DNA of 64,000 nucleotides, from positions 754,001-818,000 of the forward strand of contig NZ_VFOF01000001.1 in assembly GCF_006715975.1 (NCBI RefSeq), read 5' to 3'. Below, piece by piece: positions 1 through 64,000 of the stretch; position 1 is the first letter of the stretch; the number at the start of each line of letters is the position of its first letter. The notes under the pieces are model-generated. The model ran no database searches. It saw only the letters and a list, made by a program, of their open reading frames with translations, and had not been told where the DNA came from. A program made the position numbers and the translations under genes. The DNA comes from Zymomonas mobilis (lineage in GTDB: Bacteria > Pseudomonadota > Alphaproteobacteria > Sphingomonadales > Sphingomonadaceae).

Positions 1-733
1 ATGCTTCATCGGCAACAGGGGCGGCAACCGTCAAAATCCAATGATGCGCAGCAAAACGATCATGGGTTTCTTTTAATAATTGCAGATAAAAAGGCAGCGT
101 CTGCGCCGACAAGGATTCAAAATCGAAAACGGCACCATCCGCTTGATTTTTAACCAGAAAATTTTCAACATTATTGAGGAATTGCAACCGTGCTGCTGGA
201 TCGCGCATCAAAGAGGCTGCATTTTTTCCATCCCATTCGCCACCACTGACATTCTGGATCATTGGCAGGATTTTTGGGCGTTGTTTGGCATTGTTGATAA
301 TGGCGTGCCCATGCGGATCAGGAAATTCTGTCCAGTGGTGATCAGCACCTGTAACAGAAAGCCAGCCGGGAGAGAGCCAGTCAATATCATTGATATGACG
401 TGATAATGACGCGATACTGGCATCATCCCATGGCGTGTAAAAGACCATGCTTAAAGCGTTTTTAGGCTGTTTCGGTGGGGTTTTAATCAAACCGATACGC
501 GATAAGGCATGATGAAGATTTATGCGCGGATGCGGCATTATCCCGTTTGGTTGAGCCTTGATCGGAGGACGGCCTACAGAAAAAGGCAAGTTCTGACCAA
601 TAGAAGGGATGGCAACTGTCGCAAAAAGGGTAGCGATAGCCAAAAAAAGCAACGCAAAAAAAGCCACGATTGCCAATGCAAAGCGTCGCTTTCTTTTCCC
701 TGATGAATCATAAAATACTGGTTTTTTGTTCAT
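1..733 (-). CDS. N-terminal part of a GH18-like / polysaccharide deacetylase / glycosyltransferase-type envelope protein (runs off left edge)
   Basis: An open frame reads leftwards from an ATG at 733-731 off the window edge, giving about 244 residues with no stop. It opens with a short basic cytoplasmic tail (FYDSSGKRKRRF) and one membrane segment at about residues 17-42, then a long extracytoplasmic region. Around residue 200 the motif DGAVFDFE resembles the GH18 signature DGxDxDxE, with the second Asp replaced by Val. From family knowledge, this N-terminal layout is typical of about 1100-residue alphaproteobacterial proteins that join a GH18-like domain, a polysaccharide deacetylase and a GT2 glycosyltransferase. 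The later domains lie outside the window, so the full architecture is inferred. No strong ribosome binding site precedes the ATG. It is divergent from the deaminase gene. Confidence 0.6.
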   Translation of the reverse strand, partial: MNKKPVFYDSSGKRKRRFALAIVAFFALLFLAIATLFATVAIPSIGQNLPFSVGRPPIKAQPNGIMPHPRINLHHALSRIGLIKTPPKQPKNALSMVFYTPWDDASIASLSRHINDIDWLSPGWLSVTGADHHWTEFPDPHGHAIINNAKQRPKILPMIQNVSGGEWDGKNAASLMRDPAARLQFLNNVENFLVKNQADGAVFDFESLSAQTLPFYLQLLKETHDRFAAHHWILTVAAPVADEA

Positions 734-860
734 ATTTTTATTTCACGCGCATCTTTTTAATAAAAATGATACGTCTTTATAAGATAGATGATGTATCGGA
801 AATTGACGGATTTCTGTAGAAAATCTTTATGCAATTTGGTGATGAAAAGGAACTGGCAGG

Positions 861-2459
861 TTGTTTCTTCAGAATTTTTCAAACATTTCATTATCCCCGT
901 TGAAAACAAAGACAGCTGTTCTCCCTCTCATTTTTTCTTCGTTTTTGATGTCTCAAGGTCACGCTTTTAATGCCCAGCCATCGTCTGATAGCGAAAGCAT
1001 CGTGACTGCCAAAATCGAAGCCGCAAAAGCAAACACGCCTCGTCTTCGTATGCTTGTGTCAGCTTTTCCTAAAGGGGGCGATCTTCATCACCATCTAGCA
1101 GGTGCGATTGATGCTGAAACGATGCTTCAATGGGCAGGAGATGAAAATTTATGCGTCGATCCTGTGAAATTATCTGTGGTTTCGCCTCCTTGTGAGACAG
1201 CTGCAAATAAAAAGCCAGCAAAAAATCTGGAGCGCCAAGACCCTGCCTTAAGAGAAAGCTTAATAGATGCTTTTTCGATGCGGAATTATCACTTTAATGC
1301 CGTATCTGGAGACCATTCGGGTCACGATCATTTCTTTGCCAGTTTTTACCATTTCGCGGCAGCTTTAGATAAAAATTTTGGTCGGATGCTGGCTTATAGT
1401 CGTAGGGATGCTGCGGCTAATAACTTGTTTTATATTGAAACGATGGAAAATCCGAAAATTGTATCGGCTTTTGCCAGAGGTATTTTGCAAGACGCAAAAG
1501 GGCAGACATCACCGGATACACTTTGGAAGGTCGTAAAAGATCGGCTTCCGGCGGCAGTTGCAGCGGCGAAGGTAGAAACATCAGAAGCCGAAGCTCAGGC
1601 ACGGCAGATATTACAATGTGATATCGGGCATCCTGATCCAGCTTGCGCGGTTACCATGCGCTATATGATTTTCGCGATGCGTTCCGCACCGCCTGAAATC
1701 GTTTTTGCTCAGTTGGCATTGGGATTTGCCTTGGCACATAATGATCCGCGTTGGGTTGGCGTGAATATTGTCGCACCAGAAGACGGGGCGGTTTCTATGC
1801 AGGATTATGACCTGCATATGCAGTTTTTTCGCTTTTTACGGCGGTTATATCCTGATGTAAAAATCACACTCCATGCCGGAGAGTTGGCACCACCGCTGGT
1901 GCCTGCCGCCGGTTTAAGAGACCATATTCATAAAGCGGTTTTTGATGCCGGTGCTGATCGGATTGGGCATGGTATTGATATCGGTTGGGAGAACAATTCG
2001 GTTGAAACTTTGCAAGAGATGGCAAAGCGCCCAATTCCGGTTGAAATCAATTTATCCAGCAATGATGCGATTTTGAATGTCAAAGGCAGTCAGCATCCTT
2101 TTGCGCTTTATCGTCAGTATAATGTGCCAGTTGTTATTTCGACCGATGATGCTGGAGTTTCCCGAAACGACCTGACAACCGAATATATGCGGGCGATACA
2201 GGAACAGCATGTTTCCTATAGTGACTTAAAAAAGCTGTCTCGTGATAGTTTGGAATATTCTTTTCTGTCAGGCGCCAGCTTGTGGCAGCAAAAGACAGGT
2301 GAGGCTGTAAAACCGGTTTGTGCAGGTATTGATTTTACCTCTGCACCCCAAGGCAAATGCGCTGAGTTCTTAGCAAAAAATAATAAAGCTGAATTAGAGT
2401 CGAAGTTAGAAGCCGCCTTTATTCACTATGAAGGAAAGGTCAGGGAAGGGGGCTTATAA
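861..2459 (+). CDS. Exported adenosine deaminase (ADGF/CECR1-like)
   Basis: Predicted to hydrolyse adenosine to inosine and ammonia. Zinc-site motifs of the metal-dependent adenosine deaminase family are present in order: HHHLAG (about residues 76-81), LHAGE (about 340), RIGHG, NLSSN and STDDAG (about 425). At about 500 residues it is longer than cytoplasmic Add (about 340) and carries an N-terminal hydrophobic segment (TAVLPLIFSSFLMSQGHA), so it should act in the periplasm like secreted ADGF-type deaminases. The start is uncertain: TTG at 861 follows GGCAGG, while TTG at 900 would give a neater signal peptide (MKTKTAVLP...). A purine phosphoribosyltransferase gene converges on it, which fits nucleoside salvage from outside the cell. 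Family assignment is firm; natural substrate and location are inferred. Confidence 0.85.
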   Translation: MFLQNFSNISLSPLKTKTAVLPLIFSSFLMSQGHAFNAQPSSDSESIVTAKIEAAKANTPRLRMLVSAFPKGGDLHHHLAGAIDAETMLQWAGDENLCVDPVKLSVVSPPCETAANKKPAKNLERQDPALRESLIDAFSMRNYHFNAVSGDHSGHDHFFASFYHFAAALDKNFGRMLAYSRRDAAANNLFYIETMENPKIVSAFARGILQDAKGQTSPDTLWKVVKDRLPAAVAAAKVETSEAEAQARQILQCDIGHPDPACAVTMRYMIFAMRSAPPEIVFAQLALGFALAHNDPRWVGVNIVAPEDGAVSMQDYDLHMQFFRFLRRLYPDVKITLHAGELAPPLVPAAGLRDHIHKAVFDAGADRIGHGIDIGWENNSVETLQEMAKRPIPVEINLSSNDAILNVKGSQHPFALYRQYNVPVVISTDDAGVSRNDLTTEYMRAIQEQHVSYSDLKKLSRDSLEYSFLSGASLWQQKTGEAVKPVCAGIDFTSAPQGKCAEFLAKNNKAELESKLEAAFIHYEGKVREGGL

Positions 2460-2531
2460 AGCATCCTTTAAGGACTTTTTGGCGGGCTGTTTCTTGAATT
2501 TTTGAGAAAAACAGGCCTTTAATTAAAAAAT

Positions 2532-2573
2532 AAGGGCAATAACATTGCGGTTTATTCCGGTGTTATTGCCCTT
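2532..2573 (-). terminator. Rho-independent terminator downstream of the phosphoribosyltransferase gene
   Basis: Arms AAGGGCAATAACA (2532-2544) and TGTTATTGCCCTT (2561-2573) form a 13-bp perfect stem. Read on the minus strand it is followed by TATTTTTTAATT, a good U tract for the gene ending at 2593. It could also stop readthrough from the deaminase gene. Confidence 0.8.
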
Positions 2574-2592
2574 TGAATATTTAGAATCCGGT

Positions 2593-3123
2593 TTAAGCAA
2601 GCCTTTCCGGAATAGAATTGGCTTCTTCGCTAATGGTAGCCTGGCTACCCATCGCTTCCCAAGGGAAGATCAGCCAGCTTTTGTCAACATTCCGGTCAAT
2701 GCTGCGTGCCGTGATATCGACCCGTGCTTTTGACCGGATATTATCCAATAAAACCGCAAAACGGACATGTTGAGCAACGGCACCATTTTTGTCCATCATC
2801 TGACGTAGATAGGCAATTGTACCGCCAGAATCATTGATATCATCAATGAAAAGAAGCTTGCGTCCCGCAATCGTTAATTGAGCCAGTTTCAGCAATAGCT
2901 CATCAGCAAAGTCGAAGACTTTGGATGAATGGTCAACCGAAAGCATCGGGACATTCAGGCAATGAGACAGATAAACTGCCGGAACGAGACCACCTCGTCC
3001 AACCCCGACAACAAAATCAGGATATTCATTGCTGGTTGCAACCTTTTCAGCCAGCGCTTTAACGTCACTGATGAAGGATTCATTATCAATATGGGTAAAT
3101 TCAATTTGCGCCATAATACTCAT
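2593..3123 (-). CDS. Purine (xanthine/guanine-type) phosphoribosyltransferase
   Basis: 176-residue type I phosphoribosyltransferase. The PRPP-binding loop LLFIDDINDSGGT lies at about residues 90-102, preceded by the GVGRGGLVPA loop near residue 41. These enzymes transfer a purine base onto PRPP to make the nucleoside monophosphate. Length and motifs fit the Gpt/Hpt-like group, but the sequence alone does not decide between xanthine, guanine and hypoxanthine. It lies 70 bp downstream of astA on the same strand, so it may share transcripts with the M20 hydrolase and astA. It converges on the exported adenosine deaminase, which would supply inosine and hypoxanthine for salvage (inference). Confidence 0.8.
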   Translation of the reverse strand: MSIMAQIEFTHIDNESFISDVKALAEKVATSNEYPDFVVGVGRGGLVPAVYLSHCLNVPMLSVDHSSKVFDFADELLLKLAQLTIAGRKLLFIDDINDSGGTIAYLRQMMDKNGAVAQHVRFAVLLDNIRSKARVDITARSIDRNVDKSWLIFPWEAMGSQATISEEANSIPERLA

Positions 3124-3193
3124 ATATTCCGTTTAGGACGACGATACATAACTGGAAGCCTATATCTTGATTTTTAACAGTTCACTGGGTCGA

Positions 3194-4222
3194 TCATCTT
3201 GGGATATGAACGAAATTATCACCCGATGTAAGCTGTAAATTATCTATGGCTTTCTTGTTAAGCTTTATCTGCGGATTATCTTTGGTTCCTTCCGTCAGCT
3301 TGGCGTAGCTGGCACGGAAGTCTTTCAGACGACCTTTGGCGACAACAGAAAGTACCCCATCATCTTCATTTTCGACAACGCCCTGAAGCGTGCCTTCTTT
3401 GGCGTGCGCCACTGAAATAATATGGTCGGTTTCTGCGACCATGGTTGGGCCACCATCAAAAATATCGACATAGCCATTAGAGGAGAAGCCTTCTTTTTGC
3501 AGCATTCTCATAGCAGGACGTCCGCTGGTATGCGGTTGCCCGATTACTTCCCGTGCCGTTTCCGGTAACAAGGCAGTATAAATCGGGTAATCAGGCATCA
3601 AATCGGAGATGAAATGATTGCCTTTGATCGAATTGAGATAATCGGCTTCCTGAAAAGACATGCCGAAAAATTTGTTACCCAAGCCATCCCAGAAAGGTGC
3701 GCGGCCATTTTCATCAATGACACCGCGTAATTCAGCCAGAAAACGATCAGCAAAACAGGCGCGATGCATTTTGATGAAAAGATAGCGAGAGCGTGCCAGC
3801 AGCAGCCCCAGACCGCCGGTACGATGATCAGGGTGTAAAAATAGACCGCCAACCTCCGAGCAACCTTCGAGATCAGTTGTCAGGGTTAACATGCGGGTTG
3901 TGATGCGGTGGTCTAGCTCTGGCGAGGTTTTGGTGAGCTGGCTTAAACGATAGCTATAAAAAGGCTGTTTTACACCGACTTTTGCAAAAATCTGCGCGGT
4001 GCCGACGACCTGCCCCGTTTCTGCATGTTCTAGAACAAGAACATAAACATGGTCGCGAACAGCGTCTTCGGTTTCCGAAAAAGCAGCACAACTTTTTGCG
4101 ACTTTGTCTTCCAACGCTTTGAGGTCGGGCGGTAAATTGGTGAAACCGCCCCCCGTCAGCTGCGCCAAGGTGTAAAGAGACTGTTCATCACCGGCACGTG
4201 CCGGACGAATTCTGTAACTCAT
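3194..4222 (-). CDS. astA: Arginine N-succinyltransferase
   Basis: 342 residues, the usual length of AstA, which transfers succinyl from succinyl-CoA to the alpha-amino group of arginine in the first step of the AST pathway. Family-typical stretches are the N-terminal RPARAGDEQSLYTLA, the central GGLFLHPDHRTGGLG and the AELRG and FWDGLG motifs of the GNAT-like fold. The start overlaps the stop of the M20 hydrolase by 4 bp, indicating translational coupling. No AstB (succinylarginine dihydrolase), AstC, AstD or AstE is in the window; the next gene on the strand is a purine phosphoribosyltransferase. Whether the product is succinylarginine here or the enzyme is repurposed cannot be told from sequence. 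Confidence 0.88.
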   Translation of the reverse strand: MSYRIRPARAGDEQSLYTLAQLTGGGFTNLPPDLKALEDKVAKSCAAFSETEDAVRDHVYVLVLEHAETGQVVGTAQIFAKVGVKQPFYSYRLSQLTKTSPELDHRITTRMLTLTTDLEGCSEVGGLFLHPDHRTGGLGLLLARSRYLFIKMHRACFADRFLAELRGVIDENGRAPFWDGLGNKFFGMSFQEADYLNSIKGNHFISDLMPDYPIYTALLPETAREVIGQPHTSGRPAMRMLQKEGFSSNGYVDIFDGGPTMVAETDHIISVAHAKEGTLQGVVENEDDGVLSVVAKGRLKDFRASYAKLTEGTKDNPQIKLNKKAIDNLQLTSGDNFVHIPR

Positions 4223-5442
4223 ATTCCCCCTTCCTTTAAAAGCCGCATCAAGACGAGCGCAGAAAGCTGTGCCCGCTCCCCAAGGCTTTTAATGATCATG
4301 AATTCTTGTGCGGAATGGATGCTACCGCCTCTGACCCCCATTGTATCGATAACGGGCACATCCATTGCCGAAATATTATTGCCATCACAGACGCCACCCG
4401 TCTCTTTCCATTGAGCGGTTAACCCAAGATCGCGACAGCTGTTTTCAACCAGTGCCATTAGATTTTTGCTCTTTTGACTAATAATTTTAGGTGGACGACC
4501 GAATTGGCCATAAATCGTAACTGTCACACTATGATCTTGAGAAATATCTGCAATTGTTTTTTTCAGCAGATCTCGAGCTAAATTCATTTTTTCCGTGGTT
4601 GAAGCGCGAATATTGACCCGAAGCACCGCATTATCAGGCACAATATTGTTAGGGCCGCCGCCATCAATCTTTGCTGGGTTAACGGTCATGCCTTCACAAC
4701 TAGCGGCTTTTAGGCGAAGAGCCATATCCGCCGCGGCAAGTATTGCATTGCGACCTTGGTCGATATTCCGTCCAGCATGAGCAGCTAAGCCTTTGATAAC
4801 GATTGAAAAATTTCCGCTACCCGGACGGGCACTGGCGAAGGTGCCATCAGGCAGCGTTGAAGGTTCATAGGTGAAGGCAGCCGTTTTTCCAGCGGCGGCC
4901 TGCGAAAGAAGCGAAGCGGATGATCCAGAACCAATTTCTTCATCGCTGTTTAGGACAATTTCATAGCCCAACTGATCTTTTTCAGGATGCTGTTCAAAGG
5001 CTTGGAGTGCGGCCAGCATGACTGCCAATCCGCCCTTCATATCAGCGACACCAGGCCCGCCCAATGTCTCATCATCTAAATAAGTAACAGTATTGAAAGT
5101 ATGGTTTTCGCCAAAGACAGTGTCGAAATGGCCAGTTAAAAGAATTTGAAGCGGTGCTTTGGGACGAACGGTTAAATGCAGATGGGTCGCCGTCGATGGT
5201 GGAATGGGTTGGCCTTCCGCAGAAATAACCGATTGGGACGGGAGGGTTACCTCCTCAATGGTAGCGGGTAAAATGGAGAAGGCTTGTTTTAAGGCCTCTG
5301 CCATGTGAGCAAGGCCAGTTTTGTTATGAGAGCCGCTGTTAATATTAGACCAGCCGGTCAGAAGATCCAGCATTGGAAAATCGGCGGCTGTTTTTAAAAT
5401 TCTCTGTTCGCAGGCATTGATTATATCAGCCATTTCGTCCAA
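4219..5442 (-). CDS. M20 family metallopeptidase / amidohydrolase
   Basis: 407 residues. Di-zinc M20 motifs are clear: GHFDTVF at about residue 104 (His and Asp ligands), GPGVADMKGG at about 129-138, and NSDEEIGS at about 165 with the catalytic Glu. A dimerisation domain follows (GLAAHAGRNIDQGRN at about 215). It resembles the glutamate carboxypeptidase/ArgE/DapE group that cleaves amide bonds of N-acylated amino acids. There is no signal peptide, so it is cytoplasmic. It is translationally coupled to astA (4-bp overlap), which suggests it acts on the same metabolite, for example removing an acyl group, but the substrate is unknown. Confidence 0.85.
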   Translation of the reverse strand: MDEMADIINACEQRILKTAADFPMLDLLTGWSNINSGSHNKTGLAHMAEALKQAFSILPATIEEVTLPSQSVISAEGQPIPPSTATHLHLTVRPKAPLQILLTGHFDTVFGENHTFNTVTYLDDETLGGPGVADMKGGLAVMLAALQAFEQHPEKDQLGYEIVLNSDEEIGSGSSASLLSQAAAGKTAAFTYEPSTLPDGTFASARPGSGNFSIVIKGLAAHAGRNIDQGRNAILAAADMALRLKAASCEGMTVNPAKIDGGGPNNIVPDNAVLRVNIRASTTEKMNLARDLLKKTIADISQDHSVTVTIYGQFGRPPKIISQKSKNLMALVENSCRDLGLTAQWKETGGVCDGNNISAMDVPVIDTMGVRGGSIHSAQEFMIIKSLGERAQLSALVLMRLLKEGGI

Positions 5443-5752
5443 TCCTTCTTTGTCTGTGAATGAAGGCCGATAAAATAAAAAGCGGCTATTTATCGACGGG
5501 AAGATGAATATCCAAGCAGATAGTTCTAGATCATTCCTGATAAAAATGGCAAATGCTGTTCTGGGCTTTCAGGTTGAAACAGACTGTTTTTAGCCTATGG
5601 GAATGAATTTTTTTTGGAATATGCGTCGGATATATAATTCAAGGTCGGATATTTTCAGCTAGGGTAGGGTATATTGTAAAAAATAAAACATATATTTTAT
5701 GTAATTATCTTGTTTCGGGTGAATGTGCCCCATTACCTACCCCAAGGGAGCT
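5443..5752. other. Intergenic region between divergent M20 and HAD genes
   Basis: About 310 bp separating the divergently transcribed hydrolase-astA unit and the HAD phosphatase gene. The sequence is AT-rich, especially 5650-5710, and should hold both promoters. I see no convincing small gene or strong hairpin. Confidence 0.5.
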
Positions 5753-6433
5753 ATGACGATAGAACTCGCTATTTATGATATGGATCGCACGATCACCTAT
5801 CGGCCGACATGGACACCATTTCTGATCTATGTTGCCTGTCGCCGACAAATGTGGCGGCTACTTTTTCTGCCTTTGGTCGTGTTCGCCATGCTTTCCTATG
5901 TCATGCGCCTGATTTCACGGGGTCGGTTAAAGGAAATATCCCATGCTTTATTATTGGGATCGCATGTTGATCCCGAAGACATAAAGCCTTTGGCTGAAAG
6001 TTTTGCTGAAAAAACGATCCGCGATAATATCCGTCCGGGTGCGGTGGCTGCGATAAAAGCTGACCATAAAGCCGGAAGACGGTTAGTTATGGCGACGGCA
6101 TCCTATCGTCTTTATGCCGGATTGATTGCTAAAAAATTAGGTTTTGATGATGTTATTGCGACCGATAGCAGCATTCGTCATGATGGCCATTTAGTGGCGC
6201 GTATTGAGGGTGAAAATAATTATGGCCCTGCCAAATTGCGGATGATTTTGTCTTGGATGACGGAAGCCGATTTGGATCGCGATGATTGTCACATCCGTTT
6301 TTACAGCGATCATGTTTCCGATGCACCTGTATTCCGTTGGGTTGATTTACCCTTTGCGATTAATCCTTGTCGTCGTTTAGAAATCTTAGCCAAAAAAGAA
6401 GGTTGGCCCTGCCTCGACTGGAAGCATAACTAG
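5753..6433 (+). CDS. HAD-IB family phosphatase (SerB-like)
   Basis: 226 residues from the ATG at 5753, chosen because AAGGGAG stands just upstream; a longer reading from 5723 has no such site. Motif I of the haloacid dehalogenase superfamily is AIYDMDRTIT (residues 6-15) with the nucleophile Asp and acid/base Asp; motif II is MATASY at about 110; motif IV with acidic residues is YSDHVSD at about 184. The cap has a hydrophobic stretch (LLFLPLVVFAMLSYVM) typical of HAD-IB proteins of the SerB/CicA type. The substrate is unknown; phosphoserine-like or phospholipid-type phosphomonoesters are possible. It is a single gene ahead of dnaK. Confidence 0.75.
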   Translation: MTIELAIYDMDRTITYRPTWTPFLIYVACRRQMWRLLFLPLVVFAMLSYVMRLISRGRLKEISHALLLGSHVDPEDIKPLAESFAEKTIRDNIRPGAVAAIKADHKAGRRLVMATASYRLYAGLIAKKLGFDDVIATDSSIRHDGHLVARIEGENNYGPAKLRMILSWMTEADLDRDDCHIRFYSDHVSDAPVFRWVDLPFAINPCRRLEILAKKEGWPCLDWKHN

Positions 6434-6564
6434 CCTTTTTGGGCGTCAATTATTTTTATTGTCTTAATCTTGAAGATTAGGATTTTAAAACCCACTATAC
6501 GCCATTCAATGCGATTAAATATTATTAAAAATCAAAATAATAGGAAGCTGCCTTGGGTGAGTGG

Positions 6565-6592
6565 CTTGCGCTTGTCAAAAGCGTTCTTATAT
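6565..6592 (+). promoter_or_regulatory. Heat-shock (sigma-32-type) promoter for dnaKJ
   Basis: CTTG at 6565-6568 is followed after 17 bp by CTTATAT at 6586-6592. This fits the alphaproteobacterial heat-shock promoter pattern CTTG-N17/18-CYTATNT known from Caulobacter-type systems. It would give a 5' leader of roughly 75-80 nt to dnaK. I saw no CIRCE inverted repeat. Assignment is by pattern only. Confidence 0.65.
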
Positions 6593-6675
6593 CGCCCAAT
6601 GTAGACTTGTTCCAAAGGCAAGCTTTTATTTTTAGAAGAGTAAATTTTGTCATTCCTGGGGAAGGAAGGTAGGAC

Positions 6676-8583
6676 ATGGGTAAAGTTATAGGTATTGATT
6701 TAGGTACCACCAACAGCTGCGTCGCTGTGATGGAAGGTGGCCAGCCTAAAGTTATTGAAAATGCAGAAGGCGCACGTACCACTCCGTCTATTGTTGCATT
6801 TACCAAAGACAGTGAACGTTTAATTGGTCAGCCCGCAAAGCGTCAGGCGGTTACCAATTCTGAAAACACGATTTTTGCGGTTAAGCGTTTGATCGGTCGT
6901 CGTTTTGACGATCCCGTAACCAAGCGTGATACCGAATTAGTCCCTTACCACATCGTTCGTGGTAGCAATGGTGACGCCTGGGTTAAAGCAGGTGGTCAGG
7001 ATTATTCGCCTTCCCAGATTTCTGCTTTCATTCTTCAAAAGATGAAAGAAACCGCAGAATCCTATCTTGGTGAAACCGTCGATCAGGCTGTTATCACGGT
7101 TCCGGCTTACTTCAATGATGCTCAGCGTCAGGCAACCAAAGACGCTGGTAAGATTGCTGGTCTCGAAGTCCTTCGTATCATCAACGAACCGACGGCTGCT
7201 GCTTTGGCCTATGGTCTTGATAAAAACGACGGTAAGACGATCGCTGTTTATGACTTGGGTGGTGGTACCTTCGATATCTCCGTTCTGGAAATCGGCGACG
7301 GCGTTTTCGAAGTGAAGGCCACTAATGGTGATACCTTCCTCGGTGGTGAAGATTTCGACACCAAGATCGTCAGCTATTTGGCTGAAGAATTCAAAAAAGC
7401 CGAAGGCATCGATCTGACCAAAGATCGTCTGGCTCTTCAGCGTTTGAAAGAAGCTGCTGAAAAAGCTAAAATTGAACTTTCTTCTGCACAGACGACCGAA
7501 GTCAACCTGCCATTCATTACGGCAGATGCTACGGGTCCGAAGCATTTGGTTAAAGCCATTTCTCGTGCAGATCTGGAACGTTTGGTTGCTGACCTTATCG
7601 ATCGTACGTTGGAACCTGTGAAAAAGGCTCTGGCTGATGCGGGCGTTAAAGCCTCCGATATTGACGATGTCGTCATGGTTGGTGGTATGACCCGTATGCC
7701 GAAAGTACGTCAGGTCGTAAAAGAATTCTTTGGTAAAGAACCGCATACCGGCGTTAACCCGGATGAAGTTGTTGCCATGGGTGCCGCCATTCAGGCCGGC
7801 GTTCTTCAGGGTGATGTCAAAGACGTTCTGTTGCTTGATGTTACGCCGCTGTCTTTGGGTATCGAAACCCTTGGTGGTGTGTTCACCCGCATGATCGACC
7901 GCAATACGACCATCCCGACCAAAAAGTCGCAGGTCTATTCAACGGCTGAAGACAACCAAAATGCTGTTACCATTCGCGTTTTCCAAGGCGAACGTGAAAT
8001 GGCCGCCGACAACAAGATGTTAGGTCAGTTCGATCTCGTTGGTATTCCGCCGGCGCCACGTGGTGTGCCGCAGGTCGAAGTTACCTTCGATATTGATGCT
8101 AACGGTATTGTTAATGTGTCCGCTAAAGACAAGGGCACCGGCAAAGAACAGCAGATCCGTATTCAGGCTTCTGGTGGTCTGTCTGAGGGCGACATCGACA
8201 AGATGGTCAAGGATGCAGAGCAATTTGCAGCCGAAGACAAAAATCGTCGTGAATTGGCAGAAGCCAAGAACAATGGTGATAGTCTGGTTCACACGACCGA
8301 ACGTCAGCTGAGTGAATTGGGTGACAAGGTTGATGCAGCCTTGAAAACCGAAGTCGAAGCAGCTGTTGCCGCTGTTAAAACGGCGCTCGAAGGCGAAGAT
8401 GCGGCTCAGATCACTGAAAAAACCCAGGCTTTGGGTCAGGTCGCTATGAAATTGGGTCAGGCTCTTTATGAGCAGGATCAGAGCAACAACGAACGGCATG
8501 ACACACCGGAAACGGAAAAAGCCGAAGGTGACAATGTTGTTGATGCCGAATTTCAGGAAATAGATGACCAAGATAAGAAATAA
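6676..8583 (+). CDS. dnaK: Molecular chaperone DnaK (Hsp70)
   Basis: 635 residues, full length. The ATPase domain starts with [15 protein letters not shown] (residues 2-16) and contains [15 protein letters not shown] (about 140) and [13 protein letters not shown]. The substrate domain follows the linker [13 protein letters not shown] at about 390. The tail ends [12 protein letters not shown], the acidic C-terminus typical of bacterial DnaK. It binds exposed hydrophobic segments in an ATP-dependent cycle with DnaJ and GrpE; the adjacent dnaJ supplies the co-chaperone. GGAAGGTAGG precedes the ATG. A heat-shock-type promoter lies about 84 bp upstream, and a strong hairpin separates it from dnaJ. 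Confidence 0.98.
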
Positions 8584-8637
8584 TCTGGTTATTGCGACCC
8601 GAAGATCAGCCTTGAAATAAAGGGCTAGTCACGACAA

Positions 8638-8682
8638 TACCACCATCGGTTTTTGGGCTATAGCTTGTAATCGGTGGTGGTA
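8638..8682 (+). promoter_or_regulatory. Intercistronic hairpin between dnaK and dnaJ
   Basis: TACCACCATCGGTT (8638-8651) pairs with AATCGGTGGTGGTA (8669-8682): a 14-bp stem with two G-U pairs and a 17-nt loop that itself contains GCTATAGC. No T run follows, so it is not a standard terminator. Plausible roles are an mRNA processing or stability element, or a partial attenuator that lowers dnaJ relative to dnaK (inference). Confidence 0.6.
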
Positions 8683-8706
8683 CCGTTGTGAAAGTGGGGG
8701 AGCCTT

Positions 8707-9843
8707 GTGTCTGAGTTAGATTATTATAGTTTGTTAGAAGTCGAGCGCACAGCCGACGACAAAGTCATCAAAACATCCTATCGCCGATTGGCTATGCGTT
8801 ATCATCCGGATAGAAATCCGAATGATAAAGAAGCAGAAGAACGTTTTAAGGCTATTTCCGAAGCCTATGACTGCCTGAAAGATCCCCAGAAAAGAGCTGC
8901 TTACGACCGTTATGGCAAGGATGCCTTCCAAGGCGGTGGTGCTGGATTTGGCGGCGGTTTTGGTGGCGGTTCCCAAGACTTTAGCGGCTTTTCGGATATT
9001 TTCGAATCTGTTTTTGGCGAATTCATGGGCGGCGGCCGTGGTCAGGCGCGTTCTTCAGTTCAGCGCGGTGCCGATCTGCGTTATGATTTGAAAATTAATT
9101 TAGAAGAAGCGTTTAAAGGTAAAACCATCGATATTGATATCGATGTCGCTTCTGTCTGCGATGCTTGCCATGGTTCTGGCGCTAAAGCTGGTTCTGGCCG
9201 CAAGACTTGTGACACTTGTCATGGTTCTGGACGGATACGGGTTCAGCAAGGTTTTTTTGTTGTTGAGCAGAGCTGTCCGGTCTGCCAAGGCAAAGGTGAA
9301 GTCATCAGCGACCCATGCCCTGAATGTCATGGGGAAGGGCGCTGTGAAAAGCACAAAACCCTTTCTGTGAATATTCCGGCCGGTGTTGATGATGGCACGC
9401 GCATCCGTTTATCTGGAGAAGGCGAAGCCGGTTTACATGGTGGCCCTGCAGGCGATCTTTACATATTTATCCATGTAACGCCGCATCAGGTTTTCCAACG
9501 TGAAAATTATAACCTGTTTGCTCATGTTCCGATTTCATTCACTCAAGCGGCTTTGGGTGGTTCCATCCACGTGCCAAGCCTTGATGGTGAACAATATGAA
9601 ATCGCTATTCCTTCGGGTATTCAGTCAGGCAAGCAGTTAAAGCGGCGCGGTGCCGGTATGCCGGTATTAAATGGACGTGGACGCGGTGATCTGATTATTC
9701 AGATTGATGTTGAAACGCCGACCCGCTTGACGGCAAAACAGCGCGAATTACTGGAACAGTTCCGTGAAACGGAAACGGGTGAAGAATGCCCGAAATCTTC
9801 CGGTTTTTTTTCGAAGTTGAAAACAATTCTGACGGGTGAATGA
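8707..9843 (+). CDS. dnaJ: Co-chaperone DnaJ (Hsp40)
   Basis: 378 residues with a GTG start at 8707 behind GTGGGGG. Order of domains: J domain (residues 4-70) with the HPD motif in YHPDRNP; Gly/Phe-rich linker (about 75-105); four CxxCxGxG zinc motifs between about 150 and 215 ([32 protein letters not shown]); C-terminal substrate-binding domains. It stimulates DnaK ATP hydrolysis and delivers clients. It lies 123 bp after dnaK and shares its heat-shock promoter unless a promoter lies in the gap. Confidence 0.98.
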
Positions 9844-9892
9844 TCTCATCCATTAGAAAGCCTTTTTTGAAAAGATAAGGCCATACAGAATA

Positions 9893-9922
9893 AAAAAGGC
9901 TGCCTTTTCAGGCAGCCTTTTT
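9893..9922. terminator. Bidirectional terminator between dnaJ and purB
   Basis: AAAAAGGCTGCCT (9893-9905) and AGGCAGCCTTTTT (9910-9922) form a perfect 13-bp stem with a 4-nt loop. A and T tracts on the two sides give U runs in both directions, serving the convergent dnaJ and purB genes. Confidence 0.92.
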
Positions 9923-9941
9923 GTTTGATATCCAGTCAGGA

Positions 9942-11240
9942 TTAATCTTTGTTAAAAACCCGCTGAAAAATCGTGTCTACATGTTTGAGGTGGTAGCCGA
10001 GATCGAATAAAGCATCGAGCTTTTCGTCGCTCAAAGATACTTCAGGATCGGCCTTAAGCAGCGCCAGCAAAGAAACCTTACCATCAGATTCCCACACCTT
10101 CATGGCATTCCGCTGGACCAAGCGATAAGCAGCTTCACGGCTAGTACCTGCCTGGGTCAGTGCCAACAAAACGCGCTGTGAATGGATAAGTCCACCCATG
10201 CGGTCGAGGTTGCGCTGCATCCGTTCCGGATAAACCAATAATTTATCCATAACATTGGTCAGACGTGCCAAGGCAAAATCCAATGTAACGGTGGCATCAG
10301 GGCCGATCATCCGTTCAACGGAAGAATGAGAAATATCGCGTTCATGCCATAAAGCAACATCTTCCAGAGCCGGCGTTACATAACCGCGAACCAAGCGGGA
10401 AAGACCCGTCAGGTTTTCAGTCAACACCGGATTCCGCTTATGCGGCATAGCCGATGAACCTTTTTGACCCGGAGCGAAATATTCTTCGGCTTCCAGAACT
10501 TCGGTGCGCTGTAAATGACGAACTTCGATAGCCACGCGTTCAACCGAAGACGCGATCACGCCTAAGGTTGCAAAGAACATTGCATGACGATCACGCGGGA
10601 TAACCTGCGTTGAAACAGGTTCAACAGTCAGACCCATTTTTTCGGCTACATGGGCTTCAACACGGGGATCGATATTGGCAAAAGTACCGACAGCGCCGGA
10701 GATGGCACAGGTAGCAATATCTTTGCGGGCTTCTTCCAACCGGCGGCGGTTCCGTTTGAATTCAGCATAGGCTTCGGCCATTTTTAGGCCAAAGGTTGTC
10801 GGTTCAGCATGGATACCATGACTACGACCAATGGTCGGGGTCATTTTATATTCAAAAGCGCGACGCTTCAGAACTTCCAGTAATTGGTCAATATCCTTCA
10901 AAAGGATAAGGGCAGCGCGGTTCAACTGCACTGAAAGACAAGTGTCAAGGACATCAGAAGACGTCATACCTTGATGCATGAAGCGAGCCGGATCACCAAC
11001 ATGTTCAGCGACATTCGTCAGAAAGGCAATAACGTCATGACGCACTTCGGCTTCAATCTCGTCGATACGTTCGACTTCAAAGGCACCTTTTTCCCAGATG
11101 GCTTTAGCGGCATCTTTCGGAACAACGCCTAATTCGGCTAAAGCATCGGTGGCATGGGCTTCAATTTCTAGCCAGATCCGGAAACGGCTTTCCGGTTCCC
11201 ATAATTTTACCATTTCTGGTCGGGAATAACGGGGGATCAT
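9942..11240 (-). CDS. purB: Adenylosuccinate lyase
   Basis: 432 residues. It splits SAICAR to AICAR plus fumarate and adenylosuccinate to AMP plus fumarate in purine synthesis. The fumarase/aspartase superfamily signature GSSAMPHKRNP lies at about residues 261-271; other conserved stretches are HQGMTSSDVLDT (about 89-100) and GRSHGIHAEPTTFG (about 139-152), which carries the catalytic His. Start MIPRYSRPEM is the standard beginning of this PurB subfamily. Monocistronic on the minus strand, ending at the shared terminator with dnaJ. Confidence 0.96.
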   Translation of the reverse strand: MIPRYSRPEMVKLWEPESRFRIWLEIEAHATDALAELGVVPKDAAKAIWEKGAFEVERIDEIEAEVRHDVIAFLTNVAEHVGDPARFMHQGMTSSDVLDTCLSVQLNRAALILLKDIDQLLEVLKRRAFEYKMTPTIGRSHGIHAEPTTFGLKMAEAYAEFKRNRRRLEEARKDIATCAISGAVGTFANIDPRVEAHVAEKMGLTVEPVSTQVIPRDRHAMFFATLGVIASSVERVAIEVRHLQRTEVLEAEEYFAPGQKGSSAMPHKRNPVLTENLTGLSRLVRGYVTPALEDVALWHERDISHSSVERMIGPDATVTLDFALARLTNVMDKLLVYPERMQRNLDRMGGLIHSQRVLLALTQAGTSREAAYRLVQRNAMKVWESDGKVSLLALLKADPEVSLSDEKLDALFDLGYHLKHVDTIFQRVFNKD

Positions 11241-11398
11241 AATACAAAGCTCCTCAAGAAATCATCCGGCATTTTCCGGCGGGGGGTTATGGCATTTGAC
11301 CTAACAAAGCCGGTAGGGGCTATCAATCTTTAAAAATATCAATCGACTATTTAGAAAAACGGTTTTTGGGTGATAAAGGCTTGTCGTTGTGCCTGTAG

Positions 11399-12082
11399 TT
11401 ATAGAAGGCCAAGCCCTCTTAGGCTGCAAGATCCGCTGCTGCTGATAATGACGTGGTCGTGAAGATATATTTTTAAAGGACGGGCGGCAGCAACAATTGA
11501 ACGCGTTAGCTGGATATCGGCTTCGCTGGGATGGGCATCGCCACTTGGATGGTTATGTACCAGAATAAGACCCACCGAGCAGAGCTCAATGGCACGTCAT
11601 ATCACTTCACGCACATAAACAGGCACTTGATCGACGGAACCCTCGCTAAGAACTTCGTCGCGGATAAGACGATTGTGATTGTCGAGATGAAGCAATCGAC
11701 ATCGTTCGGTTAGACGGAATGCCATATCGGCATGAAGATAATCTATAAGCGATTGCCAACCTGCAAGAATAGGGGCTTTTTTAACCTTGGTTTTAAGCAG
11801 TCTTAAGGCGGCAACTTGTGCGATTTTCAAGGCGGCAATAGCCGTTGGCCCTGCGCCCTTTACACGGGCAATCATACCCGGATCGGCTGTTAATAATGTT
11901 TCGATATCACCGAATTCGGCTAATAATGCGCGCGCCAGCGGTTTCGTATCTTTCCGCGGTATGGCAAGAGCTAAAAGATACTCTATCACTTCATGATCTA
12001 GCAAGGCATCAGAGCCGCTGTTAAGTAAGCGCTCCCTTAATCGGCTACGATGACCTTGAGAGCCAATGTCTTTTGTGTCCAT
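11399..12082 (-). pseudogene. radC: radC, interrupted by an in-frame TGA
   Basis: From ATG at 12082-12080 the frame encodes a normal RadC N-terminus (GHRSRLRERLL, a helix-hairpin-helix near GAGPTAIAALKIAQ) up to VYVREVI, then TGA at 11597-11599 (codon 162). The same frame continues without another stop to TAA at 11399-11401 and encodes the JAMM metalloprotease motif HNHPSGDAHPSEAD and the usual ending SLRGLGLL. Full length would be about 227 codons, the family norm. TGA replaces a position that is normally Lys/Arg (REVxxRA), consistent with a CGA-to-TGA transition. The predicted product lacks the whole metal site. A sequencing error is the main alternative. Confidence 0.85.
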
Positions 12083-12235
12083 TCTCAACGGATATAAAGG
12101 ATTGAAGCGGGATGTAATACTGTTTAACTCTAAAATAAATAAAAATGGCGCCTTTTTTCTAAAGCGTTCTTTAATATCATCGGAATCGTAACATCTTAAA
12201 ACTATATATCGATTTCTTAATAAAGAAAAACAGGG

Positions 12236-15200
12236 ATGACGAATAAAACGCGCAACCAGTATTGGTTCAAAAAAAGGCATTTCTGGCTGTTCGCCATCAT
12301 CCTTTTTATAGCTATTCTTCTTATTTTATGGTCCCAGCGTATGATATTTGGGCGCTGGTTGATCGGTCGTGAAGTAAACCAGCTCCATATGAAGGCGCAT
12401 TATCGGCTAACGCGTCTAGATCCTACGATTCAGCAGCTTGATAATTTAGTGATTGGTGATCCGGATTATCCTGATTTGACTGCAGATCGCGTGGTGATCC
12501 ATTTAAAACCGCTATGGCATGGGCTGGCTATCTCATCGATTCATTTTGATAAATTACGGCTTTATGGGCGTCTTGATCAGAAGGGTTTTGATTTCGGTAA
12601 CCTCGATGCTCTGAAAAGTTATATGACTACATCGGGCAATTCTTCTGGACTGCCTATTTTGGATGTCGATCTGAAAGATGCCAGAATGAGATTGCGAACC
12701 GCCTATGGAACGATTGGTATGGCGGTTGATGGTAGCGGTAATCTGGCGAATGGATTTCAAGGTAATCTTGCTGTTTCGATGCCTCATTTCTCATCAGAGG
12801 CTTGTCAGATAGAGAAAGGGCATCTCTTTCTAAAAACATCGGTTTCTTCTGGTAAGCCTTATTTGCATGGCCCTGTGACTGCTGAAACAATGCGTTGTAA
12901 GGCTGCGGACCTTTTCCTTAGAAAAATGGACGGTGTGATTGACGGCCATTTGAATAAGGCTTTGGATAACTGGGAAGGGGGCGCTTCAATATCAGCACCC
13001 GAAATCGCATCATCTGGCCAATCTCCGTGGCAATTATCTGCCGTGAGCGGTAGAGTTGCCGCAAAAGGCGATTTTCAGCAGGCAAAAGGCCAGATGGATA
13101 TTTCAGGTCTAGAGCAGATGGCTTTGGTTTCTGGTGGAAAGTGGCACCTTGCCAGTAATTTTAATCTGCCTTTTGCTTATTTTTCCGATGCCAGAAAAGG
13201 CGACAGCCTATTGGTGGATTCTCATCTTTCCTTGGAAAATGCACATGTGAAAGCCGATTTTTCTAGCTTATCTGTTCCTGACGGCACGCCTTTATTCTCT
13301 TTAGTGCAACGGCTGCGGCAAAATTTAACTAAGCTGGCTGGAGATGTTTCTGCGGATACAGAAATATCTCTTGATAACCATCAAGGGAATTTGACTGCGA
13401 CACTCAAAAAAGCGGTTGTTAGAGGCGCTACTGACCAAAAAATACAGTTTTCGGGGGCTGCTGATTGGCAAGAGAAACGCCAAATTCCTTGGCATTTTGG
13501 GGGCGATCTCTCTTTTAAAGGAGAAGGGCTTCCTACCGCTTTAGTTCATCTGAATCAGTTAGGCACTTATGGTGTGAAGGGAGAGGCCAAATTTGAGCCT
13601 TACCGCGACAATCTGGCTTCGATTACTTTGACGCCGGTTAGCTTTTTATATGAAAAACAGCATTTTGAGTTGAAAACGCAAGCCAACATTTCAGGGCCGA
13701 TTGGCAATAATGGGCATGTGGATTCATTACTTTTGCCTATTGATGTTGAAGGCCAAGATAAGCGGATTGCTATTAACCGTAACTGTTTCAATCTGCGTGC
13801 TGAGAAATTGGTGATGTCAGGCATTACCAGTCAAAAAATAGTTTTACCGCTTTGTCCTGTAGAACAGTCATTTTTGCGGGTGGATAATGGTCGCCTGATA
13901 GAAGGCGGTGCGCGATTGGATAATCCTACAATTTCTGGGGTTATTAATAATCAGCCATTTACCCTTCGTGTAAAAACCTCTTCGCTGTTTCTTGGACGGC
14001 AATATGCCGAGTTAAGCGGTCTGCAATTTAATCAGAAAGGGGATGAAGGCGACGCTGATACGCATCTTTCTGTTGATCACCTGACAGCCAATCTTAATGG
14101 AATGGACGGTGAGGGTGATCTGACTGGTGTGTCAGGGCGTTTAGGAATGGTGCCTTTCCTTTTCAGTAATGGTGCAGCGCATTGGGAATGGCAAAATAAA
14201 GGTGGTGAGCGAAAATCTGAGAATACCGATATCGTGTTGCATGGTGCTGTGGATATTGCCGATGCGGATCAAGCTTCACCTCGATTTTTACCGATGCGTT
14301 CTCAAGATCTATTGATGCAAATCAATACCGAGCGACTTCATATTACGGCTGGTTTGGATAGGCCTATTGATATCCGTTCGGTCCATCTTTTGGATACGAG
14401 AATAGAGCATCATTTTTCGGATAGTCGCGGACATGTTTTATTTCATGTGAATAAAGTTGTTTTTGATAAAACGCTGCAACCTGAACAGATTACGCCGTTA
14501 AGCTTAGGTATTTTCGCTGATGTAAAAGGTTCTTTGTCAGGTCAGGGGCGAATCGATTGGCAGAACAAGAAAATTGTCAGCACAGGGGATTTCGTTACCA
14601 ATGGTCTTGATTTTGCGGCTGCCTTTGGGACGGTTTCTGGGTTTAAAGGTAAGGTAGCTTTCTCTGATTTGTTAAATTTGAAAACGCCAGCCAATCAATT
14701 GGCGACTGTTGATGAAATCAACGCAGGCTTGGCGATCAAGGGGGGGCAGATTCATTATCAGCTCTTACCCAACAGGGTCATTGTCATTGAAAAAGGCAAT
14801 TGGCCTTTCTTTGACGGCCATTTGACCCTTGATGGTGCGGTGCTGGATTTTGGGCATACGGGAATGCACAAGGTTGTTTTCCATGTTTCAGACATGGATA
14901 GCGCCCCGTTGGTTGATAATCTCCAATTAAAAAATCTGTTCGTGAGTGGTCGTTTCGACGGCGTACTTCCTATCGAATTCAGCGCTAATAGCGGCAAGAT
15001 TGAAGGTGGCCATTTGGCGAGCCGAGTACCGGGGGGTGTCGTTAGTTATGTGGGCCCTGTTTCGAATGCCCATCAGGGCATGCTGGGTAAGCTGACCTTC
15101 GATGTCTTAAAAGGGGTTCGCTATGGGCATCTGGACGTTGGTTTGAATGGTAGCCTTGATGGGGACTTTATCAGTTCTATCCAGTTCGGCGGCGTTCGCG

Positions 15201-15376
15201 AGGTTGAGACCAAAGCGCCCCGTTCATATTTGGCGCGCGAAATGGAAAAGTTGCCTTTCCATTTCAATGTTCAGGTTAAGGCACCTTTCCGTGGATTACT
15301 GAACGCGATGCGTTCTTATAATAACCCGCGTTCAGTTCTTAATCAGTCCGAGTTGTCTAATGAAGGAGCCTTTTGA
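12236..15376 (+). CDS. ydbH: YdbH-type AsmA/TamB-like intermembrane phospholipid transport protein
   Basis: 1046 residues with one N-terminal membrane anchor (FWLFAIILFIAILLILW, about residues 18-34) and a long periplasmic beta-rich region of the AsmA-like family. Composition and C-terminal pattern (GGVVSYVGP near the end, then LDVGLNGSLDGD) fit YdbH, which with TamB and YhdP moves phospholipids from the inner to the outer membrane in E. coli. The two following genes are ynbE and ydbL homologues, which confirms the call by context. Divergent from the radC pseudogene, with about 150 bp between. Confidence 0.82.
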   Translation: MTNKTRNQYWFKKRHFWLFAIILFIAILLILWSQRMIFGRWLIGREVNQLHMKAHYRLTRLDPTIQQLDNLVIGDPDYPDLTADRVVIHLKPLWHGLAISSIHFDKLRLYGRLDQKGFDFGNLDALKSYMTTSGNSSGLPILDVDLKDARMRLRTAYGTIGMAVDGSGNLANGFQGNLAVSMPHFSSEACQIEKGHLFLKTSVSSGKPYLHGPVTAETMRCKAADLFLRKMDGVIDGHLNKALDNWEGGASISAPEIASSGQSPWQLSAVSGRVAAKGDFQQAKGQMDISGLEQMALVSGGKWHLASNFNLPFAYFSDARKGDSLLVDSHLSLENAHVKADFSSLSVPDGTPLFSLVQRLRQNLTKLAGDVSADTEISLDNHQGNLTATLKKAVVRGATDQKIQFSGAADWQEKRQIPWHFGGDLSFKGEGLPTALVHLNQLGTYGVKGEAKFEPYRDNLASITLTPVSFLYEKQHFELKTQANISGPIGNNGHVDSLLLPIDVEGQDKRIAINRNCFNLRAEKLVMSGITSQKIVLPLCPVEQSFLRVDNGRLIEGGARLDNPTISGVINNQPFTLRVKTSSLFLGRQYAELSGLQFNQKGDEGDADTHLSVDHLTANLNGMDGEGDLTGVSGRLGMVPFLFSNGAAHWEWQNKGGERKSENTDIVLHGAVDIADADQASPRFLPMRSQDLLMQINTERLHITAGLDRPIDIRSVHLLDTRIEHHFSDSRGHVLFHVNKVVFDKTLQPEQITPLSLGIFADVKGSLSGQGRIDWQNKKIVSTGDFVTNGLDFAAAFGTVSGFKGKVAFSDLLNLKTPANQLATVDEINAGLAIKGGQIHYQLLPNRVIVIEKGNWPFFDGHLTLDGAVLDFGHTGMHKVVFHVSDMDSAPLVDNLQLKNLFVSGRFDGVLPIEFSANSGKIEGGHLASRVPGGVVSYVGPVSNAHQGMLGKLTFDVLKGVRYGHLDVGLNGSLDGDFISSIQFGGVREVETKAPRSYLAREMEKLPFHFNVQVKAPFRGLLNAMRSYNNPRSVLNQSELSNEGAF

Positions 15377-15427
15377 CCTTAAAAAGGAAAAAACGATCAT
15401 ATATCAACAATTATATTAGGATGAAAT

Positions 15428-15628
15428 ATGAGGCAGAAGACCGGAGTAATAGAGAAAGGCTTTCTTTTCGTCAGCTTGTTGATGGTGGGGGGCTGTATCT
15501 CGGTGAAGGCACCTGATAAACCCATTGAGATTAACCTTAATGTTAATGTCCGGCAGGAGGTTGTCGTTCATCTTCAAAAGGATGCTGGCGACTTTATTCA
15601 AAATAATCCGGAGTTATTCCCGCAATGA
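15428..15628 (+). CDS. ynbE: YnbE family outer-membrane lipoprotein
   Basis: 66 residues with a lipoprotein signal: hydrophobic stretch GFLFVSLLMVGGC with a lipobox ending in Cys23. The mature part (PDKPIEINLNVNVRQEVVVHL) is the recognisable YnbE core. In E. coli YnbE sits in the outer membrane and pairs with the C-terminus of YdbH to complete a lipid bridge between the membranes. It begins 51 bp after ydbH, and its stop overlaps the start of ydbL. Confidence 0.88.
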   Translation: MRQKTGVIEKGFLFVSLLMVGGCISVKAPDKPIEINLNVNVRQEVVVHLQKDAGDFIQNNPELFPQ

Positions 15629-16023
15629 TCGATATCAAAATGAAATGGCCGAAAGGCATTATCAAGGCAGCTCTGTTTATAGGCTTGTCTTTGGCTGTCC
15701 CTTCTTTTGCTCAAGGCGGTGATGATATTTTACAATCAGCCATAGCCAATGGCGTGATCGGTGAAAAAATTGATGGCTATATGGGCTTTGCCCAAACGCC
15801 CCCTCCTGCTGTTAAGACTGCGGTTGATGCTTTGAACATCAAAAGACGAGCCGCCTATACCTCAGAAGCCGCAAAACGTGGGGTTACTGTTGAGGAATGG
15901 GCTGTTGCGGTTGGCTGTAAAACTTTGGCAAGCCGTGTTCAGAACGGGCAGTTCTATGCTTTGTCAGATGGCAAATGGCAGAAAAAAAATGGCTTGATCG
16001 CTTTACCTTCTACCTGTGGATAA
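15625..16023 (+). CDS. ydbL: YdbL family periplasmic protein (DUF1318)
   Basis: 132 residues. A signal peptide (IIKAALFIGLSLAVPSFAQG) is followed by the YdbL domain with the conserved GxIGEKxDGYMGF and ENVxxRRAAYTxxA-like segments (here DALNIKRRAAYTSEAAKRG). YdbL is described in E. coli as a periplasmic helper that controls YdbH-YnbE assembly. Start ATG at 15625 overlaps the ynbE stop (ATGA), so translation is coupled. Confidence 0.88.
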   Translation: MIDIKMKWPKGIIKAALFIGLSLAVPSFAQGGDDILQSAIANGVIGEKIDGYMGFAQTPPPAVKTAVDALNIKRRAAYTSEAAKRGVTVEEWAVAVGCKTLASRVQNGQFYALSDGKWQKKNGLIALPSTCG

Positions 16024-16266
16024 AAAGGGGCGGCTATTAGGTGACTTTCTACCTGTAAATAGGCCATAATTTACAAAGTTAGTCGCTTTTTTTATAAAAG
16101 AGACGATAGAGATATAAAAAAACTTCGGTTTTTCATTCTCTGTGCTTTGAGTTGACTTGCAACGGCCGTCTTCTTAAAAAAGACCTACTTGACGAGATAG
16201 TTACTCGTCATGCTGAATAGCATTTATCCTTGAAATTCAAGGGGTTGAAATTCAAAGGATAGCGAG

Positions 16267-16590
16267 TTGGCGATGGTGAGTAACGATTCTAATAAAGGGC
16301 TGGGACCACAAGATCCGAGGATGGCAGAATTAGAGGCCATGCTTGCGACGAGCAGAAGAGATTCTGAAAGTCGTCAGGCAAAAGCCAATAAACCTGCAGC
16401 CAAAGGTTTTGCTCAAGGAAACAGAGTGTTGACTGAGATGATTGCGGGCCCGGCTGGTGGCGGACTTATCGGGTGGTTGTTCGATCGCCTGATTGGAACT
16501 AAACCAATATTTCTGATCATATTTCTTCTATTAGGGGTCTGTATTGCGTTTAGAAATGTGGTACGGATTTCTCGTGAACATCCGGAGTGA
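16267..16590 (+). CDS. atpI: ATP synthase assembly protein AtpI
   Basis: 107 residues: a charged N-terminal half and two membrane helices (AGGGLIGWLFDRLIG and PIFLIIFLLLGVCIAFRNV, about 60-100). The position as first gene before atpB and the glycine-rich first helix are typical of AtpI, which helps assemble the c-ring. TTG at 16267 sits 7 nt after AAGGA and is taken as start; ATG at 16273 is possible. The 243 bp upstream should contain the F0 operon promoter; only an imperfect hairpin (about 16033-16068) is visible there. Confidence 0.85.
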   Translation: MAMVSNDSNKGLGPQDPRMAELEAMLATSRRDSESRQAKANKPAAKGFAQGNRVLTEMIAGPAGGGLIGWLFDRLIGTKPIFLIIFLLLGVCIAFRNVVRISREHPE

Positions 16591-16634
16591 ATCCTGTATG
16601 TTCTTTAATGGATAGATAGCTAGGGGCTCGTAAT

Positions 16635-17435
16635 ATGGCTGCTACTAATAATGTAGACCCCATGCATCAGTTTACCGTGGAGCCTTTGCATGGGCTTCAT
16701 ATCGGAAAATATGATATTTCCTTCACCAACTCCGCTCTCTGGATGGTGATTGCAATGGCCGCTCTTGCTATTTTTATGGCAGGTGGTCGGAGGAAGGCGT
16801 TGATTCCCGGTCGCTGGCAGATGGCCGTGGAAGTCATGACTCGCTTTGTTAACGATATGGTCAGCACAAACATCGGTCCAAAAGGCCGTCCGTTTACCCC
16901 GCTGATCTTTACCCTTTTTATGTTCATCCTTTTCGCCAATATGCTTGGATTGGTTCCTTTATTCGGTCTTTTGCCGGGTGCAGAGCCTTTCACGTCAACC
17001 AGTCATGTTACCGTTACGGCAACGCTGGCGGCGATAGCTTTTGGTACCGTGCTTGTTGTGGGTTTCACGCGTCATGGACTCGGCTTTTTCAAGCTGTTTG
17101 TGCCGCATGGTACCCCCATGGCACTTATTTGGCTGATCCCCGGGATTGAAGCCTTTTCTTTCGTTTTACGTCCTTTCAGTCTTGCGCTTCGTCTTTTCGT
17201 TGCCATGACTGCAGGGCACGTTCTTTTGGAAGTTCTGGCTAACTTTATTGTCAACCCGCCGGTTCAATCTGCCTCGCCTGCTTTCCTTGCAGGTTATTAT
17301 ACCCTAGTGGGTATCCCGACCTTTCTATTAATGATTGGTATTTCTGCGCTTGAATTTTTGGTTTGCGCCATTCAAGCATATGTTTTCGCCTTGCTTACGT
17401 CGCTCTATTTGAACGACGCGATCAATCTTCACTGA
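16635..17435 (+). CDS. atpB: ATP synthase F0 subunit a
   Basis: 266 residues with five to six membrane helices. The essential proton-channel arginine is in RPFSLALRLF at about residues 180-189, and the last helices contain GISALEFLVCAIQAYVF. It forms the proton half-channels next to the c-ring. Start MAATNNVDPMHQF is usual for alphaproteobacteria. Second gene of the atpI-B-E-F'-F operon. Confidence 0.97.
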   Translation: MAATNNVDPMHQFTVEPLHGLHIGKYDISFTNSALWMVIAMAALAIFMAGGRRKALIPGRWQMAVEVMTRFVNDMVSTNIGPKGRPFTPLIFTLFMFILFANMLGLVPLFGLLPGAEPFTSTSHVTVTATLAAIAFGTVLVVGFTRHGLGFFKLFVPHGTPMALIWLIPGIEAFSFVLRPFSLALRLFVAMTAGHVLLEVLANFIVNPPVQSASPAFLAGYYTLVGIPTFLLMIGISALEFLVCAIQAYVFALLTSLYLNDAINLH

Positions 17436-17470
17436 TTTCCCAGTATATGGAATGGTAAAGGAGTATTGTC

Positions 17471-17710
17471 ATGGACGTTGAAGCTGCAAGAGTGCTCGGT
17501 AAGTTAGTTGGTGGTGGTGTTGCTGCTGTTGGTGCCGGTGTTGCTTCCGTTGGCGTTGGTAGCGTTTTCGCTGGCTTTCTTGAAAGTGCACTGCGTAATC
17601 CGGCTGCTGCCGATGGCCAGCAGGGTCGTTTGTTCATCGGTTTTGCCGCTGCTGAACTTTTGGGTCTTCTGTCATTCGTTATCTCGATTCTGCTGATCTT
17701 CGTTGCCTGA
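17471..17710 (+). CDS. atpE: ATP synthase F0 subunit c
   Basis: 79 residues forming a two-helix hairpin. Helix 1 is rich in Gly/Ala (GGGVAAVGAGVASVGVGS); the polar loop ALRNPAAADGQQG is standard, and helix 2 carries the proton-binding carboxylate in GFAAAELLGLL (Glu about residue 61). It makes the rotating ring. A good AAAGGAG site precedes the ATG and a strong hairpin follows, in keeping with the high copy number needed. Confidence 0.97.
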   Translation: MDVEAARVLGKLVGGGVAAVGAGVASVGVGSVFAGFLESALRNPAAADGQQGRLFIGFAAAELLGLLSFVISILLIFVA

Positions 17711-17726
17711 TTTTCAGGTTTTCGCA

Positions 17727-17772
17727 GTATTTTTCGCACCGGCTGTTTTTTCAGCCGGTGTTCGAAAAATGC
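17727..17772 (+). promoter_or_regulatory. Intercistronic hairpin after atpE
   Basis: CACCGGCTG (17737-17745) pairs with CAGCCGGTG (17752-17760) around a six-T loop. The stem extends outward, after a TT bulge, with TATTTTTCG against CGAAAAATG. No T run follows. It lies between atpE and atpF', where a 3' stabiliser or processing site for atpE mRNA would raise subunit c relative to the rest (inference). Confidence 0.65.
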
Positions 17773-17831
17773 AGTAAGTTCAGTTAAGGAACAGCGTTAA
17801 AACTGTTCTTAGATAAAGTCTGGATGCGATC

Positions 17832-18332
17832 ATGCCTCAGATAGCCCAGCTTGCCTCTACTTACGCTTCCCAGATTTTCTGGATGCTTGTCGTATTTGGT
17901 ATTATCTATTTCGGTATTGCCAAAACCATGCTCTTGAAAGTTGAATCCACGATGGATTCCCGTGATAGCAAAATCTCTGATGATCTTGCTGCTGCGGAAG
18001 CTGCCCATAAAGCAGCAAAAGAAGCGGATGAGGCATGCCAGTCGCGTCTCGCCAAGGTTCGTTCCGAAGCACAGGCCCGCTTGCAGGCCGCTAAAGAACA
18101 ATCCTCTAAAGATGCGTCCCAACAAAATGCTGCGGCCAATGCCGATTATGATCATCGGATCGATTCCGCTAGAATGCGGATCGCCGAAGAGAAATCTAAG
18201 GTAATGGCCGATCTTGAGAATATCGCGACCGATATCGCTCACGATATTGTCAAGCAGATCACTGGCCGCTCTGTTCCCAAAGAACAGGTTACCAAAGCTG
18301 TAGCACAAGTTATTTCTGCTGATATGGTCTGA
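17832..18332 (+). CDS. atpF': ATP synthase F0 subunit b'
   Basis: 166 residues: an N-terminal membrane helix (FWMLVVFGIIYFGIAKTML, about 16-35) and a long charged, alanine-rich coiled coil reaching the C-terminus. It is the first of two b-type stator genes; the pair b' and b is characteristic of alphaproteobacteria. It forms the peripheral stalk holding F1. It lacks the N-terminal Pro/Ala extension seen in its partner. Confidence 0.9.
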   Translation: MPQIAQLASTYASQIFWMLVVFGIIYFGIAKTMLLKVESTMDSRDSKISDDLAAAEAAHKAAKEADEACQSRLAKVRSEAQARLQAAKEQSSKDASQQNAAANADYDHRIDSARMRIAEEKSKVMADLENIATDIAHDIVKQITGRSVPKEQVTKAVAQVISADMV

Positions 18333-18345
18333 GGGAGATTACCTA

Positions 18346-18984
18346 ATGGCTAATACAACTCAGACTTCAGCGCCAGCTTCTCCGGCGACGTCTGAAGCGA
18401 TGCCTCAGACCGCCCCTGCGGCGCCGAAGGTAACGGCGACAACGGAGGCACCGGGTGGTGTCCAACCGGAAGCCCACGAGTCGACTTTTCTTGGATTAAG
18501 TGGCCCGGCTTGGGTTTCTACTTCCATCATTGTCTTTTTGCTCATTCTGGTCTGGAAAAAAGTCCCGTCTCTTATTACGTCGGCTCTTGATAAACAGATC
18601 GATGAAATTCGTAGTCGCCTTGGTGATGCTGAACGCTTGCGCAAGGAAGCTGAAGTTTTAAAAGCCGAGTATGATGAGAAAACGCATCAGGCTTCAAGTG
18701 AAGCCGAAGCGATCATCGAGCGGGCGAAAGAAGATGCAAGCAGCATTGTTGCTGATGCTAAAACTCAATCCCAGCAATTGGTAGAACGTCGTCAGAAAAT
18801 GGCGACCGAACAGATTGCTGCTGCAGAACAGGAAGCTATTGCTGAAATTCGGCAAACGGCTGCCAAGTTGGCACTTCAAGCTGCGACCCAAATCATTCAA
18901 AAACAGAATGATGCGCCGCATGATAAGGTTTTGATAGATCAGACAATCGATTCTTTGAACCAGCAGGGCAAACGCCTTAACTGA
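18346..18984 (+). CDS. atpF: ATP synthase F0 subunit b
   Basis: 212 residues. An unusual Ala/Pro/Thr-rich N-terminal extension of about 45 residues precedes the membrane helix (WVSTSIIVFLLILVWKKVP, about 56-74) and the coiled-coil stalk. Together with b' it makes the stator. It begins 13 bp after atpF' with GGGAG before the ATG. A strong terminator ends the operon, so the F1 genes must be elsewhere on the chromosome, as is usual for alphaproteobacteria. Confidence 0.92.
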   Translation: MANTTQTSAPASPATSEAMPQTAPAAPKVTATTEAPGGVQPEAHESTFLGLSGPAWVSTSIIVFLLILVWKKVPSLITSALDKQIDEIRSRLGDAERLRKEAEVLKAEYDEKTHQASSEAEAIIERAKEDASSIVADAKTQSQQLVERRQKMATEQIAAAEQEAIAEIRQTAAKLALQAATQIIQKQNDAPHDKVLIDQTIDSLNQQGKRLN

Positions 18985-19010
18985 TTGGATTGTTATGTCT
19001 GACCAAATCG

Positions 19011-19040
19011 GCGTCGTCGCCTTTGCGACGGCGCTTTTTT
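19011..19040 (+). terminator. Rho-independent terminator of the F0 operon
   Basis: GCGTCGTCGC (19011-19020) pairs with GCGACGGCGC (19025-19034) with one G-U pair and a CTTT loop, followed by six T. It stands 27 bp after the atpF stop. Confidence 0.93.
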
Positions 19041-19184
19041 GTTGTCTTGTGTAAAAGTCAAATGACATGATTGTTTTTGTTAAAATAGTTTAACGGCCTT
19101 GTTTTGATCAGAGGTCGCCTTAACTCTTTTATCTGGTGAAATGATTATTGAGATCATTTTAAAGATTTTTCAAAAATAAGATGG

Positions 19185-21134
19185 ATGAGGCACGGTCTGA
19201 TTAGTGAATCCCAAGAAGCAGATCGTTTCAGCGAAAAACAACCTTTGGATGTTTTTAAAGGAACCGATCACCCTGACCTTGAAAAGGGCGTTGCGGCGAT
19301 CAGCAATGTTTTAAAAACGCTGCCCATGCGCCCCGGGGTTTACCGGATGTATGATAGTAAGGGTAATATCCTTTATGTGGGTAAAGCTCGTGCCTTAAAA
19401 AATCGTGTTGCCAATTATACCCAGATATCGGGCCTATCCCGTCGTATCCAACGCATGGTCTCCCAAACGCGGAGCATGACGATTGTCACGACGACAACCG
19501 AATCAGAAGCGTTGCTGTTAGAAGCGCAGCTGATCAAGCGATACCGGCCTCCTTACAACATTTTGCTGCGTGACGATAAAAGCTTCCCTTATATTCTATT
19601 GAAAGAAGAGGGGACTTTCCCGCAATTTCCATCATTGCAAAGGCATCGTGGCGTAAGGCGGGCAAAAGGACATTATTATGGTCCCTTTGCAAGCGCGGAT
19701 TCGGTCACCCTGACTTTGAATAGTTTGCAGAAACTATTTTTATTACGATCATGTTCGGATAGCTTTTTCAGAAACCGTAAGCGGCCTTGTTTGCTTTATC
19801 AGATAAAGCGCTGTTCTGCGCCCTGTGTCGATCGTATTTCTGATGCTGATTATCATGATTTAGTCGTCGATACGCGCGACTTTCTTGCCGGAAAATCAAC
19901 GAATGTGCAGCAAAAGCTCGTTTCATCTATGGAGCAAGCTTCAGATGCTCAGAATTATGAATTAGCGGCTGTTTATCGTGATCGATTAAGGGCTTTAACC
20001 TTTATTCAGAACCATCAGGCGATCAATAGCGGCAACTTAAGCAATACAGATATCTTTGGCGTAGAAAGTCGGGCTGGCTTGGTCTGTATTCAGGTGTTCT
20101 TTATTCGTAACCGTCAGAATTGGGGACATCACGCTTATTTCTTGAATCATGTTGATGATCAAGCTTTGCCGGATGTGCTGCAAAGCTTTTTGGGGCAATT
20201 TTACGAAGACAAGATTGCACCGAAAGATATTCTGACCAATTATATCCCTAGCGACACAGAGGTTCTGGAAGAGGCGTTATCTTCGCAGCGCGGCTATAAG
20301 GTAAAATTTCATCAGCCCCAGCGCGGTGATTTGAAAAAATTACTCGATAATGCCGTTCGTAATGCCAAAGAAGCGATTGAGCGTCGCTTGGCTGAGGCAT
20401 CCACTCAGCAACAGCTGTTAAAAGAAATGGTTGATCTCTTCCATCTGGACAAAATGCCCGACCGAATAGAGGTTTACGATAACAGCCATATCATGGGCAC
20501 GAATATGGTGGGTGCAATGATTGTCGCGGGCCCTGAAGGGTTCCGACGGAACAGTTACCGTAAATTCAATATCAAATCCCAGACAATTAATCCGGGAGAT
20601 GATTTTGAAATGATGCGTGAGGTTTTAACGCGTCGTTTCTCACGATTGGAGCGCAGTGATCCTGATCGTTCTAGCGGCGAGTGGCCTGATCTTTTGCTGG
20701 TTGATGGCGGTAAGGGGCAGGTTCGTGCTGTGAAAGAGATTCTGGCCGAGCAAGGCATTTCAGATGTGTCGATAGTGGGTATCTCGAAAGGGCCTGATCG
20801 TCATGCTGGACGTGAGCATTTCCATTTGGTGGATGGCAGTGAATATGCCTTGCCGCCGAATAGCGGTTTGCTTTTTTATCTTCAGCGGTTGAGGGATGAA
20901 GCGCATCGTTTTGCGATTGGCACCCATCGAGCAAGACGAGCCAAGAATATGACGGCTAGTCCTTTGGATGATGTGCCAGGGATTGGTCCTACCCGAAAAA
21001 AAGCGTTGTTATTACATTTTGGAACGGCACGCGATGTCAAAAATGCTTCACTGCCGGAATTGGAAAAAGTGAACGGCATTTCTTCTGCTATAGCGCAACA
21101 AATTTATGACTTTTTCCATAATAGCCCTGCGTAA
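19185..21134 (+). CDS. uvrC: Excinuclease ABC subunit C
   Basis: 649 residues. GIY-YIG nuclease domain at about 45-125 (MRPGVYRMYDSKGNILYVGKAR split over the motif GVY...YVGK), UVR motif for UvrB binding at about 235-270 (ELAAVYRDRLRAL), RNase H-like 5' nuclease domain (VYDNSHIMGTNMVGAMIV at about 425), and C-terminal tandem helix-hairpin-helix (DDVPGIGPTRKKALL). It makes both incisions in nucleotide excision repair. recO follows 38 bp later and is probably co-transcribed. Confidence 0.97.
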   Translation: MRHGLISESQEADRFSEKQPLDVFKGTDHPDLEKGVAAISNVLKTLPMRPGVYRMYDSKGNILYVGKARALKNRVANYTQISGLSRRIQRMVSQTRSMTIVTTTTESEALLLEAQLIKRYRPPYNILLRDDKSFPYILLKEEGTFPQFPSLQRHRGVRRAKGHYYGPFASADSVTLTLNSLQKLFLLRSCSDSFFRNRKRPCLLYQIKRCSAPCVDRISDADYHDLVVDTRDFLAGKSTNVQQKLVSSMEQASDAQNYELAAVYRDRLRALTFIQNHQAINSGNLSNTDIFGVESRAGLVCIQVFFIRNRQNWGHHAYFLNHVDDQALPDVLQSFLGQFYEDKIAPKDILTNYIPSDTEVLEEALSSQRGYKVKFHQPQRGDLKKLLDNAVRNAKEAIERRLAEASTQQQLLKEMVDLFHLDKMPDRIEVYDNSHIMGTNMVGAMIVAGPEGFRRNSYRKFNIKSQTINPGDDFEMMREVLTRRFSRLERSDPDRSSGEWPDLLLVDGGKGQVRAVKEILAEQGISDVSIVGISKGPDRHAGREHFHLVDGSEYALPPNSGLLFYLQRLRDEAHRFAIGTHRARRAKNMTASPLDDVPGIGPTRKKALLLHFGTARDVKNASLPELEKVNGISSAIAQQIYDFFHNSPA

Positions 21135-21172
21135 GATAACCCAAATACACCCCTAATCATGACAAGGATGTA

Positions 21173-21937
21173 ATGAAGGCTGTTTCTGTTCCTGCTTTAT
21201 TTTTAACCAGCCGTTCTCATGCTGAGAATGGAGCTATTATCCGGGTGCTGACAGCAGGCGGGTTGCGGGCGGGATATGTTCAGGGCGCGCATTCTCGTTA
21301 TCGTCGCCCTTTGCTGCTTGCAGGGAATTACTTGCAAGCGAGCTGGCGTGAAAAACTTGGCCGTTCATTGCCTTCTATTACTTTGGAGTTGCTCCATAGT
21401 CGAGCAAGGGTAATAGGCCATCCCTTACCAGCGCTTTTCTTAAGTTGGATATGCCCGTTTACCGCCGCGATTTTGCCAGAAGCACAGCCAGAACCTTATC
21501 TATTCCAAAGTTTAAAGAGGCTCTTGGATATTGTCGAAGAAACGGCTGAGCCTCTTCTGTGGATGGCTGAGCTGGTGCGCTTTGAATTATTATTGCTGTC
21601 GGAATTGGGATATGGGCTGCAACTGTCCAGTTGCGTTATGACAGGGCAAGATGACCATCTGGAATGGGTTAGTCCCAAGCATCACGCCGCCGTCAGTCAG
21701 CAGGCCGCAAAAGGCTATGAAACAAAATTATTGGCATTGCCGCCTTTTTTGAAAATACCGAGATCTGTTTTCTTTTGTGATTTACCTGACAAAAATGCTT
21801 TGCAACAAGGGTTGAAACTAAGTGGATTCTTTTTGCGGTACCATTTCGACGCCCCTTATTATCGTCGTTTTTTTGAAGTCAGGCAGCGTCTTATTAGAAA
21901 TTTCATGGCATCTTTTGAACAAGATGTTCTCCCATGA
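21173..21937 (+). CDS. recO: DNA repair protein RecO
   Basis: 254 residues. The N-terminal OB fold begins ALFLTSRSHAENGAIIRVLT and continues GGLRAGYVQGAHSRYRRP. The helical domain contains the typical LVRFELLLLSELGYGLQLSSC at about 137-157. RecO loads RecA onto SSB-coated DNA with RecR in the RecF pathway. Of the usual zinc cysteines only part is visible, which is common in this family. Probably in one operon with uvrC. Confidence 0.9.
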   Translation: MKAVSVPALFLTSRSHAENGAIIRVLTAGGLRAGYVQGAHSRYRRPLLLAGNYLQASWREKLGRSLPSITLELLHSRARVIGHPLPALFLSWICPFTAAILPEAQPEPYLFQSLKRLLDIVEETAEPLLWMAELVRFELLLLSELGYGLQLSSCVMTGQDDHLEWVSPKHHAAVSQQAAKGYETKLLALPPFLKIPRSVFFCDLPDKNALQQGLKLSGFFLRYHFDAPYYRRFFEVRQRLIRNFMASFEQDVLP

Positions 21938-21979
21938 GTATTTTCTAATAGGGGAGGGGCAAAGAAGTGTGATTAAAAA

Positions 21980-22513
21980 ATGAGAAACGTTGCTCTTGCC
22001 TGTATTCTTGGTTTCTCTGCCCTTATGGGCGTTTCTGCTAAAGCCGAAAAAGCACCACCTCCGACTATCCCTTATTGGAGCGTATGGGCTGATCATCAGG
22101 GGGTAACCCATCAAACCCGATGCGCGCTTCATAATTTAGCATTGCAAGATTTTGCTCATACTGATCATCCCGAATGGGTGTCACAACAAGATCATGCCAC
22201 AAAACGATATGTGTTCAATATTATGCCAGTCGGATGGATTGGAAATTGGCATAAAAACCCAGAACCTCAATGGATTATCCCGTTGTCAGGACGTTGGTTT
22301 GTCAAAACGACTGATGATAAATCTGTGGAGATGGGTGCTGGAGAAATGTCTTTTGGCGGGGATCAGGCGGCCAAAATGATTAATGGCCGTCAAGGGCATA
22401 TTTCTGGAAGCGTTGGTAATCAGCCTGCCAAGGTTTTGATTATCCAATTAAACGCCATACCCCATAATCACGCACATCCTGAATGTGCAGCAGGTGGCTC
22501 GCCTATTCAATAA
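21980..22513 (+). CDS. Secreted cupin-domain protein
   Basis: 177 residues with a clear signal peptide (residues 1-22, ACILGFSALMGVSAKAE). The rest folds like a small single-domain cupin: PQWIIPLSGRWFVKT (about 95-109), VEMGAGEMSFGGD (about 116-128), then VLIIQL. The metal-binding His pattern of cupins is incomplete, with WH at 90 and H at about 140. No function can be assigned from sequence. It ends 5 bp from the convergent LysR gene. It begins 42 bp after recO and could be the last gene of that transcript. Confidence 0.65.
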   Translation: MRNVALACILGFSALMGVSAKAEKAPPPTIPYWSVWADHQGVTHQTRCALHNLALQDFAHTDHPEWVSQQDHATKRYVFNIMPVGWIGNWHKNPEPQWIIPLSGRWFVKTTDDKSVEMGAGEMSFGGDQAAKMINGRQGHISGSVGNQPAKVLIIQLNAIPHNHAHPECAAGGSPIQ

Positions 22514-22517
22514 AAGG

Positions 22518-23327
22518 CTATATCTCGCTTTCCAAGCTAGCGGTCAGAGCCGCCGTCAATGCTTTGACTTTCTTCTGCCTCCATTGGGGCAGGGGGGCCA
22601 TAAGCCAGTATTGCATTTCACTTTCTGTGATAGCGCCGAATTGCTGTAATTTTTGGCTTTCGAGTAAGTCTTTTGCCAAAACGAGTGGCACGCGACAGCG
22701 TCCTAATCCTTTCAAGGCAGCGATGATGGCTAGTCCTGCATGAGCGACCTGTAAAATAATAGGCGTGTCGGGATCATATTCGGCATCCGGCCATTCGATA
22801 AATATTTCTGGGGAGTCCGGTAATCCTACAGTCACCATTAAACCGTCGCTGAGGGTGACGGCTTCATGATTACCGGGATCATCCGTATAATTGATCGCGA
22901 CATCCAGATTAGCTTGTGTGAAATCAAGGTCTTTTTCAATAGCCAGAAGTGTAAACTTGATATCCGGATTTTGACGGTGATATTCCGCCAATCTTGAAAG
23001 AAGCCAGGATTCTGTAAAATCGCGAGGTGCCGCGATTGTTAGCCTTTTTGACGACTGTCCGGCCTGCATTCTTTGGACAGCTTCTTCAAATTTTAGGAAG
23101 CCCTCTCTTAGGGCATCGAGTCCGGCTAACGCTTCGGGGGTAAGCTCAAGCCCTTTGGCATTACGACGGAATAGGACAACGCCTAAGGTGTCTTCTAATG
23201 CCCTGATCTGCTGCCCAACGGCCGCAGGAGTCACGGCTAATTCGTCAGCGGCACGGGTAAATGATAAGTGGCGAGCTGCCGCATCCATTACCCGTAAGCC
23301 GTTAAAGGGTAGATGTGTCCGCTTCAT
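22518..23327 (-). CDS. LysR family transcriptional regulator (GcvA-like)
   Basis: 269 residues. N-terminal winged helix-turn-helix (AARHLSFTRAADELAVTPAAVGQQIRALED split at about 12-43) closest in style to GcvA/AmpR regulators, then a periplasmic-binding-protein-like effector domain from about residue 92. Binds DNA as a tetramer and responds to a small ligand, unknown here. The length is a little short of the usual 290-310. It lies 67 bp downstream of metZ on the same strand, so it may be the tail of a leuB-metZ transcript rather than divergently controlling a neighbour. Confidence 0.88.
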   Translation of the reverse strand: MKRTHLPFNGLRVMDAAARHLSFTRAADELAVTPAAVGQQIRALEDTLGVVLFRRNAKGLELTPEALAGLDALREGFLKFEEAVQRMQAGQSSKRLTIAAPRDFTESWLLSRLAEYHRQNPDIKFTLLAIEKDLDFTQANLDVAINYTDDPGNHEAVTLSDGLMVTVGLPDSPEIFIEWPDAEYDPDTPIILQVAHAGLAIIAALKGLGRCRVPLVLAKDLLESQKLQQFGAITESEMQYWLMAPLPQWRQKKVKALTAALTASLESEI

Positions 23328-23394
23328 AACCGATATTCCTTTGCTGACATCTCTACCCTTCTTATGATTCTGACAATCTATGCTTTCGAGCGGC

Positions 23395-24603
23395 TTATAA
23401 TCCGATTTTACGTAGTGCCTGATCCAGATCTTCTTTCAGATCCTCGACATCTTCCAGCCCGACGCTGAAACGCAGCATATCTTCGGTGATGCCCATGGCT
23501 AAACGCTCTGGTTCGGCGACGCCGCTATGGGTCGTCGAGCAAGGATGCGTCATCAAGGAACGGGTGTCGCCAAGATTGTTAGAGATGTCGATCAGTTCAA
23601 GATTATTCAGCAGTGAAAGTGCCTGTTGGCGATCTTTACCCAAGAACAGAGCCAGAACCGTTCCACCCGTCTTCATCTGTTTTTTCGCAAGCGCATACTG
23701 CGGATGTGATTTTAGACCCGGATAAGAAATGCGAGGAAGACGCGTTTCAAGGAACTTAGCTAAAATTTGAGCATTTTCGCTTTGACGAATGCTACGCAAT
23801 TCAAGCGTTTCCAGTCCTTTCATGACCACCCATGCGTTGAAAGGTGACAAATTAGGACCCGTATTACGGATGAACGGCACCAGCGTTTCGTTGACGAATT
23901 TGTTGCTACCTGCGACGGAGCCAGCGAGAACACGTCCCTGACCATCCATCATTTTTGTTGCAGAATAAGCAACAACATCGACTCCAAATTCCATCGGTTT
24001 TTGGATGACGGGGGTGCAGAAAGCGTTATCGACAACTGTCAGGATGCCAGCTTCTTTGGCGACGTTACAGACCGCTTCGATATCGACCAGTTCAAGCGTT
24101 GGATTGGTCGGTGTTTCAAAGAAGAACAACTTGGTGTTGGGCTGGATAGCATCTTTCCATTGCTGGACATCTGCACCGTCAACCACCGTGGCCGTGATAC
24201 CAAAGCGTGGCAATAACGAATCAGACAACCAACGGCAGGAGCCAAAAGCGACCCGTCCGATAACAAAGTGATCGCCGGCAGAAAGTGCAGACAACAAGAC
24301 AGAAGTCATGGCGGCCATGCCGGTCGACATCGTACGGGAGGTCTCAGCGCCTTCCATTAATGCCAGTTTTTCTTCCAGCATCATGACAGTCGGGCTTTGC
24401 ATACGGGAATAGATCATTCCCTCTTGCTCGCCAGCAAAGCGTTCTGCTGCGTCTTCTGCCCGTTCATAAGAATAGCCGGAGGTTAGGAAAAGAGCTTCGC
24501 TCGTTTCGCCAAATTCCGAACGGACAAGACCGCCTCTGATCGCCTGTGTCGCTGGACGCCATTTACGCGTTATATTCCGGTCAAGTCCGGTATACCGTTT
24601 CAT
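23395..24603 (-). CDS. metZ: O-succinylhomoserine sulfhydrylase
   Basis: 402 residues of the Cys/Met metabolism PLP family. The PLP lysine is in AYSATKMMDGQGR at about 211-223. The N-terminus RKWRPATQAIRGGLVRSEFGE and the stretch GYSYERAEDAAERFAGE match MetZ, which makes homocysteine directly from O-succinylhomoserine and sulfide. Close relatives with other substrates (cystathionine gamma-synthase, MetY) are less likely on the N-terminal pattern. It begins 66 bp after leuB on the same strand. I found no SAM-II riboswitch in the gap. Confidence 0.9.
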   Translation of the reverse strand: MKRYTGLDRNITRKWRPATQAIRGGLVRSEFGETSEALFLTSGYSYERAEDAAERFAGEQEGMIYSRMQSPTVMMLEEKLALMEGAETSRTMSTGMAAMTSVLLSALSAGDHFVIGRVAFGSCRWLSDSLLPRFGITATVVDGADVQQWKDAIQPNTKLFFFETPTNPTLELVDIEAVCNVAKEAGILTVVDNAFCTPVIQKPMEFGVDVVAYSATKMMDGQGRVLAGSVAGSNKFVNETLVPFIRNTGPNLSPFNAWVVMKGLETLELRSIRQSENAQILAKFLETRLPRISYPGLKSHPQYALAKKQMKTGGTVLALFLGKDRQQALSLLNNLELIDISNNLGDTRSLMTHPCSTTHSGVAEPERLAMGITEDMLRFSVGLEDVEDLKEDLDQALRKIGL

Positions 24604-24669
24604 AATTTTTTCCTGTCTCTGTAAAATGCGAAAAGCGCTGCCTGAATACCTATAGGGGATATGGGTAGA

Positions 24670-25719
24670 TCAGTTAAGAGCGGCTAAAACAGCATTCCCC
24701 ATTTCGGACGTGGACATGTTGCCACCCAAATCAGCCGTGCGTGCGCCTTTTTCGAGAGCGGTTGCGACCGCTTTTTCGATGCGGGCGGCATCATCTTCAC
24801 GTTTCAGAGTATAACGCAGCATCATCGCACCGGAGAGAATCGTACCCAGTGGGTTTGCTTTGCCCTGTCCAGCGATATCGGGAGCTGAACCGTGAATTGG
24901 TTCGTAGAGACCCTTATTCTCGCTATTTAAGGATGCAGAAGGCAGCAACCCGATGGAGCCGACACAAGCAGAAGCCAGATCAGAAAGAATATCGCCAAAG
25001 AGATTGCCGGTAATAATTACGTCAAACTGGTCTGGTGCGCGAACAAGCTGCATCGCGGCATTGTCGACATACATATGGCTGAGCGCAACATCAGGATATT
25101 CCTGAGCTACTTCTAGAACAATAGTCCGCCACAATTGGGAGGTTTCTAAAACATTGGATTTGTCGATTGAGCAAAGATTGCTGCTGCGCGTGCGAGCCGT
25201 TTCAAAGCCGATGCGTGCAATGCGTCTTACTTCGTCTTCGTTATAACGCATCGTATCGAAGCCTTCGCGACGGTTTTGATCGTCTTTGCGCTGGCCACGT
25301 GGGGTTCCAAAATAGACGTCACCCGTTAATTCACGGACGATCATAAGATCGGTACCGGATATTCTGTTTTCTTTGAGAGGCGATTCTGCCTGCAATTCAG
25401 GGAATAGGCGAGCGGGTCTCAGATTTGCGAACAGATCAAGTTCTCTTCTAAGACCTAAGATTGCCTGTTCCGGACGCAATGCGCGTTCCAGATGGTCACA
25501 TTCTGGATCACCAACGGAACCAAACAGAATAGCATCCGTGCTACGGCATAATTTTAAGGTTTCTTCCGGTAACGGGCTTCCAGTTACTTTCCATGCTGCG
25601 CCACCGATTAAGGCTTCGTCAAATTCGATTTCCTGACCAACAACTGCCTTTAATATTTTTACGGCTTCAGCTGTAATCTCGGGGCCGATTCCATCTCCGG
25701 CCAACAATGCAATGCGCAT
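24670..25719 (-). CDS. leuB: 3-isopropylmalate dehydrogenase
   Basis: 349 residues, full length. Starts [18 protein letters not shown]. The isocitrate/isopropylmalate dehydrogenase signature [19 protein letters not shown] lies at about 240-258; substrate-binding arginines are in [13 protein letters not shown] and [11 protein letters not shown], and the [11 protein letters not shown] segment is at about 188. It oxidises and decarboxylates 3-isopropylmalate in leucine synthesis. leuC and leuD are not in the window. It heads a probable leuB-metZ transcript. Confidence 0.96.
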
Positions 25720-25851
25720 GGGGCACTCCTTCTACCTAATGTTTTTAAAGGCCATGCCGTAACCAACATAAGAGCGCAAGCTTTTGAATAGAAAATGCCA
25801 AAAAATAGAATTTAAGACAGGAAACGATAACTTTATCGAAAAGAAATATTA

Positions 25852-26472
25852 CTAAAATTTAAAATAACCTTCTCCGCTTATCTCATGAATAGAGCGTCGC
25901 ATATTTGAAAATTTCATTCGGCGGCTATGCGATTCTTCGAGTGGTATTGTCGTATTCGGGTGTCCGACCGCTATTGCGGCATCGATATGGTAGCTTTCAG
26001 GTACCTTTAAAATTTCCCGTGCTTTATCGAAATAAACGCCTGTCATGGGACGGGTTGCCAGCCCCATTTGGGTTGCCTGTAAGGCCATAGCCATCCATGC
26101 GGCACCCGCATCGAAACTATGACTGGGAGCATCTTGTTCGATGCCGCTGATCGGGGAGGTCAGAGTCGTTTTTGAAATGATGAAAATGATAGCGGCGGCC
26201 TGCTTTGCCCAGCTGCGATTACCTTCGACCAGCAATTCAATAAATTCTGGCCAGAGCGCGGTATCACGCATGGCATAGACAAAGCGCCATGGCTGAGAAT
26301 TATAGGCAGAAGGTGTCCAGCGGGCAGCTTCTAGCAAGGAATAAAGCGTGTCTTCTGTAATTTTTTCTGAAGAAAAAGACAACGGTGACCAACGTTTTAG
26401 AAAAACAGGATCAATGGGGTAATCTGAAATGCGGGATAAAGAATGGTTTTTAGAGGTGTGAGGCTGGGACAT
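25852..26472 (-). CDS. Nitroreductase family protein
   Basis: 206 residues, FMN-dependent fold. Typical segments are LLEAARWTPSAYNSQPWRFVYA (FMN phosphate and ring contacts, split at about 46-67), FDAGAAWMAMALQATQMGL (about 119-137) and the C-terminal AIAVGHP. Such enzymes reduce nitro groups, quinones or related compounds with NAD(P)H. The substrate is unknown. The gene stands alone, with a 132 bp gap to leuB and almost 0.9 kb of non-coding DNA upstream. Confidence 0.88.
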   Translation of the reverse strand: MSQPHTSKNHSLSRISDYPIDPVFLKRWSPLSFSSEKITEDTLYSLLEAARWTPSAYNSQPWRFVYAMRDTALWPEFIELLVEGNRSWAKQAAAIIFIISKTTLTSPISGIEQDAPSHSFDAGAAWMAMALQATQMGLATRPMTGVYFDKAREILKVPESYHIDAAIAVGHPNTTIPLEESHSRRMKFSNMRRSIHEISGEGYFKF

Positions 26473-27364
26473 TCAGTTATTCCTTGGCCGTGAAGAGCGA
26501 TAAAAACGGCCATATTCTGATGTGAAGTCAGTTTCTGGCTAATTCGTCAAATGGGTGGCGGATGATTTGTAGAATGCAAATAATTTAAAATTATTATCGA
26601 TATTTCTATTTTGGGTTAATTTAGGGATTAATCCCGTTTTTTTAAATTTAAATATTTTGTTTCTGATTTTAATATTTACGATTGATCGCGTATGGTCATG
26701 CTTTGCGTCTCCGCAAACCTGCTTAGTTTAAGTTTCTAGCATAATTGACCGAATAGCCAGCGAAGCCTTGTTCAAAGAGGCCGCAAAAATCATAGAAAAA
26801 GCAGGGCATGTTTCATGTTATCGATAAGTATAAAGTTGAGAGGTAATGGGGCGTTTGTCTGGTTGATTATGTTTGAGCATAAGCCGAAATGTAAAAATCC
26901 TTTTTGTTGATCTTGAAGTAACGGCTTCTTTGTTATTTGTCGTTTTTAAATAGCCTCTTTTTCTCAAATGATAACATTTGTCATTATATTTTAATGAAAA
27001 TGATAAATGATGCAAAAGATCATTTGCACCATCTGATAATATTTAAATTTTTTGAGAATCTATTTGATACTCTATAGTACGGTATATGTTTATAGATAAA
27101 GATAAATTTAAATATTTAAGAGTTGATGCCGTAGATTAATATAAGGAAAGCCTTTTTAAAAATACTGAACAGTATTTTATATTTAAGAATGACTTTGTCT
27201 TTTTAGATGAAATGAATTTTTGTCTACTGACAAAACTCGGTTTTTCTGTTAAGAAAACGCATCACATAATAATGAATAAAAAATAATAAAAATATCTATT
27301 GTTTAGAAAAATTTAAAAATAATGTTTGGGGCTGGCTCCTCTTCAAGAGGTGAGATATTCGATC
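26473..27364. other. Long AT-rich intergenic region
   Basis: Nearly 900 bp without a credible gene. It holds several inverted repeats: CAAATG-ATAA-CATTTG (26965-26980), a weak hairpin around 27008-27035 (GATGCAAA against TTTGCA), and a perfect AAAATACTG-AA-CAGTATTTT palindrome (27159-27178). The last is operator-like. The region must contain the divergent promoters of the nitroreductase and the EF-hand gene. A short minus-strand frame (26818-27015) has no family resemblance. Confidence 0.5.
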
Positions 27365-27796
27365 ATGAAAGAAAAATTGGCATTTATTCTGGGAGGCGTC
27401 GCTATTCTCATTGCATCTGGCGTTTTCCTGTTATGCCGATCTGGTCGGGCTTCGGATATCATTTCTAAAACAATTAAATCGACTTCTCCGGTAAGACTTT
27501 ATGCCGAAGATGCTAGGAATAATTATATCAACAACAAGATTACCCGGCATTTCGAACGCTATGACTTGGATCATGACCAAAAGATAAGCCGTGATGAGTA
27601 TTTGGCAGGACGGAGAAGAGCGTTCGAACGGTTAGATAAAAATCACGATAATGTGCTAACTTTTGATGAATATGCGGCGTCGGCAAGTAGTCATTTTGAT
27701 CAGGCTGACCAAGATCATGACGGTTTTTTAAATAGAGAAGACTTTGCAACGATAGATAAAAAGAGAATTCATGAAGAAAGAAATATAGATAAGTAA
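27365..27796 (+). CDS. Membrane-anchored or secreted EF-hand protein
   Basis: 143 residues from ATG 27365, preceded by AAGAGGTGAG; a longer reading from TTG 27326 is less likely. One N-terminal hydrophobic segment (LAFILGGVAILIASGVFLLC, about 5-24) acts as signal or anchor. Three canonical 12-residue calcium loops follow: DLDHDQKISRDE, DKNHDNVLTFDE and DQDHDGFLNRED, each with acidic or Asn ligands at positions 1, 3, 5 and 12. Probably a periplasmic calcium-binding protein of unknown role. It is monocistronic, with a terminator about 100 bp downstream. Confidence 0.8.
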   Translation: MKEKLAFILGGVAILIASGVFLLCRSGRASDIISKTIKSTSPVRLYAEDARNNYINNKITRHFERYDLDHDQKISRDEYLAGRRRAFERLDKNHDNVLTFDEYAASASSHFDQADQDHDGFLNREDFATIDKKRIHEERNIDK

Positions 27797-27893
27797 TTAT
27801 CTGTTAATTTTTGAGAAAAAATTCTGATTTATATTTTTTATGCGTTAAATTTGAGTTTTGAGATTGTTGGTGTCTTTTTGAATGCAGATATAG

Positions 27894-27928
27894 AAAAGCA
27901 CAGAACAAAATATTTGTCCTGTGCTTTT
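27894..27928. terminator. Bidirectional terminator between the EF-hand and acetolactate synthase genes
   Basis: AAAAGCACAG (27894-27903) pairs with CTGTGCTTTT (27919-27928), with an inner ACAAA/TTTGT stem after one mismatch. T tract on the plus strand; a shorter one on the minus strand. The flanking genes converge here. Confidence 0.85.
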
Positions 27929-27962
27929 TCTAAAAAATCGTCGCTGCAAAATAAATGAATAA

Positions 27963-29624
27963 TTAGATGGTGATCGTCAAATCACCCAATTTATCCGTTA
28001 ATTTGTTATTTTCCGCATAATCGACTGGGCAGGCGATAATGGAAATGCCATCATCAGCCAGTGCTTTTTCGATTACGGGCAATAACATGTCAGCGCTCGT
28101 GATTTCGTAGCCTTTGGCGCCAAAGCTTTCAGCATATTGAACGAAATTAGGATTGGTGAAGTCGACATCACGATGATGCTTTATTTCCAAATCCATTTTC
28201 CATTTGATAAGACCGTAAGCATCATCGACCCAAATCAGGACAACCAGCGGAATGTTTTCGCGGGTCGCGGTTTCGATTTCCTGTGAATTCATCAAGAAAG
28301 AACCGTCACCCATCACTGCCAGAACTTTCTGTTCAGGACAGGCTAGCTTGGCGGCTAAAGCACCCGGAAGAGCAAAAGCCATCGTCGAAAGACCATTGGA
28401 AATCAAGCAAGTGGACGGCTTCTGGGTTGGGTAAAGGCGAGCCATCCACATTTTGATAGCGCCGGTATCAGCCAGAACGATGTCGTCATCGCCCATCGCT
28501 TTTCGGATATCAGAAATAATCCGCTGTGGTTTCAGAGGGAAACTCTGATCATCAGCATTTCCGTCCAGTTCTTCTTTTTTGATTTGTTTGATTTTGGCGT
28601 GATTGTCGAATTTTGGGAAGGTTGTGTTTTTCAATCCGTCAATCAAGGCTTCTAAAGATTTATCAATATCGGCTTCGATCGCGATATCAACAGGATAGGC
28701 CGCATCAATATCTTCAGCAAAGTGATGAATATGAACAATCTTTTTGTCATGGGCCGGATTGATTTTTGACGGTGCAAATTCTTGCAATTCATAGCCAACC
28801 GACAAGATCACATCCGCTGCATCAAAAGCAAAATTTTCATAGTCACGACGCATGAAACCCGCCACGCCCAAAGCATTGGGATGGCGATCGGGAATAACGC
28901 CTTTAGCCATGAAGGTGGTTGCAACCGGAACATTCAACAGTTCAGACAAAGCAATAAGCTGCTTTGACGCATGGCTACGAGCAACGCCATGTCCGGCCAG
29001 AATGATCGGCTGTTTGGCTGTTTTGATCATATCGATCGCAGCAGCAACTTGATCGGCATCTGGTGCCGTTTTATGAACCGGATGAACCGTAATCGGCTTG
29101 AGATCGGCCGAGACATCGGATTCTTCGAGGTCCTGAGGCACAGCCAGATAAACGGCACCCGGGCGTTCCCGCTGTGCAAGATCAAAAGCTTTCCGCATCA
29201 TTTCCGGCACAGATGCCGGTGTTAGGATGGTGTCTGACCATTTGGTAACAGGAGCAAACATCGCCTGAAGATCAATATATTGATGCGATTCTTTATAGAT
29301 ACGGTTGAGGCCAACCTGAGCACTGATAGCGACCATAGGCGTGCTATCTGTTTGAGCATCGGCGACACCGAGTAAAAGATTGATAGCACCAGGCCCCAAA
29401 GTTGCGGTGCAAACACCGGCTTTCCCCGTGAGGCGACCATACATATCCGCCATAAAGGACGCACCCTGTTCATGGCGCACCAGAATAAAACGAATAGAGG
29501 AATCTGCCATTTCATCAATCAGGCGGATATTTTCTTCCCCCGGAATACCAAAAACATATTCGACGCCTTCGGCTTCAAGGCATTTAACTAACAGCTTCGC
29601 CACCGTAGACTTTGTATCAGACAT
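27963..29624 (-). CDS. Acetolactate synthase (AlsS-like, ThDP-dependent)
   Basis: 553 residues. Pyr domain with the catalytic Glu in RHEQGASFMADMYGR (about 50-64), central domain, and PP domain with the ThDP-magnesium motif GDGSFLMNSQEIETATR (about 440) followed by DDAYGLIKWKM. It condenses two pyruvates to acetolactate. The single-subunit form and the YGLIKWK pattern suggest the catabolic or stand-alone type rather than IlvB, but a role in valine/isoleucine synthesis or another ThDP reaction is not excluded. A decayed AEC transporter gene lies 64 bp upstream on the same strand. Confidence 0.85.
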   Translation of the reverse strand: MSDTKSTVAKLLVKCLEAEGVEYVFGIPGEENIRLIDEMADSSIRFILVRHEQGASFMADMYGRLTGKAGVCTATLGPGAINLLLGVADAQTDSTPMVAISAQVGLNRIYKESHQYIDLQAMFAPVTKWSDTILTPASVPEMMRKAFDLAQRERPGAVYLAVPQDLEESDVSADLKPITVHPVHKTAPDADQVAAAIDMIKTAKQPIILAGHGVARSHASKQLIALSELLNVPVATTFMAKGVIPDRHPNALGVAGFMRRDYENFAFDAADVILSVGYELQEFAPSKINPAHDKKIVHIHHFAEDIDAAYPVDIAIEADIDKSLEALIDGLKNTTFPKFDNHAKIKQIKKEELDGNADDQSFPLKPQRIISDIRKAMGDDDIVLADTGAIKMWMARLYPTQKPSTCLISNGLSTMAFALPGALAAKLACPEQKVLAVMGDGSFLMNSQEIETATRENIPLVVLIWVDDAYGLIKWKMDLEIKHHRDVDFTNPNFVQYAESFGAKGYEITSADMLLPVIEKALADDGISIIACPVDYAENNKLTDKLGDLTITI

Positions 29625-29688
29625 AAAAGAAAGAACCTTTTTGACGTAGCGTTTCCGATTCTGGAATGCCGGAGTTTCCTTACATAAT

Positions 29689-30635
29689 TTAACTGGCAGT
29701 TAGAAGAATAAATCCTCCCATAGAGATAATAGATAAAATTGTGCTAAAAAATAAAGTCGAAGCCATATCCCGTTCCATGAGTTGATATCGTATTGCGAGC
29801 ATGGTGGTAATGGCAGCGCTTGGTATAGCCATAGTGATTGTTGTCTGTTCAATGACAATGGATGGCATTTTATTTATCGACGCAAGAACCCATACCATTA
29901 TTGGAATAATAATATTTTTAGACAAAACTAATGATGCGACGATTTTATTTAAAATAACTTTATGTGAATATAAAATTATGCCTGATGAAAATAAGGCGAC
30001 GCCTCCGGTGGCCTTTCCCAAAAGCATTAAAGACGATTTTACTGTTTCTGGAAAAGGAATAGAGAGGAAAACAAAAGCCAACGCAAGAATAGGAGCAATC
30101 ACAATCGGTTCAGTAAAGGCATGAGCTAGATGATGAAAAAAAGAGCTACCCGTGGCTATTTTGCCAGTATCTGTTTTACGGGCATAAGCCGGTAAAAGCA
30201 TGATTGTGACAGGCACCTGCACAATATTCATCATCAGGCTACAAACGGAAACCAATAAGGTGCTACCCGAGCCAAATAGATGTCCCAAGACTGTAATACC
30301 AACAAAAGGGACAGCTGGCGCGCCAACAGAAAGAGAAATCAGCGCGGCTTCATTGAGAGGACGGCGGCAGACAAAATGGCTAATGGCTAAAGTTAAGAAA
30401 TATCCCCCGCCCATGGCACAGATCAGGATAGAAACCGCCGAACCTGATGATAAATTTGCGCTTTTGGGATTGATAGAATCCCAGAAAATAAGGTCATCGG
30501 TAAAGCATAGCGCAAGACCATCTTATTCAAGATAGCGGCCTGATTAGCTGTAAAATCGCCTCGCCATCCAGCAAAGAAACCTATCATCAAAGTAATTATA
30601 ATCGGTAGTAAAGCCGCTATAATAACTTCTAGCAT
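29689..30635 (-). pseudogene. AEC family (auxin efflux carrier/MdcF-like) transporter, frameshifted
   Basis: Two frames together make one AEC permease of the normal length of about 315 residues. The first, from ATG 30635, reads MLEVIIAALLPIIITLMIGF... to SIPKAQI and then meets a stop at 30423. The second frame, one base shifted, picks up at about 30455 with SSGSAVSILICAMGGGY and continues through nine or so membrane helices to 29689. A single missing base near 30448-30455 explains the break. Such carriers export or import carboxylates. Being 64 bp upstream of the acetolactate synthase gene suggests an original transport-metabolism pair. The alternative is a sequencing error. Confidence 0.85.
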
Positions 30636-30777
30636 AACTGTTTCCTTTGTCTGGCTTATGTCGGGTGTTCCGAATTTGGCGCGGAATTAATTCATATAAT
30701 AAAATTATCTTTTTCAGAAGGCTTTCGGGTTCAGGTATTGTTTGTGATCCACGACCGTCTGATGGTTTTTATAAAAA

Positions 30778-30806
30778 AGACGCCACCAGTAAAACTGATG
30801 GCGTCT
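30778..30806 (-). terminator. Rho-independent terminator of gfo
   Basis: AGACGCCACCAGT (30778-30790) pairs with ACTGATGGCGTCT (30794-30806), one mismatch, three-A loop. Read on the minus strand it is followed by TTTTTTATAAAAA. It isolates gfo from the AEC pseudogene. Confidence 0.9.
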
Positions 30807-30877
30807 TGTCAAACTTTGGATTTTCAAAAAACCGAAAAAGAAAAGTCTGTTTTAAACCTGATTTAGGTTAGTCGGGA

Positions 30878-32758
<1,881 letters not shown>

Positions 32759-32797
32759 TATCGATAAAAGATAAATGATATTTATCTTTTATCGATA
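32759..32797 (-). terminator. Long perfect-arm terminator downstream of trmFO
   Basis: An 18-bp perfect stem, TATCGATAAAAGATAAAT (32759-32776) with its complement at 32780-32797, closed by a GAT loop. Read on the minus strand it runs into ATTTTTTAT. It lies about 40 bp after the trmFO stop. The stem is AT-rich, so length rather than GC content gives the stability. Confidence 0.8.
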
Positions 32798-32833
32798 GCT
32801 GATCTTGCAGCAGAACAAAAAACCTAAAAAAGG

Positions 32834-34174
32834 CTATTGTTCCGCATGAGGTGCCTTCAAAAAAGCGTCTTCAGATATCCATTTATCCAAGGCCTGACGC
32901 GCCCTATCTGCCATCATCGCTTTACGCTGTTTTTTGGGATGCTTTTCTTCAATAGGTGGGAAAAGACCAAAATTAACATTCATTGGCTGGTAATGATCAG
33001 GATCTGCATTTTTCGTGATATGGCCTAATAAGGCACCCAAAGCGGTTTCAGCCGGAGGTAGCGGAACTTGCTGTTCAAGCTTATCAGCGGCGGTAAAGAT
33101 ACCTGCTAATAATCCAATAGAAGCGGATTCAATATAGCCTTCACAGCCAGTAATCTGACCTGCGAAACGAATATCTGTCCGTGTTTTGAGACGTAAATAT
33201 TCATCGAGCAGAACCGGAGAGCGAAGGAAGCTGTTCCGATGCATTCCGCCCAATCGAGCAAATTCAGCATTTTCTAACCCAGGGATCATTCTGAAAACAC
33301 GAATTTGTTCGGCATATTTTAATTTGGTTTGGAATCCGACCATATTCCAAAGCGTACCCAAGGCATTATCTTGCCGCAGCTGCACAGCGCCATAAGGCCA
33401 GCGGCCTGTTCTGGGATCATCAAGACCAACCGGTTTCATCGGCCCAAAACGTAATGTATCAACACCCCGTTCTGCCATGACTTCGACGGGCATACAGCCT
33501 TCAAAGTAAGGTGTGTCTTTTTCCCATTCGCGAAAGTCACCCTTTTCACCAGCTAACAAAGCCGCGTGGAAAGCGAGGTATTCTTCCTTGTTTAAAGGGC
33601 AGTTGATATAGTCATGGCCGTCACCTTTATCCCAGCGGGACTGGAACCATGCAATATCCATATTGATGCTTTCCCGATAAACAATCGGTGCGATCGCATC
33701 AAAAAAGGAGAGGGCATCCCGACCGGTTAAATCCGTGATAGCGTTGGCTAAATTGTCGGATGTCAGTGGACCGGATGCAATGATCGTTGTTTCATCAGGG
33801 ATCTGGTCAATCCGTTCACGATGAATTTCGATCAAAGGATGATTTTGTAATTTTTCTGTTACCGCTTCGGCAAAGCCTTCCCGATCAACGGCTAAAGCTG
33901 AACCTGCGGGCACCCGATGATGGTCGGCGACCTCCATAATCAGAGAACCCATCTTTCGCATCTCGGCATGTAATACGCCGACAGCATTACTGTTGGGATC
34001 ATCTGAACGGAAACTGTTGGAACAGACCAGTTCCGCCAATTTGTCGGTGCTATGCGCAGGCGTTTTTTCACGCCCACGCATTTCAAAAAGTTTAACCGGA
34101 ACTTGACGGGTGGCCAGTTGCCATGCGGCTTCTGAACCGGCAAGCCCCCCGCCGATAATATTGACAGGCTGCAT
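32834..34174 (-). CDS. trmFO: Methylenetetrahydrofolate-tRNA-(uracil-5-)-methyltransferase
   Basis: 446 residues from ATG 34174 (a TTG two codons earlier is less likely). FAD-binding [11 protein letters not shown] at the N-terminus, then the family motif [16 protein letters not shown] at about 49-64, [15 protein letters not shown] at about 250, and [12 protein letters not shown]. It methylates U54 in the T loop of tRNA using methylene-THF and FADH2, the folate route used by many alphaproteobacteria instead of TrmA. It begins about 50 bp after gyrA on the same strand and is likely co-transcribed. Confidence 0.95.
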
Positions 34175-34224
34175 TATCAAAATTCACTTATTCTTATAAT
34201 GGACAGATAAGCCTTATATCCGGC

Positions 34225-36915
34225 CTATGCTTCCTCGTTCGGGCTGTCCGAAGCGGTATCGTCTTCGTCATTGCTATCATCGCTAATCCGAGCGGCAGAG
34301 ACCACTTGTTCGCCATCGGCAACATTAAAGATGGTAACACCCTGTGTATTCCGACCTGCAATCCGAATATCATTTACGGTCGTGCGGATCAGTTTTGCCT
34401 GATCAGTCACCAGCATCAATTGATCTCCGTCATGAGCGGGGAAACTTGCAACCACTGACCCGTTTCGTTCCGAAGTTTCGATATTGGTGATACCCTGACC
34501 ACCTCGATTACTGCGGCGGTATTCATGGGAAGATGTACGTTTCCCAAAACCATTCGCGGTAACAGTTAAAATGAAGTCTTCGGCATCTTCGAAGTCTTTT
34601 ATCTTTTCAGGGGATAATTCGGCCGGAGCTGGATCCGTTTTCCATGCAGCAGAACGAAGATATTTATCGCGATCTTCTGTAGTCGTTTCAAAACCACGCA
34701 GAGTTGAAAGCGAGATAACTTCGTCACCATCCTTTAACGTAATACCGCGAACACCAGTTGAAGTCCGGCTTTGGAAAACTCTGACATCGGTTGCCGCAAA
34801 ACGAATGGCTTTACCGTTGCGCGTTGCAAGAAGTACATCATCATTTTCAGAAAGAAGCGTGACGCCAATCAAACGATCATCATCACCTTCTTCGAAGCGG
34901 ATGGCGAATTTTCCGTTGCTAGGCACATTGGTGAAGGCATCCATTGAGTTCCGCCGCACGCTGCCTTTTGCCGTCGTGAACAGAACATGCAGATTGCCCC
35001 ATTCGGCTTCATCTTCTGGCAAGGGCAAGACGGTAGAGATCACTTCACCTTCGGCCAAAGGCAAAAGGTTAACCATCGGACGGCCTCGTGCCTGCGGTGC
35101 GCCTTCCGGCAATCTCCATACTTTCAGGCGATATACTTTGCCGTGATTAGAGAAAAACAGAACCGGCGTATGGGTGCAGGTAACAAAAAGATTGGTGACC
35201 GCATCTTCTTCTTTGGTCGCCATGCCAGAGCGGCCTTTACCGCCACGATTTTGGGTGCGGAAAGTATCCAGCGGCGTGCGTTTGATATAGCCGCCATGGG
35301 TTACCGTGACGACCATCTCTTCACGTTCGATCAGGTCTTCGTCTTCGATGGCATCGCTGGCCGCTACAATTTCGGTACGACGCGGAGTCGCGAATTGAGC
35401 TTCGATTGCGTCGAATTCTTCAACCATGATTTCATAAAGGCGTTCGCGATTACGCAAAACCTCAAGAAGTTCACTGATGGAGATTGCCAGTTTTTTCAGC
35501 TCTTCACCGATTTGGTCACGACCCAAAGCCGTAAGACGGCTGAGACGTAAAGCCAGAATGGCATCTACCTGAGCTTTTGAAAGGGTATAAAGTCCGACTT
35601 CTTCGAACTCTTCGACCGCCTCGACAAGCTTGATATAGGGTAAAACGTCATTTACCGGCCATTCGCGGGCTGAAAGCTCACTATGCGCTTCTGCTGGTGT
35701 CGGAGCAGCACGAATGATGCGGACAACTTCATCAAGATTGGTGACCGCGATCACCATACCTAACAATAGATGTGCCCGTTCCCGCGCTTTAAAGAGGTCG
35801 TATTTAGAACGACGAGTAATGACTTCTTCGCGGAACTGAACAAAGGCTGCAATGATGTCCTTGAGAGACATCGTTTCAGGACGGCCACCATTCAATGCCA
35901 GCATATTGGCAGGGAAACTGCTTTGTGCAGGTGTATGGCGCCAAAGTTGGTTCAGAACGACATCGGGCGTTGCGTCGCGTTTCAGGTCAATAACAACCCG
36001 AACACCTTCGCGGTTGGATTCATCGCGGATATCGCTGATGCCTTCAACACGCTTGTCTTTCGCAGCCTCGGCAATTTTCTCAACGAGGGCGCTTTTACCG
36101 ACCTGATAAGGAATTTCGGTTAAAACGATCGAACGGCGATCGCCATGCTTTTCTTCGATGTTGTAACGGGAGCGAATAATGATCGAACCCCGTCCAGTCT
36201 GATAGGCCGACCTTGCACCACCCTGACCAAGCATGACCCCACCCGTCGGGAAATCAGGTCCCGGAACAAGACGAATAAGGTCTTCGATAGAAACAGCGGG
36301 ATCAGCTATATAGGCGCGGCAAGCCGCCAAAACTTCGCCCAGATTATGAGGCGGAATATTGGTGGCCATACCAACCGCAATACCACCAGCACCATTAACC
36401 AGAAGATTAGGAAAACGAGCAGGTAAAACCTGTGGTTCTTGCCGTGATCCATCATAGTTTGGCGAGAAATTGACCGTGTCCCGATCAATATCTGCGAGAA
36501 GCATCATCGCTGCCGGAGACAGGCGTGCTTCCGTATAACGCATGGCGGCTGGACCATCAGGGTCCATAGAACCGAAATTTCCCTGACCGTCTATAAGGGG
36601 AACGCGCATTGACCAGTCTTGGGTCAGACGAGCCAAGGCCATGTAAATCGCGGAATCGCCATGAGGATGGAAATTACCCATCACTTCACCGACGATTTTT
36701 GCCGATTTACGATAGGGATGCCCCGGAACGAAACCGCCTTCCTGTGACGCGAACAGAATACGTCTGTGCACAGGTTTTAACCCGTCGCGAACATCAGGTA
36801 AGGCACGGGATACAATGACAGACATGGCATAGTCGAGATAACTCGACTTCATTTCATCAATGATAGAAACAGGTGAAATATCGTTGGTGTCTGTGGACGG
36901 CAATACGCTGGCCAA
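34225..36915 (-). CDS. gyrA: DNA gyrase subunit A
   Basis: About 896 residues. Catalytic core begins [24 protein letters not shown]; the active-site Tyr is in AAMRYTEAR (about residue 127). Six beta-pinwheel repeats form the C-terminal DNA-wrapping domain, including the GyrA box QNRGGKG. An acidic tail ([11 protein letters not shown]) follows. I chose TTG 36915, which has GGAAG about 10 nt upstream; the open frame runs to GTG 37035, but that stretch forms two strong hairpins and has no family resemblance. The quinolone region reads [11 protein letters not shown]: Ser is kept at E. coli position 83, but position 87, normally Asp or Glu, is Met (codon at 36640-36642). It introduces negative supercoils with GyrB, which is not in the window. 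Confidence 0.95.
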
Positions 36916-36967
36916 GGGATCATATCTTCCGATTAAGTGGACATAAATAGGCGTCTGGGAAACGCTT

Positions 36968-37033
36968 GCCTTCTTGTAACGTAAGAAGGCTTTCGGCGCC
37001 ACCCCACATAGTGAAGAATAGGCACCGAAAGCC
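36968..37033 (-). promoter_or_regulatory. Tandem hairpins in the ohr-gyrA gap
   Basis: Read on the minus strand, GGCTTTCGGTGCC (37033-37021) pairs with GGCGCCGAAAGCC (37000-36988). Then GCCTTCTT (36990-36983) pairs with AAGAAGGC (36975-36968). The two stems share three bases (36988-36990), so they cannot both form fully. The first is followed by TTCTT and could terminate ohr; the pair could also be a leader controlling gyrA. They argue that 36916-37035 is untranslated. Confidence 0.6.
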
Positions 37034-37069
37034 ACATAAATCTATAAAAATGAAGAAAAATCAATCCTG

Positions 37070-37495
37070 TCAGAGGATTTTTAGGCCAACATCGACATTA
37101 TTTCTGGTTGCATTGGAATAGGGGCAGACCTGATGAGCGGTGTCGACCAGTTTTTTGGCATCTTCTTTCGAAATACCCGGCAGCTTGATCGAAAGCTCAG
37201 CCGTAATACCAAAACCACCTTCTGAGCGAGGGCCTATACCGATCGTGGCTTCAACCGTTGCGTCTTTTGGAACAGTCAAATCGAGTTTTGGAGCAACAGC
37301 CTTCATCGCGCCGAGAAAACAGGCGGCATAACCCGTAGCAAAAAGCTGCTCTGGATTATTACCTTCACCACCTGGGCCACCCAATTCTTTGGGCACGGTC
37401 ATTTTGATATCCAAAGAACCGTCTGTTGTGCGGGAACGGCCGTCGCGGCCTCCGGTTGCTATCGCGGTGGCATGATATTTGGCATCAACAGGCAT
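37070..37495 (-). CDS. ohr: Organic hydroperoxide resistance protein Ohr
   Basis: 141 residues, OsmC/Ohr family. The redox pair is in GYAACFLGAM (Cys about 60) and HQVCPYSNATRNN (Cys about 124), with the usual Arg in the N-terminal GRSRTTDGSLDI. It reduces organic hydroperoxides using lipoylated proteins as electron donors. No OhrR regulator gene is adjacent. It lies directly upstream of gyrA in the same orientation, with a structured gap between. Confidence 0.94.
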   Translation of the reverse strand: MPVDAKYHATAIATGGRDGRSRTTDGSLDIKMTVPKELGGPGGEGNNPEQLFATGYAACFLGAMKAVAPKLDLTVPKDATVEATIGIGPRSEGGFGITAELSIKLPGISKEDAKKLVDTAHQVCPYSNATRNNVDVGLKIL

Positions 37496-37733
37496 GGATA
37501 TACTCCTTCATTCTTTGAAAGGCAGAATAACAATAGATCTGCCCTTATTGATGAAAACGCGGCTCTCTTTTTCAAGAAACGGTTTCATTTCTCATCAGCC
37601 AGAACCATCCCTGACTGTGACTTCATTTTACCAACGCCCGAGACGGATTCTATTTCCCTGATTTTTAAATTTTTATTTTTAAAAGAAGGAATAAGGAAAA
37701 GAAGGCTTCAGGGATAATTATGATTTTTATAAA

Positions 37734-37775
37734 TTCTCTATCAGGCAATAAAGGGAATTATGGCCTGATAGAGAA
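37734..37775 (-). terminator. Hairpin downstream of yfdX, in the ohr-yfdX gap
   Basis: TTCTCTATCAGGC (37734-37746) pairs with GCCTGATAGAGAA (37763-37775) as a perfect 13-bp stem with a 16-nt loop. On the minus strand it is followed by TTTATAAAAATC, giving a modest U tract about 20 bp after the yfdX stop. The rest of the 37496-37795 gap holds the ohr promoter and nothing else I recognise. Confidence 0.7.
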
Positions 37776-37795
37776 AAATGAACATAATTTGGAAA

Positions 37796-38524
37796 TTAGC
37801 CTTTTTTCTGTGCCGTTTTTGTATGACGGACGGTGGCATTTTTAGATGTTGGCATAGCGGTTTCGATATCATCATCAGAGACGAAAACGAGGCTGTCCAT
37901 CAAGCGATTAATGGCCTGTGATGCTTCTTGCGCTTTGTTATTTTTGGCAAGATCAATTGCTTGATTGATAGCTTTTTGGGTCTGTTCAAGAGGCGCAAGA
38001 GCGACAATAAAATCGGTATCTTCGCCGACAACCTTCATGGTTTCGACAACTTCGTGCCGCTGACCGGATTTCAGTTGACTATTCGCGGTTGCCACGGCGG
38101 TTTTCTTTTCAGGGGCGAGTTCTTCACCCACAATAAATTCACCACCGACTGGAATCCATGTGGCTTGTGCTGTTAACGCTGTGTGAGAAGCTGAAACAGG
38201 ATGTTGTGGGGCAGGGTGCAGATTATCTTCAGCCGCAATGAATTTTTTGCGAGCATTACCGGCGGCAACAAGACGTTTTGATGCAGTATGCAATATTGGA
38301 AGCGCCGCCGTTGCTTGACCGGAATCTAGAATATGTTTGGCCTGAAGAATATCGACCATGGCATATTGGCCGTCTTCGGATAGATGATTTAAGGCACGAT
38401 CGGCCTTATGTTCTTCCCATTTTGTATGAATAGAATGAAGCGACGATGAGGCTGTTGTTGAGGCAGCTAAACCCGGTGTGGCAATCAGAATCGCTAAAGC
38501 AGCAGATGGAGTGAAAAACCGCAT
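37796..38524 (-). CDS. YfdX family periplasmic protein
   Basis: 242 residues from ATG 38524, preceded by GGGAAAG; a longer reading to 38557 has no site. Signal peptide at residues 1-20 (FFTPSAALAILIATPGLAAS). The YfdX core is recognisable: ILQAKHILDSGQATAALPIL, WIPVGGEFIVGEELAPEKK and FIVALAPLEQTQKAINQA. In enterobacteria YfdX belongs to an acid- and multidrug-stress regulon and has chaperone-like behaviour; its role here is unknown. It is monocistronic. Confidence 0.82.
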   Translation of the reverse strand: MRFFTPSAALAILIATPGLAASTTASSSLHSIHTKWEEHKADRALNHLSEDGQYAMVDILQAKHILDSGQATAALPILHTASKRLVAAGNARKKFIAAEDNLHPAPQHPVSASHTALTAQATWIPVGGEFIVGEELAPEKKTAVATANSQLKSGQRHEVVETMKVVGEDTDFIVALAPLEQTQKAINQAIDLAKNNKAQEASQAINRLMDSLVFVSDDDIETAMPTSKNATVRHTKTAQKKG

Positions 38525-39058
38525 AATATTTTCTTTCCCGATTTCCTCCATCCTCATTGTTTGCCTATTTATTTCTCATAGTAAGAATTTCAAGAAAGAT
38601 TTAAAATAAATATAGAATACAGTAACATCTAATTATAAATTTATCTTTATTTTTCAGTAGTATAATTTTTGTTTTTTAGTAAAATTTTTGAAATTTGTTT
38701 TTTATATTAAAGTTTGTTTTCTTTGATTTTTATGAAATTAAATAATTTTTTAAAATTATTTTTTAAAGATAAGCAATAAATTTATTACATAGAGATTACC
38801 AACCAAAAGCCCTCATCATAAAAAACTATGGCAGCAATGCGTTTTGAAAAAAAAGATATTCAAGAATAAAAAAATTGATGGTTGTACGGGCGGAATAATA
38901 AAAGCGCTGTCTCTTTCTTTGTGTTTTTGCTTCAACGAAAAACCGCCAAATTTCGGGATTTTTGAAGAAAAAAAGACAAGTGTTTTGTTTTTTTTGAAAA
39001 AAATAGAAAAAAAGGCTTGCATGGTTGGTCATTTGTCAATAGAAGCCGCTTCCACGGA
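38525..39058. other. Very AT-rich gap before tRNA-Val
   Basis: About 530 bp, dominated by runs of A or T of 5-9 bases, with no credible gene. Overlapping frames at 38816-39068 are low-complexity Lys/Phe products. A possible tRNA promoter lies at its end: TTGCAT (39017-39022), 17 bp, TAGAAG (39040-39045), 13 bp before the tRNA. Confidence 0.45.
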
Positions 39059-39133
39059 GGACGCGTAGCTCAGTGGTAGAGCACTGTGTTGACATCGCAG
39101 GGGTCGCAAGTTCAATCCTTGCCGCGTCCACCA
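39059..39133 (+). tRNA. tRNA-Val(GAC)
   Basis: 75 nt with encoded CCA. Acceptor stem GGACGCG pairs with CGCGTCC, discriminator A. D arm AGCTCAGTGGTAGAGCA; anticodon loop TTGACAT with anticodon GAC; T arm GCAAGTTCAATCCTTGC. A terminator follows 34 bp downstream. Confidence 0.96.
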
Positions 39134-39166
39134 TCTTTACCTCCTTGGGGAAGCTAAAAAATCAGG

Positions 39167-39199
39167 CAGCCTTACTATTCAGTAAAGGCTGTTTTTTTA
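39167..39199 (+). terminator. Terminator of tRNA-Val
   Basis: CAGCCTTACT (39167-39176) pairs with AGTAAAGGCTG (39181-39191) with one bulged A, followed by seven T. The next about 160 bp, up to the helicase stop at 39361, hold only a 7-bp inverted repeat (ACTACGG at 39246-39252 and CCGTAGT at 39279-39285). Confidence 0.85.
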
Positions 39200-39360
39200 T
39201 GCCTACAGCAAAACATCTCCAATAAAATAGCATTTGGTAGCTCTGACTACGGGGTATGCCTAATCTTTGTATCCAAGACCGTAGTGATGCCGATTATACG
39301 TTGGACTTTGAGAACAAAATTTGGGCTGAGGGTAGGGTTACGATATACCGTCTTGCTAAC

Positions 39361-42300
39361 TTAGCTACGGTGGCAGGGCAGGCTGTCTGCCATATCTTGT
39401 GCATAACCGACTTTTGACCATGCCTCATAAGAACCAACAACATACAAATTCTTTTTAGCGCGCGAGACCGCGACGTTAAAAATATTGGGCGTTCCGGCTG
39501 CCCAGCGTCTCGCCCCATTTTGGCTATTGGCTGGAGCGCCTAGCAGCAGAATAACGCAATCAGCCTCTTTCCCTTGGAAAGTATGAACGGTTCCAATATG
39601 GCCTTTCAACCAATCGCTGCTTTTTATGTGAAGCCTTTCAAGAAGTGCCGCTTCTTGGCTGATACGCTTTTTCAATTCATTGGCGACGATATGGAAAGGG
39701 GTAATAATAAAAAGATCGGGATCTGTAATCCCTGCTGCCGCCAATTTTCCAAGAAAATCAACCACAACTTGCCCTTCTGCGTCGCACCATTTGGTCTCGG
39801 CCTCTCCTTTGATATCCAGCCAACGAGAATGGCCAATAACTTTGGCAATGTCGCTAGCCGGACGATTTCCAGCTGCGTGCACCATTTGATTATCATAGGC
39901 AATTCGGTTTGAAATACCGAACATAGGCTCCTGACAACGACGATGGACGAGCAAAGGAATACCGACGCGGCGGCCGTCCTGATCCGATTTAAATTCGGCT
40001 TGGAAACAAGAGGCCTGATCCGCCAGCGTTTGGGTCGAAGCTTCGGGCGCTGACCAAATAGATTTATTGACCTTAAAGAATTGGCAAATTTTGGCTGTGA
40101 GCTGTTCCGGTAAAGACACTACTGGTGGGATTTGTAATGGATCGCCCACAATAACCGAACGTTTTGCGCGCATCATAGCACCGACAGCGGCTTGAGGAAC
40201 TGCCTGACCGGCTTCATCAATTAGAAGCCAACCAATACTGTTTTGGGGAAGGTTACCTAACATGCGTTCAGTAGAAGCGAAGGTTGTTGAAATAACAGGA
40301 ACAACCATAAAAAGCGTTGACCAGAGATCACCAAGGTGACTTTTTTCATCTTCGTTTGATGCGGTGCCAGATGAAAAGACCTTCATAAAGACGCTGAGAT
40401 TGTGCAGGAATTTTTGTGCTGAAGCATCAATAAAGGCATGATGAACTTCTAGCGCGGCAATAAAAAGCGCTTCTCTTTTTCGATGAAGGCTGTCGGGTAA
40501 CCACGGCGAAGTTAGATTAATCTCTTCATGGCTTTTGACAAAAAACTGGTCATCAACAATCCGGTCACCCAGAGATGCCCGATAGGGGGCTATCTTGTCA
40601 TAAGCTTCTGAAAGCTTGTGCCGTAAAGTTTCGACCTGTTTTTTTTCAGCTTCATATTCGCTTTGTAATTTTTCTAAAGCCTGATCCGCCTCGGCATAAG
40701 ATTGCTCGGCTATTTTTTGTTCAATTTCCGAACGGGAAGCGATCAATTCTAGCTTGCTATGTTCCTGTAACCATATTGCCCAGCGCTTTGTTTTGAAAAG
40801 ATGATGGAATATCCATGGTTGTTCAGTTTGATGGCGAGCGATATTCTCGACAGAACCTTCGGAGCGATGTTTGGCTTTTGTAAGTTGTTTATAGCAATAT
40901 TCGTGATGTTCTTTTGCTTGCAAAGCCAATCTTTGCAGATGGTAGAAGACCGCCTCCCTTTCTGCCAGAGGTTGACGTATTTTCGCTATATCGAGACAGG
41001 CATGGCGGATTTTTTCGAGCGTCTTTAATTCGATCTCAATTTCATTTTTGAGAGATTGAAATTTGATACGCGTTTTTTGCCAGCGGGTTTTTGTTTCTCT
41101 AGGTGACGGCGGATTTTCTGCTTCTACGATAGCAGGCTGATGCTCACCTATAACTTGTTTTGTGACAGGGTCTTTTGTTGGTAGAGCAACGTTGTCGCCT
41201 CTTGCAGCCTTTAGATAGGTTCTGAAACCATATTCTTTATCCCACCAAAAAGACTGAAGGAATTGATGGCGATTTTTAGCATTTCCTAATGCCGCTGCAA
41301 TAAGCCCCCAACTTTTAATGGGCTTTGTTGAGTTAGTGTTTTTGTTATTTTTCTCAAAAGCCAGATATGGGTTAAGAAGCTGGTCGCTGATTGATCGGAA
41401 ATAGCCGATTTCTTCTGCGGTTCGGCCTATAGAATCTAGGGCAGGCAATTCTTGGCTGATGTTTTCGACGGCCTTGTTATTACTGGAGGCCACAATAATT
41501 TCGTGGCCTTTCAGAGCCGGATCTATACCGTAAAGATGAAAAAAGGCTTTTTCACCAAGGGTTATCTTTTTACCCGTCGGGATAAAGGCTTTTTCAGGAT
41601 CATCAAATCCGGTCATAGCGGTTGCACGATCAACAACAGCGGCTGCGATAATATCCCGAAGTAGTGTCGTTTTCCCGGTTCCCGGGGGACCGTTAACAGC
41701 AATTAAGCCATCTTTGTTTGTTAGTTGATCGCGGGTAAGGTTGACGGCCGCTTGTTGTAACAAAACCAAGGCATGGCCGCCAACAGAAGGCCAGCGCGCT
41801 ATAGGCATCATGGCAGGAGAGACGGCTTTCTCAACGGCGTTATGATCGGTTAGAAGGTTAAAAATATGTTTTGGTTTTTCATCACCTAAATATTGCCGCA
41901 AGCCGGATTTCGCTTTTCCTTGTTGGAGCAGAGACGCGGCCAAGGCTAGATCACCAAGGAAAAATGAATTGAGAAGGGATAGCTGAGGCAGTTTTTCGGA
42001 TGAAAGCAGATGTTCTATCCGAAGTGCAAAGCTAGGCGCTTCGATAAGATCGGAGGATAAGCCAAATTGCAGGACGAGCCATTGATAGGCTTCTTTCAGG
42101 ATGGCATTATCAACGGGACGGCTTTTGCCTTCGTTATCTTGGTTGCTTAGAATAGAAGTTAGATATTCTATGACCTTGGGTTCGATATCAGGCCAAGCAC
42201 CGAGAATATCCAGTTTTCGTTTTAAAGCTTGCGGTAGTGCCCATGCAAAGCTGGATACGGCAATGCCATTTTCTTCAACAAGGAATCCACGGTCATCGAT

Positions 42301-42816
42301 TAAGATCGCCGCGATAGCTGCCTTTTCTTGTATTTTTTGCCGTGTTTCTTCATCTTCGCCAAAGAGTTTTATCAGCTGTTCTGTCGCGTCCTTCATTCGG
42401 ATGGAGCCAAGAATGATCTGATAATATAGTTTTTTTCTGGGCGGGGCTTTTTCCCGTTCTTCCCAAGGTAAGCGCGTTTTTATGAGTGAAGCCACCGCAT
42501 TTTTATCTCCGGCGGCTAAATCTTCCGGTTTGCGATAGGTTTGGGGAGAAAGAGCCTCTTCTGCTGTCCATGTGGCAAGGATTGCGGCGGGTTCATTGGA
42601 TTTTTCAGGTTTCAGGATAGGCAGAAAATGCAGCAATTTATCCAGTAAACCGGATTTTTTGGTGTCCGCATGAAAAGAAGTCGTTTCTTTTTCAAAGAAA
42701 GAAAAGGTCGCTTCATTTGCGGTCGCTGCCATATCCATTTTGTTTATAGCAAACTCGATTTCGCGGCTTAAATCCTGTGCGAAATCACTTGTTCGATATC
42801 CTAGTTCATCAAGCAC
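39361..42816 (-). CDS. Large superfamily 1 (Upf1/Dna2-like) DNA/RNA helicase
   Basis: 1151 residues from GTG 42816. Helicase motifs in order: Walker A GPPGTGKTTLLRD at about 374-386, motif II LLIDEAGQAVPQA at about 890-902, motif III VGDPLQIPPV, motif V GTVHTFQGKEAD and motif VI NVAVSRAKKNLYVVG near the C-terminus. A coiled-coil-rich insertion of some 400 residues separates motifs I and II. The N-terminal 370 residues are not a domain I recognise. Such stand-alone SF1B proteins occur sporadically in bacteria, often in defence or mobile contexts, but no partner gene is adjacent. It lies alone between two tRNA genes. The start is doubtful: coding-like sequence continues upstream to 42921 with no standard start codon. 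Confidence 0.85.
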   Translation of the reverse strand: MLDELGYRTSDFAQDLSREIEFAINKMDMAATANEATFSFFEKETTSFHADTKKSGLLDKLLHFLPILKPEKSNEPAAILATWTAEEALSPQTYRKPEDLAAGDKNAVASLIKTRLPWEEREKAPPRKKLYYQIILGSIRMKDATEQLIKLFGEDEETRQKIQEKAAIAAILIDDRGFLVEENGIAVSSFAWALPQALKRKLDILGAWPDIEPKVIEYLTSILSNQDNEGKSRPVDNAILKEAYQWLVLQFGLSSDLIEAPSFALRIEHLLSSEKLPQLSLLNSFFLGDLALAASLLQQGKAKSGLRQYLGDEKPKHIFNLLTDHNAVEKAVSPAMMPIARWPSVGGHALVLLQQAAVNLTRDQLTNKDGLIAVNGPPGTGKTTLLRDIIAAAVVDRATAMTGFDDPEKAFIPTGKKITLGEKAFFHLYGIDPALKGHEIIVASSNNKAVENISQELPALDSIGRTAEEIGYFRSISDQLLNPYLAFEKNNKNTNSTKPIKSWGLIAAALGNAKNRHQFLQSFWWDKEYGFRTYLKAARGDNVALPTKDPVTKQVIGEHQPAIVEAENPPSPRETKTRWQKTRIKFQSLKNEIEIELKTLEKIRHACLDIAKIRQPLAEREAVFYHLQRLALQAKEHHEYCYKQLTKAKHRSEGSVENIARHQTEQPWIFHHLFKTKRWAIWLQEHSKLELIASRSEIEQKIAEQSYAEADQALEKLQSEYEAEKKQVETLRHKLSEAYDKIAPYRASLGDRIVDDQFFVKSHEEINLTSPWLPDSLHRKREALFIAALEVHHAFIDASAQKFLHNLSVFMKVFSSGTASNEDEKSHLGDLWSTLFMVVPVISTTFASTERMLGNLPQNSIGWLLIDEAGQAVPQAAVGAMMRAKRSVIVGDPLQIPPVVSLPEQLTAKICQFFKVNKSIWSAPEASTQTLADQASCFQAEFKSDQDGRRVGIPLLVHRRCQEPMFGISNRIAYDNQMVHAAGNRPASDIAKVIGHSRWLDIKGEAETKWCDAEGQVVVDFLGKLAAAGITDPDLFIITPFHIVANELKKRISQEAALLERLHIKSSDWLKGHIGTVHTFQGKEADCVILLLGAPANSQNGARRWAAGTPNIFNVAVSRAKKNLYVVGSYEAWSKVGYAQDMADSLPCHRS

Positions 42817-43165
42817 AAGTGACAGAATATGCGGGTTTCTCGGATTTTCTTGATAAAGATTTTGAGCCGCAAAAGGGAATAATGGGAATATGGCCGCTCT
42901 TTTCTCTTCATCACGTCGAGATTATCCGTTTCATTTTTTATTATTATTTCGTTTAAATATAAAAAAACGCTTTATTTCAACGTCATTCTCAAAGTTATTC
43001 AGATTTATCTGACAGTTTGTCTTCTTGGACAAGAAAGCGCTAAAAACATTGTTGGTTTTTGAGCGCTGCGTAGGCGAATTTTATTTAGGAAATGTTCTGA
43101 GAAGAATGTTTGGCGTCAGGTTTTTGGCCAGAAGCTTTGTCGTAAAAAAACAGTTTTAATGAAAA
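42817..43165. other. Gap between helicase and tRNA-Arg with possible lost 5' coding sequence and a hairpin
   Basis: The helicase frame stays open from 42816 up to 42921 and reads like protein (FPFAAQNLYQENPRNPHILS), but has no ATG, GTG or TTG before a stop at 42922-42924. Further on, AGCGCTAAAAAC (43036-43047) pairs with GTTTTTGAGCGCT (43055-43067), one bulge. On the minus strand this may terminate tRNA-Arg, although the following U tract is poor. Confidence 0.5.
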
Positions 43166-43242
43166 TGGTGCCCCCGAGAGGATTCGAACCTCCGGCCTGC
43201 GGTTTAGGAAACCGTCGCTCTATCCGACTGAGCTACGGGGGC
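43166..43242 (-). tRNA. tRNA-Arg(CCT)
   Basis: 77 nt on the minus strand with encoded CCA. Acceptor GCCCCCG pairs with CGGGGGC; D arm AGCTCAGTCGGATAGAGC; anticodon loop TTCCTAA with anticodon CCT, reading AGG; T arm with GTTCGAATCC. The first anticodon-stem pair is mismatched (A-C); the rest pair normally. Confidence 0.95.
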
Positions 43243-43348
43243 AAGATGATGTTTTCTCTATAGTTTCATCATCATATCGTCAATATTGAAGAAAAAAGAG
43301 CTCTATAGGAACTGAAATTTATAACCCTTTTTCATTGAATCTAATCGG

Positions 43349-43672
43349 TTAGATATCTTTGTTTGAGAGTTTCATAAGGATAATACCCGCCATAATGAGA
43401 CAGACCGAAAGAATGCGAATGAAATTGGCGGGCTCTTTCATAAAAAGAATACCAACGATGAAACTGCCAACGATGCCAATGCCTGTCCAAACGGCATAAG
43501 CACTGCCCAAAGGTAAGAATTTCATTGACCATGAAAGCATGCCAAAGCTGGCGAACATCGTAATAAACATGATGATAGTCGGAACAATGCGGGTAAAGCC
43601 TTGGGATTGCTTCATAAAATATGCCCAGACGACTTCAAATAATCCTGCAATGGTGATGACCAGCCACGCCAT
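43349..43672 (-). CDS. gdx: Small multidrug resistance family exporter, guanidinium (Gdx/SugE) type
   Basis: 107 residues with four membrane helices. The essential Glu is in GLFEVVWAYFMKQS (about residue 13). The PLGSAYAVWTGIGIVGSF segment at about 55-72 is the pattern of the Gdx (SugE) branch, which exchanges guanidinium for protons, rather than the EmrE polyaromatic branch. It works as an antiparallel homodimer in the inner membrane. An HTH regulator gene lies 51 bp upstream on the same strand. I see no guanidine riboswitch before either gene. Confidence 0.88.
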   Translation of the reverse strand: MAWLVITIAGLFEVVWAYFMKQSQGFTRIVPTIIMFITMFASFGMLSWSMKFLPLGSAYAVWTGIGIVGSFIVGILFMKEPANFIRILSVCLIMAGIILMKLSNKDI

Positions 43673-43723
43673 AATATCTCTCTTGTGAAATCAGTTATGC
43701 CGCCCTTTATAGGGTTTTCCTTG

Positions 43724-44191
43724 TTATTGTAACCTTTCCGGAATTTTATATGTGGTTTCGGAAAGTGCCTCTGGCAGGCGTTGTGCCAAAATATGAGCAA
43801 TGTCTTTTTTAGAGGCATTCAGATCAAGAGATGAAAGCAGCGTTTCAAACATATCGGTTAAAAGCGTTTCGTTGGGCAACGCCATATTCATTTTGACGAA
43901 TTGTATGGGTGGGAATGATTGTCTGATCGTCGATATTTCAGTTTTTAATTCATAGCTGGTGAGACCGGATAATGCCAAAATTTCTTCTGGCCTGATCTGA
44001 CGCTTCATCAGAACGGCTGCAATCTTTCTAGTTAGCTCCAAGGGTAGATATTTTTTTTTGAAGCGATTCATGTCTTCATAAAAAGCATAGCTGGAGGCGG
44101 GCATGTCTATAGCTTCAGCTAACGCTCTGATTGTGATCGGGGGCTTGGCCGCTTTTCGCAATAATTTCAGTTTCTTACATGGGGAGGGCAT
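43724..44191 (-). CDS. XRE-like helix-turn-helix protein
   Basis: 155 residues from ATG 44191; an in-frame TTG at 44230 is an alternative and neither has a good ribosome binding site. The N-terminal part reads KLKLLRKAAKPPITIRALAEAI then MPASSYAFYED, a lambda-repressor-type helix-turn-helix at about residues 5-45, followed by a helical segment that specifies no known effector domain. It probably regulates itself and the gdx gene downstream (inference from spacing and strand). Confidence 0.65.
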   Translation of the reverse strand: MPSPCKKLKLLRKAAKPPITIRALAEAIDMPASSYAFYEDMNRFKKKYLPLELTRKIAAVLMKRQIRPEEILALSGLTSYELKTEISTIRQSFPPIQFVKMNMALPNETLLTDMFETLLSSLDLNASKKDIAHILAQRLPEALSETTYKIPERLQ

Positions 44192-44366
44192 GGATGCACA
44201 ATGCGAAAATTTGAGACCAAGTCTTTGCAAAATATTGATTGTTCTATGTGTTAAAATTTAATACAAATACTTCCTGAGGATGCCCGCAAACAAAAACAAA
44301 TTTTCGTAACTTTATTTTAAAATTTTAGGGCGATTATTGTAATAATTTTTTAACGAGTATGGCGGC

Positions 44367-44558
44367 ATGGAAAATAAAAAAGAAGTAAACTACGCAGAAA
44401 ACCTTCGAATTGAAGCCGACCGCACTTTGAAAAACCAACTTGTCGAGCACAGAAGCTATTGGCTGGACCGTTCTATTGATATGGGCGGGGATTCTGTTGA
44501 AATTATTATGCGAGCAGACCTTTTCTATAGTTATGTGCTTTATGGCGATTTACCCTAA
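44367..44558 (+). CDS. Hypothetical 63-residue protein
   Basis: Open frame from ATG 44367 to TAA 44556-44558. The product is charged (about a quarter Asp, Glu, Arg, Lys), with no signal peptide or membrane helix, and reads as a plausible small soluble protein (ENLRIEADRTLKNQLVEHRSYWLDR). Its stop overlaps the TAG stop of the convergent S9 peptidase in the four bases CTAA. The upstream sequence AACGAGTATGGCGGC has only a weak ribosome binding site. I do not recognise a family. Confidence 0.45.
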   Translation: MENKKEVNYAENLRIEADRTLKNQLVEHRSYWLDRSIDMGGDSVEIIMRADLFYSYVLYGDLP

Positions 44559-46774
44559 GGGCGGATGTCACTATCATTTTTATCAGCGTTTTCATATAGA
44601 TAGCGGGAAATAAAAATAAAACTTTTATGATAGGCTTCTAACCAATGGCGATGAAGAAGGAAGCCATGCCTTTCGTTTGGAAAGGCGAGGTCTTCATGAG
44701 GAATCCCGCGATTTTTTAATAATCGGGTCAGTTCTTCGGATTGCGAGAAGGGCACATTGTGATCGTCGTCGCCATGAATGAGCAAAACGGGCGAGTGCCA
44801 TTTTTCCAGACTAGCCAAAGGAGAAGAAAGCCACATTTCGTTCTGAGCTTCTCTTTGGTCGTCAGGCGATAAGCTGGGCGTAGCTGGCCTCAACATATTA
44901 TGAACACCGTGGAAATCGACCCCGACTTTAAAAATATCGCTATTCCGAGCCAAAGCGAGAGCCGTTAGATATCCCCCCCAACTACCGCCCCATATCGCAA
45001 TATGAGACGAATCGACGTCTTTTCTTGTGTTGAGATAATGAATGGCCCCTAAAATATCGCGATATTCACTGGCACCTTGGCGGCCTGTTTCGGATGCTTC
45101 CCGATAATCATGGCCGTAGCCGCTGCCACCGCGATAATTAACGCTTAGAACATTATATCCGTTATTGGCGAGAAACTGATTAAAGATATAGGCATTCTGA
45201 TAGTAATTTTGTGAAGGAAAACCATCCAGCATTTGCCGTCTGGGCCCACCATGCAGAAAAATGACAGTTGGGTGGAGGCGCTGGTTGTTATCGCGAGCAG
45301 AGAAAAACTGACCAAAACTATTCTTCCCATCAGAAGCCGAAAACTGGACGCTTTGAACCGGAGCTAAGCTTTTGGAAAAATCTTTTGTCGATTTTTGGGA
45401 TATCAGCGTTTGAAACTGTTTGCCCTGCACCAGAGCCGGATAAGGCGGTCGCCTGCTATCGCTTACGAGCGCGGCTAATTGCCCGTTGGCGATGGCGGGT
45501 TGAAAAGCAAGGAGGCTTTGATCGCCTAGCTGTTCTGTCTTTTCAGAAGAAAGGTACCTCAGCGAAAGCGTATAATGATCGAGGTTATTATAGTTTGTAG
45601 TATAAATAAGACGATTTTGGCTTTGATCGAAGATGAATTGCTCAACCTCGAAATTGCCCTTCATTAAAGATGATACAGTTCCATTTTCTGGGTTTAGGCC
45701 ATAGACATGGAGCCATCCCTCTTTTTCCCAAGGAAAAAGTATCTGATTTTGGGCTGTCCAATAGAGATTTTGATGGCGGGTTCCTGCATAGACTTCACCG
45801 CGCCCGACAGGCGCCACCCATTTTTCGGTTACAGTAAAATCATTCAAATTGGCGACCATTACCGACCACCAGCCTTGTGATCGTTCAGAAGACGAAGGAG
45901 ATGGGGGTGGTTCAGTTGCGCGGATAAAAGCAAATTTGCGGCTATCCGGCGAGAAAACAGGAAATAGGTCATTGGTAAAGCTTGACGGCAAATAATGCAG
46001 ACGATGAGCAGCCAAGTTAAAAATGATGATGAAGCTATGATCGATATGATCGTCAACAAAAACAAGTGATTGACCATCCGGTGACCAGCTAAGATCACGA
46101 ATATGCCCTCTAAGGGTGAATAGCTTTTCAGGTGGCGTATGGTTTTCTGGGTTATAGAACCAAAGGCTATTTTGAGAGATATAGGTTAAAATTTTGCCAT
46201 CAGGAGAAAAGCTGGGTTGGTATCCTGACGCGATTATTTTATCCGAGCTGGAAGCTATATCAACCAAATGGATCGTGGCTTGTGGCGATTGTAGTTCCGG
46301 AACTGGATTGGGGGAAGGGGCATCAGGGAATTCTGGATCCCCGCCGCGGACATAGGCTAGCTGACTATCGTCAGGTGAAAAAGTGATATTATAAAGAGGT
46401 TGTCCATCATCTTCCGGATAATCTGCCAGAATGCAGTTAATTGGTAGACTGCCTGTTTTCGGATCAGGTCTGGTTAGGATGAGCTGATGCTGTCCCGCTT
46501 GATAACGCACAAATGCCCATTGGCTATGATGATGCGCGCCAGTGAGTTGGCTATCCCGAGGTAAAGCCATGAGTTGGTCTAATTGACCTAGTTTTAGATT
46601 TTGAGCGGATGATTGGGATATTGGTACGGCTGATAAAACGGGCGTTAAAGGCAATGAAACGGCGATGCTTAGCGGAAGTATAAGCGAAGCCAACCAACTT
46701 TTAGGCAAAAAAAGCCTTGCCTTAAAATTCGGATTATGTGGTGTTTTGAAAAGAGAGAAAGGGCGCATCATCAT
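44555..46774 (-). CDS. Exported S9 family serine peptidase (dipeptidyl/acylaminoacyl peptidase type)
   Basis: 739 residues. A long N-terminal signal region ends near residue 50 (SWLASLILPLSIAVSLPLTPVLSA). A WD40-like beta-propeller domain with PDDSQLAY, FSPDGK and WSPDGQS repeats fills about 70-450. The alpha/beta hydrolase domain holds the triad: Ser in GGSWGG (about 598), Asp in HGDDDH (about 670), His in ERHGF (about 703). It removes short peptides or acylated residues from peptide N-termini, probably in the periplasm. The substrate is unknown. Monocistronic. Confidence 0.88.
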   Translation of the reverse strand: MMMRPFSLFKTPHNPNFKARLFLPKSWLASLILPLSIAVSLPLTPVLSAVPISQSSAQNLKLGQLDQLMALPRDSQLTGAHHHSQWAFVRYQAGQHQLILTRPDPKTGSLPINCILADYPEDDGQPLYNITFSPDDSQLAYVRGGDPEFPDAPSPNPVPELQSPQATIHLVDIASSSDKIIASGYQPSFSPDGKILTYISQNSLWFYNPENHTPPEKLFTLRGHIRDLSWSPDGQSLVFVDDHIDHSFIIIFNLAAHRLHYLPSSFTNDLFPVFSPDSRKFAFIRATEPPPSPSSSERSQGWWSVMVANLNDFTVTEKWVAPVGRGEVYAGTRHQNLYWTAQNQILFPWEKEGWLHVYGLNPENGTVSSLMKGNFEVEQFIFDQSQNRLIYTTNYNNLDHYTLSLRYLSSEKTEQLGDQSLLAFQPAIANGQLAALVSDSRRPPYPALVQGKQFQTLISQKSTKDFSKSLAPVQSVQFSASDGKNSFGQFFSARDNNQRLHPTVIFLHGGPRRQMLDGFPSQNYYQNAYIFNQFLANNGYNVLSVNYRGGSGYGHDYREASETGRQGASEYRDILGAIHYLNTRKDVDSSHIAIWGGSWGGYLTALALARNSDIFKVGVDFHGVHNMLRPATPSLSPDDQREAQNEMWLSSPLASLEKWHSPVLLIHGDDDHNVPFSQSEELTRLLKNRGIPHEDLAFPNERHGFLLHRHWLEAYHKSFIFISRYLYENADKNDSDIRP

Positions 46775-46879
46775 ACTTCTCTTTTAAGGAAGAGATAACA
46801 GATGAAAAACCAAATTATTATAGGAATATGGACTTATCCCGACCAGAATAGACCGGATAGGGACAAGTCCAGAAATAGA

Positions 46880-48652
46880 TTAGTTTAAATCGTAGGCCTT
46901 TAACTCGCCCGATAAATACATATTGCGCGCTTTGACACGGCTTAATTTACCGGAGCTGGTACGAGGCAAAGAACGAGGTGGAACCAAGGCTACAAGGCAA
47001 GGCATCCCGATCATTGTCCGCACTTTTTGATTGATCTCGCTGTGCAGTTTTTTTCTTTCTTCGGGATCGGACATCCGGCATTGCACCAAGACGGCTGGCA
47101 TTTCTCCGCCAGAATCCGTGGTGATAGCAAAAGCGGCGATATCGCCCCCTTTAAATCCCGGAAGCTGTTCCACTGCCCATTCGATATCCTGTGGCCAGTA
47201 GTTACAACCATTGACGATAATCATATCCTTGGCGCGGCCAACGATATAAATATAGCCATCGGCCATGTAACCCATATCGCCGGTATCAAGCCAACCATCG
47301 ACCATGCAGGCATCCGTCGATTCTTTGTCGCGGAAGTAACCACTCATGATAGCGGGGCCTTTGACCCAGACCTGACCAACTTCTCTTTCCGGTAAGTCTT
47401 TGCCATCAGCATCACGGATAGAAATCGTGGTGTTGTTTACAGGCTTGCCGCAGTTGACGATGGAGCGATAGCGTTCTGGCTGATTGGGATCGATCGTTTT
47501 GGTTCCAGAAAGCAGGCTTTCTTTTACCATTTCAACCCGAATACCTTCATTCAGCGGCATAAGAGAAACCGCAAGGGTTGCTTCTGCCAAGCCATAGGAA
47601 GGCATAAAAGATTTGGGGTTGAATCCGGCTTCTGAGAAGGCATCAACGAATTTTTGCATGACATCAGGACGGATCATATCCGCACCATTGCCAGCAACCC
47701 GCCAACGGGAAAGATCAAAACGATCGGCTGCCTTCGTCTGGCTGGACATGCGGCGTGCGCAAATATCGTAACCAAAGGTCGGTGAATAGCTGATTGAGTA
47801 GCCTTCATTCCGCGTGATCAGATCAAGCCATGCCAGAGGACGACGCGCAAAGTCATTGGTTTTCAGGTAATCAGTCGAAATTTGGTTCGCGATGATGGAC
47901 AACATGCAGCCCACCAGTCCCATATCGTGATACCATGGCAACCATGAGATGCAGCGATCGTTATCCTTCATATTCATGCCGAGACCATGCGCCGCCAAAT
48001 TGCTTAATAAAGCCTGATGGGTAATGATAACGCCATGTGGGAAACGGGTTGATCCACTGGAATATTGAAGATAGGCGATATCGTCTTTCTTCGCTTTTGG
48101 TAGATCGACTTCCGTAGCATCTTCAAGCAGAAGATCATCCCATGCAACCGCATTAACACAGTTACGAGCGGCGGCTTTTTCTGCAAATTCCGATAATTCT
48201 TTCGGATAAGCAATTAGGATAGGATCGCTACTTTTGAGCTGGATCGTTAACTGATCAATATAAGCATCTTTCCCGCCGAAAGAAGTCGGCAAAGGAAGAG
48301 GAACTGGCCATATGCCAGCATAAATTGCACCAAAAAACAAAGATGCAAATTCAGGACAGGTTTCCGCAATCAGGGCCAGCCTGCTACCAGGTTTGAGCCC
48401 GCGTGCAATCAGCCTTGATGCCATTTTTAAAGCATCAGCACGTAATTCCTTGAACGGATACGGCCTGATGAGCGTTCCCCGCGCATCATGAAAATTCATG
48501 CCTTTTGTCGATTGAGCCGCGTAATCCAACGCTTCGCTCATCGTACCAAAATCACAGCGGCGGCGTGCTACATGATCATCATTGGTAGGCGTAGGTGTTA
48601 AAACTGGTTTTTGATCGCCCACAGCATTTTTCTTTCCGACCAAAGTCGACAA
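46880..48652 (-). CDS. Fatty acyl-AMP ligase (FAAL)
   Basis: 590 residues, ANL superfamily. Core motifs are LQYSSGSTRFPHGV (A3, about 198-211), SYGLAEATLAVS (about 360) and DTGDMGY (about 450). The N-terminal PVPLPLP and the ISWLPWYHDMGLVG stretch are characteristic of FAALs, which load fatty acids as acyl-AMP onto carrier proteins rather than CoA. TTG start at 48652, with GGGAGGA 8 nt upstream. No polyketide synthase, carrier protein or peptide synthetase is in the window, so the acceptor is unknown. A hairpin with one mismatch (46830-46840 against 46860-46870) follows the stop and may terminate it weakly. Confidence 0.85.
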   Translation of the reverse strand: MSTLVGKKNAVGDQKPVLTPTPTNDDHVARRRCDFGTMSEALDYAAQSTKGMNFHDARGTLIRPYPFKELRADALKMASRLIARGLKPGSRLALIAETCPEFASLFFGAIYAGIWPVPLPLPTSFGGKDAYIDQLTIQLKSSDPILIAYPKELSEFAEKAAARNCVNAVAWDDLLLEDATEVDLPKAKKDDIAYLQYSSGSTRFPHGVIITHQALLSNLAAHGLGMNMKDNDRCISWLPWYHDMGLVGCMLSIIANQISTDYLKTNDFARRPLAWLDLITRNEGYSISYSPTFGYDICARRMSSQTKAADRFDLSRWRVAGNGADMIRPDVMQKFVDAFSEAGFNPKSFMPSYGLAEATLAVSLMPLNEGIRVEMVKESLLSGTKTIDPNQPERYRSIVNCGKPVNNTTISIRDADGKDLPEREVGQVWVKGPAIMSGYFRDKESTDACMVDGWLDTGDMGYMADGYIYIVGRAKDMIIVNGCNYWPQDIEWAVEQLPGFKGGDIAAFAITTDSGGEMPAVLVQCRMSDPEERKKLHSEINQKVRTMIGMPCLVALVPPRSLPRTSSGKLSRVKARNMYLSGELKAYDLN

Positions 48653-48670
48653 CGTTTATTCCTCCCCGGG

Positions 48671-48691
48671 GCATAATCTTTTAGATTATGC
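48671..48691. promoter_or_regulatory. Palindrome between divergent FAAL and recX genes
   Basis: GCATAATCT-TTT-AGATTATGC, perfect 9-bp arms, 19 bp upstream of the FAAL start and 59 bp from recX. Symmetry and position fit an operator or a small 5'-UTR hairpin. No known regulator motif is recognised. Confidence 0.45.
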
Positions 48692-48749
48692 TGTCAGAAA
48701 ATATCCCGCCCATATCCCGGGATAATACTGCCCAATCCTTTATCAAACT

Positions 48750-49313
48750 ATGACAGAGACGCAAGTCGTGCAACACAACTTAAAAAACAAGCAACGCAAA
48801 CCTCTTAACGAGGATTCATTACGACAACTGGCTTTATATTATGTTGGACGTTATGCAACATCTTCGAAAAAATTGTCAGAGTATTTGAAACGAAAAATAA
48901 ATCAGTCGGGGTGGACTGGTAAGGAGTCACCCGACGTCAATGCGATTATTTCTTACTGTATCAATCTTGGCTATATTAACGACCCCTTATTTGCAGAAAT
49001 GAAATTCAACGCCTTTAAACGACGTGGATATGGCAGAATTAGGGTGAAATCTGCCTTAAAAGCAGCTGGTATTGATGAAAAGATTATTGAAAGCCTGACA
49101 GGAAATAACGATTCAGCCATGGAAACGGCATTACATTATGCAAAAAAACGCCATTTAGGCCCGTTCTACCTGAAAGAGGATAGGGACGATATCAAGGTAA
49201 AGCGGCGGCATTTTTCAGCCATGGCACGAGCTGGCCATTCAGCGGATATCATCGCCCGAGTATTTAAAATCAATATAGAGGATATCGAATTCCAAGAAGA
49301 ATCCGATTTTTAG
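48750..49313 (+). CDS. recX: Regulatory protein RecX
   Basis: 187 residues, rich in three-helix RecX repeats: LRQLALYYVGRYATSSKKLSEYLKRK near residues 24-49 (split), GYINDPLFAEMKF at about 76-88, and RRGYGRIRVKSALKAAGI. RecX binds RecA filaments and limits their activity. recA is not adjacent, which is common outside gammaproteobacteria. It is divergent from the FAAL gene. Confidence 0.88.
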   Translation: MTETQVVQHNLKNKQRKPLNEDSLRQLALYYVGRYATSSKKLSEYLKRKINQSGWTGKESPDVNAIISYCINLGYINDPLFAEMKFNAFKRRGYGRIRVKSALKAAGIDEKIIESLTGNNDSAMETALHYAKKRHLGPFYLKEDRDDIKVKRRHFSAMARAGHSADIIARVFKINIEDIEFQEESDF

Positions 49314-49418
49314 CAAAAATAATAATCAGGATGAGCTCACTCAAAAGACAAAAAGGAAGTGCATATTAGGCTATGTCTGACCAAGGTCATCATAACCGCC
49401 CTTGTCGTAGAGTAGTGA

Positions 49419-50066
49419 TCAGGATTGTAAGGGAATACCGCTTTTCTTGACGGCAGCGCAAAGATCGGATTCAAAGCAGCGGAGACATTCCGGTTTTCTA
49501 GCTTTGCAAATATAGCGTCCAAAAAGAATAAGCCAGTGATGGGCATGGAGCCGATATTCATCTGGTGTGATTTTTTCTAAAGCAGTCTCAACCGCGCGGA
49601 CATCTTTACCCGGGGCTAGCCCTGTTCGGTTGGCCACCCGAAAAATATGAGTATCAACAGCTATGGTGGGCTGGTTGAACGCCACATTTAACATGACCAA
49701 GGCTGTTTTTCGTCCAACACCCGGTAAAGCTTCTAATGCTTTTTGGTTGGCAGGCACTTCACCGTTATATTTTTCAACCAGAATATGAGACAGCGCGATA
49801 ATATTTTTGGCTTTGTTATTATAAAGCCCAATAGAGCGAATATACTCTTTTAAACGCTCTTCACCGAGTGCAACCATCTGCTGCGCTGTATCAACTATTT
49901 TGAATAATGGTTCGGTTGCCTTATTGACGCTGACATCGGTTGCCTGTGCAGACAGAACAACCGACACCAGTAAGGTATAAGGATTTTTAAAAACTAATTC
50001 CGAACGAGGATTCGGGTTGTCTTTGGCTAACCGCCTATAAAATTCCTCAATAACCTCGGGGGTCAT
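49419..50066 (-). CDS. nth: Endonuclease III
   Basis: 215 residues from ATG 50066, which overlaps the dapB stop as ATGA; the frame extends further upstream only inside dapB. HhH-GPD DNA glycosylase: catalytic Lys in the hairpin LPGVGRKTALVMLN (about 110-123), catalytic Asp in VDTHIFRVANR, and the 4Fe-4S cluster C-x6-C-x2-C-x5-C at the C-terminus (CKARKPECLRCFESDLC). It removes oxidised pyrimidines and nicks abasic sites. Last gene of purM-purN-dapB-nth. Confidence 0.95.
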   Translation of the reverse strand: MTPEVIEEFYRRLAKDNPNPRSELVFKNPYTLLVSVVLSAQATDVSVNKATEPLFKIVDTAQQMVALGEERLKEYIRSIGLYNNKAKNIIALSHILVEKYNGEVPANQKALEALPGVGRKTALVMLNVAFNQPTIAVDTHIFRVANRTGLAPGKDVRAVETALEKITPDEYRLHAHHWLILFGRYICKARKPECLRCFESDLCAAVKKSGIPLQS

Positions 50067-50827
50067 AGACCAAGCACATCCTTCATTTGGTAAAGTCCGG
50101 CAGATTGATCTGCCAGCCATAACGCTGCTTTCAACGCACCACGAGCAAAGATGATCCGGCTTTCTGCCCGATGACCCAATTCGATCCGTTCTCCTTCATT
50201 CGCAAAAACAACCATGTGATCGCCTGCGACAGAACCACCCCGTAAACTGGCAAAACCGATTGAACCGATTTTTCTGGGTTCTGTTGCTGGGCAACGCTGT
50301 AAATCAGCGATGTCATCCAGATTTTGGCCGCGGCCTTTTGCTGCTGCCCGGCCAAGTAAGAGGGCTGTGCCTGAAGGGGCATCTTTTTTGTGGCGATGGT
50401 GCATCTCCACAATCTCGATATCCCAGTCGTCACCTAATTTAGCGGCGGCCTGCTCGACCAAAGCCGCCAGCATATTCACACCCAATGAGGTGTTGGCGGC
50501 AAGAATAACCGGAATTTGGCTAGAAGCTTGCTTAATAAGCTGCTGATCAGCATCGTTAAGGCCGGTAGTGCCAATAACGATTGGTTTTTTATAGTACAGC
50601 GCCGCATCAAGATTTTCTTTGAGTGCCGTAGCGGCAGAAAAATCGATAAGAACATCTGACGCTTCAGCTAAGGCTTTACTGTCATTGCAAGACCCAAATT
50701 CAGCACCATGCCGTCCGATACCACCTGACAAATGGTTGTTTTGCTGCTTTGCGGCTTCTTGAATGGCATTTCCCATTCGGCCAGCAGCACCAATTAAACC
50801 GATTTTTACAGAGGATTCTTCCGTCAT
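50063..50827 (-). CDS. dapB: 4-hydroxy-tetrahydrodipicolinate reductase
   Basis: 254 residues. NAD(P)-binding GLIGAAGRMGNAI at about 9-21; the family signature EIVEMHHRHKKDAPSGTAL at about 137-155 holds the catalytic His and Lys. It catalyses the second step of the lysine/diaminopimelate branch. It begins 4 bp after the purN stop and overlaps nth by 4 bp, so it is fully inside an operon. Confidence 0.96.
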   Translation of the reverse strand: MTEESSVKIGLIGAAGRMGNAIQEAAKQQNNHLSGGIGRHGAEFGSCNDSKALAEASDVLIDFSAATALKENLDAALYYKKPIVIGTTGLNDADQQLIKQASSQIPVILAANTSLGVNMLAALVEQAAAKLGDDWDIEIVEMHHRHKKDAPSGTALLLGRAAAKGRGQNLDDIADLQRCPATEPRKIGSIGFASLRGGSVAGDHMVVFANEGERIELGHRAESRIIFARGALKAALWLADQSAGLYQMKDVLGL

Positions 50828-50831
50828 AAGA

Positions 50832-51458
50832 TTACCCTTTCTTATGAAAAACGCGGTTATCTTTAATAGTCAGGCGATCTGCGGCCAGATCTTCCAAGGC
50901 TTCCGCGTAGATACGGTGTTCTTCTTTCAAAACGCGTTTTGACAAGCTGTCTTCTGTATCATCTTCAAAAACCGGCACGGCAGCTTGTGTGATGATGGGG
51001 CCAGCATCTAGTTCTGAAGTCACGAAATGCACCGTACAGCCATGCCACCGAACACCAGCATCCAAGGCACGTTGATGCGTATCAAGGCCGGTAAAGCTGG
51101 GTAAAAGAGCAGGGTGGATATTCAACATCCGACCTTCCCATGCCGAAACGAATTCCGGCGTGACAATCCGCATATAGCCCGCGAGAACGACAATATCGAG
51201 TTCTGCTTCTTGGAGGATCGCCAGCACTTTTTTATCATAAGCGGCGCGCCCGCCATGACCTCGATGATCGAGAAAAGCAGTTTTAATGCCTGCTTTTTCG
51301 GCCGTTTTGAGGCCAAGGGCGTCTTCGATATTCGAGAAGACCAATGAGATCTGATAAGGGCAATCCGGTCGATGGGAAGCCTTGATCAAGGCTTCCATAT
51401 TCGATCCACGTCCAGAAATCAGTATCCCGACCTTCTTTTTACCTTTTACATCAGGCAT
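50832..51458 (-). CDS. purN: Phosphoribosylglycinamide formyltransferase
   Basis: 208 residues. Starts with the substrate loop [12 protein letters not shown]; the folate-site signature is [20 protein letters not shown] at about 107-126 with the catalytic Asn and His, and the catalytic Asp is in [10 protein letters not shown]. It transfers formyl from 10-formyl-THF to GAR. It overlaps the end of purM by 8 bp, so translation is coupled. Confidence 0.96.
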
Positions 51459-52551
51459 TATGGGTTACTTTCCAGTCTGAAGTGCTATTCCAGCTTCCAG
51501 CTTTACCCGAAACGGTGCAGCCTTTCTGTCCCTTTTCGATCACCCCGATTGAATAGACCGTTTCACCTGCTTCATGCAGTTCGGCTTTGACCTTTTCTGC
51601 ATCTTCTGGACGGACGATAACAGCCATACCAATACCACAGTTAAAGGTTCTGGCCATTTCGGCTTGATCAAGGCTACCTTCGTCTTGCAAGAAATGCATC
51701 AAATCGGGCTGTTCCCAGCTATTAGCATCGACGACAGCATGACAGTTGTCGGGCAAAATGCGCGGGATATTTTCAAGCAAACCACCACCCGTGATATGTG
51801 CCAAGGCTGCAATAACATTTTGACGGATAAGCGGTAACAAAGAACGCACATAAATGCGGGTCGGCGTCATCAGAACATCAATAAGCAGGCTGTCTTTTTT
51901 GAAAGGCGCTGGCGCTTTCATATCCCATTTTTGACCCTCTGCCAGTTTGCGAACCAGCGAGAAACCATTGGAATGGACACCGGAAGATGCCAGACCCAAA
52001 ATAATATCACCGGCGCGAACGCGACCTGCTTCTAATACCTGTGAGCGTTCGACGGCACCGACTGAGAAACCAGCAAGGTCATAATCACCATCTGCATAAA
52101 GGCCGGGCATCTCAGCAGTTTCGCCACCAATCAGGGCGCATCCAGCGATTTTGCAGCCTTCAGCGATACCGGCAATGACGCGTTTAGCCAATTCGGGATC
52201 AAGATGACCCGAAGCAAAATAGTCTAAAAAGAATAAAGGTTCGGCACCTTGGACAATCAGGTCATTGACACACATCGCCACAAGGTCAATGCCTACATGA
52301 TCGTGACGATTGCCGGTAATAGCGAGTTTGACCTTGGTTCCGACACCGTCATTGGCCGCGACCAGTAACGGATCATTGAAGCCGGCAGCTTTTAGATCGA
52401 AAAAGCCGCCGAAGCCTCCCAGATCGGCATTGGCTCCGGCTCTCGCCGTCGCACGGGCAAGGGGTGCAATGGCTTTGACCAGCGCATTACCTGTTGCGAT
52501 AGAAACACCGGCATCGGCATAACTGTATTTTTGCGTGCTGTTATTAGTCAT
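51451..52551 (-). CDS. purM: Phosphoribosylformylglycinamidine cyclo-ligase
   Basis: 366 residues, the usual PurM length plus a short tail. Typical segments: [15 protein letters not shown] at the N-terminus, [12 protein letters not shown] (about 63-74), [21 protein letters not shown] and [13 protein letters not shown]. It makes AIR from FGAM with ATP. First gene of the purM-purN-dapB-nth unit; the 60 bp gap to the divergent DUF2066 gene must hold both promoters. Confidence 0.96.
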
Positions 52552-52611
52552 AAAAAAAGCCCTACACCATCAGACTTGGATTTCTAAGCTGAACTGTTCA
52601 AAAGGTTGCAT

Positions 52612-53700
52612 GTGAAGCGGAGATTAGCATTTTTTGACGGAGTTTCCCGTTTTTTGTTCGGGTTGTTACCGGTCATAACGACCGGTTACGCTTTGTGTCC
52701 GACCATTGCCTATGCCCAGCTTGAACCGGGAGATAGAGGTATTCCGCCAGTAGAAACAACCGAAAATTTACTGGTTACCGGTATTCGTGTCGATGTCAGT
52801 GCTTCATCAGGAGAAAATGCACGACTGATTGGCTGGCGTTTGGCGGAAAGAAAGGCTTGGCAATTGTTATGGGACAAGCGGAATGATTTTGATCGTGATG
52901 ACAATCTAAAAGATCCAACCACGCCTTTTTCTGACAAGAAACTTGATTCAATTGTGTCTTCTGTCGTGGTCGAAAAGGAAGAGATTGGTCCGAATCGCTA
53001 TATTGCTACTTTGGGGGTTGAATTTGATCGGGCGCGGGGTGGTTCGTTATTGGGGCTGCGTAAAAATTATAGGCATTCACCGCCCATGTTGTTGGTGCCG
53101 TTAACTTGGACAGCGGGGGCGCCCGTCAGCTTTGAATGGCGGAATGCATGGCAGAAAGCTTGGGCTGAATTTAAAACCAGCCATAGTCATATCGCCTATG
53201 TTCGGCCAACAGGTGACAATCTTGATCCGGTTTTATTGAATGCCACACAACTTGGCAGTCAGAACCAGATACAATGGCAGAATATTCTGGAACAATATGG
53301 TGCCAGTGGTCTTTTGACGCCTGAAATACGAATACATTATAGTTGGCCAGGAGGTCCTGTTTCAGTTTCTTTTTTGGCGAAATACGGTATCGATCAAAAG
53401 ATATTGGGTCATTTTACTTTAAAAGCTGCTTCTATCGACAATTTACCTGTCTTATTAAAACAAGGTGTTGAGCATATAGATGCTATCTATATGATGGCTT
53501 TGTTTGGCGGCAATCTTGGCAATGACCGAACCTTTATTGCGATTGAAGCTCCGGCGTCCGAGGTTGCGACTTTCACACAAAGATCCGTACCCGCACCGGC
53601 GTATCCTCGTGATGAGAATATGGCTTTAAAGAATAACAATAGCGGCGGCCTATCCAGCCCCGAAAAAAGAAAGGAGGCGCCCTTGGCGCCCACGCCCTGA
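52612..53700 (+). CDS. DUF2066 family exported protein
   Basis: 362 residues from GTG 52612, six bases after AAAGG; TTG 52606 is possible but too close to it. A signal peptide (FLFGLLPVITTGYALCPTIAYAQ) is followed by the DUF2066-type region with ENLLVTGIRVDVSASSGENAR (split) and RYIATLGVEFDR, a beta-rich region of unknown function. The C-terminal tail is Pro/Ser/Lys-rich. Its stop lies 3 bp before hdaA, and the two are surely co-transcribed. The same neighbours occur in other alphaproteobacteria (general knowledge). No function can be assigned. Confidence 0.75.
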   Translation: MKRRLAFFDGVSRFLFGLLPVITTGYALCPTIAYAQLEPGDRGIPPVETTENLLVTGIRVDVSASSGENARLIGWRLAERKAWQLLWDKRNDFDRDDNLKDPTTPFSDKKLDSIVSSVVVEKEEIGPNRYIATLGVEFDRARGGSLLGLRKNYRHSPPMLLVPLTWTAGAPVSFEWRNAWQKAWAEFKTSHSHIAYVRPTGDNLDPVLLNATQLGSQNQIQWQNILEQYGASGLLTPEIRIHYSWPGGPVSVSFLAKYGIDQKILGHFTLKAASIDNLPVLLKQGVEHIDAIYMMALFGGNLGNDRTFIAIEAPASEVATFTQRSVPAPAYPRDENMALKNNNSGGLSSPEKRKEAPLAPTP

Positions 53701-53703
53701 CCG

Positions 53704-54354
53704 ATGACCTCTTCTCCTCCTGTCACACAGATGGCTTTGCCTCTGATCTGGCCCGAGCCGGAAAATGATGGAGATTTTATTGTCAGCGACGCCAATAATA
53801 TCGCCGTTGAGCAGTTGCGCTTATGGCAAAAATGGCCTGTAAAATCGGCACTTTTAACAGGTATGCGTAAATCTGGTCGCAGCCTTTTAGGGCGGCTGTT
53901 TGTCGCCCGTACGGGTGGCGAATTGATTGATAATGCGGAAAGACGATCAGAAGAATTTATCTTTCACGCATGGAATAGGGCGGAGCGGTTAAAGCGTCCT
54001 TTGCTGGTGATTGCTGACCAGCCGCCACCACTTTGGAAAATCAAGCTTCCTGATTTGCGTTCCCGAATGATCGCTAGCCCTCATTTGGCCATCAAAGCGC
54101 CTGATACACCGTTGATTGCAGCCTTAATTGAACGGCGGCTCGGACGGCGAGGATTGCCGGTTTCAACCGAAATATTGGAATGGGTTACGCCGCGTATTGA
54201 GCATAACTATATTGCTGTTTTGGACTGGATTGATAAGCTGGATCAGGCAGCCTTGAAAAGGCGAGGGCCTCTTACCTTGAATATGGTGCGGGCAATTATG
54301 GCCGGAGAAGAAATTCCAGAAGAAGACAAAAGAGGCCGAAAAAATATATTTTGA
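53704..54354 (+). CDS. hdaA: HdaA/Hda-like regulator of DnaA
   Basis: 216 residues resembling the AAA+ part of DnaA. The N-terminal QMALPL (residues 9-14) is a clamp-binding motif of the QxxLPL type, as in Hda. The Walker A region is degenerate (GMRKSGRSLLGR at about 53-64); sensor-like LIERRLGRRGLPVS follows at about 142. In Caulobacter, HdaA with the beta clamp promotes ATP hydrolysis by DnaA and so prevents re-initiation. It follows the DUF2066 gene by 3 bp. Confidence 0.82.
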   Translation: MTSSPPVTQMALPLIWPEPENDGDFIVSDANNIAVEQLRLWQKWPVKSALLTGMRKSGRSLLGRLFVARTGGELIDNAERRSEEFIFHAWNRAERLKRPLLVIADQPPPLWKIKLPDLRSRMIASPHLAIKAPDTPLIAALIERRLGRRGLPVSTEILEWVTPRIEHNYIAVLDWIDKLDQAALKRRGPLTLNMVRAIMAGEEIPEEDKRGRKNIF

Positions 54355-54529
54355 GATAGAATTTTTTGCCAGCAGGAAGCAAGCTGAAGAGAAAAAATCG
54401 ATTTTATAAAAGTATCATATATTTTTGGTAGAGTTGATTCGAGAATCAGATTTGTCACTATAGAATCAGAAAAAAGCGCTTAGTAATCTTTGTCGATATT
54501 ACCAGTCAGGTTTATTTTTCGCTTAATGG

Positions 54530-56683
54530 ATGAAAGAAAATAATATGTCCCTTATCGCTGAGCTGCCTTTAAGTGAGCGTTTTTTTAACCGAGAATTGTC
54601 CTGGTTGTCCTTTAACCATCGTGTCCTTGAAGAAGCAGGTAATAAGGTTCATCCGCTATTGGAGCGATTACGCTTTCTTTCTATATCCGGTAATAATCTT
54701 GACGAATTTTTTATGGTGCGTGTTGCAGGGTTAAAAGGCCAGCAACTGCAAAGCCTGAATGCCTATTCCAATGACGGCATGAGCATTGGCCAGCAATTAG
54801 CAGCCTTGACAGAAAGCACCCGCGAATTGATGGCCAACCAGCAGGAATGTTGGCATATCTTGCGCGAAGAAATGAAAACGGTTGGTATTCAAGTTTTGAA
54901 TATTGACGAAATTAACGGCGAAGATGCTGAACTGCTGGAAAATCATTTTCGGGAGCAAGTTTTTCCCGTTTTGACGCCACAGGCGCTTGATCCGGCACAT
55001 CCTTTCCCCTTTATTCCGAATAAAGGCTTTAGTCTCGTTTTCGATCTGGTTCGTCAGGCTGATAAAATTCCGGTACGCGAATTGTTGATGATTCCATCGA
55101 CCTTACCGCGTTTTATTCGTTTACCATCAGGTCATAGCTCAGCAAAAAATCCGGCGCGTTATGTGGCGATTGAAACCCTGATTAGACGTTTTGTCTCTAT
55201 TCTGTTTCCGGGCTTTGATGTCATCAGTCACGGCGCTTTCCGGCTTATTCGCGATAGTGATATCGAATTTCAGGAAGAAGCCGAAGACCTTGTCTTGTCT
55301 TTCCATTCTGCATTGAAAATGCGGCGTAAAGGCCGTGTTATCCAGCTGGAAATGGAAAAGGATATGCCGCCTGCTTTGGAAAAGCTGGTTTGTGATGAAA
55401 TCAGTGGTGACGCGATTTTATTCCAGAGCAGCGGTTTCCTCGCTATTTCTGATTTGAGCCGTATGGTGGAGGAAGAACGACCGGATTTAAAATTCGCGCC
55501 TTTCACGCCTCGATTTCCTGAACGTATTATGGAATATGGCGGAGACTGTTTCGCGGCCATTCGCGCAAAAGATATCATCGTCCATCACCCGTATGAAACC
55601 TTTGACGTCGTTCTGGCCTTTTTACAGCAAGCCGCGGCCGACCCAGACGTCGTCGCGATCAAGCAAACTTTATACCGCGCTGGTAAACAATCAGCCGTCA
55701 TTCGTTCGTTGGTTGACGCGGCTGATGCGGGAAAATCGGTAACCGCTTTGGTCGAGTTAAAAGCGCGTTTTGACGAAGAACAGAATTTAAAATGGGCAAC
55801 CCAGTTAGAGCGAGCCGGGGTTCAGGTGGTCTATGGCTTTATTGACTGGAAAACCCACGCCAAAGTTTCAATGGTTGTCCGCCGCGAAGGCAATAGTTAT
55901 CGAACTTACTGCCATTTCGGTACCGGTAATTACCATCCAGTTACAGCGCGTATTTATACCGATTTAAGCTTCTTTACGGCTGATCAGCGGGCTGGCCGTG
56001 ATGCCGCCCAGCTCTTTAACTATGTTACGGGTTATGTTGAACCGCCGCATCTCGAAATGTTGTCCCTATCTCCGCATGGCTTACGGGATAAATTACAAAA
56101 GCTGATTGAAGCTGAAATTGAGCATGTCAAAGCGGGACGCCCCGGAGTTATCTGGGCAAAGTTAAATTCTTTGGTCGATCCGTCCATTATCGAAAGTCTT
56201 TATCGGGCATCGCAGGCCGGTGTCCATATTGATCTGATTATCCGTGGTATCTGTTGCTTGCGGCCACAAGTACCCGGTCTTTCCGATAATATTCGCGTTA
56301 AGTCCATTGTTGGTCGCTTCTTGGAACATAGTCGGATTGTCTGCTTTGGAAATGGTAAGGGCTTGCCCAATAAAGATGCTTTGGTCTTTATTTCTTCGGC
56401 TGACTGGATGCAGCGCAATTTTGACCGCCGCGTTGAAACTTTGGTTCCGATCGAAAATCCGACTGTCCATGCGCAGGTGCTAGATCAGATTATGGTCGCT
56501 AATTTATTGGATAGCGAACAAAGTTGGCGTCTATTGCCGGATGGTCGTTATGAGCGGATTAAAGACCCCGAGCATTTATTCAATCTGCATCATTACTTTA
56601 TGACAAATCCTTCTTTGTCTGGCCGAGGAACTGCATTGGTCGACGGCAAAATTCCTAAATTACAGTTACGCGAAGAAATATAA
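54530..56683 (+). CDS. ppk1: Polyphosphate kinase 1
   Basis: 717 residues. N-terminal domain ERFFNRELSWLSFNHRVLEEA; PLD-like catalytic domains contain the phosphohistidine region DWKTHAKVSMVVRR at about 438-451, and the later YAHxGTGNY-type motif appears as CHFGTGNYHP. It polymerises the gamma-phosphate of ATP into polyphosphate reversibly. It lies 175 bp after hdaA, so a separate promoter is possible. A terminator-like hairpin separates it from ppx. Confidence 0.97.
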   Translation: MKENNMSLIAELPLSERFFNRELSWLSFNHRVLEEAGNKVHPLLERLRFLSISGNNLDEFFMVRVAGLKGQQLQSLNAYSNDGMSIGQQLAALTESTRELMANQQECWHILREEMKTVGIQVLNIDEINGEDAELLENHFREQVFPVLTPQALDPAHPFPFIPNKGFSLVFDLVRQADKIPVRELLMIPSTLPRFIRLPSGHSSAKNPARYVAIETLIRRFVSILFPGFDVISHGAFRLIRDSDIEFQEEAEDLVLSFHSALKMRRKGRVIQLEMEKDMPPALEKLVCDEISGDAILFQSSGFLAISDLSRMVEEERPDLKFAPFTPRFPERIMEYGGDCFAAIRAKDIIVHHPYETFDVVLAFLQQAAADPDVVAIKQTLYRAGKQSAVIRSLVDAADAGKSVTALVELKARFDEEQNLKWATQLERAGVQVVYGFIDWKTHAKVSMVVRREGNSYRTYCHFGTGNYHPVTARIYTDLSFFTADQRAGRDAAQLFNYVTGYVEPPHLEMLSLSPHGLRDKLQKLIEAEIEHVKAGRPGVIWAKLNSLVDPSIIESLYRASQAGVHIDLIIRGICCLRPQVPGLSDNIRVKSIVGRFLEHSRIVCFGNGKGLPNKDALVFISSADWMQRNFDRRVETLVPIENPTVHAQVLDQIMVANLLDSEQSWRLLPDGRYERIKDPEHLFNLHHYFMTNPSLSGRGTALVDGKIPKLQLREEI

Positions 56684-56696
56684 CGAGATATGTCAG

Positions 56697-56736
56697 CCGC
56701 TATATTGTTTTATAATAATATAGCGGTGGCATTTTT
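56697..56736 (+). terminator. Terminator or attenuator between ppk1 and ppx
   Basis: CCGCTATATT (56697-56706) pairs with AATATAGCGG (56717-56726), and TGGC then five T follow. It stands 14 bp after the ppk1 stop and 117 bp before ppx, so it would reduce read-through into ppx. Confidence 0.75.
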
Positions 56737-56852
56737 CATAAAAAGCAATGATTTTTTCCTATTATAGGATAAGAACATCGCGAAATAGGGGCAAAATCCC
56801 CCTGCTTCGTTGTCAATTTTACTCCCTAGTGACCAGTTGAGACGGATTTTTC

Positions 56853-58379
56853 ATGATGCTGAATAAGAGGCAGGGCGGCAAGGATGTGGATACCAAGTAT
56901 CCGGTGCCCCAACAGAAAAAATGGGACAAGGAAGGCCCTATTGGCATCATTGATATCGGTTCGAATTCGATTCGTCTGGTTATCTATGATCAACTGACCC
57001 GCGCCCCTAGAATTCTATTTAATGAAAAAATTTCAGCCCAATTAGGGCGAAATATTCCTGTTGATGGTCGCATTGATGAAAAAGCAATCGAGCTGGCGAT
57101 ATCTGAATTAACGCGTTTTTGGGAATTAGCGCGGATCATGAAGTTGAGCTCCTTGAGAACGGTAGCAACCGCTGCCGTTAGGGATGCTAAAAATGGGGCT
57201 TTCCTACTCGGGGAAATTGCTAAAATCGGCCTTGATGTCGAAGTTTTATCAGGGGAAGAAGAAGGCTACGGTTCTGGTTATGGCGTTTTGTCCGCCATTC
57301 CGGACGCCAATGGTATTGTCGGTGACCTCGGTGGGGGTAGCCTTGAACTTATCCGTGTTTGTAACGGGCAGGTTGAAGATAGAGTATCTTTGCCGTTAGG
57401 TGTTCTTAGAATAGCGGATATTCGTAAGAAAAGTCGGAATGCTTTGGATAATTTCATATCCGAAGCATTTAAAAAAATTGATTGGTTAGCCAATGCCCGA
57501 GACCTGCCTTTCTATATGGTGGGAGGCGCTTGGCGGTCATTGGCAAAGCTGGATATCCATGTAAGGCATTATCCTGTGCCGGTATTGCATAACTATATTA
57601 TGCCGCCGGATCGGCCTTCAAAATTAATCCGCGTCATTCAGCGCCATAGTTTAAAAAAGCTAAAAAATAAGGCCAATATCTCTATCTCGCGCGTAGAGCA
57701 GCTTTCAGATGCGGCCGCATTACTGGCTGTCGTCAGTCGCCGTCTTGGAAGCCAGTGTCTGGTTACGTCAGCCTATGGATTGAGAGAAGGGCTGTTATAT
57801 CTGAGCCTTGACAAGGCGACTCGTAAGCTTGATCCGCTTCTTTGGAGTGCCAATCAACGTGGTGAAATTGCGGGGCGTTTTTACCAGCAAGGAGAGGCTC
57901 TCTATGATTGGATGACGCCTCTTTTCGAGAGTGATCCGCTGCCTTATCGTCGACTGCGGCATGCGGCTTGTTTGTTGGCGGATAGCGCATGGCAGACCAA
58001 TCCTGATTTCCGCGCAGATCAAATCCTTAGTATTATTCTTCATGGTCGTTGGGTCGGATTGGATGCGCATGGGCGCGCCTTGATCGGACAGGCTTTGGCT
58101 GTCAGCTATGATGGCGTGATGGATAAAAAAATTACCAATAATTTGCTTAGTGAGGCTGATAATCTTTGTGCTGTCCGCTGGGGTAAAGCAATTAGATTGG
58201 GGATGCGGTTGTCGGGAGGGGTGACCACAACTTTGAAAAAGAGCGCTATTCTTTACCAGAATAACAAAATTATTCTGCAATTTTTGGGTAATTATAAGTT
58301 GAAAGGCGAAACTGTTCTGCGCCGTTTAAAAGCCTTGGCAAATAGCTTTGATGCCAGTGAAGTTGTCGAATTTCTTTGA
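56853..58379 (+). CDS. ppx: Exopolyphosphatase (Ppx/GppA family)
   Basis: 508 residues. Actin-like fold: IGIIDIGSNSIRLVIYD (about 30-46), RTVATAAVRDAKNG (about 109), the catalytic Glu in SGEEEGYGSGYGVLS, and phosphate-binding VGDLGGGSLEL at about 155. A C-terminal HD-like domain starts near residue 330. It removes terminal phosphates from polyphosphate or acts on pppGpp; the pairing with ppk1 favours polyphosphate. Confidence 0.93.
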   Translation: MMLNKRQGGKDVDTKYPVPQQKKWDKEGPIGIIDIGSNSIRLVIYDQLTRAPRILFNEKISAQLGRNIPVDGRIDEKAIELAISELTRFWELARIMKLSSLRTVATAAVRDAKNGAFLLGEIAKIGLDVEVLSGEEEGYGSGYGVLSAIPDANGIVGDLGGGSLELIRVCNGQVEDRVSLPLGVLRIADIRKKSRNALDNFISEAFKKIDWLANARDLPFYMVGGAWRSLAKLDIHVRHYPVPVLHNYIMPPDRPSKLIRVIQRHSLKKLKNKANISISRVEQLSDAAALLAVVSRRLGSQCLVTSAYGLREGLLYLSLDKATRKLDPLLWSANQRGEIAGRFYQQGEALYDWMTPLFESDPLPYRRLRHAACLLADSAWQTNPDFRADQILSIILHGRWVGLDAHGRALIGQALAVSYDGVMDKKITNNLLSEADNLCAVRWGKAIRLGMRLSGGVTTTLKKSAILYQNNKIILQFLGNYKLKGETVLRRLKALANSFDASEVVEFL

Positions 58380-58432
58380 AATCACCAAAATTAGGCATTC
58401 AGTTTTTTAAGATATAAAAACTTCAAAAAGAA

Positions 58433-58472
58433 GACCTTCGCTTTGGCGATACAAAATCGGAAAGCGAAGGTC
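58433..58472. terminator. Terminator between convergent ppx and rnd
   Basis: GACCTTCGCTTT (58433-58444) and AAAGCGAAGGTC (58461-58472) form a perfect 12-bp stem. On the minus strand TTCTTTTTGAAGTTTTT follows, serving rnd; on the plus strand only GGGGCATTTT follows. Confidence 0.8.
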
Positions 58473-58483
58473 GGGGCATTTTG

Positions 58484-59656
58484 TCATTCCTGTTGAAGCA
58501 CGGTCATTGCGATTTTGCCTTTTTGGACACTGAAAGCCATCTTACCTTCAATTAAAGCTAAGGCTTCTTTCCCAAAAACTTCGTAGCGCCAACCGGTTAA
58601 AACTGGATTATTTTCAACTTCACCTGAAATAATAGCTTCAATATCGTCACTTTTGGCGATGAGACGAGCGGCGACCTCGGCATCACGGGCGCGTATTTTC
58701 AACAACAATTTAAGTAAATCAGCAATCATTGCACCGTCTTTGCCGATGCATAATTTTCGGTCGCTACGTTGCGGAATTTCTTCTGCTTTTAAGGGCTGGG
58801 CGCTCTCGATTGTGCTCATCAGCCTTTGGCCGATATCATTGCTGCCCCAGCTTCCCGAGAGACCGCGCACTTTTACAAGGTCAGATTGACGGCGAGGGGG
58901 GTGAATCGCAAGATCTGCCAAAGTTTCGTCTTTGGCGACCCGTCCGCGTGGAATGTTCCGGTTTTGAGCTTCGTTTTCACGCCATGCGGCCAAGGCTTTT
59001 AATCGTCCTAGAACATCGGCTTTCCGGTTAGGCATACGGATACGCAACCACGATTTTTCGGGATCATTGATATATTGAGAGGGATCGGCGAGCCGCTCCA
59101 TTTCTTGATTAAGCCATGCCCCACGGCCTTTTTCCCTTAATTCTTTCAATAACATCGGGAATAGGGTGGCTAGATGGGTGACATCGGCAATGGCATAATC
59201 CAATTGCCGCCGGTCTAAGGGACGATGTGACCAATCTGTAAATCTTGCGCCTTTATCCAATTTGATCGAAAGATATCTTTCTACCAGATTAGAATAGCCG
59301 ACCTGTTCTCCAACTCCCAAGGCCATGGCTGCGATTTGTGTATCAAAAAGAGGAAAGGGCATTTTGCCGGTATGATGAAGAATAATCTCGAGATCCTGCC
59401 CTCCGGCATGAAAAACCTTAAGAATATCTTCATTATTGACCAACAAATCAGTAAGAGGGGTCATGTCCAGGCTGGGAGCCAGTGGATCAATGGCCGCGGC
59501 TTCTTTATCGTCCGCGATCTGAATCAGGCATAACTCCGGCCAATAACTATTTTCCCGAATAAACTCGGTATCTATGGCAATAAAGTCAGCCCGGGATAAG
59601 CGGGAACAAAGAGCGGCTAGCGTTGCGCTATCTGTGATAAGAGGATGAATCTGCAT
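58484..59656 (-). CDS. rnd: Ribonuclease D
   Basis: 390 residues from ATG 59656 (MQIHPLITDSA), preceded by a weak AGG; an upstream in-frame start at 59728 would add a tail without family resemblance. The DEDDy exonuclease domain has DTEF (about 29-32), HAGGQDLEII (about 86-95) and YAIADVTHL with Tyr and Asp. An HRDC domain occupies about 210-290. It trims 3' ends of tRNA and other stable RNAs. Divergent from aspS, with 100 bp between the two starts. Confidence 0.93.
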   Translation of the reverse strand: MQIHPLITDSATLAALCSRLSRADFIAIDTEFIRENSYWPELCLIQIADDKEAAAIDPLAPSLDMTPLTDLLVNNEDILKVFHAGGQDLEIILHHTGKMPFPLFDTQIAAMALGVGEQVGYSNLVERYLSIKLDKGARFTDWSHRPLDRRQLDYAIADVTHLATLFPMLLKELREKGRGAWLNQEMERLADPSQYINDPEKSWLRIRMPNRKADVLGRLKALAAWRENEAQNRNIPRGRVAKDETLADLAIHPPRRQSDLVKVRGLSGSWGSNDIGQRLMSTIESAQPLKAEEIPQRSDRKLCIGKDGAMIADLLKLLLKIRARDAEVAARLIAKSDDIEAIISGEVENNPVLTGWRYEVFGKEALALIEGKMAFSVQKGKIAMTVLQQE

Positions 59657-59757
59657 TAAGCCTACTATTAACCGGATTGTGTGCCTTGACAAAGACAAGC
59701 TGTCCGAGCGAAGCGCAACAGTAAACAAAAATCTCGTGCAATCAGGAAATTTAATAC

Positions 59758-61548
59758 ATGCATGCCTATCGCACCCATAATTGTTCTGCCCTTAGACGCG
59801 CCGATGTTGGCGCGAAAGTCCGCCTTTCCGGTTGGGTGCATCGCAAACGCGATCACGGCGGATTACTTTTTGTCGATCTTCGTGATCACTATGGTCTGAC
59901 CCAGATTGTTGCCGATAGTGATTCGGCTGTTTTTGAAAAACTGGATCAACTTCGACTCGAATCGGTTATCACTATCACAGGTGAAGTCGTTGAAAGAGCA
60001 CCCGAAGTTGTAAATCCGAATCTGGCAACGGGTGAGATCGAAATTCGGGCATCCGATGTCGATGTCCAATCTTTTGCGCAGGAATTGCCTTTGCCGGTTG
60101 CAGGCGAAGCCGATTATCCGGAAGATATTCGCCTGCGTTATCGCTATCTGGATTTGCGCCGCGACCGTCTCCATCGCAATATTGTTTTGCGCTCGAATGT
60201 GATCGCCAGTTTGCGTCGTCGGATGATCGAGCAGGGCTTTAATGAATATCAGACCCCGATTCTGACGGCTTCGAGCCCAGAAGGCGCACGCGATTATTTG
60301 GTGCCAAGCCGTGTTCATCCGGGTAAATTCTATGCGTTGCCGCAGGCTCCTCAGATGTTCAAGCAGCTGATGATGGTGGCAGGCTTCGACCGTTATTTCC
60401 AGATTGCACCTTGTTTCCGTGACGAAGATGCCCGTGCAGATCGTTCACCGGGTGAATTCTATCAGCTCGATTTCGAAATGAGCTTTGTTACCCAAGAAGA
60501 TGTCTTTGCGACGATCGAACCGGTTTTAGCAGGCGTTTTCGAAGAATTCGGCGAAGGCAAAAAAGTTACGCCAGCCCCATTCCCGCGAATCGCTTATCGT
60601 GATGCAATGCTGTATTATGGTTCCGATAAACCTGATCTTCGTAACCCGTTGAAAATCAGCGACGTCAGCGAACATTTCCGTGATTCCGGTTTTGGTTTGT
60701 TTGCCGGTATGGTTGCCAAGGGTGCCGTTGTTCGCGCTATTCCAGCACCGGAAGCTGGAAAAAACAGCCGTAAATTCTTTGATGATATGAATAACTGGGC
60801 ACGGGAAGAAGGTTTTGCTGGTCTCGGTTATATTAATATCAAAAATGGCGAAGCTGGTGGCCCGATTGCGCGCAATTTGGGTGAAGAAGCAACCAAAAAG
60901 CTGTTGGCTGATCTTGGCCTTGGCGACAATGATGGTGTATTCTTTGCTGCGGGTAAAGAAAGCGAAGCCGCTCGGTTGGCTGGTCTTGCCCGTAACCGCG
61001 TCGGTGAATTGCTGGATCTGGTCGAAAAAGACAGCTTCCGTTTCTGCTGGGTCGTCGATTTCCCGATGTTCGAATATGACGAAGATGCCAAGCAGGTTAT
61101 CTTTAGCCATAACCCGTTTTCGATGCCGCAGGGTGGCATGGAAGCTTTGGAAAACAAAGATCCGCTCGATATTCTGGCTTATCAGTATGATATCGTCTGT
61201 AACGGCATCGAATTGTCATCAGGCGCTATCCGGAATCACAGACCGGATATCATGTATAAAGCCTTTGAAACTGCAGGCTATGATCAGGCTATGGTGGATG
61301 AAAACTTTGCCGGTATGATTAACGCCTTCAAATATGGCGCTCCGCCGCATGGTGGTGCAGCCCCAGGGGTTGATCGCATGGTTATGCTGTTGGCCGGTGA
61401 ACCGAATATCCGCGAAGTCGTTGTATTTCCAATGAACCAAAAAGCCGAAGATCTGATGATGGGGGCACCGGCAGTTGTAAGCGAACGGCAGTTAAAGGAA
61501 TTGTCGTTGCGGATTGCAACCAAGCCTACTCAAAAATCAGGCTCGTAA
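59758..61548 (+). CDS. aspS: Aspartyl-tRNA synthetase
   Basis: 596 residues, bacterial type. OB-fold anticodon domain (residues 1-110), class II motif 1 and motif 2 ([22 protein letters not shown], split), the bacterial GAD insertion (about 290-400) and motif 3 [15 protein letters not shown] near 540. His33 in [13 protein letters not shown] is the residue reported to loosen tRNA specificity in Pseudomonas-type enzymes, so this AspRS may be non-discriminating and also charge tRNA-Asn (inference). Its 3' end runs 38 bp before the ppk2 start. Confidence 0.97.
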
Positions 61549-61585
61549 ATTCGGTAACGCCGTAAACAGAGGGGATAATACTGCG

Positions 61586-62371
61586 ATGTCCGTTAATCTT
61601 GCCGATTATGAACAAGCTACGCCGTTTAAGGGCGATTACGATAAAACGCTGGCACAGCTTCAAAAGAGGCTCGCCCATATTTTGGTAGCCTATATCGTAT
61701 ATCGTCAGAAGGCGATTATCTTGTTTGAAGGGCAGGATAGTTCCGGAAAAAGCGGTATTATCCAACGGCTGATTTCAGGATGGGATCCACGCCATTTTAG
61801 AGTGTGGCCTATCGGCGTTCCGACTGAAGAAGAAAAATCTCGGCATTTCTTGTGGCGCTTCTGGTCGAAAATGCCTGCCAATGGAGAAGTCTCGATTTTT
61901 GATCGGAGCTGGTATGGGCGCGTTCTGGTTGAGCGCGTTGATAAATTGGCGACCGACGAAGAATGGCAGCGCAGCTATGACGAGATTAATGAATTTGAGT
62001 CACTGCAATGCGAAAATGGCACGAAGATTATTAAAATATTTTGCCATATTACGGCAAAAACGCAGGATGAGCGCTTTAAACGGCGTTTGGATCACCCGTG
62101 GAAGCATGTAAAAATCAGTGTCGCTGATTTTCATGCCCGAGATAAACGAGATGAATATAAAAAAGCATTTCTCGATATGTTTGATCAGTGCAGTATGCAT
62201 TGGGCGCCTTGGCATATCATTGATGCCAATGACAAACCCGCTGCACGAATCCACGCGTTGACTCTGATTGCGGATGAGCTGGAAAAAAATCTGCCGACGG
62301 CACCGCCCCCGGTTGATCCTGAAATCATCAAGCTGGCCAAAGAAAAATTTGGCATTGATATTGGGAATTAA
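61586..62371 (+). CDS. ppk2: Polyphosphate kinase 2 family protein
   Basis: 261 residues from ATG 61586, with AGAGGGG about 12 nt upstream; the frame is open to 61514 inside aspS. Walker A is FEGQDSSGKSG (about 49-59) where most PPK2s have DAAGKG; Walker B is IFDRSWYGRVLVERV at about 103-117, and the lid has RFKRRLDHPWKHVKIS. The sequence looks like a single PPK2 domain of the polyphosphate:AMP phosphotransferase kind, making ADP (or ATP) from polyphosphate. Nucleotide specificity is not certain. It probably shares the aspS transcript. Confidence 0.88.
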   Translation: MSVNLADYEQATPFKGDYDKTLAQLQKRLAHILVAYIVYRQKAIILFEGQDSSGKSGIIQRLISGWDPRHFRVWPIGVPTEEEKSRHFLWRFWSKMPANGEVSIFDRSWYGRVLVERVDKLATDEEWQRSYDEINEFESLQCENGTKIIKIFCHITAKTQDERFKRRLDHPWKHVKISVADFHARDKRDEYKKAFLDMFDQCSMHWAPWHIIDANDKPAARIHALTLIADELEKNLPTAPPPVDPEIIKLAKEKFGIDIGN

Positions 62372-62384
62372 AATAAGGTTATGA

Positions 62385-62410
62385 TTGATGTCCTGATATC
62401 GGGACATCAA
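62385..62410. terminator. Hairpin between convergent ppk2 and greB
   Basis: TTGATGTCC (62385-62393) pairs with GGACATCAA (62402-62410), loop containing GATATC. A second small palindrome (GTCA-TATG-TGAC, 62412-62423) and ATTTTTTATT follow on the plus strand. It acts as a plausible end for ppk2 transcripts. Confidence 0.55.
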
Positions 62411-62444
62411 GGTCATATGTGACAAAAGAAATTTTTTATTACCG

Positions 62445-62942
62445 TTATCCGGCAACAGGGGCAGGATAAGCGATATCGATAACTTCCCATTCCTTTTCAC
62501 CAGCCGGTAAACGCACTGTCCTGAGGTCGCCTAAAGAAGCCCCCCGTAACGCACGGGCTATCGGTGACTTCCAACTGATGCGACCATTGCTAGCATCGGC
62601 TTCATCTTCACCGACTAAAACAACCTTGCGCTGGTTATCTTCCTCATCAGCAATAACAACAGTTGCTCCAAACCAGATTTTTGACCGATCTTCTACAGCT
62701 GATGGATCGACAACACGGGCTGCTTTTAAACGGCGAGACAGCCATGACAATTCGCGGTCGATTTCGCGCATTTTTTTCCGGCCATAGATGTAATCTCCAT
62801 TTTCGGAGCGGTCTCCATTCCCGGCTGCCCAGCTAACAATTTCTACAATCTTCGGACGTTCAACATTCATCAGATGGTGGTAGCGTTCTTTCAGCTTTTG
62901 CAAGCCTTCTGGCGTAATATAGTTGGGATTCTTCGTAGTCAC
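62445..62942 (-). CDS. greB: Transcription elongation factor GreB
   Basis: 165 residues. N-terminal coiled coil with the acidic tip GNGDRSENGDYIYGRKKMREID at about 41-62 (split); NGDYIYGRKK is the GreB rather than GreA form (GreA has NAEYHAAK). The C-terminal FKBP-like domain has RISWKSPIARALRGA. It enters the RNA polymerase secondary channel and stimulates cleavage of backtracked RNA. Confidence 0.93.
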   Translation of the reverse strand: MTTKNPNYITPEGLQKLKERYHHLMNVERPKIVEIVSWAAGNGDRSENGDYIYGRKKMREIDRELSWLSRRLKAARVVDPSAVEDRSKIWFGATVVIADEEDNQRKVVLVGEDEADASNGRISWKSPIARALRGASLGDLRTVRLPAGEKEWEVIDIAYPAPVAG

Positions 62943-63000
62943 TGGACATTCGCCCTGTTTGATTATTTTTGAATTTCGAGAAAATTGTTTTTGAAAAATA

Positions 63001-63028
63001 AAGCCTGCTACCTAGCGGTAACAGGCTT
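63001..63028. terminator. Bidirectional terminator between the transglycosylase gene and greB
   Basis: AAGCCTGCTACC (63001-63012) pairs with GGTAACAGGCTT (63017-63028), one mismatch, four-base loop. T runs on both strands. For the minus-strand transglycosylase gene ending at 63117 it is the natural terminator. Confidence 0.85.
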
Positions 63029-63116
63029 TTTTCTTTCTATAAAGAACCCATTGCACAAAAGGGCAAAGGCGCCTTGAAAAGGGTTCTTTCCTTCATATAG
63101 CCTTGGTTATTTAGGC

Positions 63117-64000
63117 TTATCGAGAGAGGGTAGGGCCAATATGATCCATTCCGCCTAGATAGTCAGATAAGGCTTGCCCACCGACACGACTGCGATTGGG
63201 GTCGGGGTCAATCCGACTATAAACAACCGCATTTTCGAGAACCCGCTGTATATAATTTCGGGTTTCATCCAACGGAAAGTCTTCGATCCAGTCAAGCACA
63301 TCGGCATGGGGTAATCTGGGATCGCCATAGCTGGAAAGGTAGCGATTCACATTGCCCGGCCCTGAGTTATAGGCAGCGACAGCGAGGAGATGACTGCCTT
63401 GATAATAGCTGCGCATTCTTTCGTAAAAACTAGCGCCTAATGTCAGGTTAAAGGCAGGATCATTCACAAGACGCGAAGGATCGTAGGATAATCCCAATTT
63501 TTGCGCCTGATCTCGTGCTGTTTTGGGCATTAACTGCATCAAACCCAATGCACCTACACTGCTTTTGGCATGGCGGTCGAACTGGCTTTCTTGGCGGGAT
63601 AGGGCATGAACCATGACCCAGCTTGGTTCGCTTGACTCTGGAAGCGAATAGCTGGGATAACCGCTACGATTATAGGCAATGAGATCGCTATTTCGCATAG
63701 CACGTGAAGCCATGACAGCGAGATCTTGCCGCCCGATACGTTGGCTAAGATCGACCGCCATCGTATATTCATCGGGTTGCGTCAGGCTATTGGCAAGCGC
63801 ACGGAGGAAAAGGCTCTGGTCACGCCAGTTTTGCTGCTGTCCTAAACGGATAGTTGCCTGCACCAAAGAGCGGCTATAAAAACTGTTTTGTTGGCTAGAG
63901 TCTGGTAGCGAAGCACTATAGGGCGGAATCGGCACGGCCTGACCCAGTAATTCAAGTGAAAACTGTCCGTAAAATTGATCAGGGGCTTGCCCCGCGGCAG
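63117..64000 (-). CDS. Soluble lytic murein transglycosylase, C-terminal part (runs off right edge)
   Basis: The frame is open to the window edge (about 294 residues seen); a GTG at 63935 is internal. The Slt catalytic domain is complete: catalytic Glu in SRQESQFDRHAKSSVGALG, then GLMQLMPKTA, AYNSGPGNVNRYL and ETRNYIQRVL. Upstream sequence reads GQAPDQFYGQFSLELLGQ and alpha-helical repeats of the U-shaped superhelix, as in about 600-residue Slt proteins. It cleaves peptidoglycan glycan strands in the periplasm to leave 1,6-anhydromuropeptides. Confidence 0.92.
   Translation of the reverse strand, partial: AAGQAPDQFYGQFSLELLGQAVPIPPYSASLPDSSQQNSFYSRSLVQATIRLGQQQNWRDQSLFLRALANSLTQPDEYTMAVDLSQRIGRQDLAVMASRAMRNSDLIAYNRSGYPSYSLPESSEPSWVMVHALSRQESQFDRHAKSSVGALGLMQLMPKTARDQAQKLGLSYDPSRLVNDPAFNLTLGASFYERMRSYYQGSHLLAVAAYNSGPGNVNRYLSSYGDPRLPHADVLDWIEDFPLDETRNYIQRVLENAVVYSRIDPDPNRSRVGGQALSDYLGGMDHIGPTLSR

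Follow-up and report, generated by a model that had tools for sequence, protein, structure and literature searches.

The radC gene of the Zymomonas mobilis DNA analysed here, a stretch of 64,000 nucleotides (the window; NZ_VFOF01000001.1, positions 754,001 to 818,000), carries an in-frame TGA at codon 162, and the best reading, which we consider probable, is that a nonsense mutation arose recently in this lineage. One C to T change would have turned an arginine codon (CGA) into TGA, recently relative to the split of this lineage from Z. mobilis. Translation would then stop after 161 residues, covering the N-terminal region and the early part of the JAB domain, and the half that bears the HxHx7SxxD motif would be missing. 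The original prediction had placed a pseudogene, readthrough and a sequence error side by side; of these, a recent pseudogene now leads, a sequence error is a real second, and there is hardly anything to be said for readthrough.

The radC frame and its predicted truncated product

The radC frame occupies positions 11399 to 12082 of the window on the minus strand, with an ATG at 12082, 227 codons and a terminal TAA ending at 11399. Its translation runs from M through YVREVI, a stop, RAIELCSVGLILVHNHPSGD and LGLL to the terminal stop; the TGA at codon 162 (11597 to 11599, minus strand) is the single internal one, and a genome-wide profile search likewise reported one TGA inside radC. When this TGA is read as arginine, the complete frame scores 193.8 bits against PRK00024.1 (cut-off 180) and 193.9 bits against TIGR00608 (cut-off 133.85). 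Taken separately, the two halves score 105.5 and 71.8 bits against PRK00024.1, neither reaching the full-length cut-offs, and they fit positions 4-56 and 58-120 of PF04002 in succession, the gap being the position of the stop alone. Coding conservation among the Zymomonas genomes starts at 12082, and the start region is conserved together with the leader (12083 to 12150, minus strand), in which the GTTAAACAGTATTACATCC and TCAATCCTTTATATCC blocks are shared. A longer version of the gene, starting at ATG 12280, was rejected; the extension is unconserved and is interrupted by a stop in Z. mobilis (genome G001). The frame is a genuine gene and not a chance frame, and translation and profile matches confirm the earlier claim of an in-frame TGA in an otherwise intact radC.

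The predicted truncated RadC (11600 to 12082, minus strand) comprises the UPF0758_N region followed by the beginning of the JAB domain. It had been expected to keep the DNA-binding-like half only; that N-terminal half is indeed kept, but with it come 54 residues from the start of the JAB domain. The HxHx7SxxD metal-site motif, which by codon count spans codons 176-189 (11516 to 11557, minus strand), lies 14 codons 3' of the TGA and is therefore encoded in the DNA yet missing from the translated product. A solved RadC homologue, 2QLC, aligns without gaps over about 118 residues and has a lysine at the position of the radC stop. It is very doubtful, and the least probable of the explanations that we weighed, that this product is retained as a useful short protein. 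Its N-terminal half, which is intact and weakly resembles the helix-hairpin-helix of DNA ligase, and the conserved leader and start region would fit such a role. Against it, the stop interrupts the JAB fold once 54 of the residues aligned with 2QLC have been passed, so that half a domain remains, and radC does not end here in the other Zymomonas genomes.

Ancestral state of codon 162

The genome containing the window (G000; 7 contigs, 2.10 Mb) is the sole one here from its lineage and was compared with three other Zymomonas genomes. In all three the radC orthologue is intact and has a sense codon at this position, namely CGA in the two nearest, G001 and G003 (W26 MAG), and CGT in the third, G002. 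The TGA of the window differs from CGA (Arg) by one substitution, a C to T transition. Of the 36 homologous loci that cover this position, every one has Arg or Lys there. The proposed origin of TGA from CGA and the presence of Lys or Arg in family members are thus both borne out. A comparison with other Zymomonas genomes, suggested as a check on the stop, did return sense codons, but ordinary Z. mobilis genomes inform on the ancestral state only, because the genome of the window lies outside Z. mobilis sensu stricto.

This placement is based on the divergence between G000 and G001, which share about 82% DNA identity where the window can be aligned. The tRNA-guanine transglycosylase of G001 is nearly identical to many solved structures, which we take to be those of the Z. 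mobilis enzyme, and that of G000 differs at about two dozen positions. On these comparisons we assign G001 to Z. mobilis proper and G000 to a sister lineage, which is probably subsp. francensis. The radC gene of strain ZM4 is ZMO0663, for which the available text of PMC5930841 gives a synonymous change at codon L174; codon 174 is CTG in the window, and taken together these indicate that the ZM4 frame is open past codon 162. ZMO0663 corresponds to ZZ6_0616 (PMC8237431), and the intact radC of ZM4 and Z6 shows the ancestral form, not the state of the strain analysed here.

Age of the stop and the possibility of readthrough

Over the 65 codons past the stop, substitutions separate G000 from G001 at 37 of 47.8 synonymous sites, against 4 of 147 non-synonymous ones, and the halves of radC upstream and downstream of the stop are equally conserved. 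The downstream frame would thus have been under constraint until very recently. Judged by these substitution counts, the low non-synonymous change suggests that the stop either is too young to have left a mark, or is not real, or is tolerated. Since the synonymous sites are saturated, a gene that had been dead over the whole branch would differ at most of its non-synonymous sites. With four changes, and a rough upper limit of nine, the stop would have arisen in the final few per cent of the branch, as an order-of-magnitude figure.

Conservation downstream of the stop would also be seen if the UGA were read through often enough to yield functional full-length RadC, and the stop context, UGAC, is a weak terminator in E. 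coli. We nevertheless regard such readthrough as highly improbable. The stop is confined to one lineage, so the conservation of the downstream half predates it, and TGAC serves other genes of the window as a true terminator, TGA ending 18 of its 43 conserved genes with TGAC among the contexts. The RNA around the stop has no special or unusual structure (z-score 0.59). No SelB match above the profile cut-off was found in any of the four Zymomonas genomes, and a search of 46 tRNA genes (45 complete and one truncated at a contig end) returned none with a UCA anticodon; prfB, encoding RF2, is present in G000 above its cut-off. Recoding by selenocysteine or by a suppressor tRNA was rejected, as neither SelB above its cut-off nor a tRNA with a UCA anticodon was found. 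Reassignment of UGA to a sense codon was rejected as well, TGA being an ordinary terminator and RF2 having been kept. Even less credence is given to a leaky UGA 162 that would yield short and full-length RadC from one gene, with enough of the long form to hold the downstream half under selection.

Reliability of the assembly

A more serious rival to the nonsense mutation is that the TGA was introduced in assembly or base calling and that the radC of the strain is intact, which we consider unlikely. Within radC an error would look much the same, the frame being otherwise undamaged and free of decay past the stop. The rates of lesions in G000 and G001 were compared over the window and a further 200 kb, about 211 conserved genes, with breaks from overlapping antisense frames or poorly conserved stretches left out of the count. 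Relative to G001, G000 has at least four clear single-base deletions, which break homologues of PBP2 and of dihydrolipoamide dehydrogenase as well as two transporters, one MFS and one Mem_trans. The loss of PBP2 and of dihydrolipoamide dehydrogenase would be hard to survive, so the deletions in these two genes are probably assembly errors, and their occurrence in genes that should be essential means that the G000 consensus is not fully reliable. Long reads favour deletions over substitutions in their error profile, and unpolished long-read assemblies carry single-base deletions. For the new genomes of the probable source study, francensis included, the available text of PMC8088579 describes PacBio Sequel reads assembled with HGAP4, and Illumina reads are not mentioned in that text.

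The lesion in radC differs in kind from these suspected errors, which are deletions; it is a substitution, and a clean transition. A random substitution gives rise to a stop in only about 4% of cases, so that for one nonsense error some 25 substitution errors would be expected in all, against about 5 deletions, which is the wrong ratio for such reads.

Three of the deletions lie on contig C1 of G000, near 471410 in the PBP2 homologue (L136), near 601670 in the MFS transporter (L143) and near 625440 in the dihydrolipoamide dehydrogenase homologue (L144), and all three are probably uncorrected long-read errors. The fourth lies in the window, where the Mem_trans gene (auxin efflux carrier type; 29689-30635, minus strand) is split into frames of 70 aa and 241 aa by a one-base deletion near 30443-30468 relative to G001. 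The gene is intact in G001 and G002, and the split may mark another broken gene or have come from the assembly. The main contig of G000, exactly 1,980,000 bases long, ends within a tRNA gene with anticodon TGC (Ala) (L134, G000:C1:1979700-1980000), and the chromosome sequence is probably unclosed at this end.

Tolerance of the probable mutation and its meaning

Returning to the recent nonsense mutation as the preferred reading, we infer that the TGA is carried by the living strain, in which the truncated RadC would very probably be non-functional. The mutation would persist because RadC is dispensable in the family and because a second gene with a RadC domain, a JAB-only one, is left. In a survey of 236 good-quality genomes of the family, the RadC domain match is wholly absent in five, and one further case was seen of a stop, a TAG, inside one RadC copy in one genome. 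Z. mobilis TISTR 548 remains viable with a Tn10 insertion in its radC, which slightly lowers heat and ethanol tolerance, growth being poorer only at the highest temperatures and slightly reduced with ethanol (PMC5571576).

Each of the four Zymomonas genomes has a second RadC-domain match. The JAB-only gene of G000 encodes 141 aa, lies near clpB (G000:C1:1534244-1534669; L060:4245-4670) and keeps the HNHPSGDPTPSYMD motif (HNHPSG); the gene list of ZM4 also has a RadC gene near clpB, ZMO1426. This paralogue may compensate for the loss of radC.

In G001, a 330-aa gene at G001:C7:1065852 (L146) has an in-frame TGA in place of TGG, and the G000 copy is intact; this change indicates that it is normal for the genus to gain nonsense mutations naturally at about such a rate. 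As sequence the stop in radC is real; as biology it is ordinary, a further nonsense mutation confined to one lineage and to a gene that can be spared. Should the strain itself carry the stop, it would be a natural radC mutant. That label is not warranted from this assembly alone, and it is unsafe because the assembly shows likely false frameshifts in the PBP2 and dihydrolipoamide dehydrogenase homologues.

Comparison with known systems

Strain-specific pseudogenes with nonsense or frameshift lesions have been described in Zymomonas, and the available text of PMC5930841 and PMC8088579 does not name radC as one. Examples that are named there, ZMO0171, ZMO0955, ZMO1535 and ZMO2036 (PMC5930841) and bcsA, bcsB and diguanylate cyclase genes (PMC8088579), resemble radC in having one lesion in a conserved gene that varies by strain. 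Two other Zymomonas pseudogenes, ZMO0983 and ZMO1617, are recorded in the available source text as having later been traced to sequence errors.

With recoded UGA genes, whether selenoproteins or products of suppression or reassignment, radC shares an in-frame UGA in a conserved gene whose downstream frame is also conserved. It differs from them in that no such machinery was found, UGA is a normal terminator, and the ancestral codon is CGA for Arg and not a codon for Cys or Trp.

There is also a likeness to the RadC / UPF0758 family itself (PRK00024.1 and TIGR00608; PF20582 and PF04002; 2QLC), since the frame of the window, once read through, scores above the full-length cut-offs and has HxHx7SxxD in place. 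What sets it apart from the family is that its catalytic half is cut off by the TGA at codon 162.
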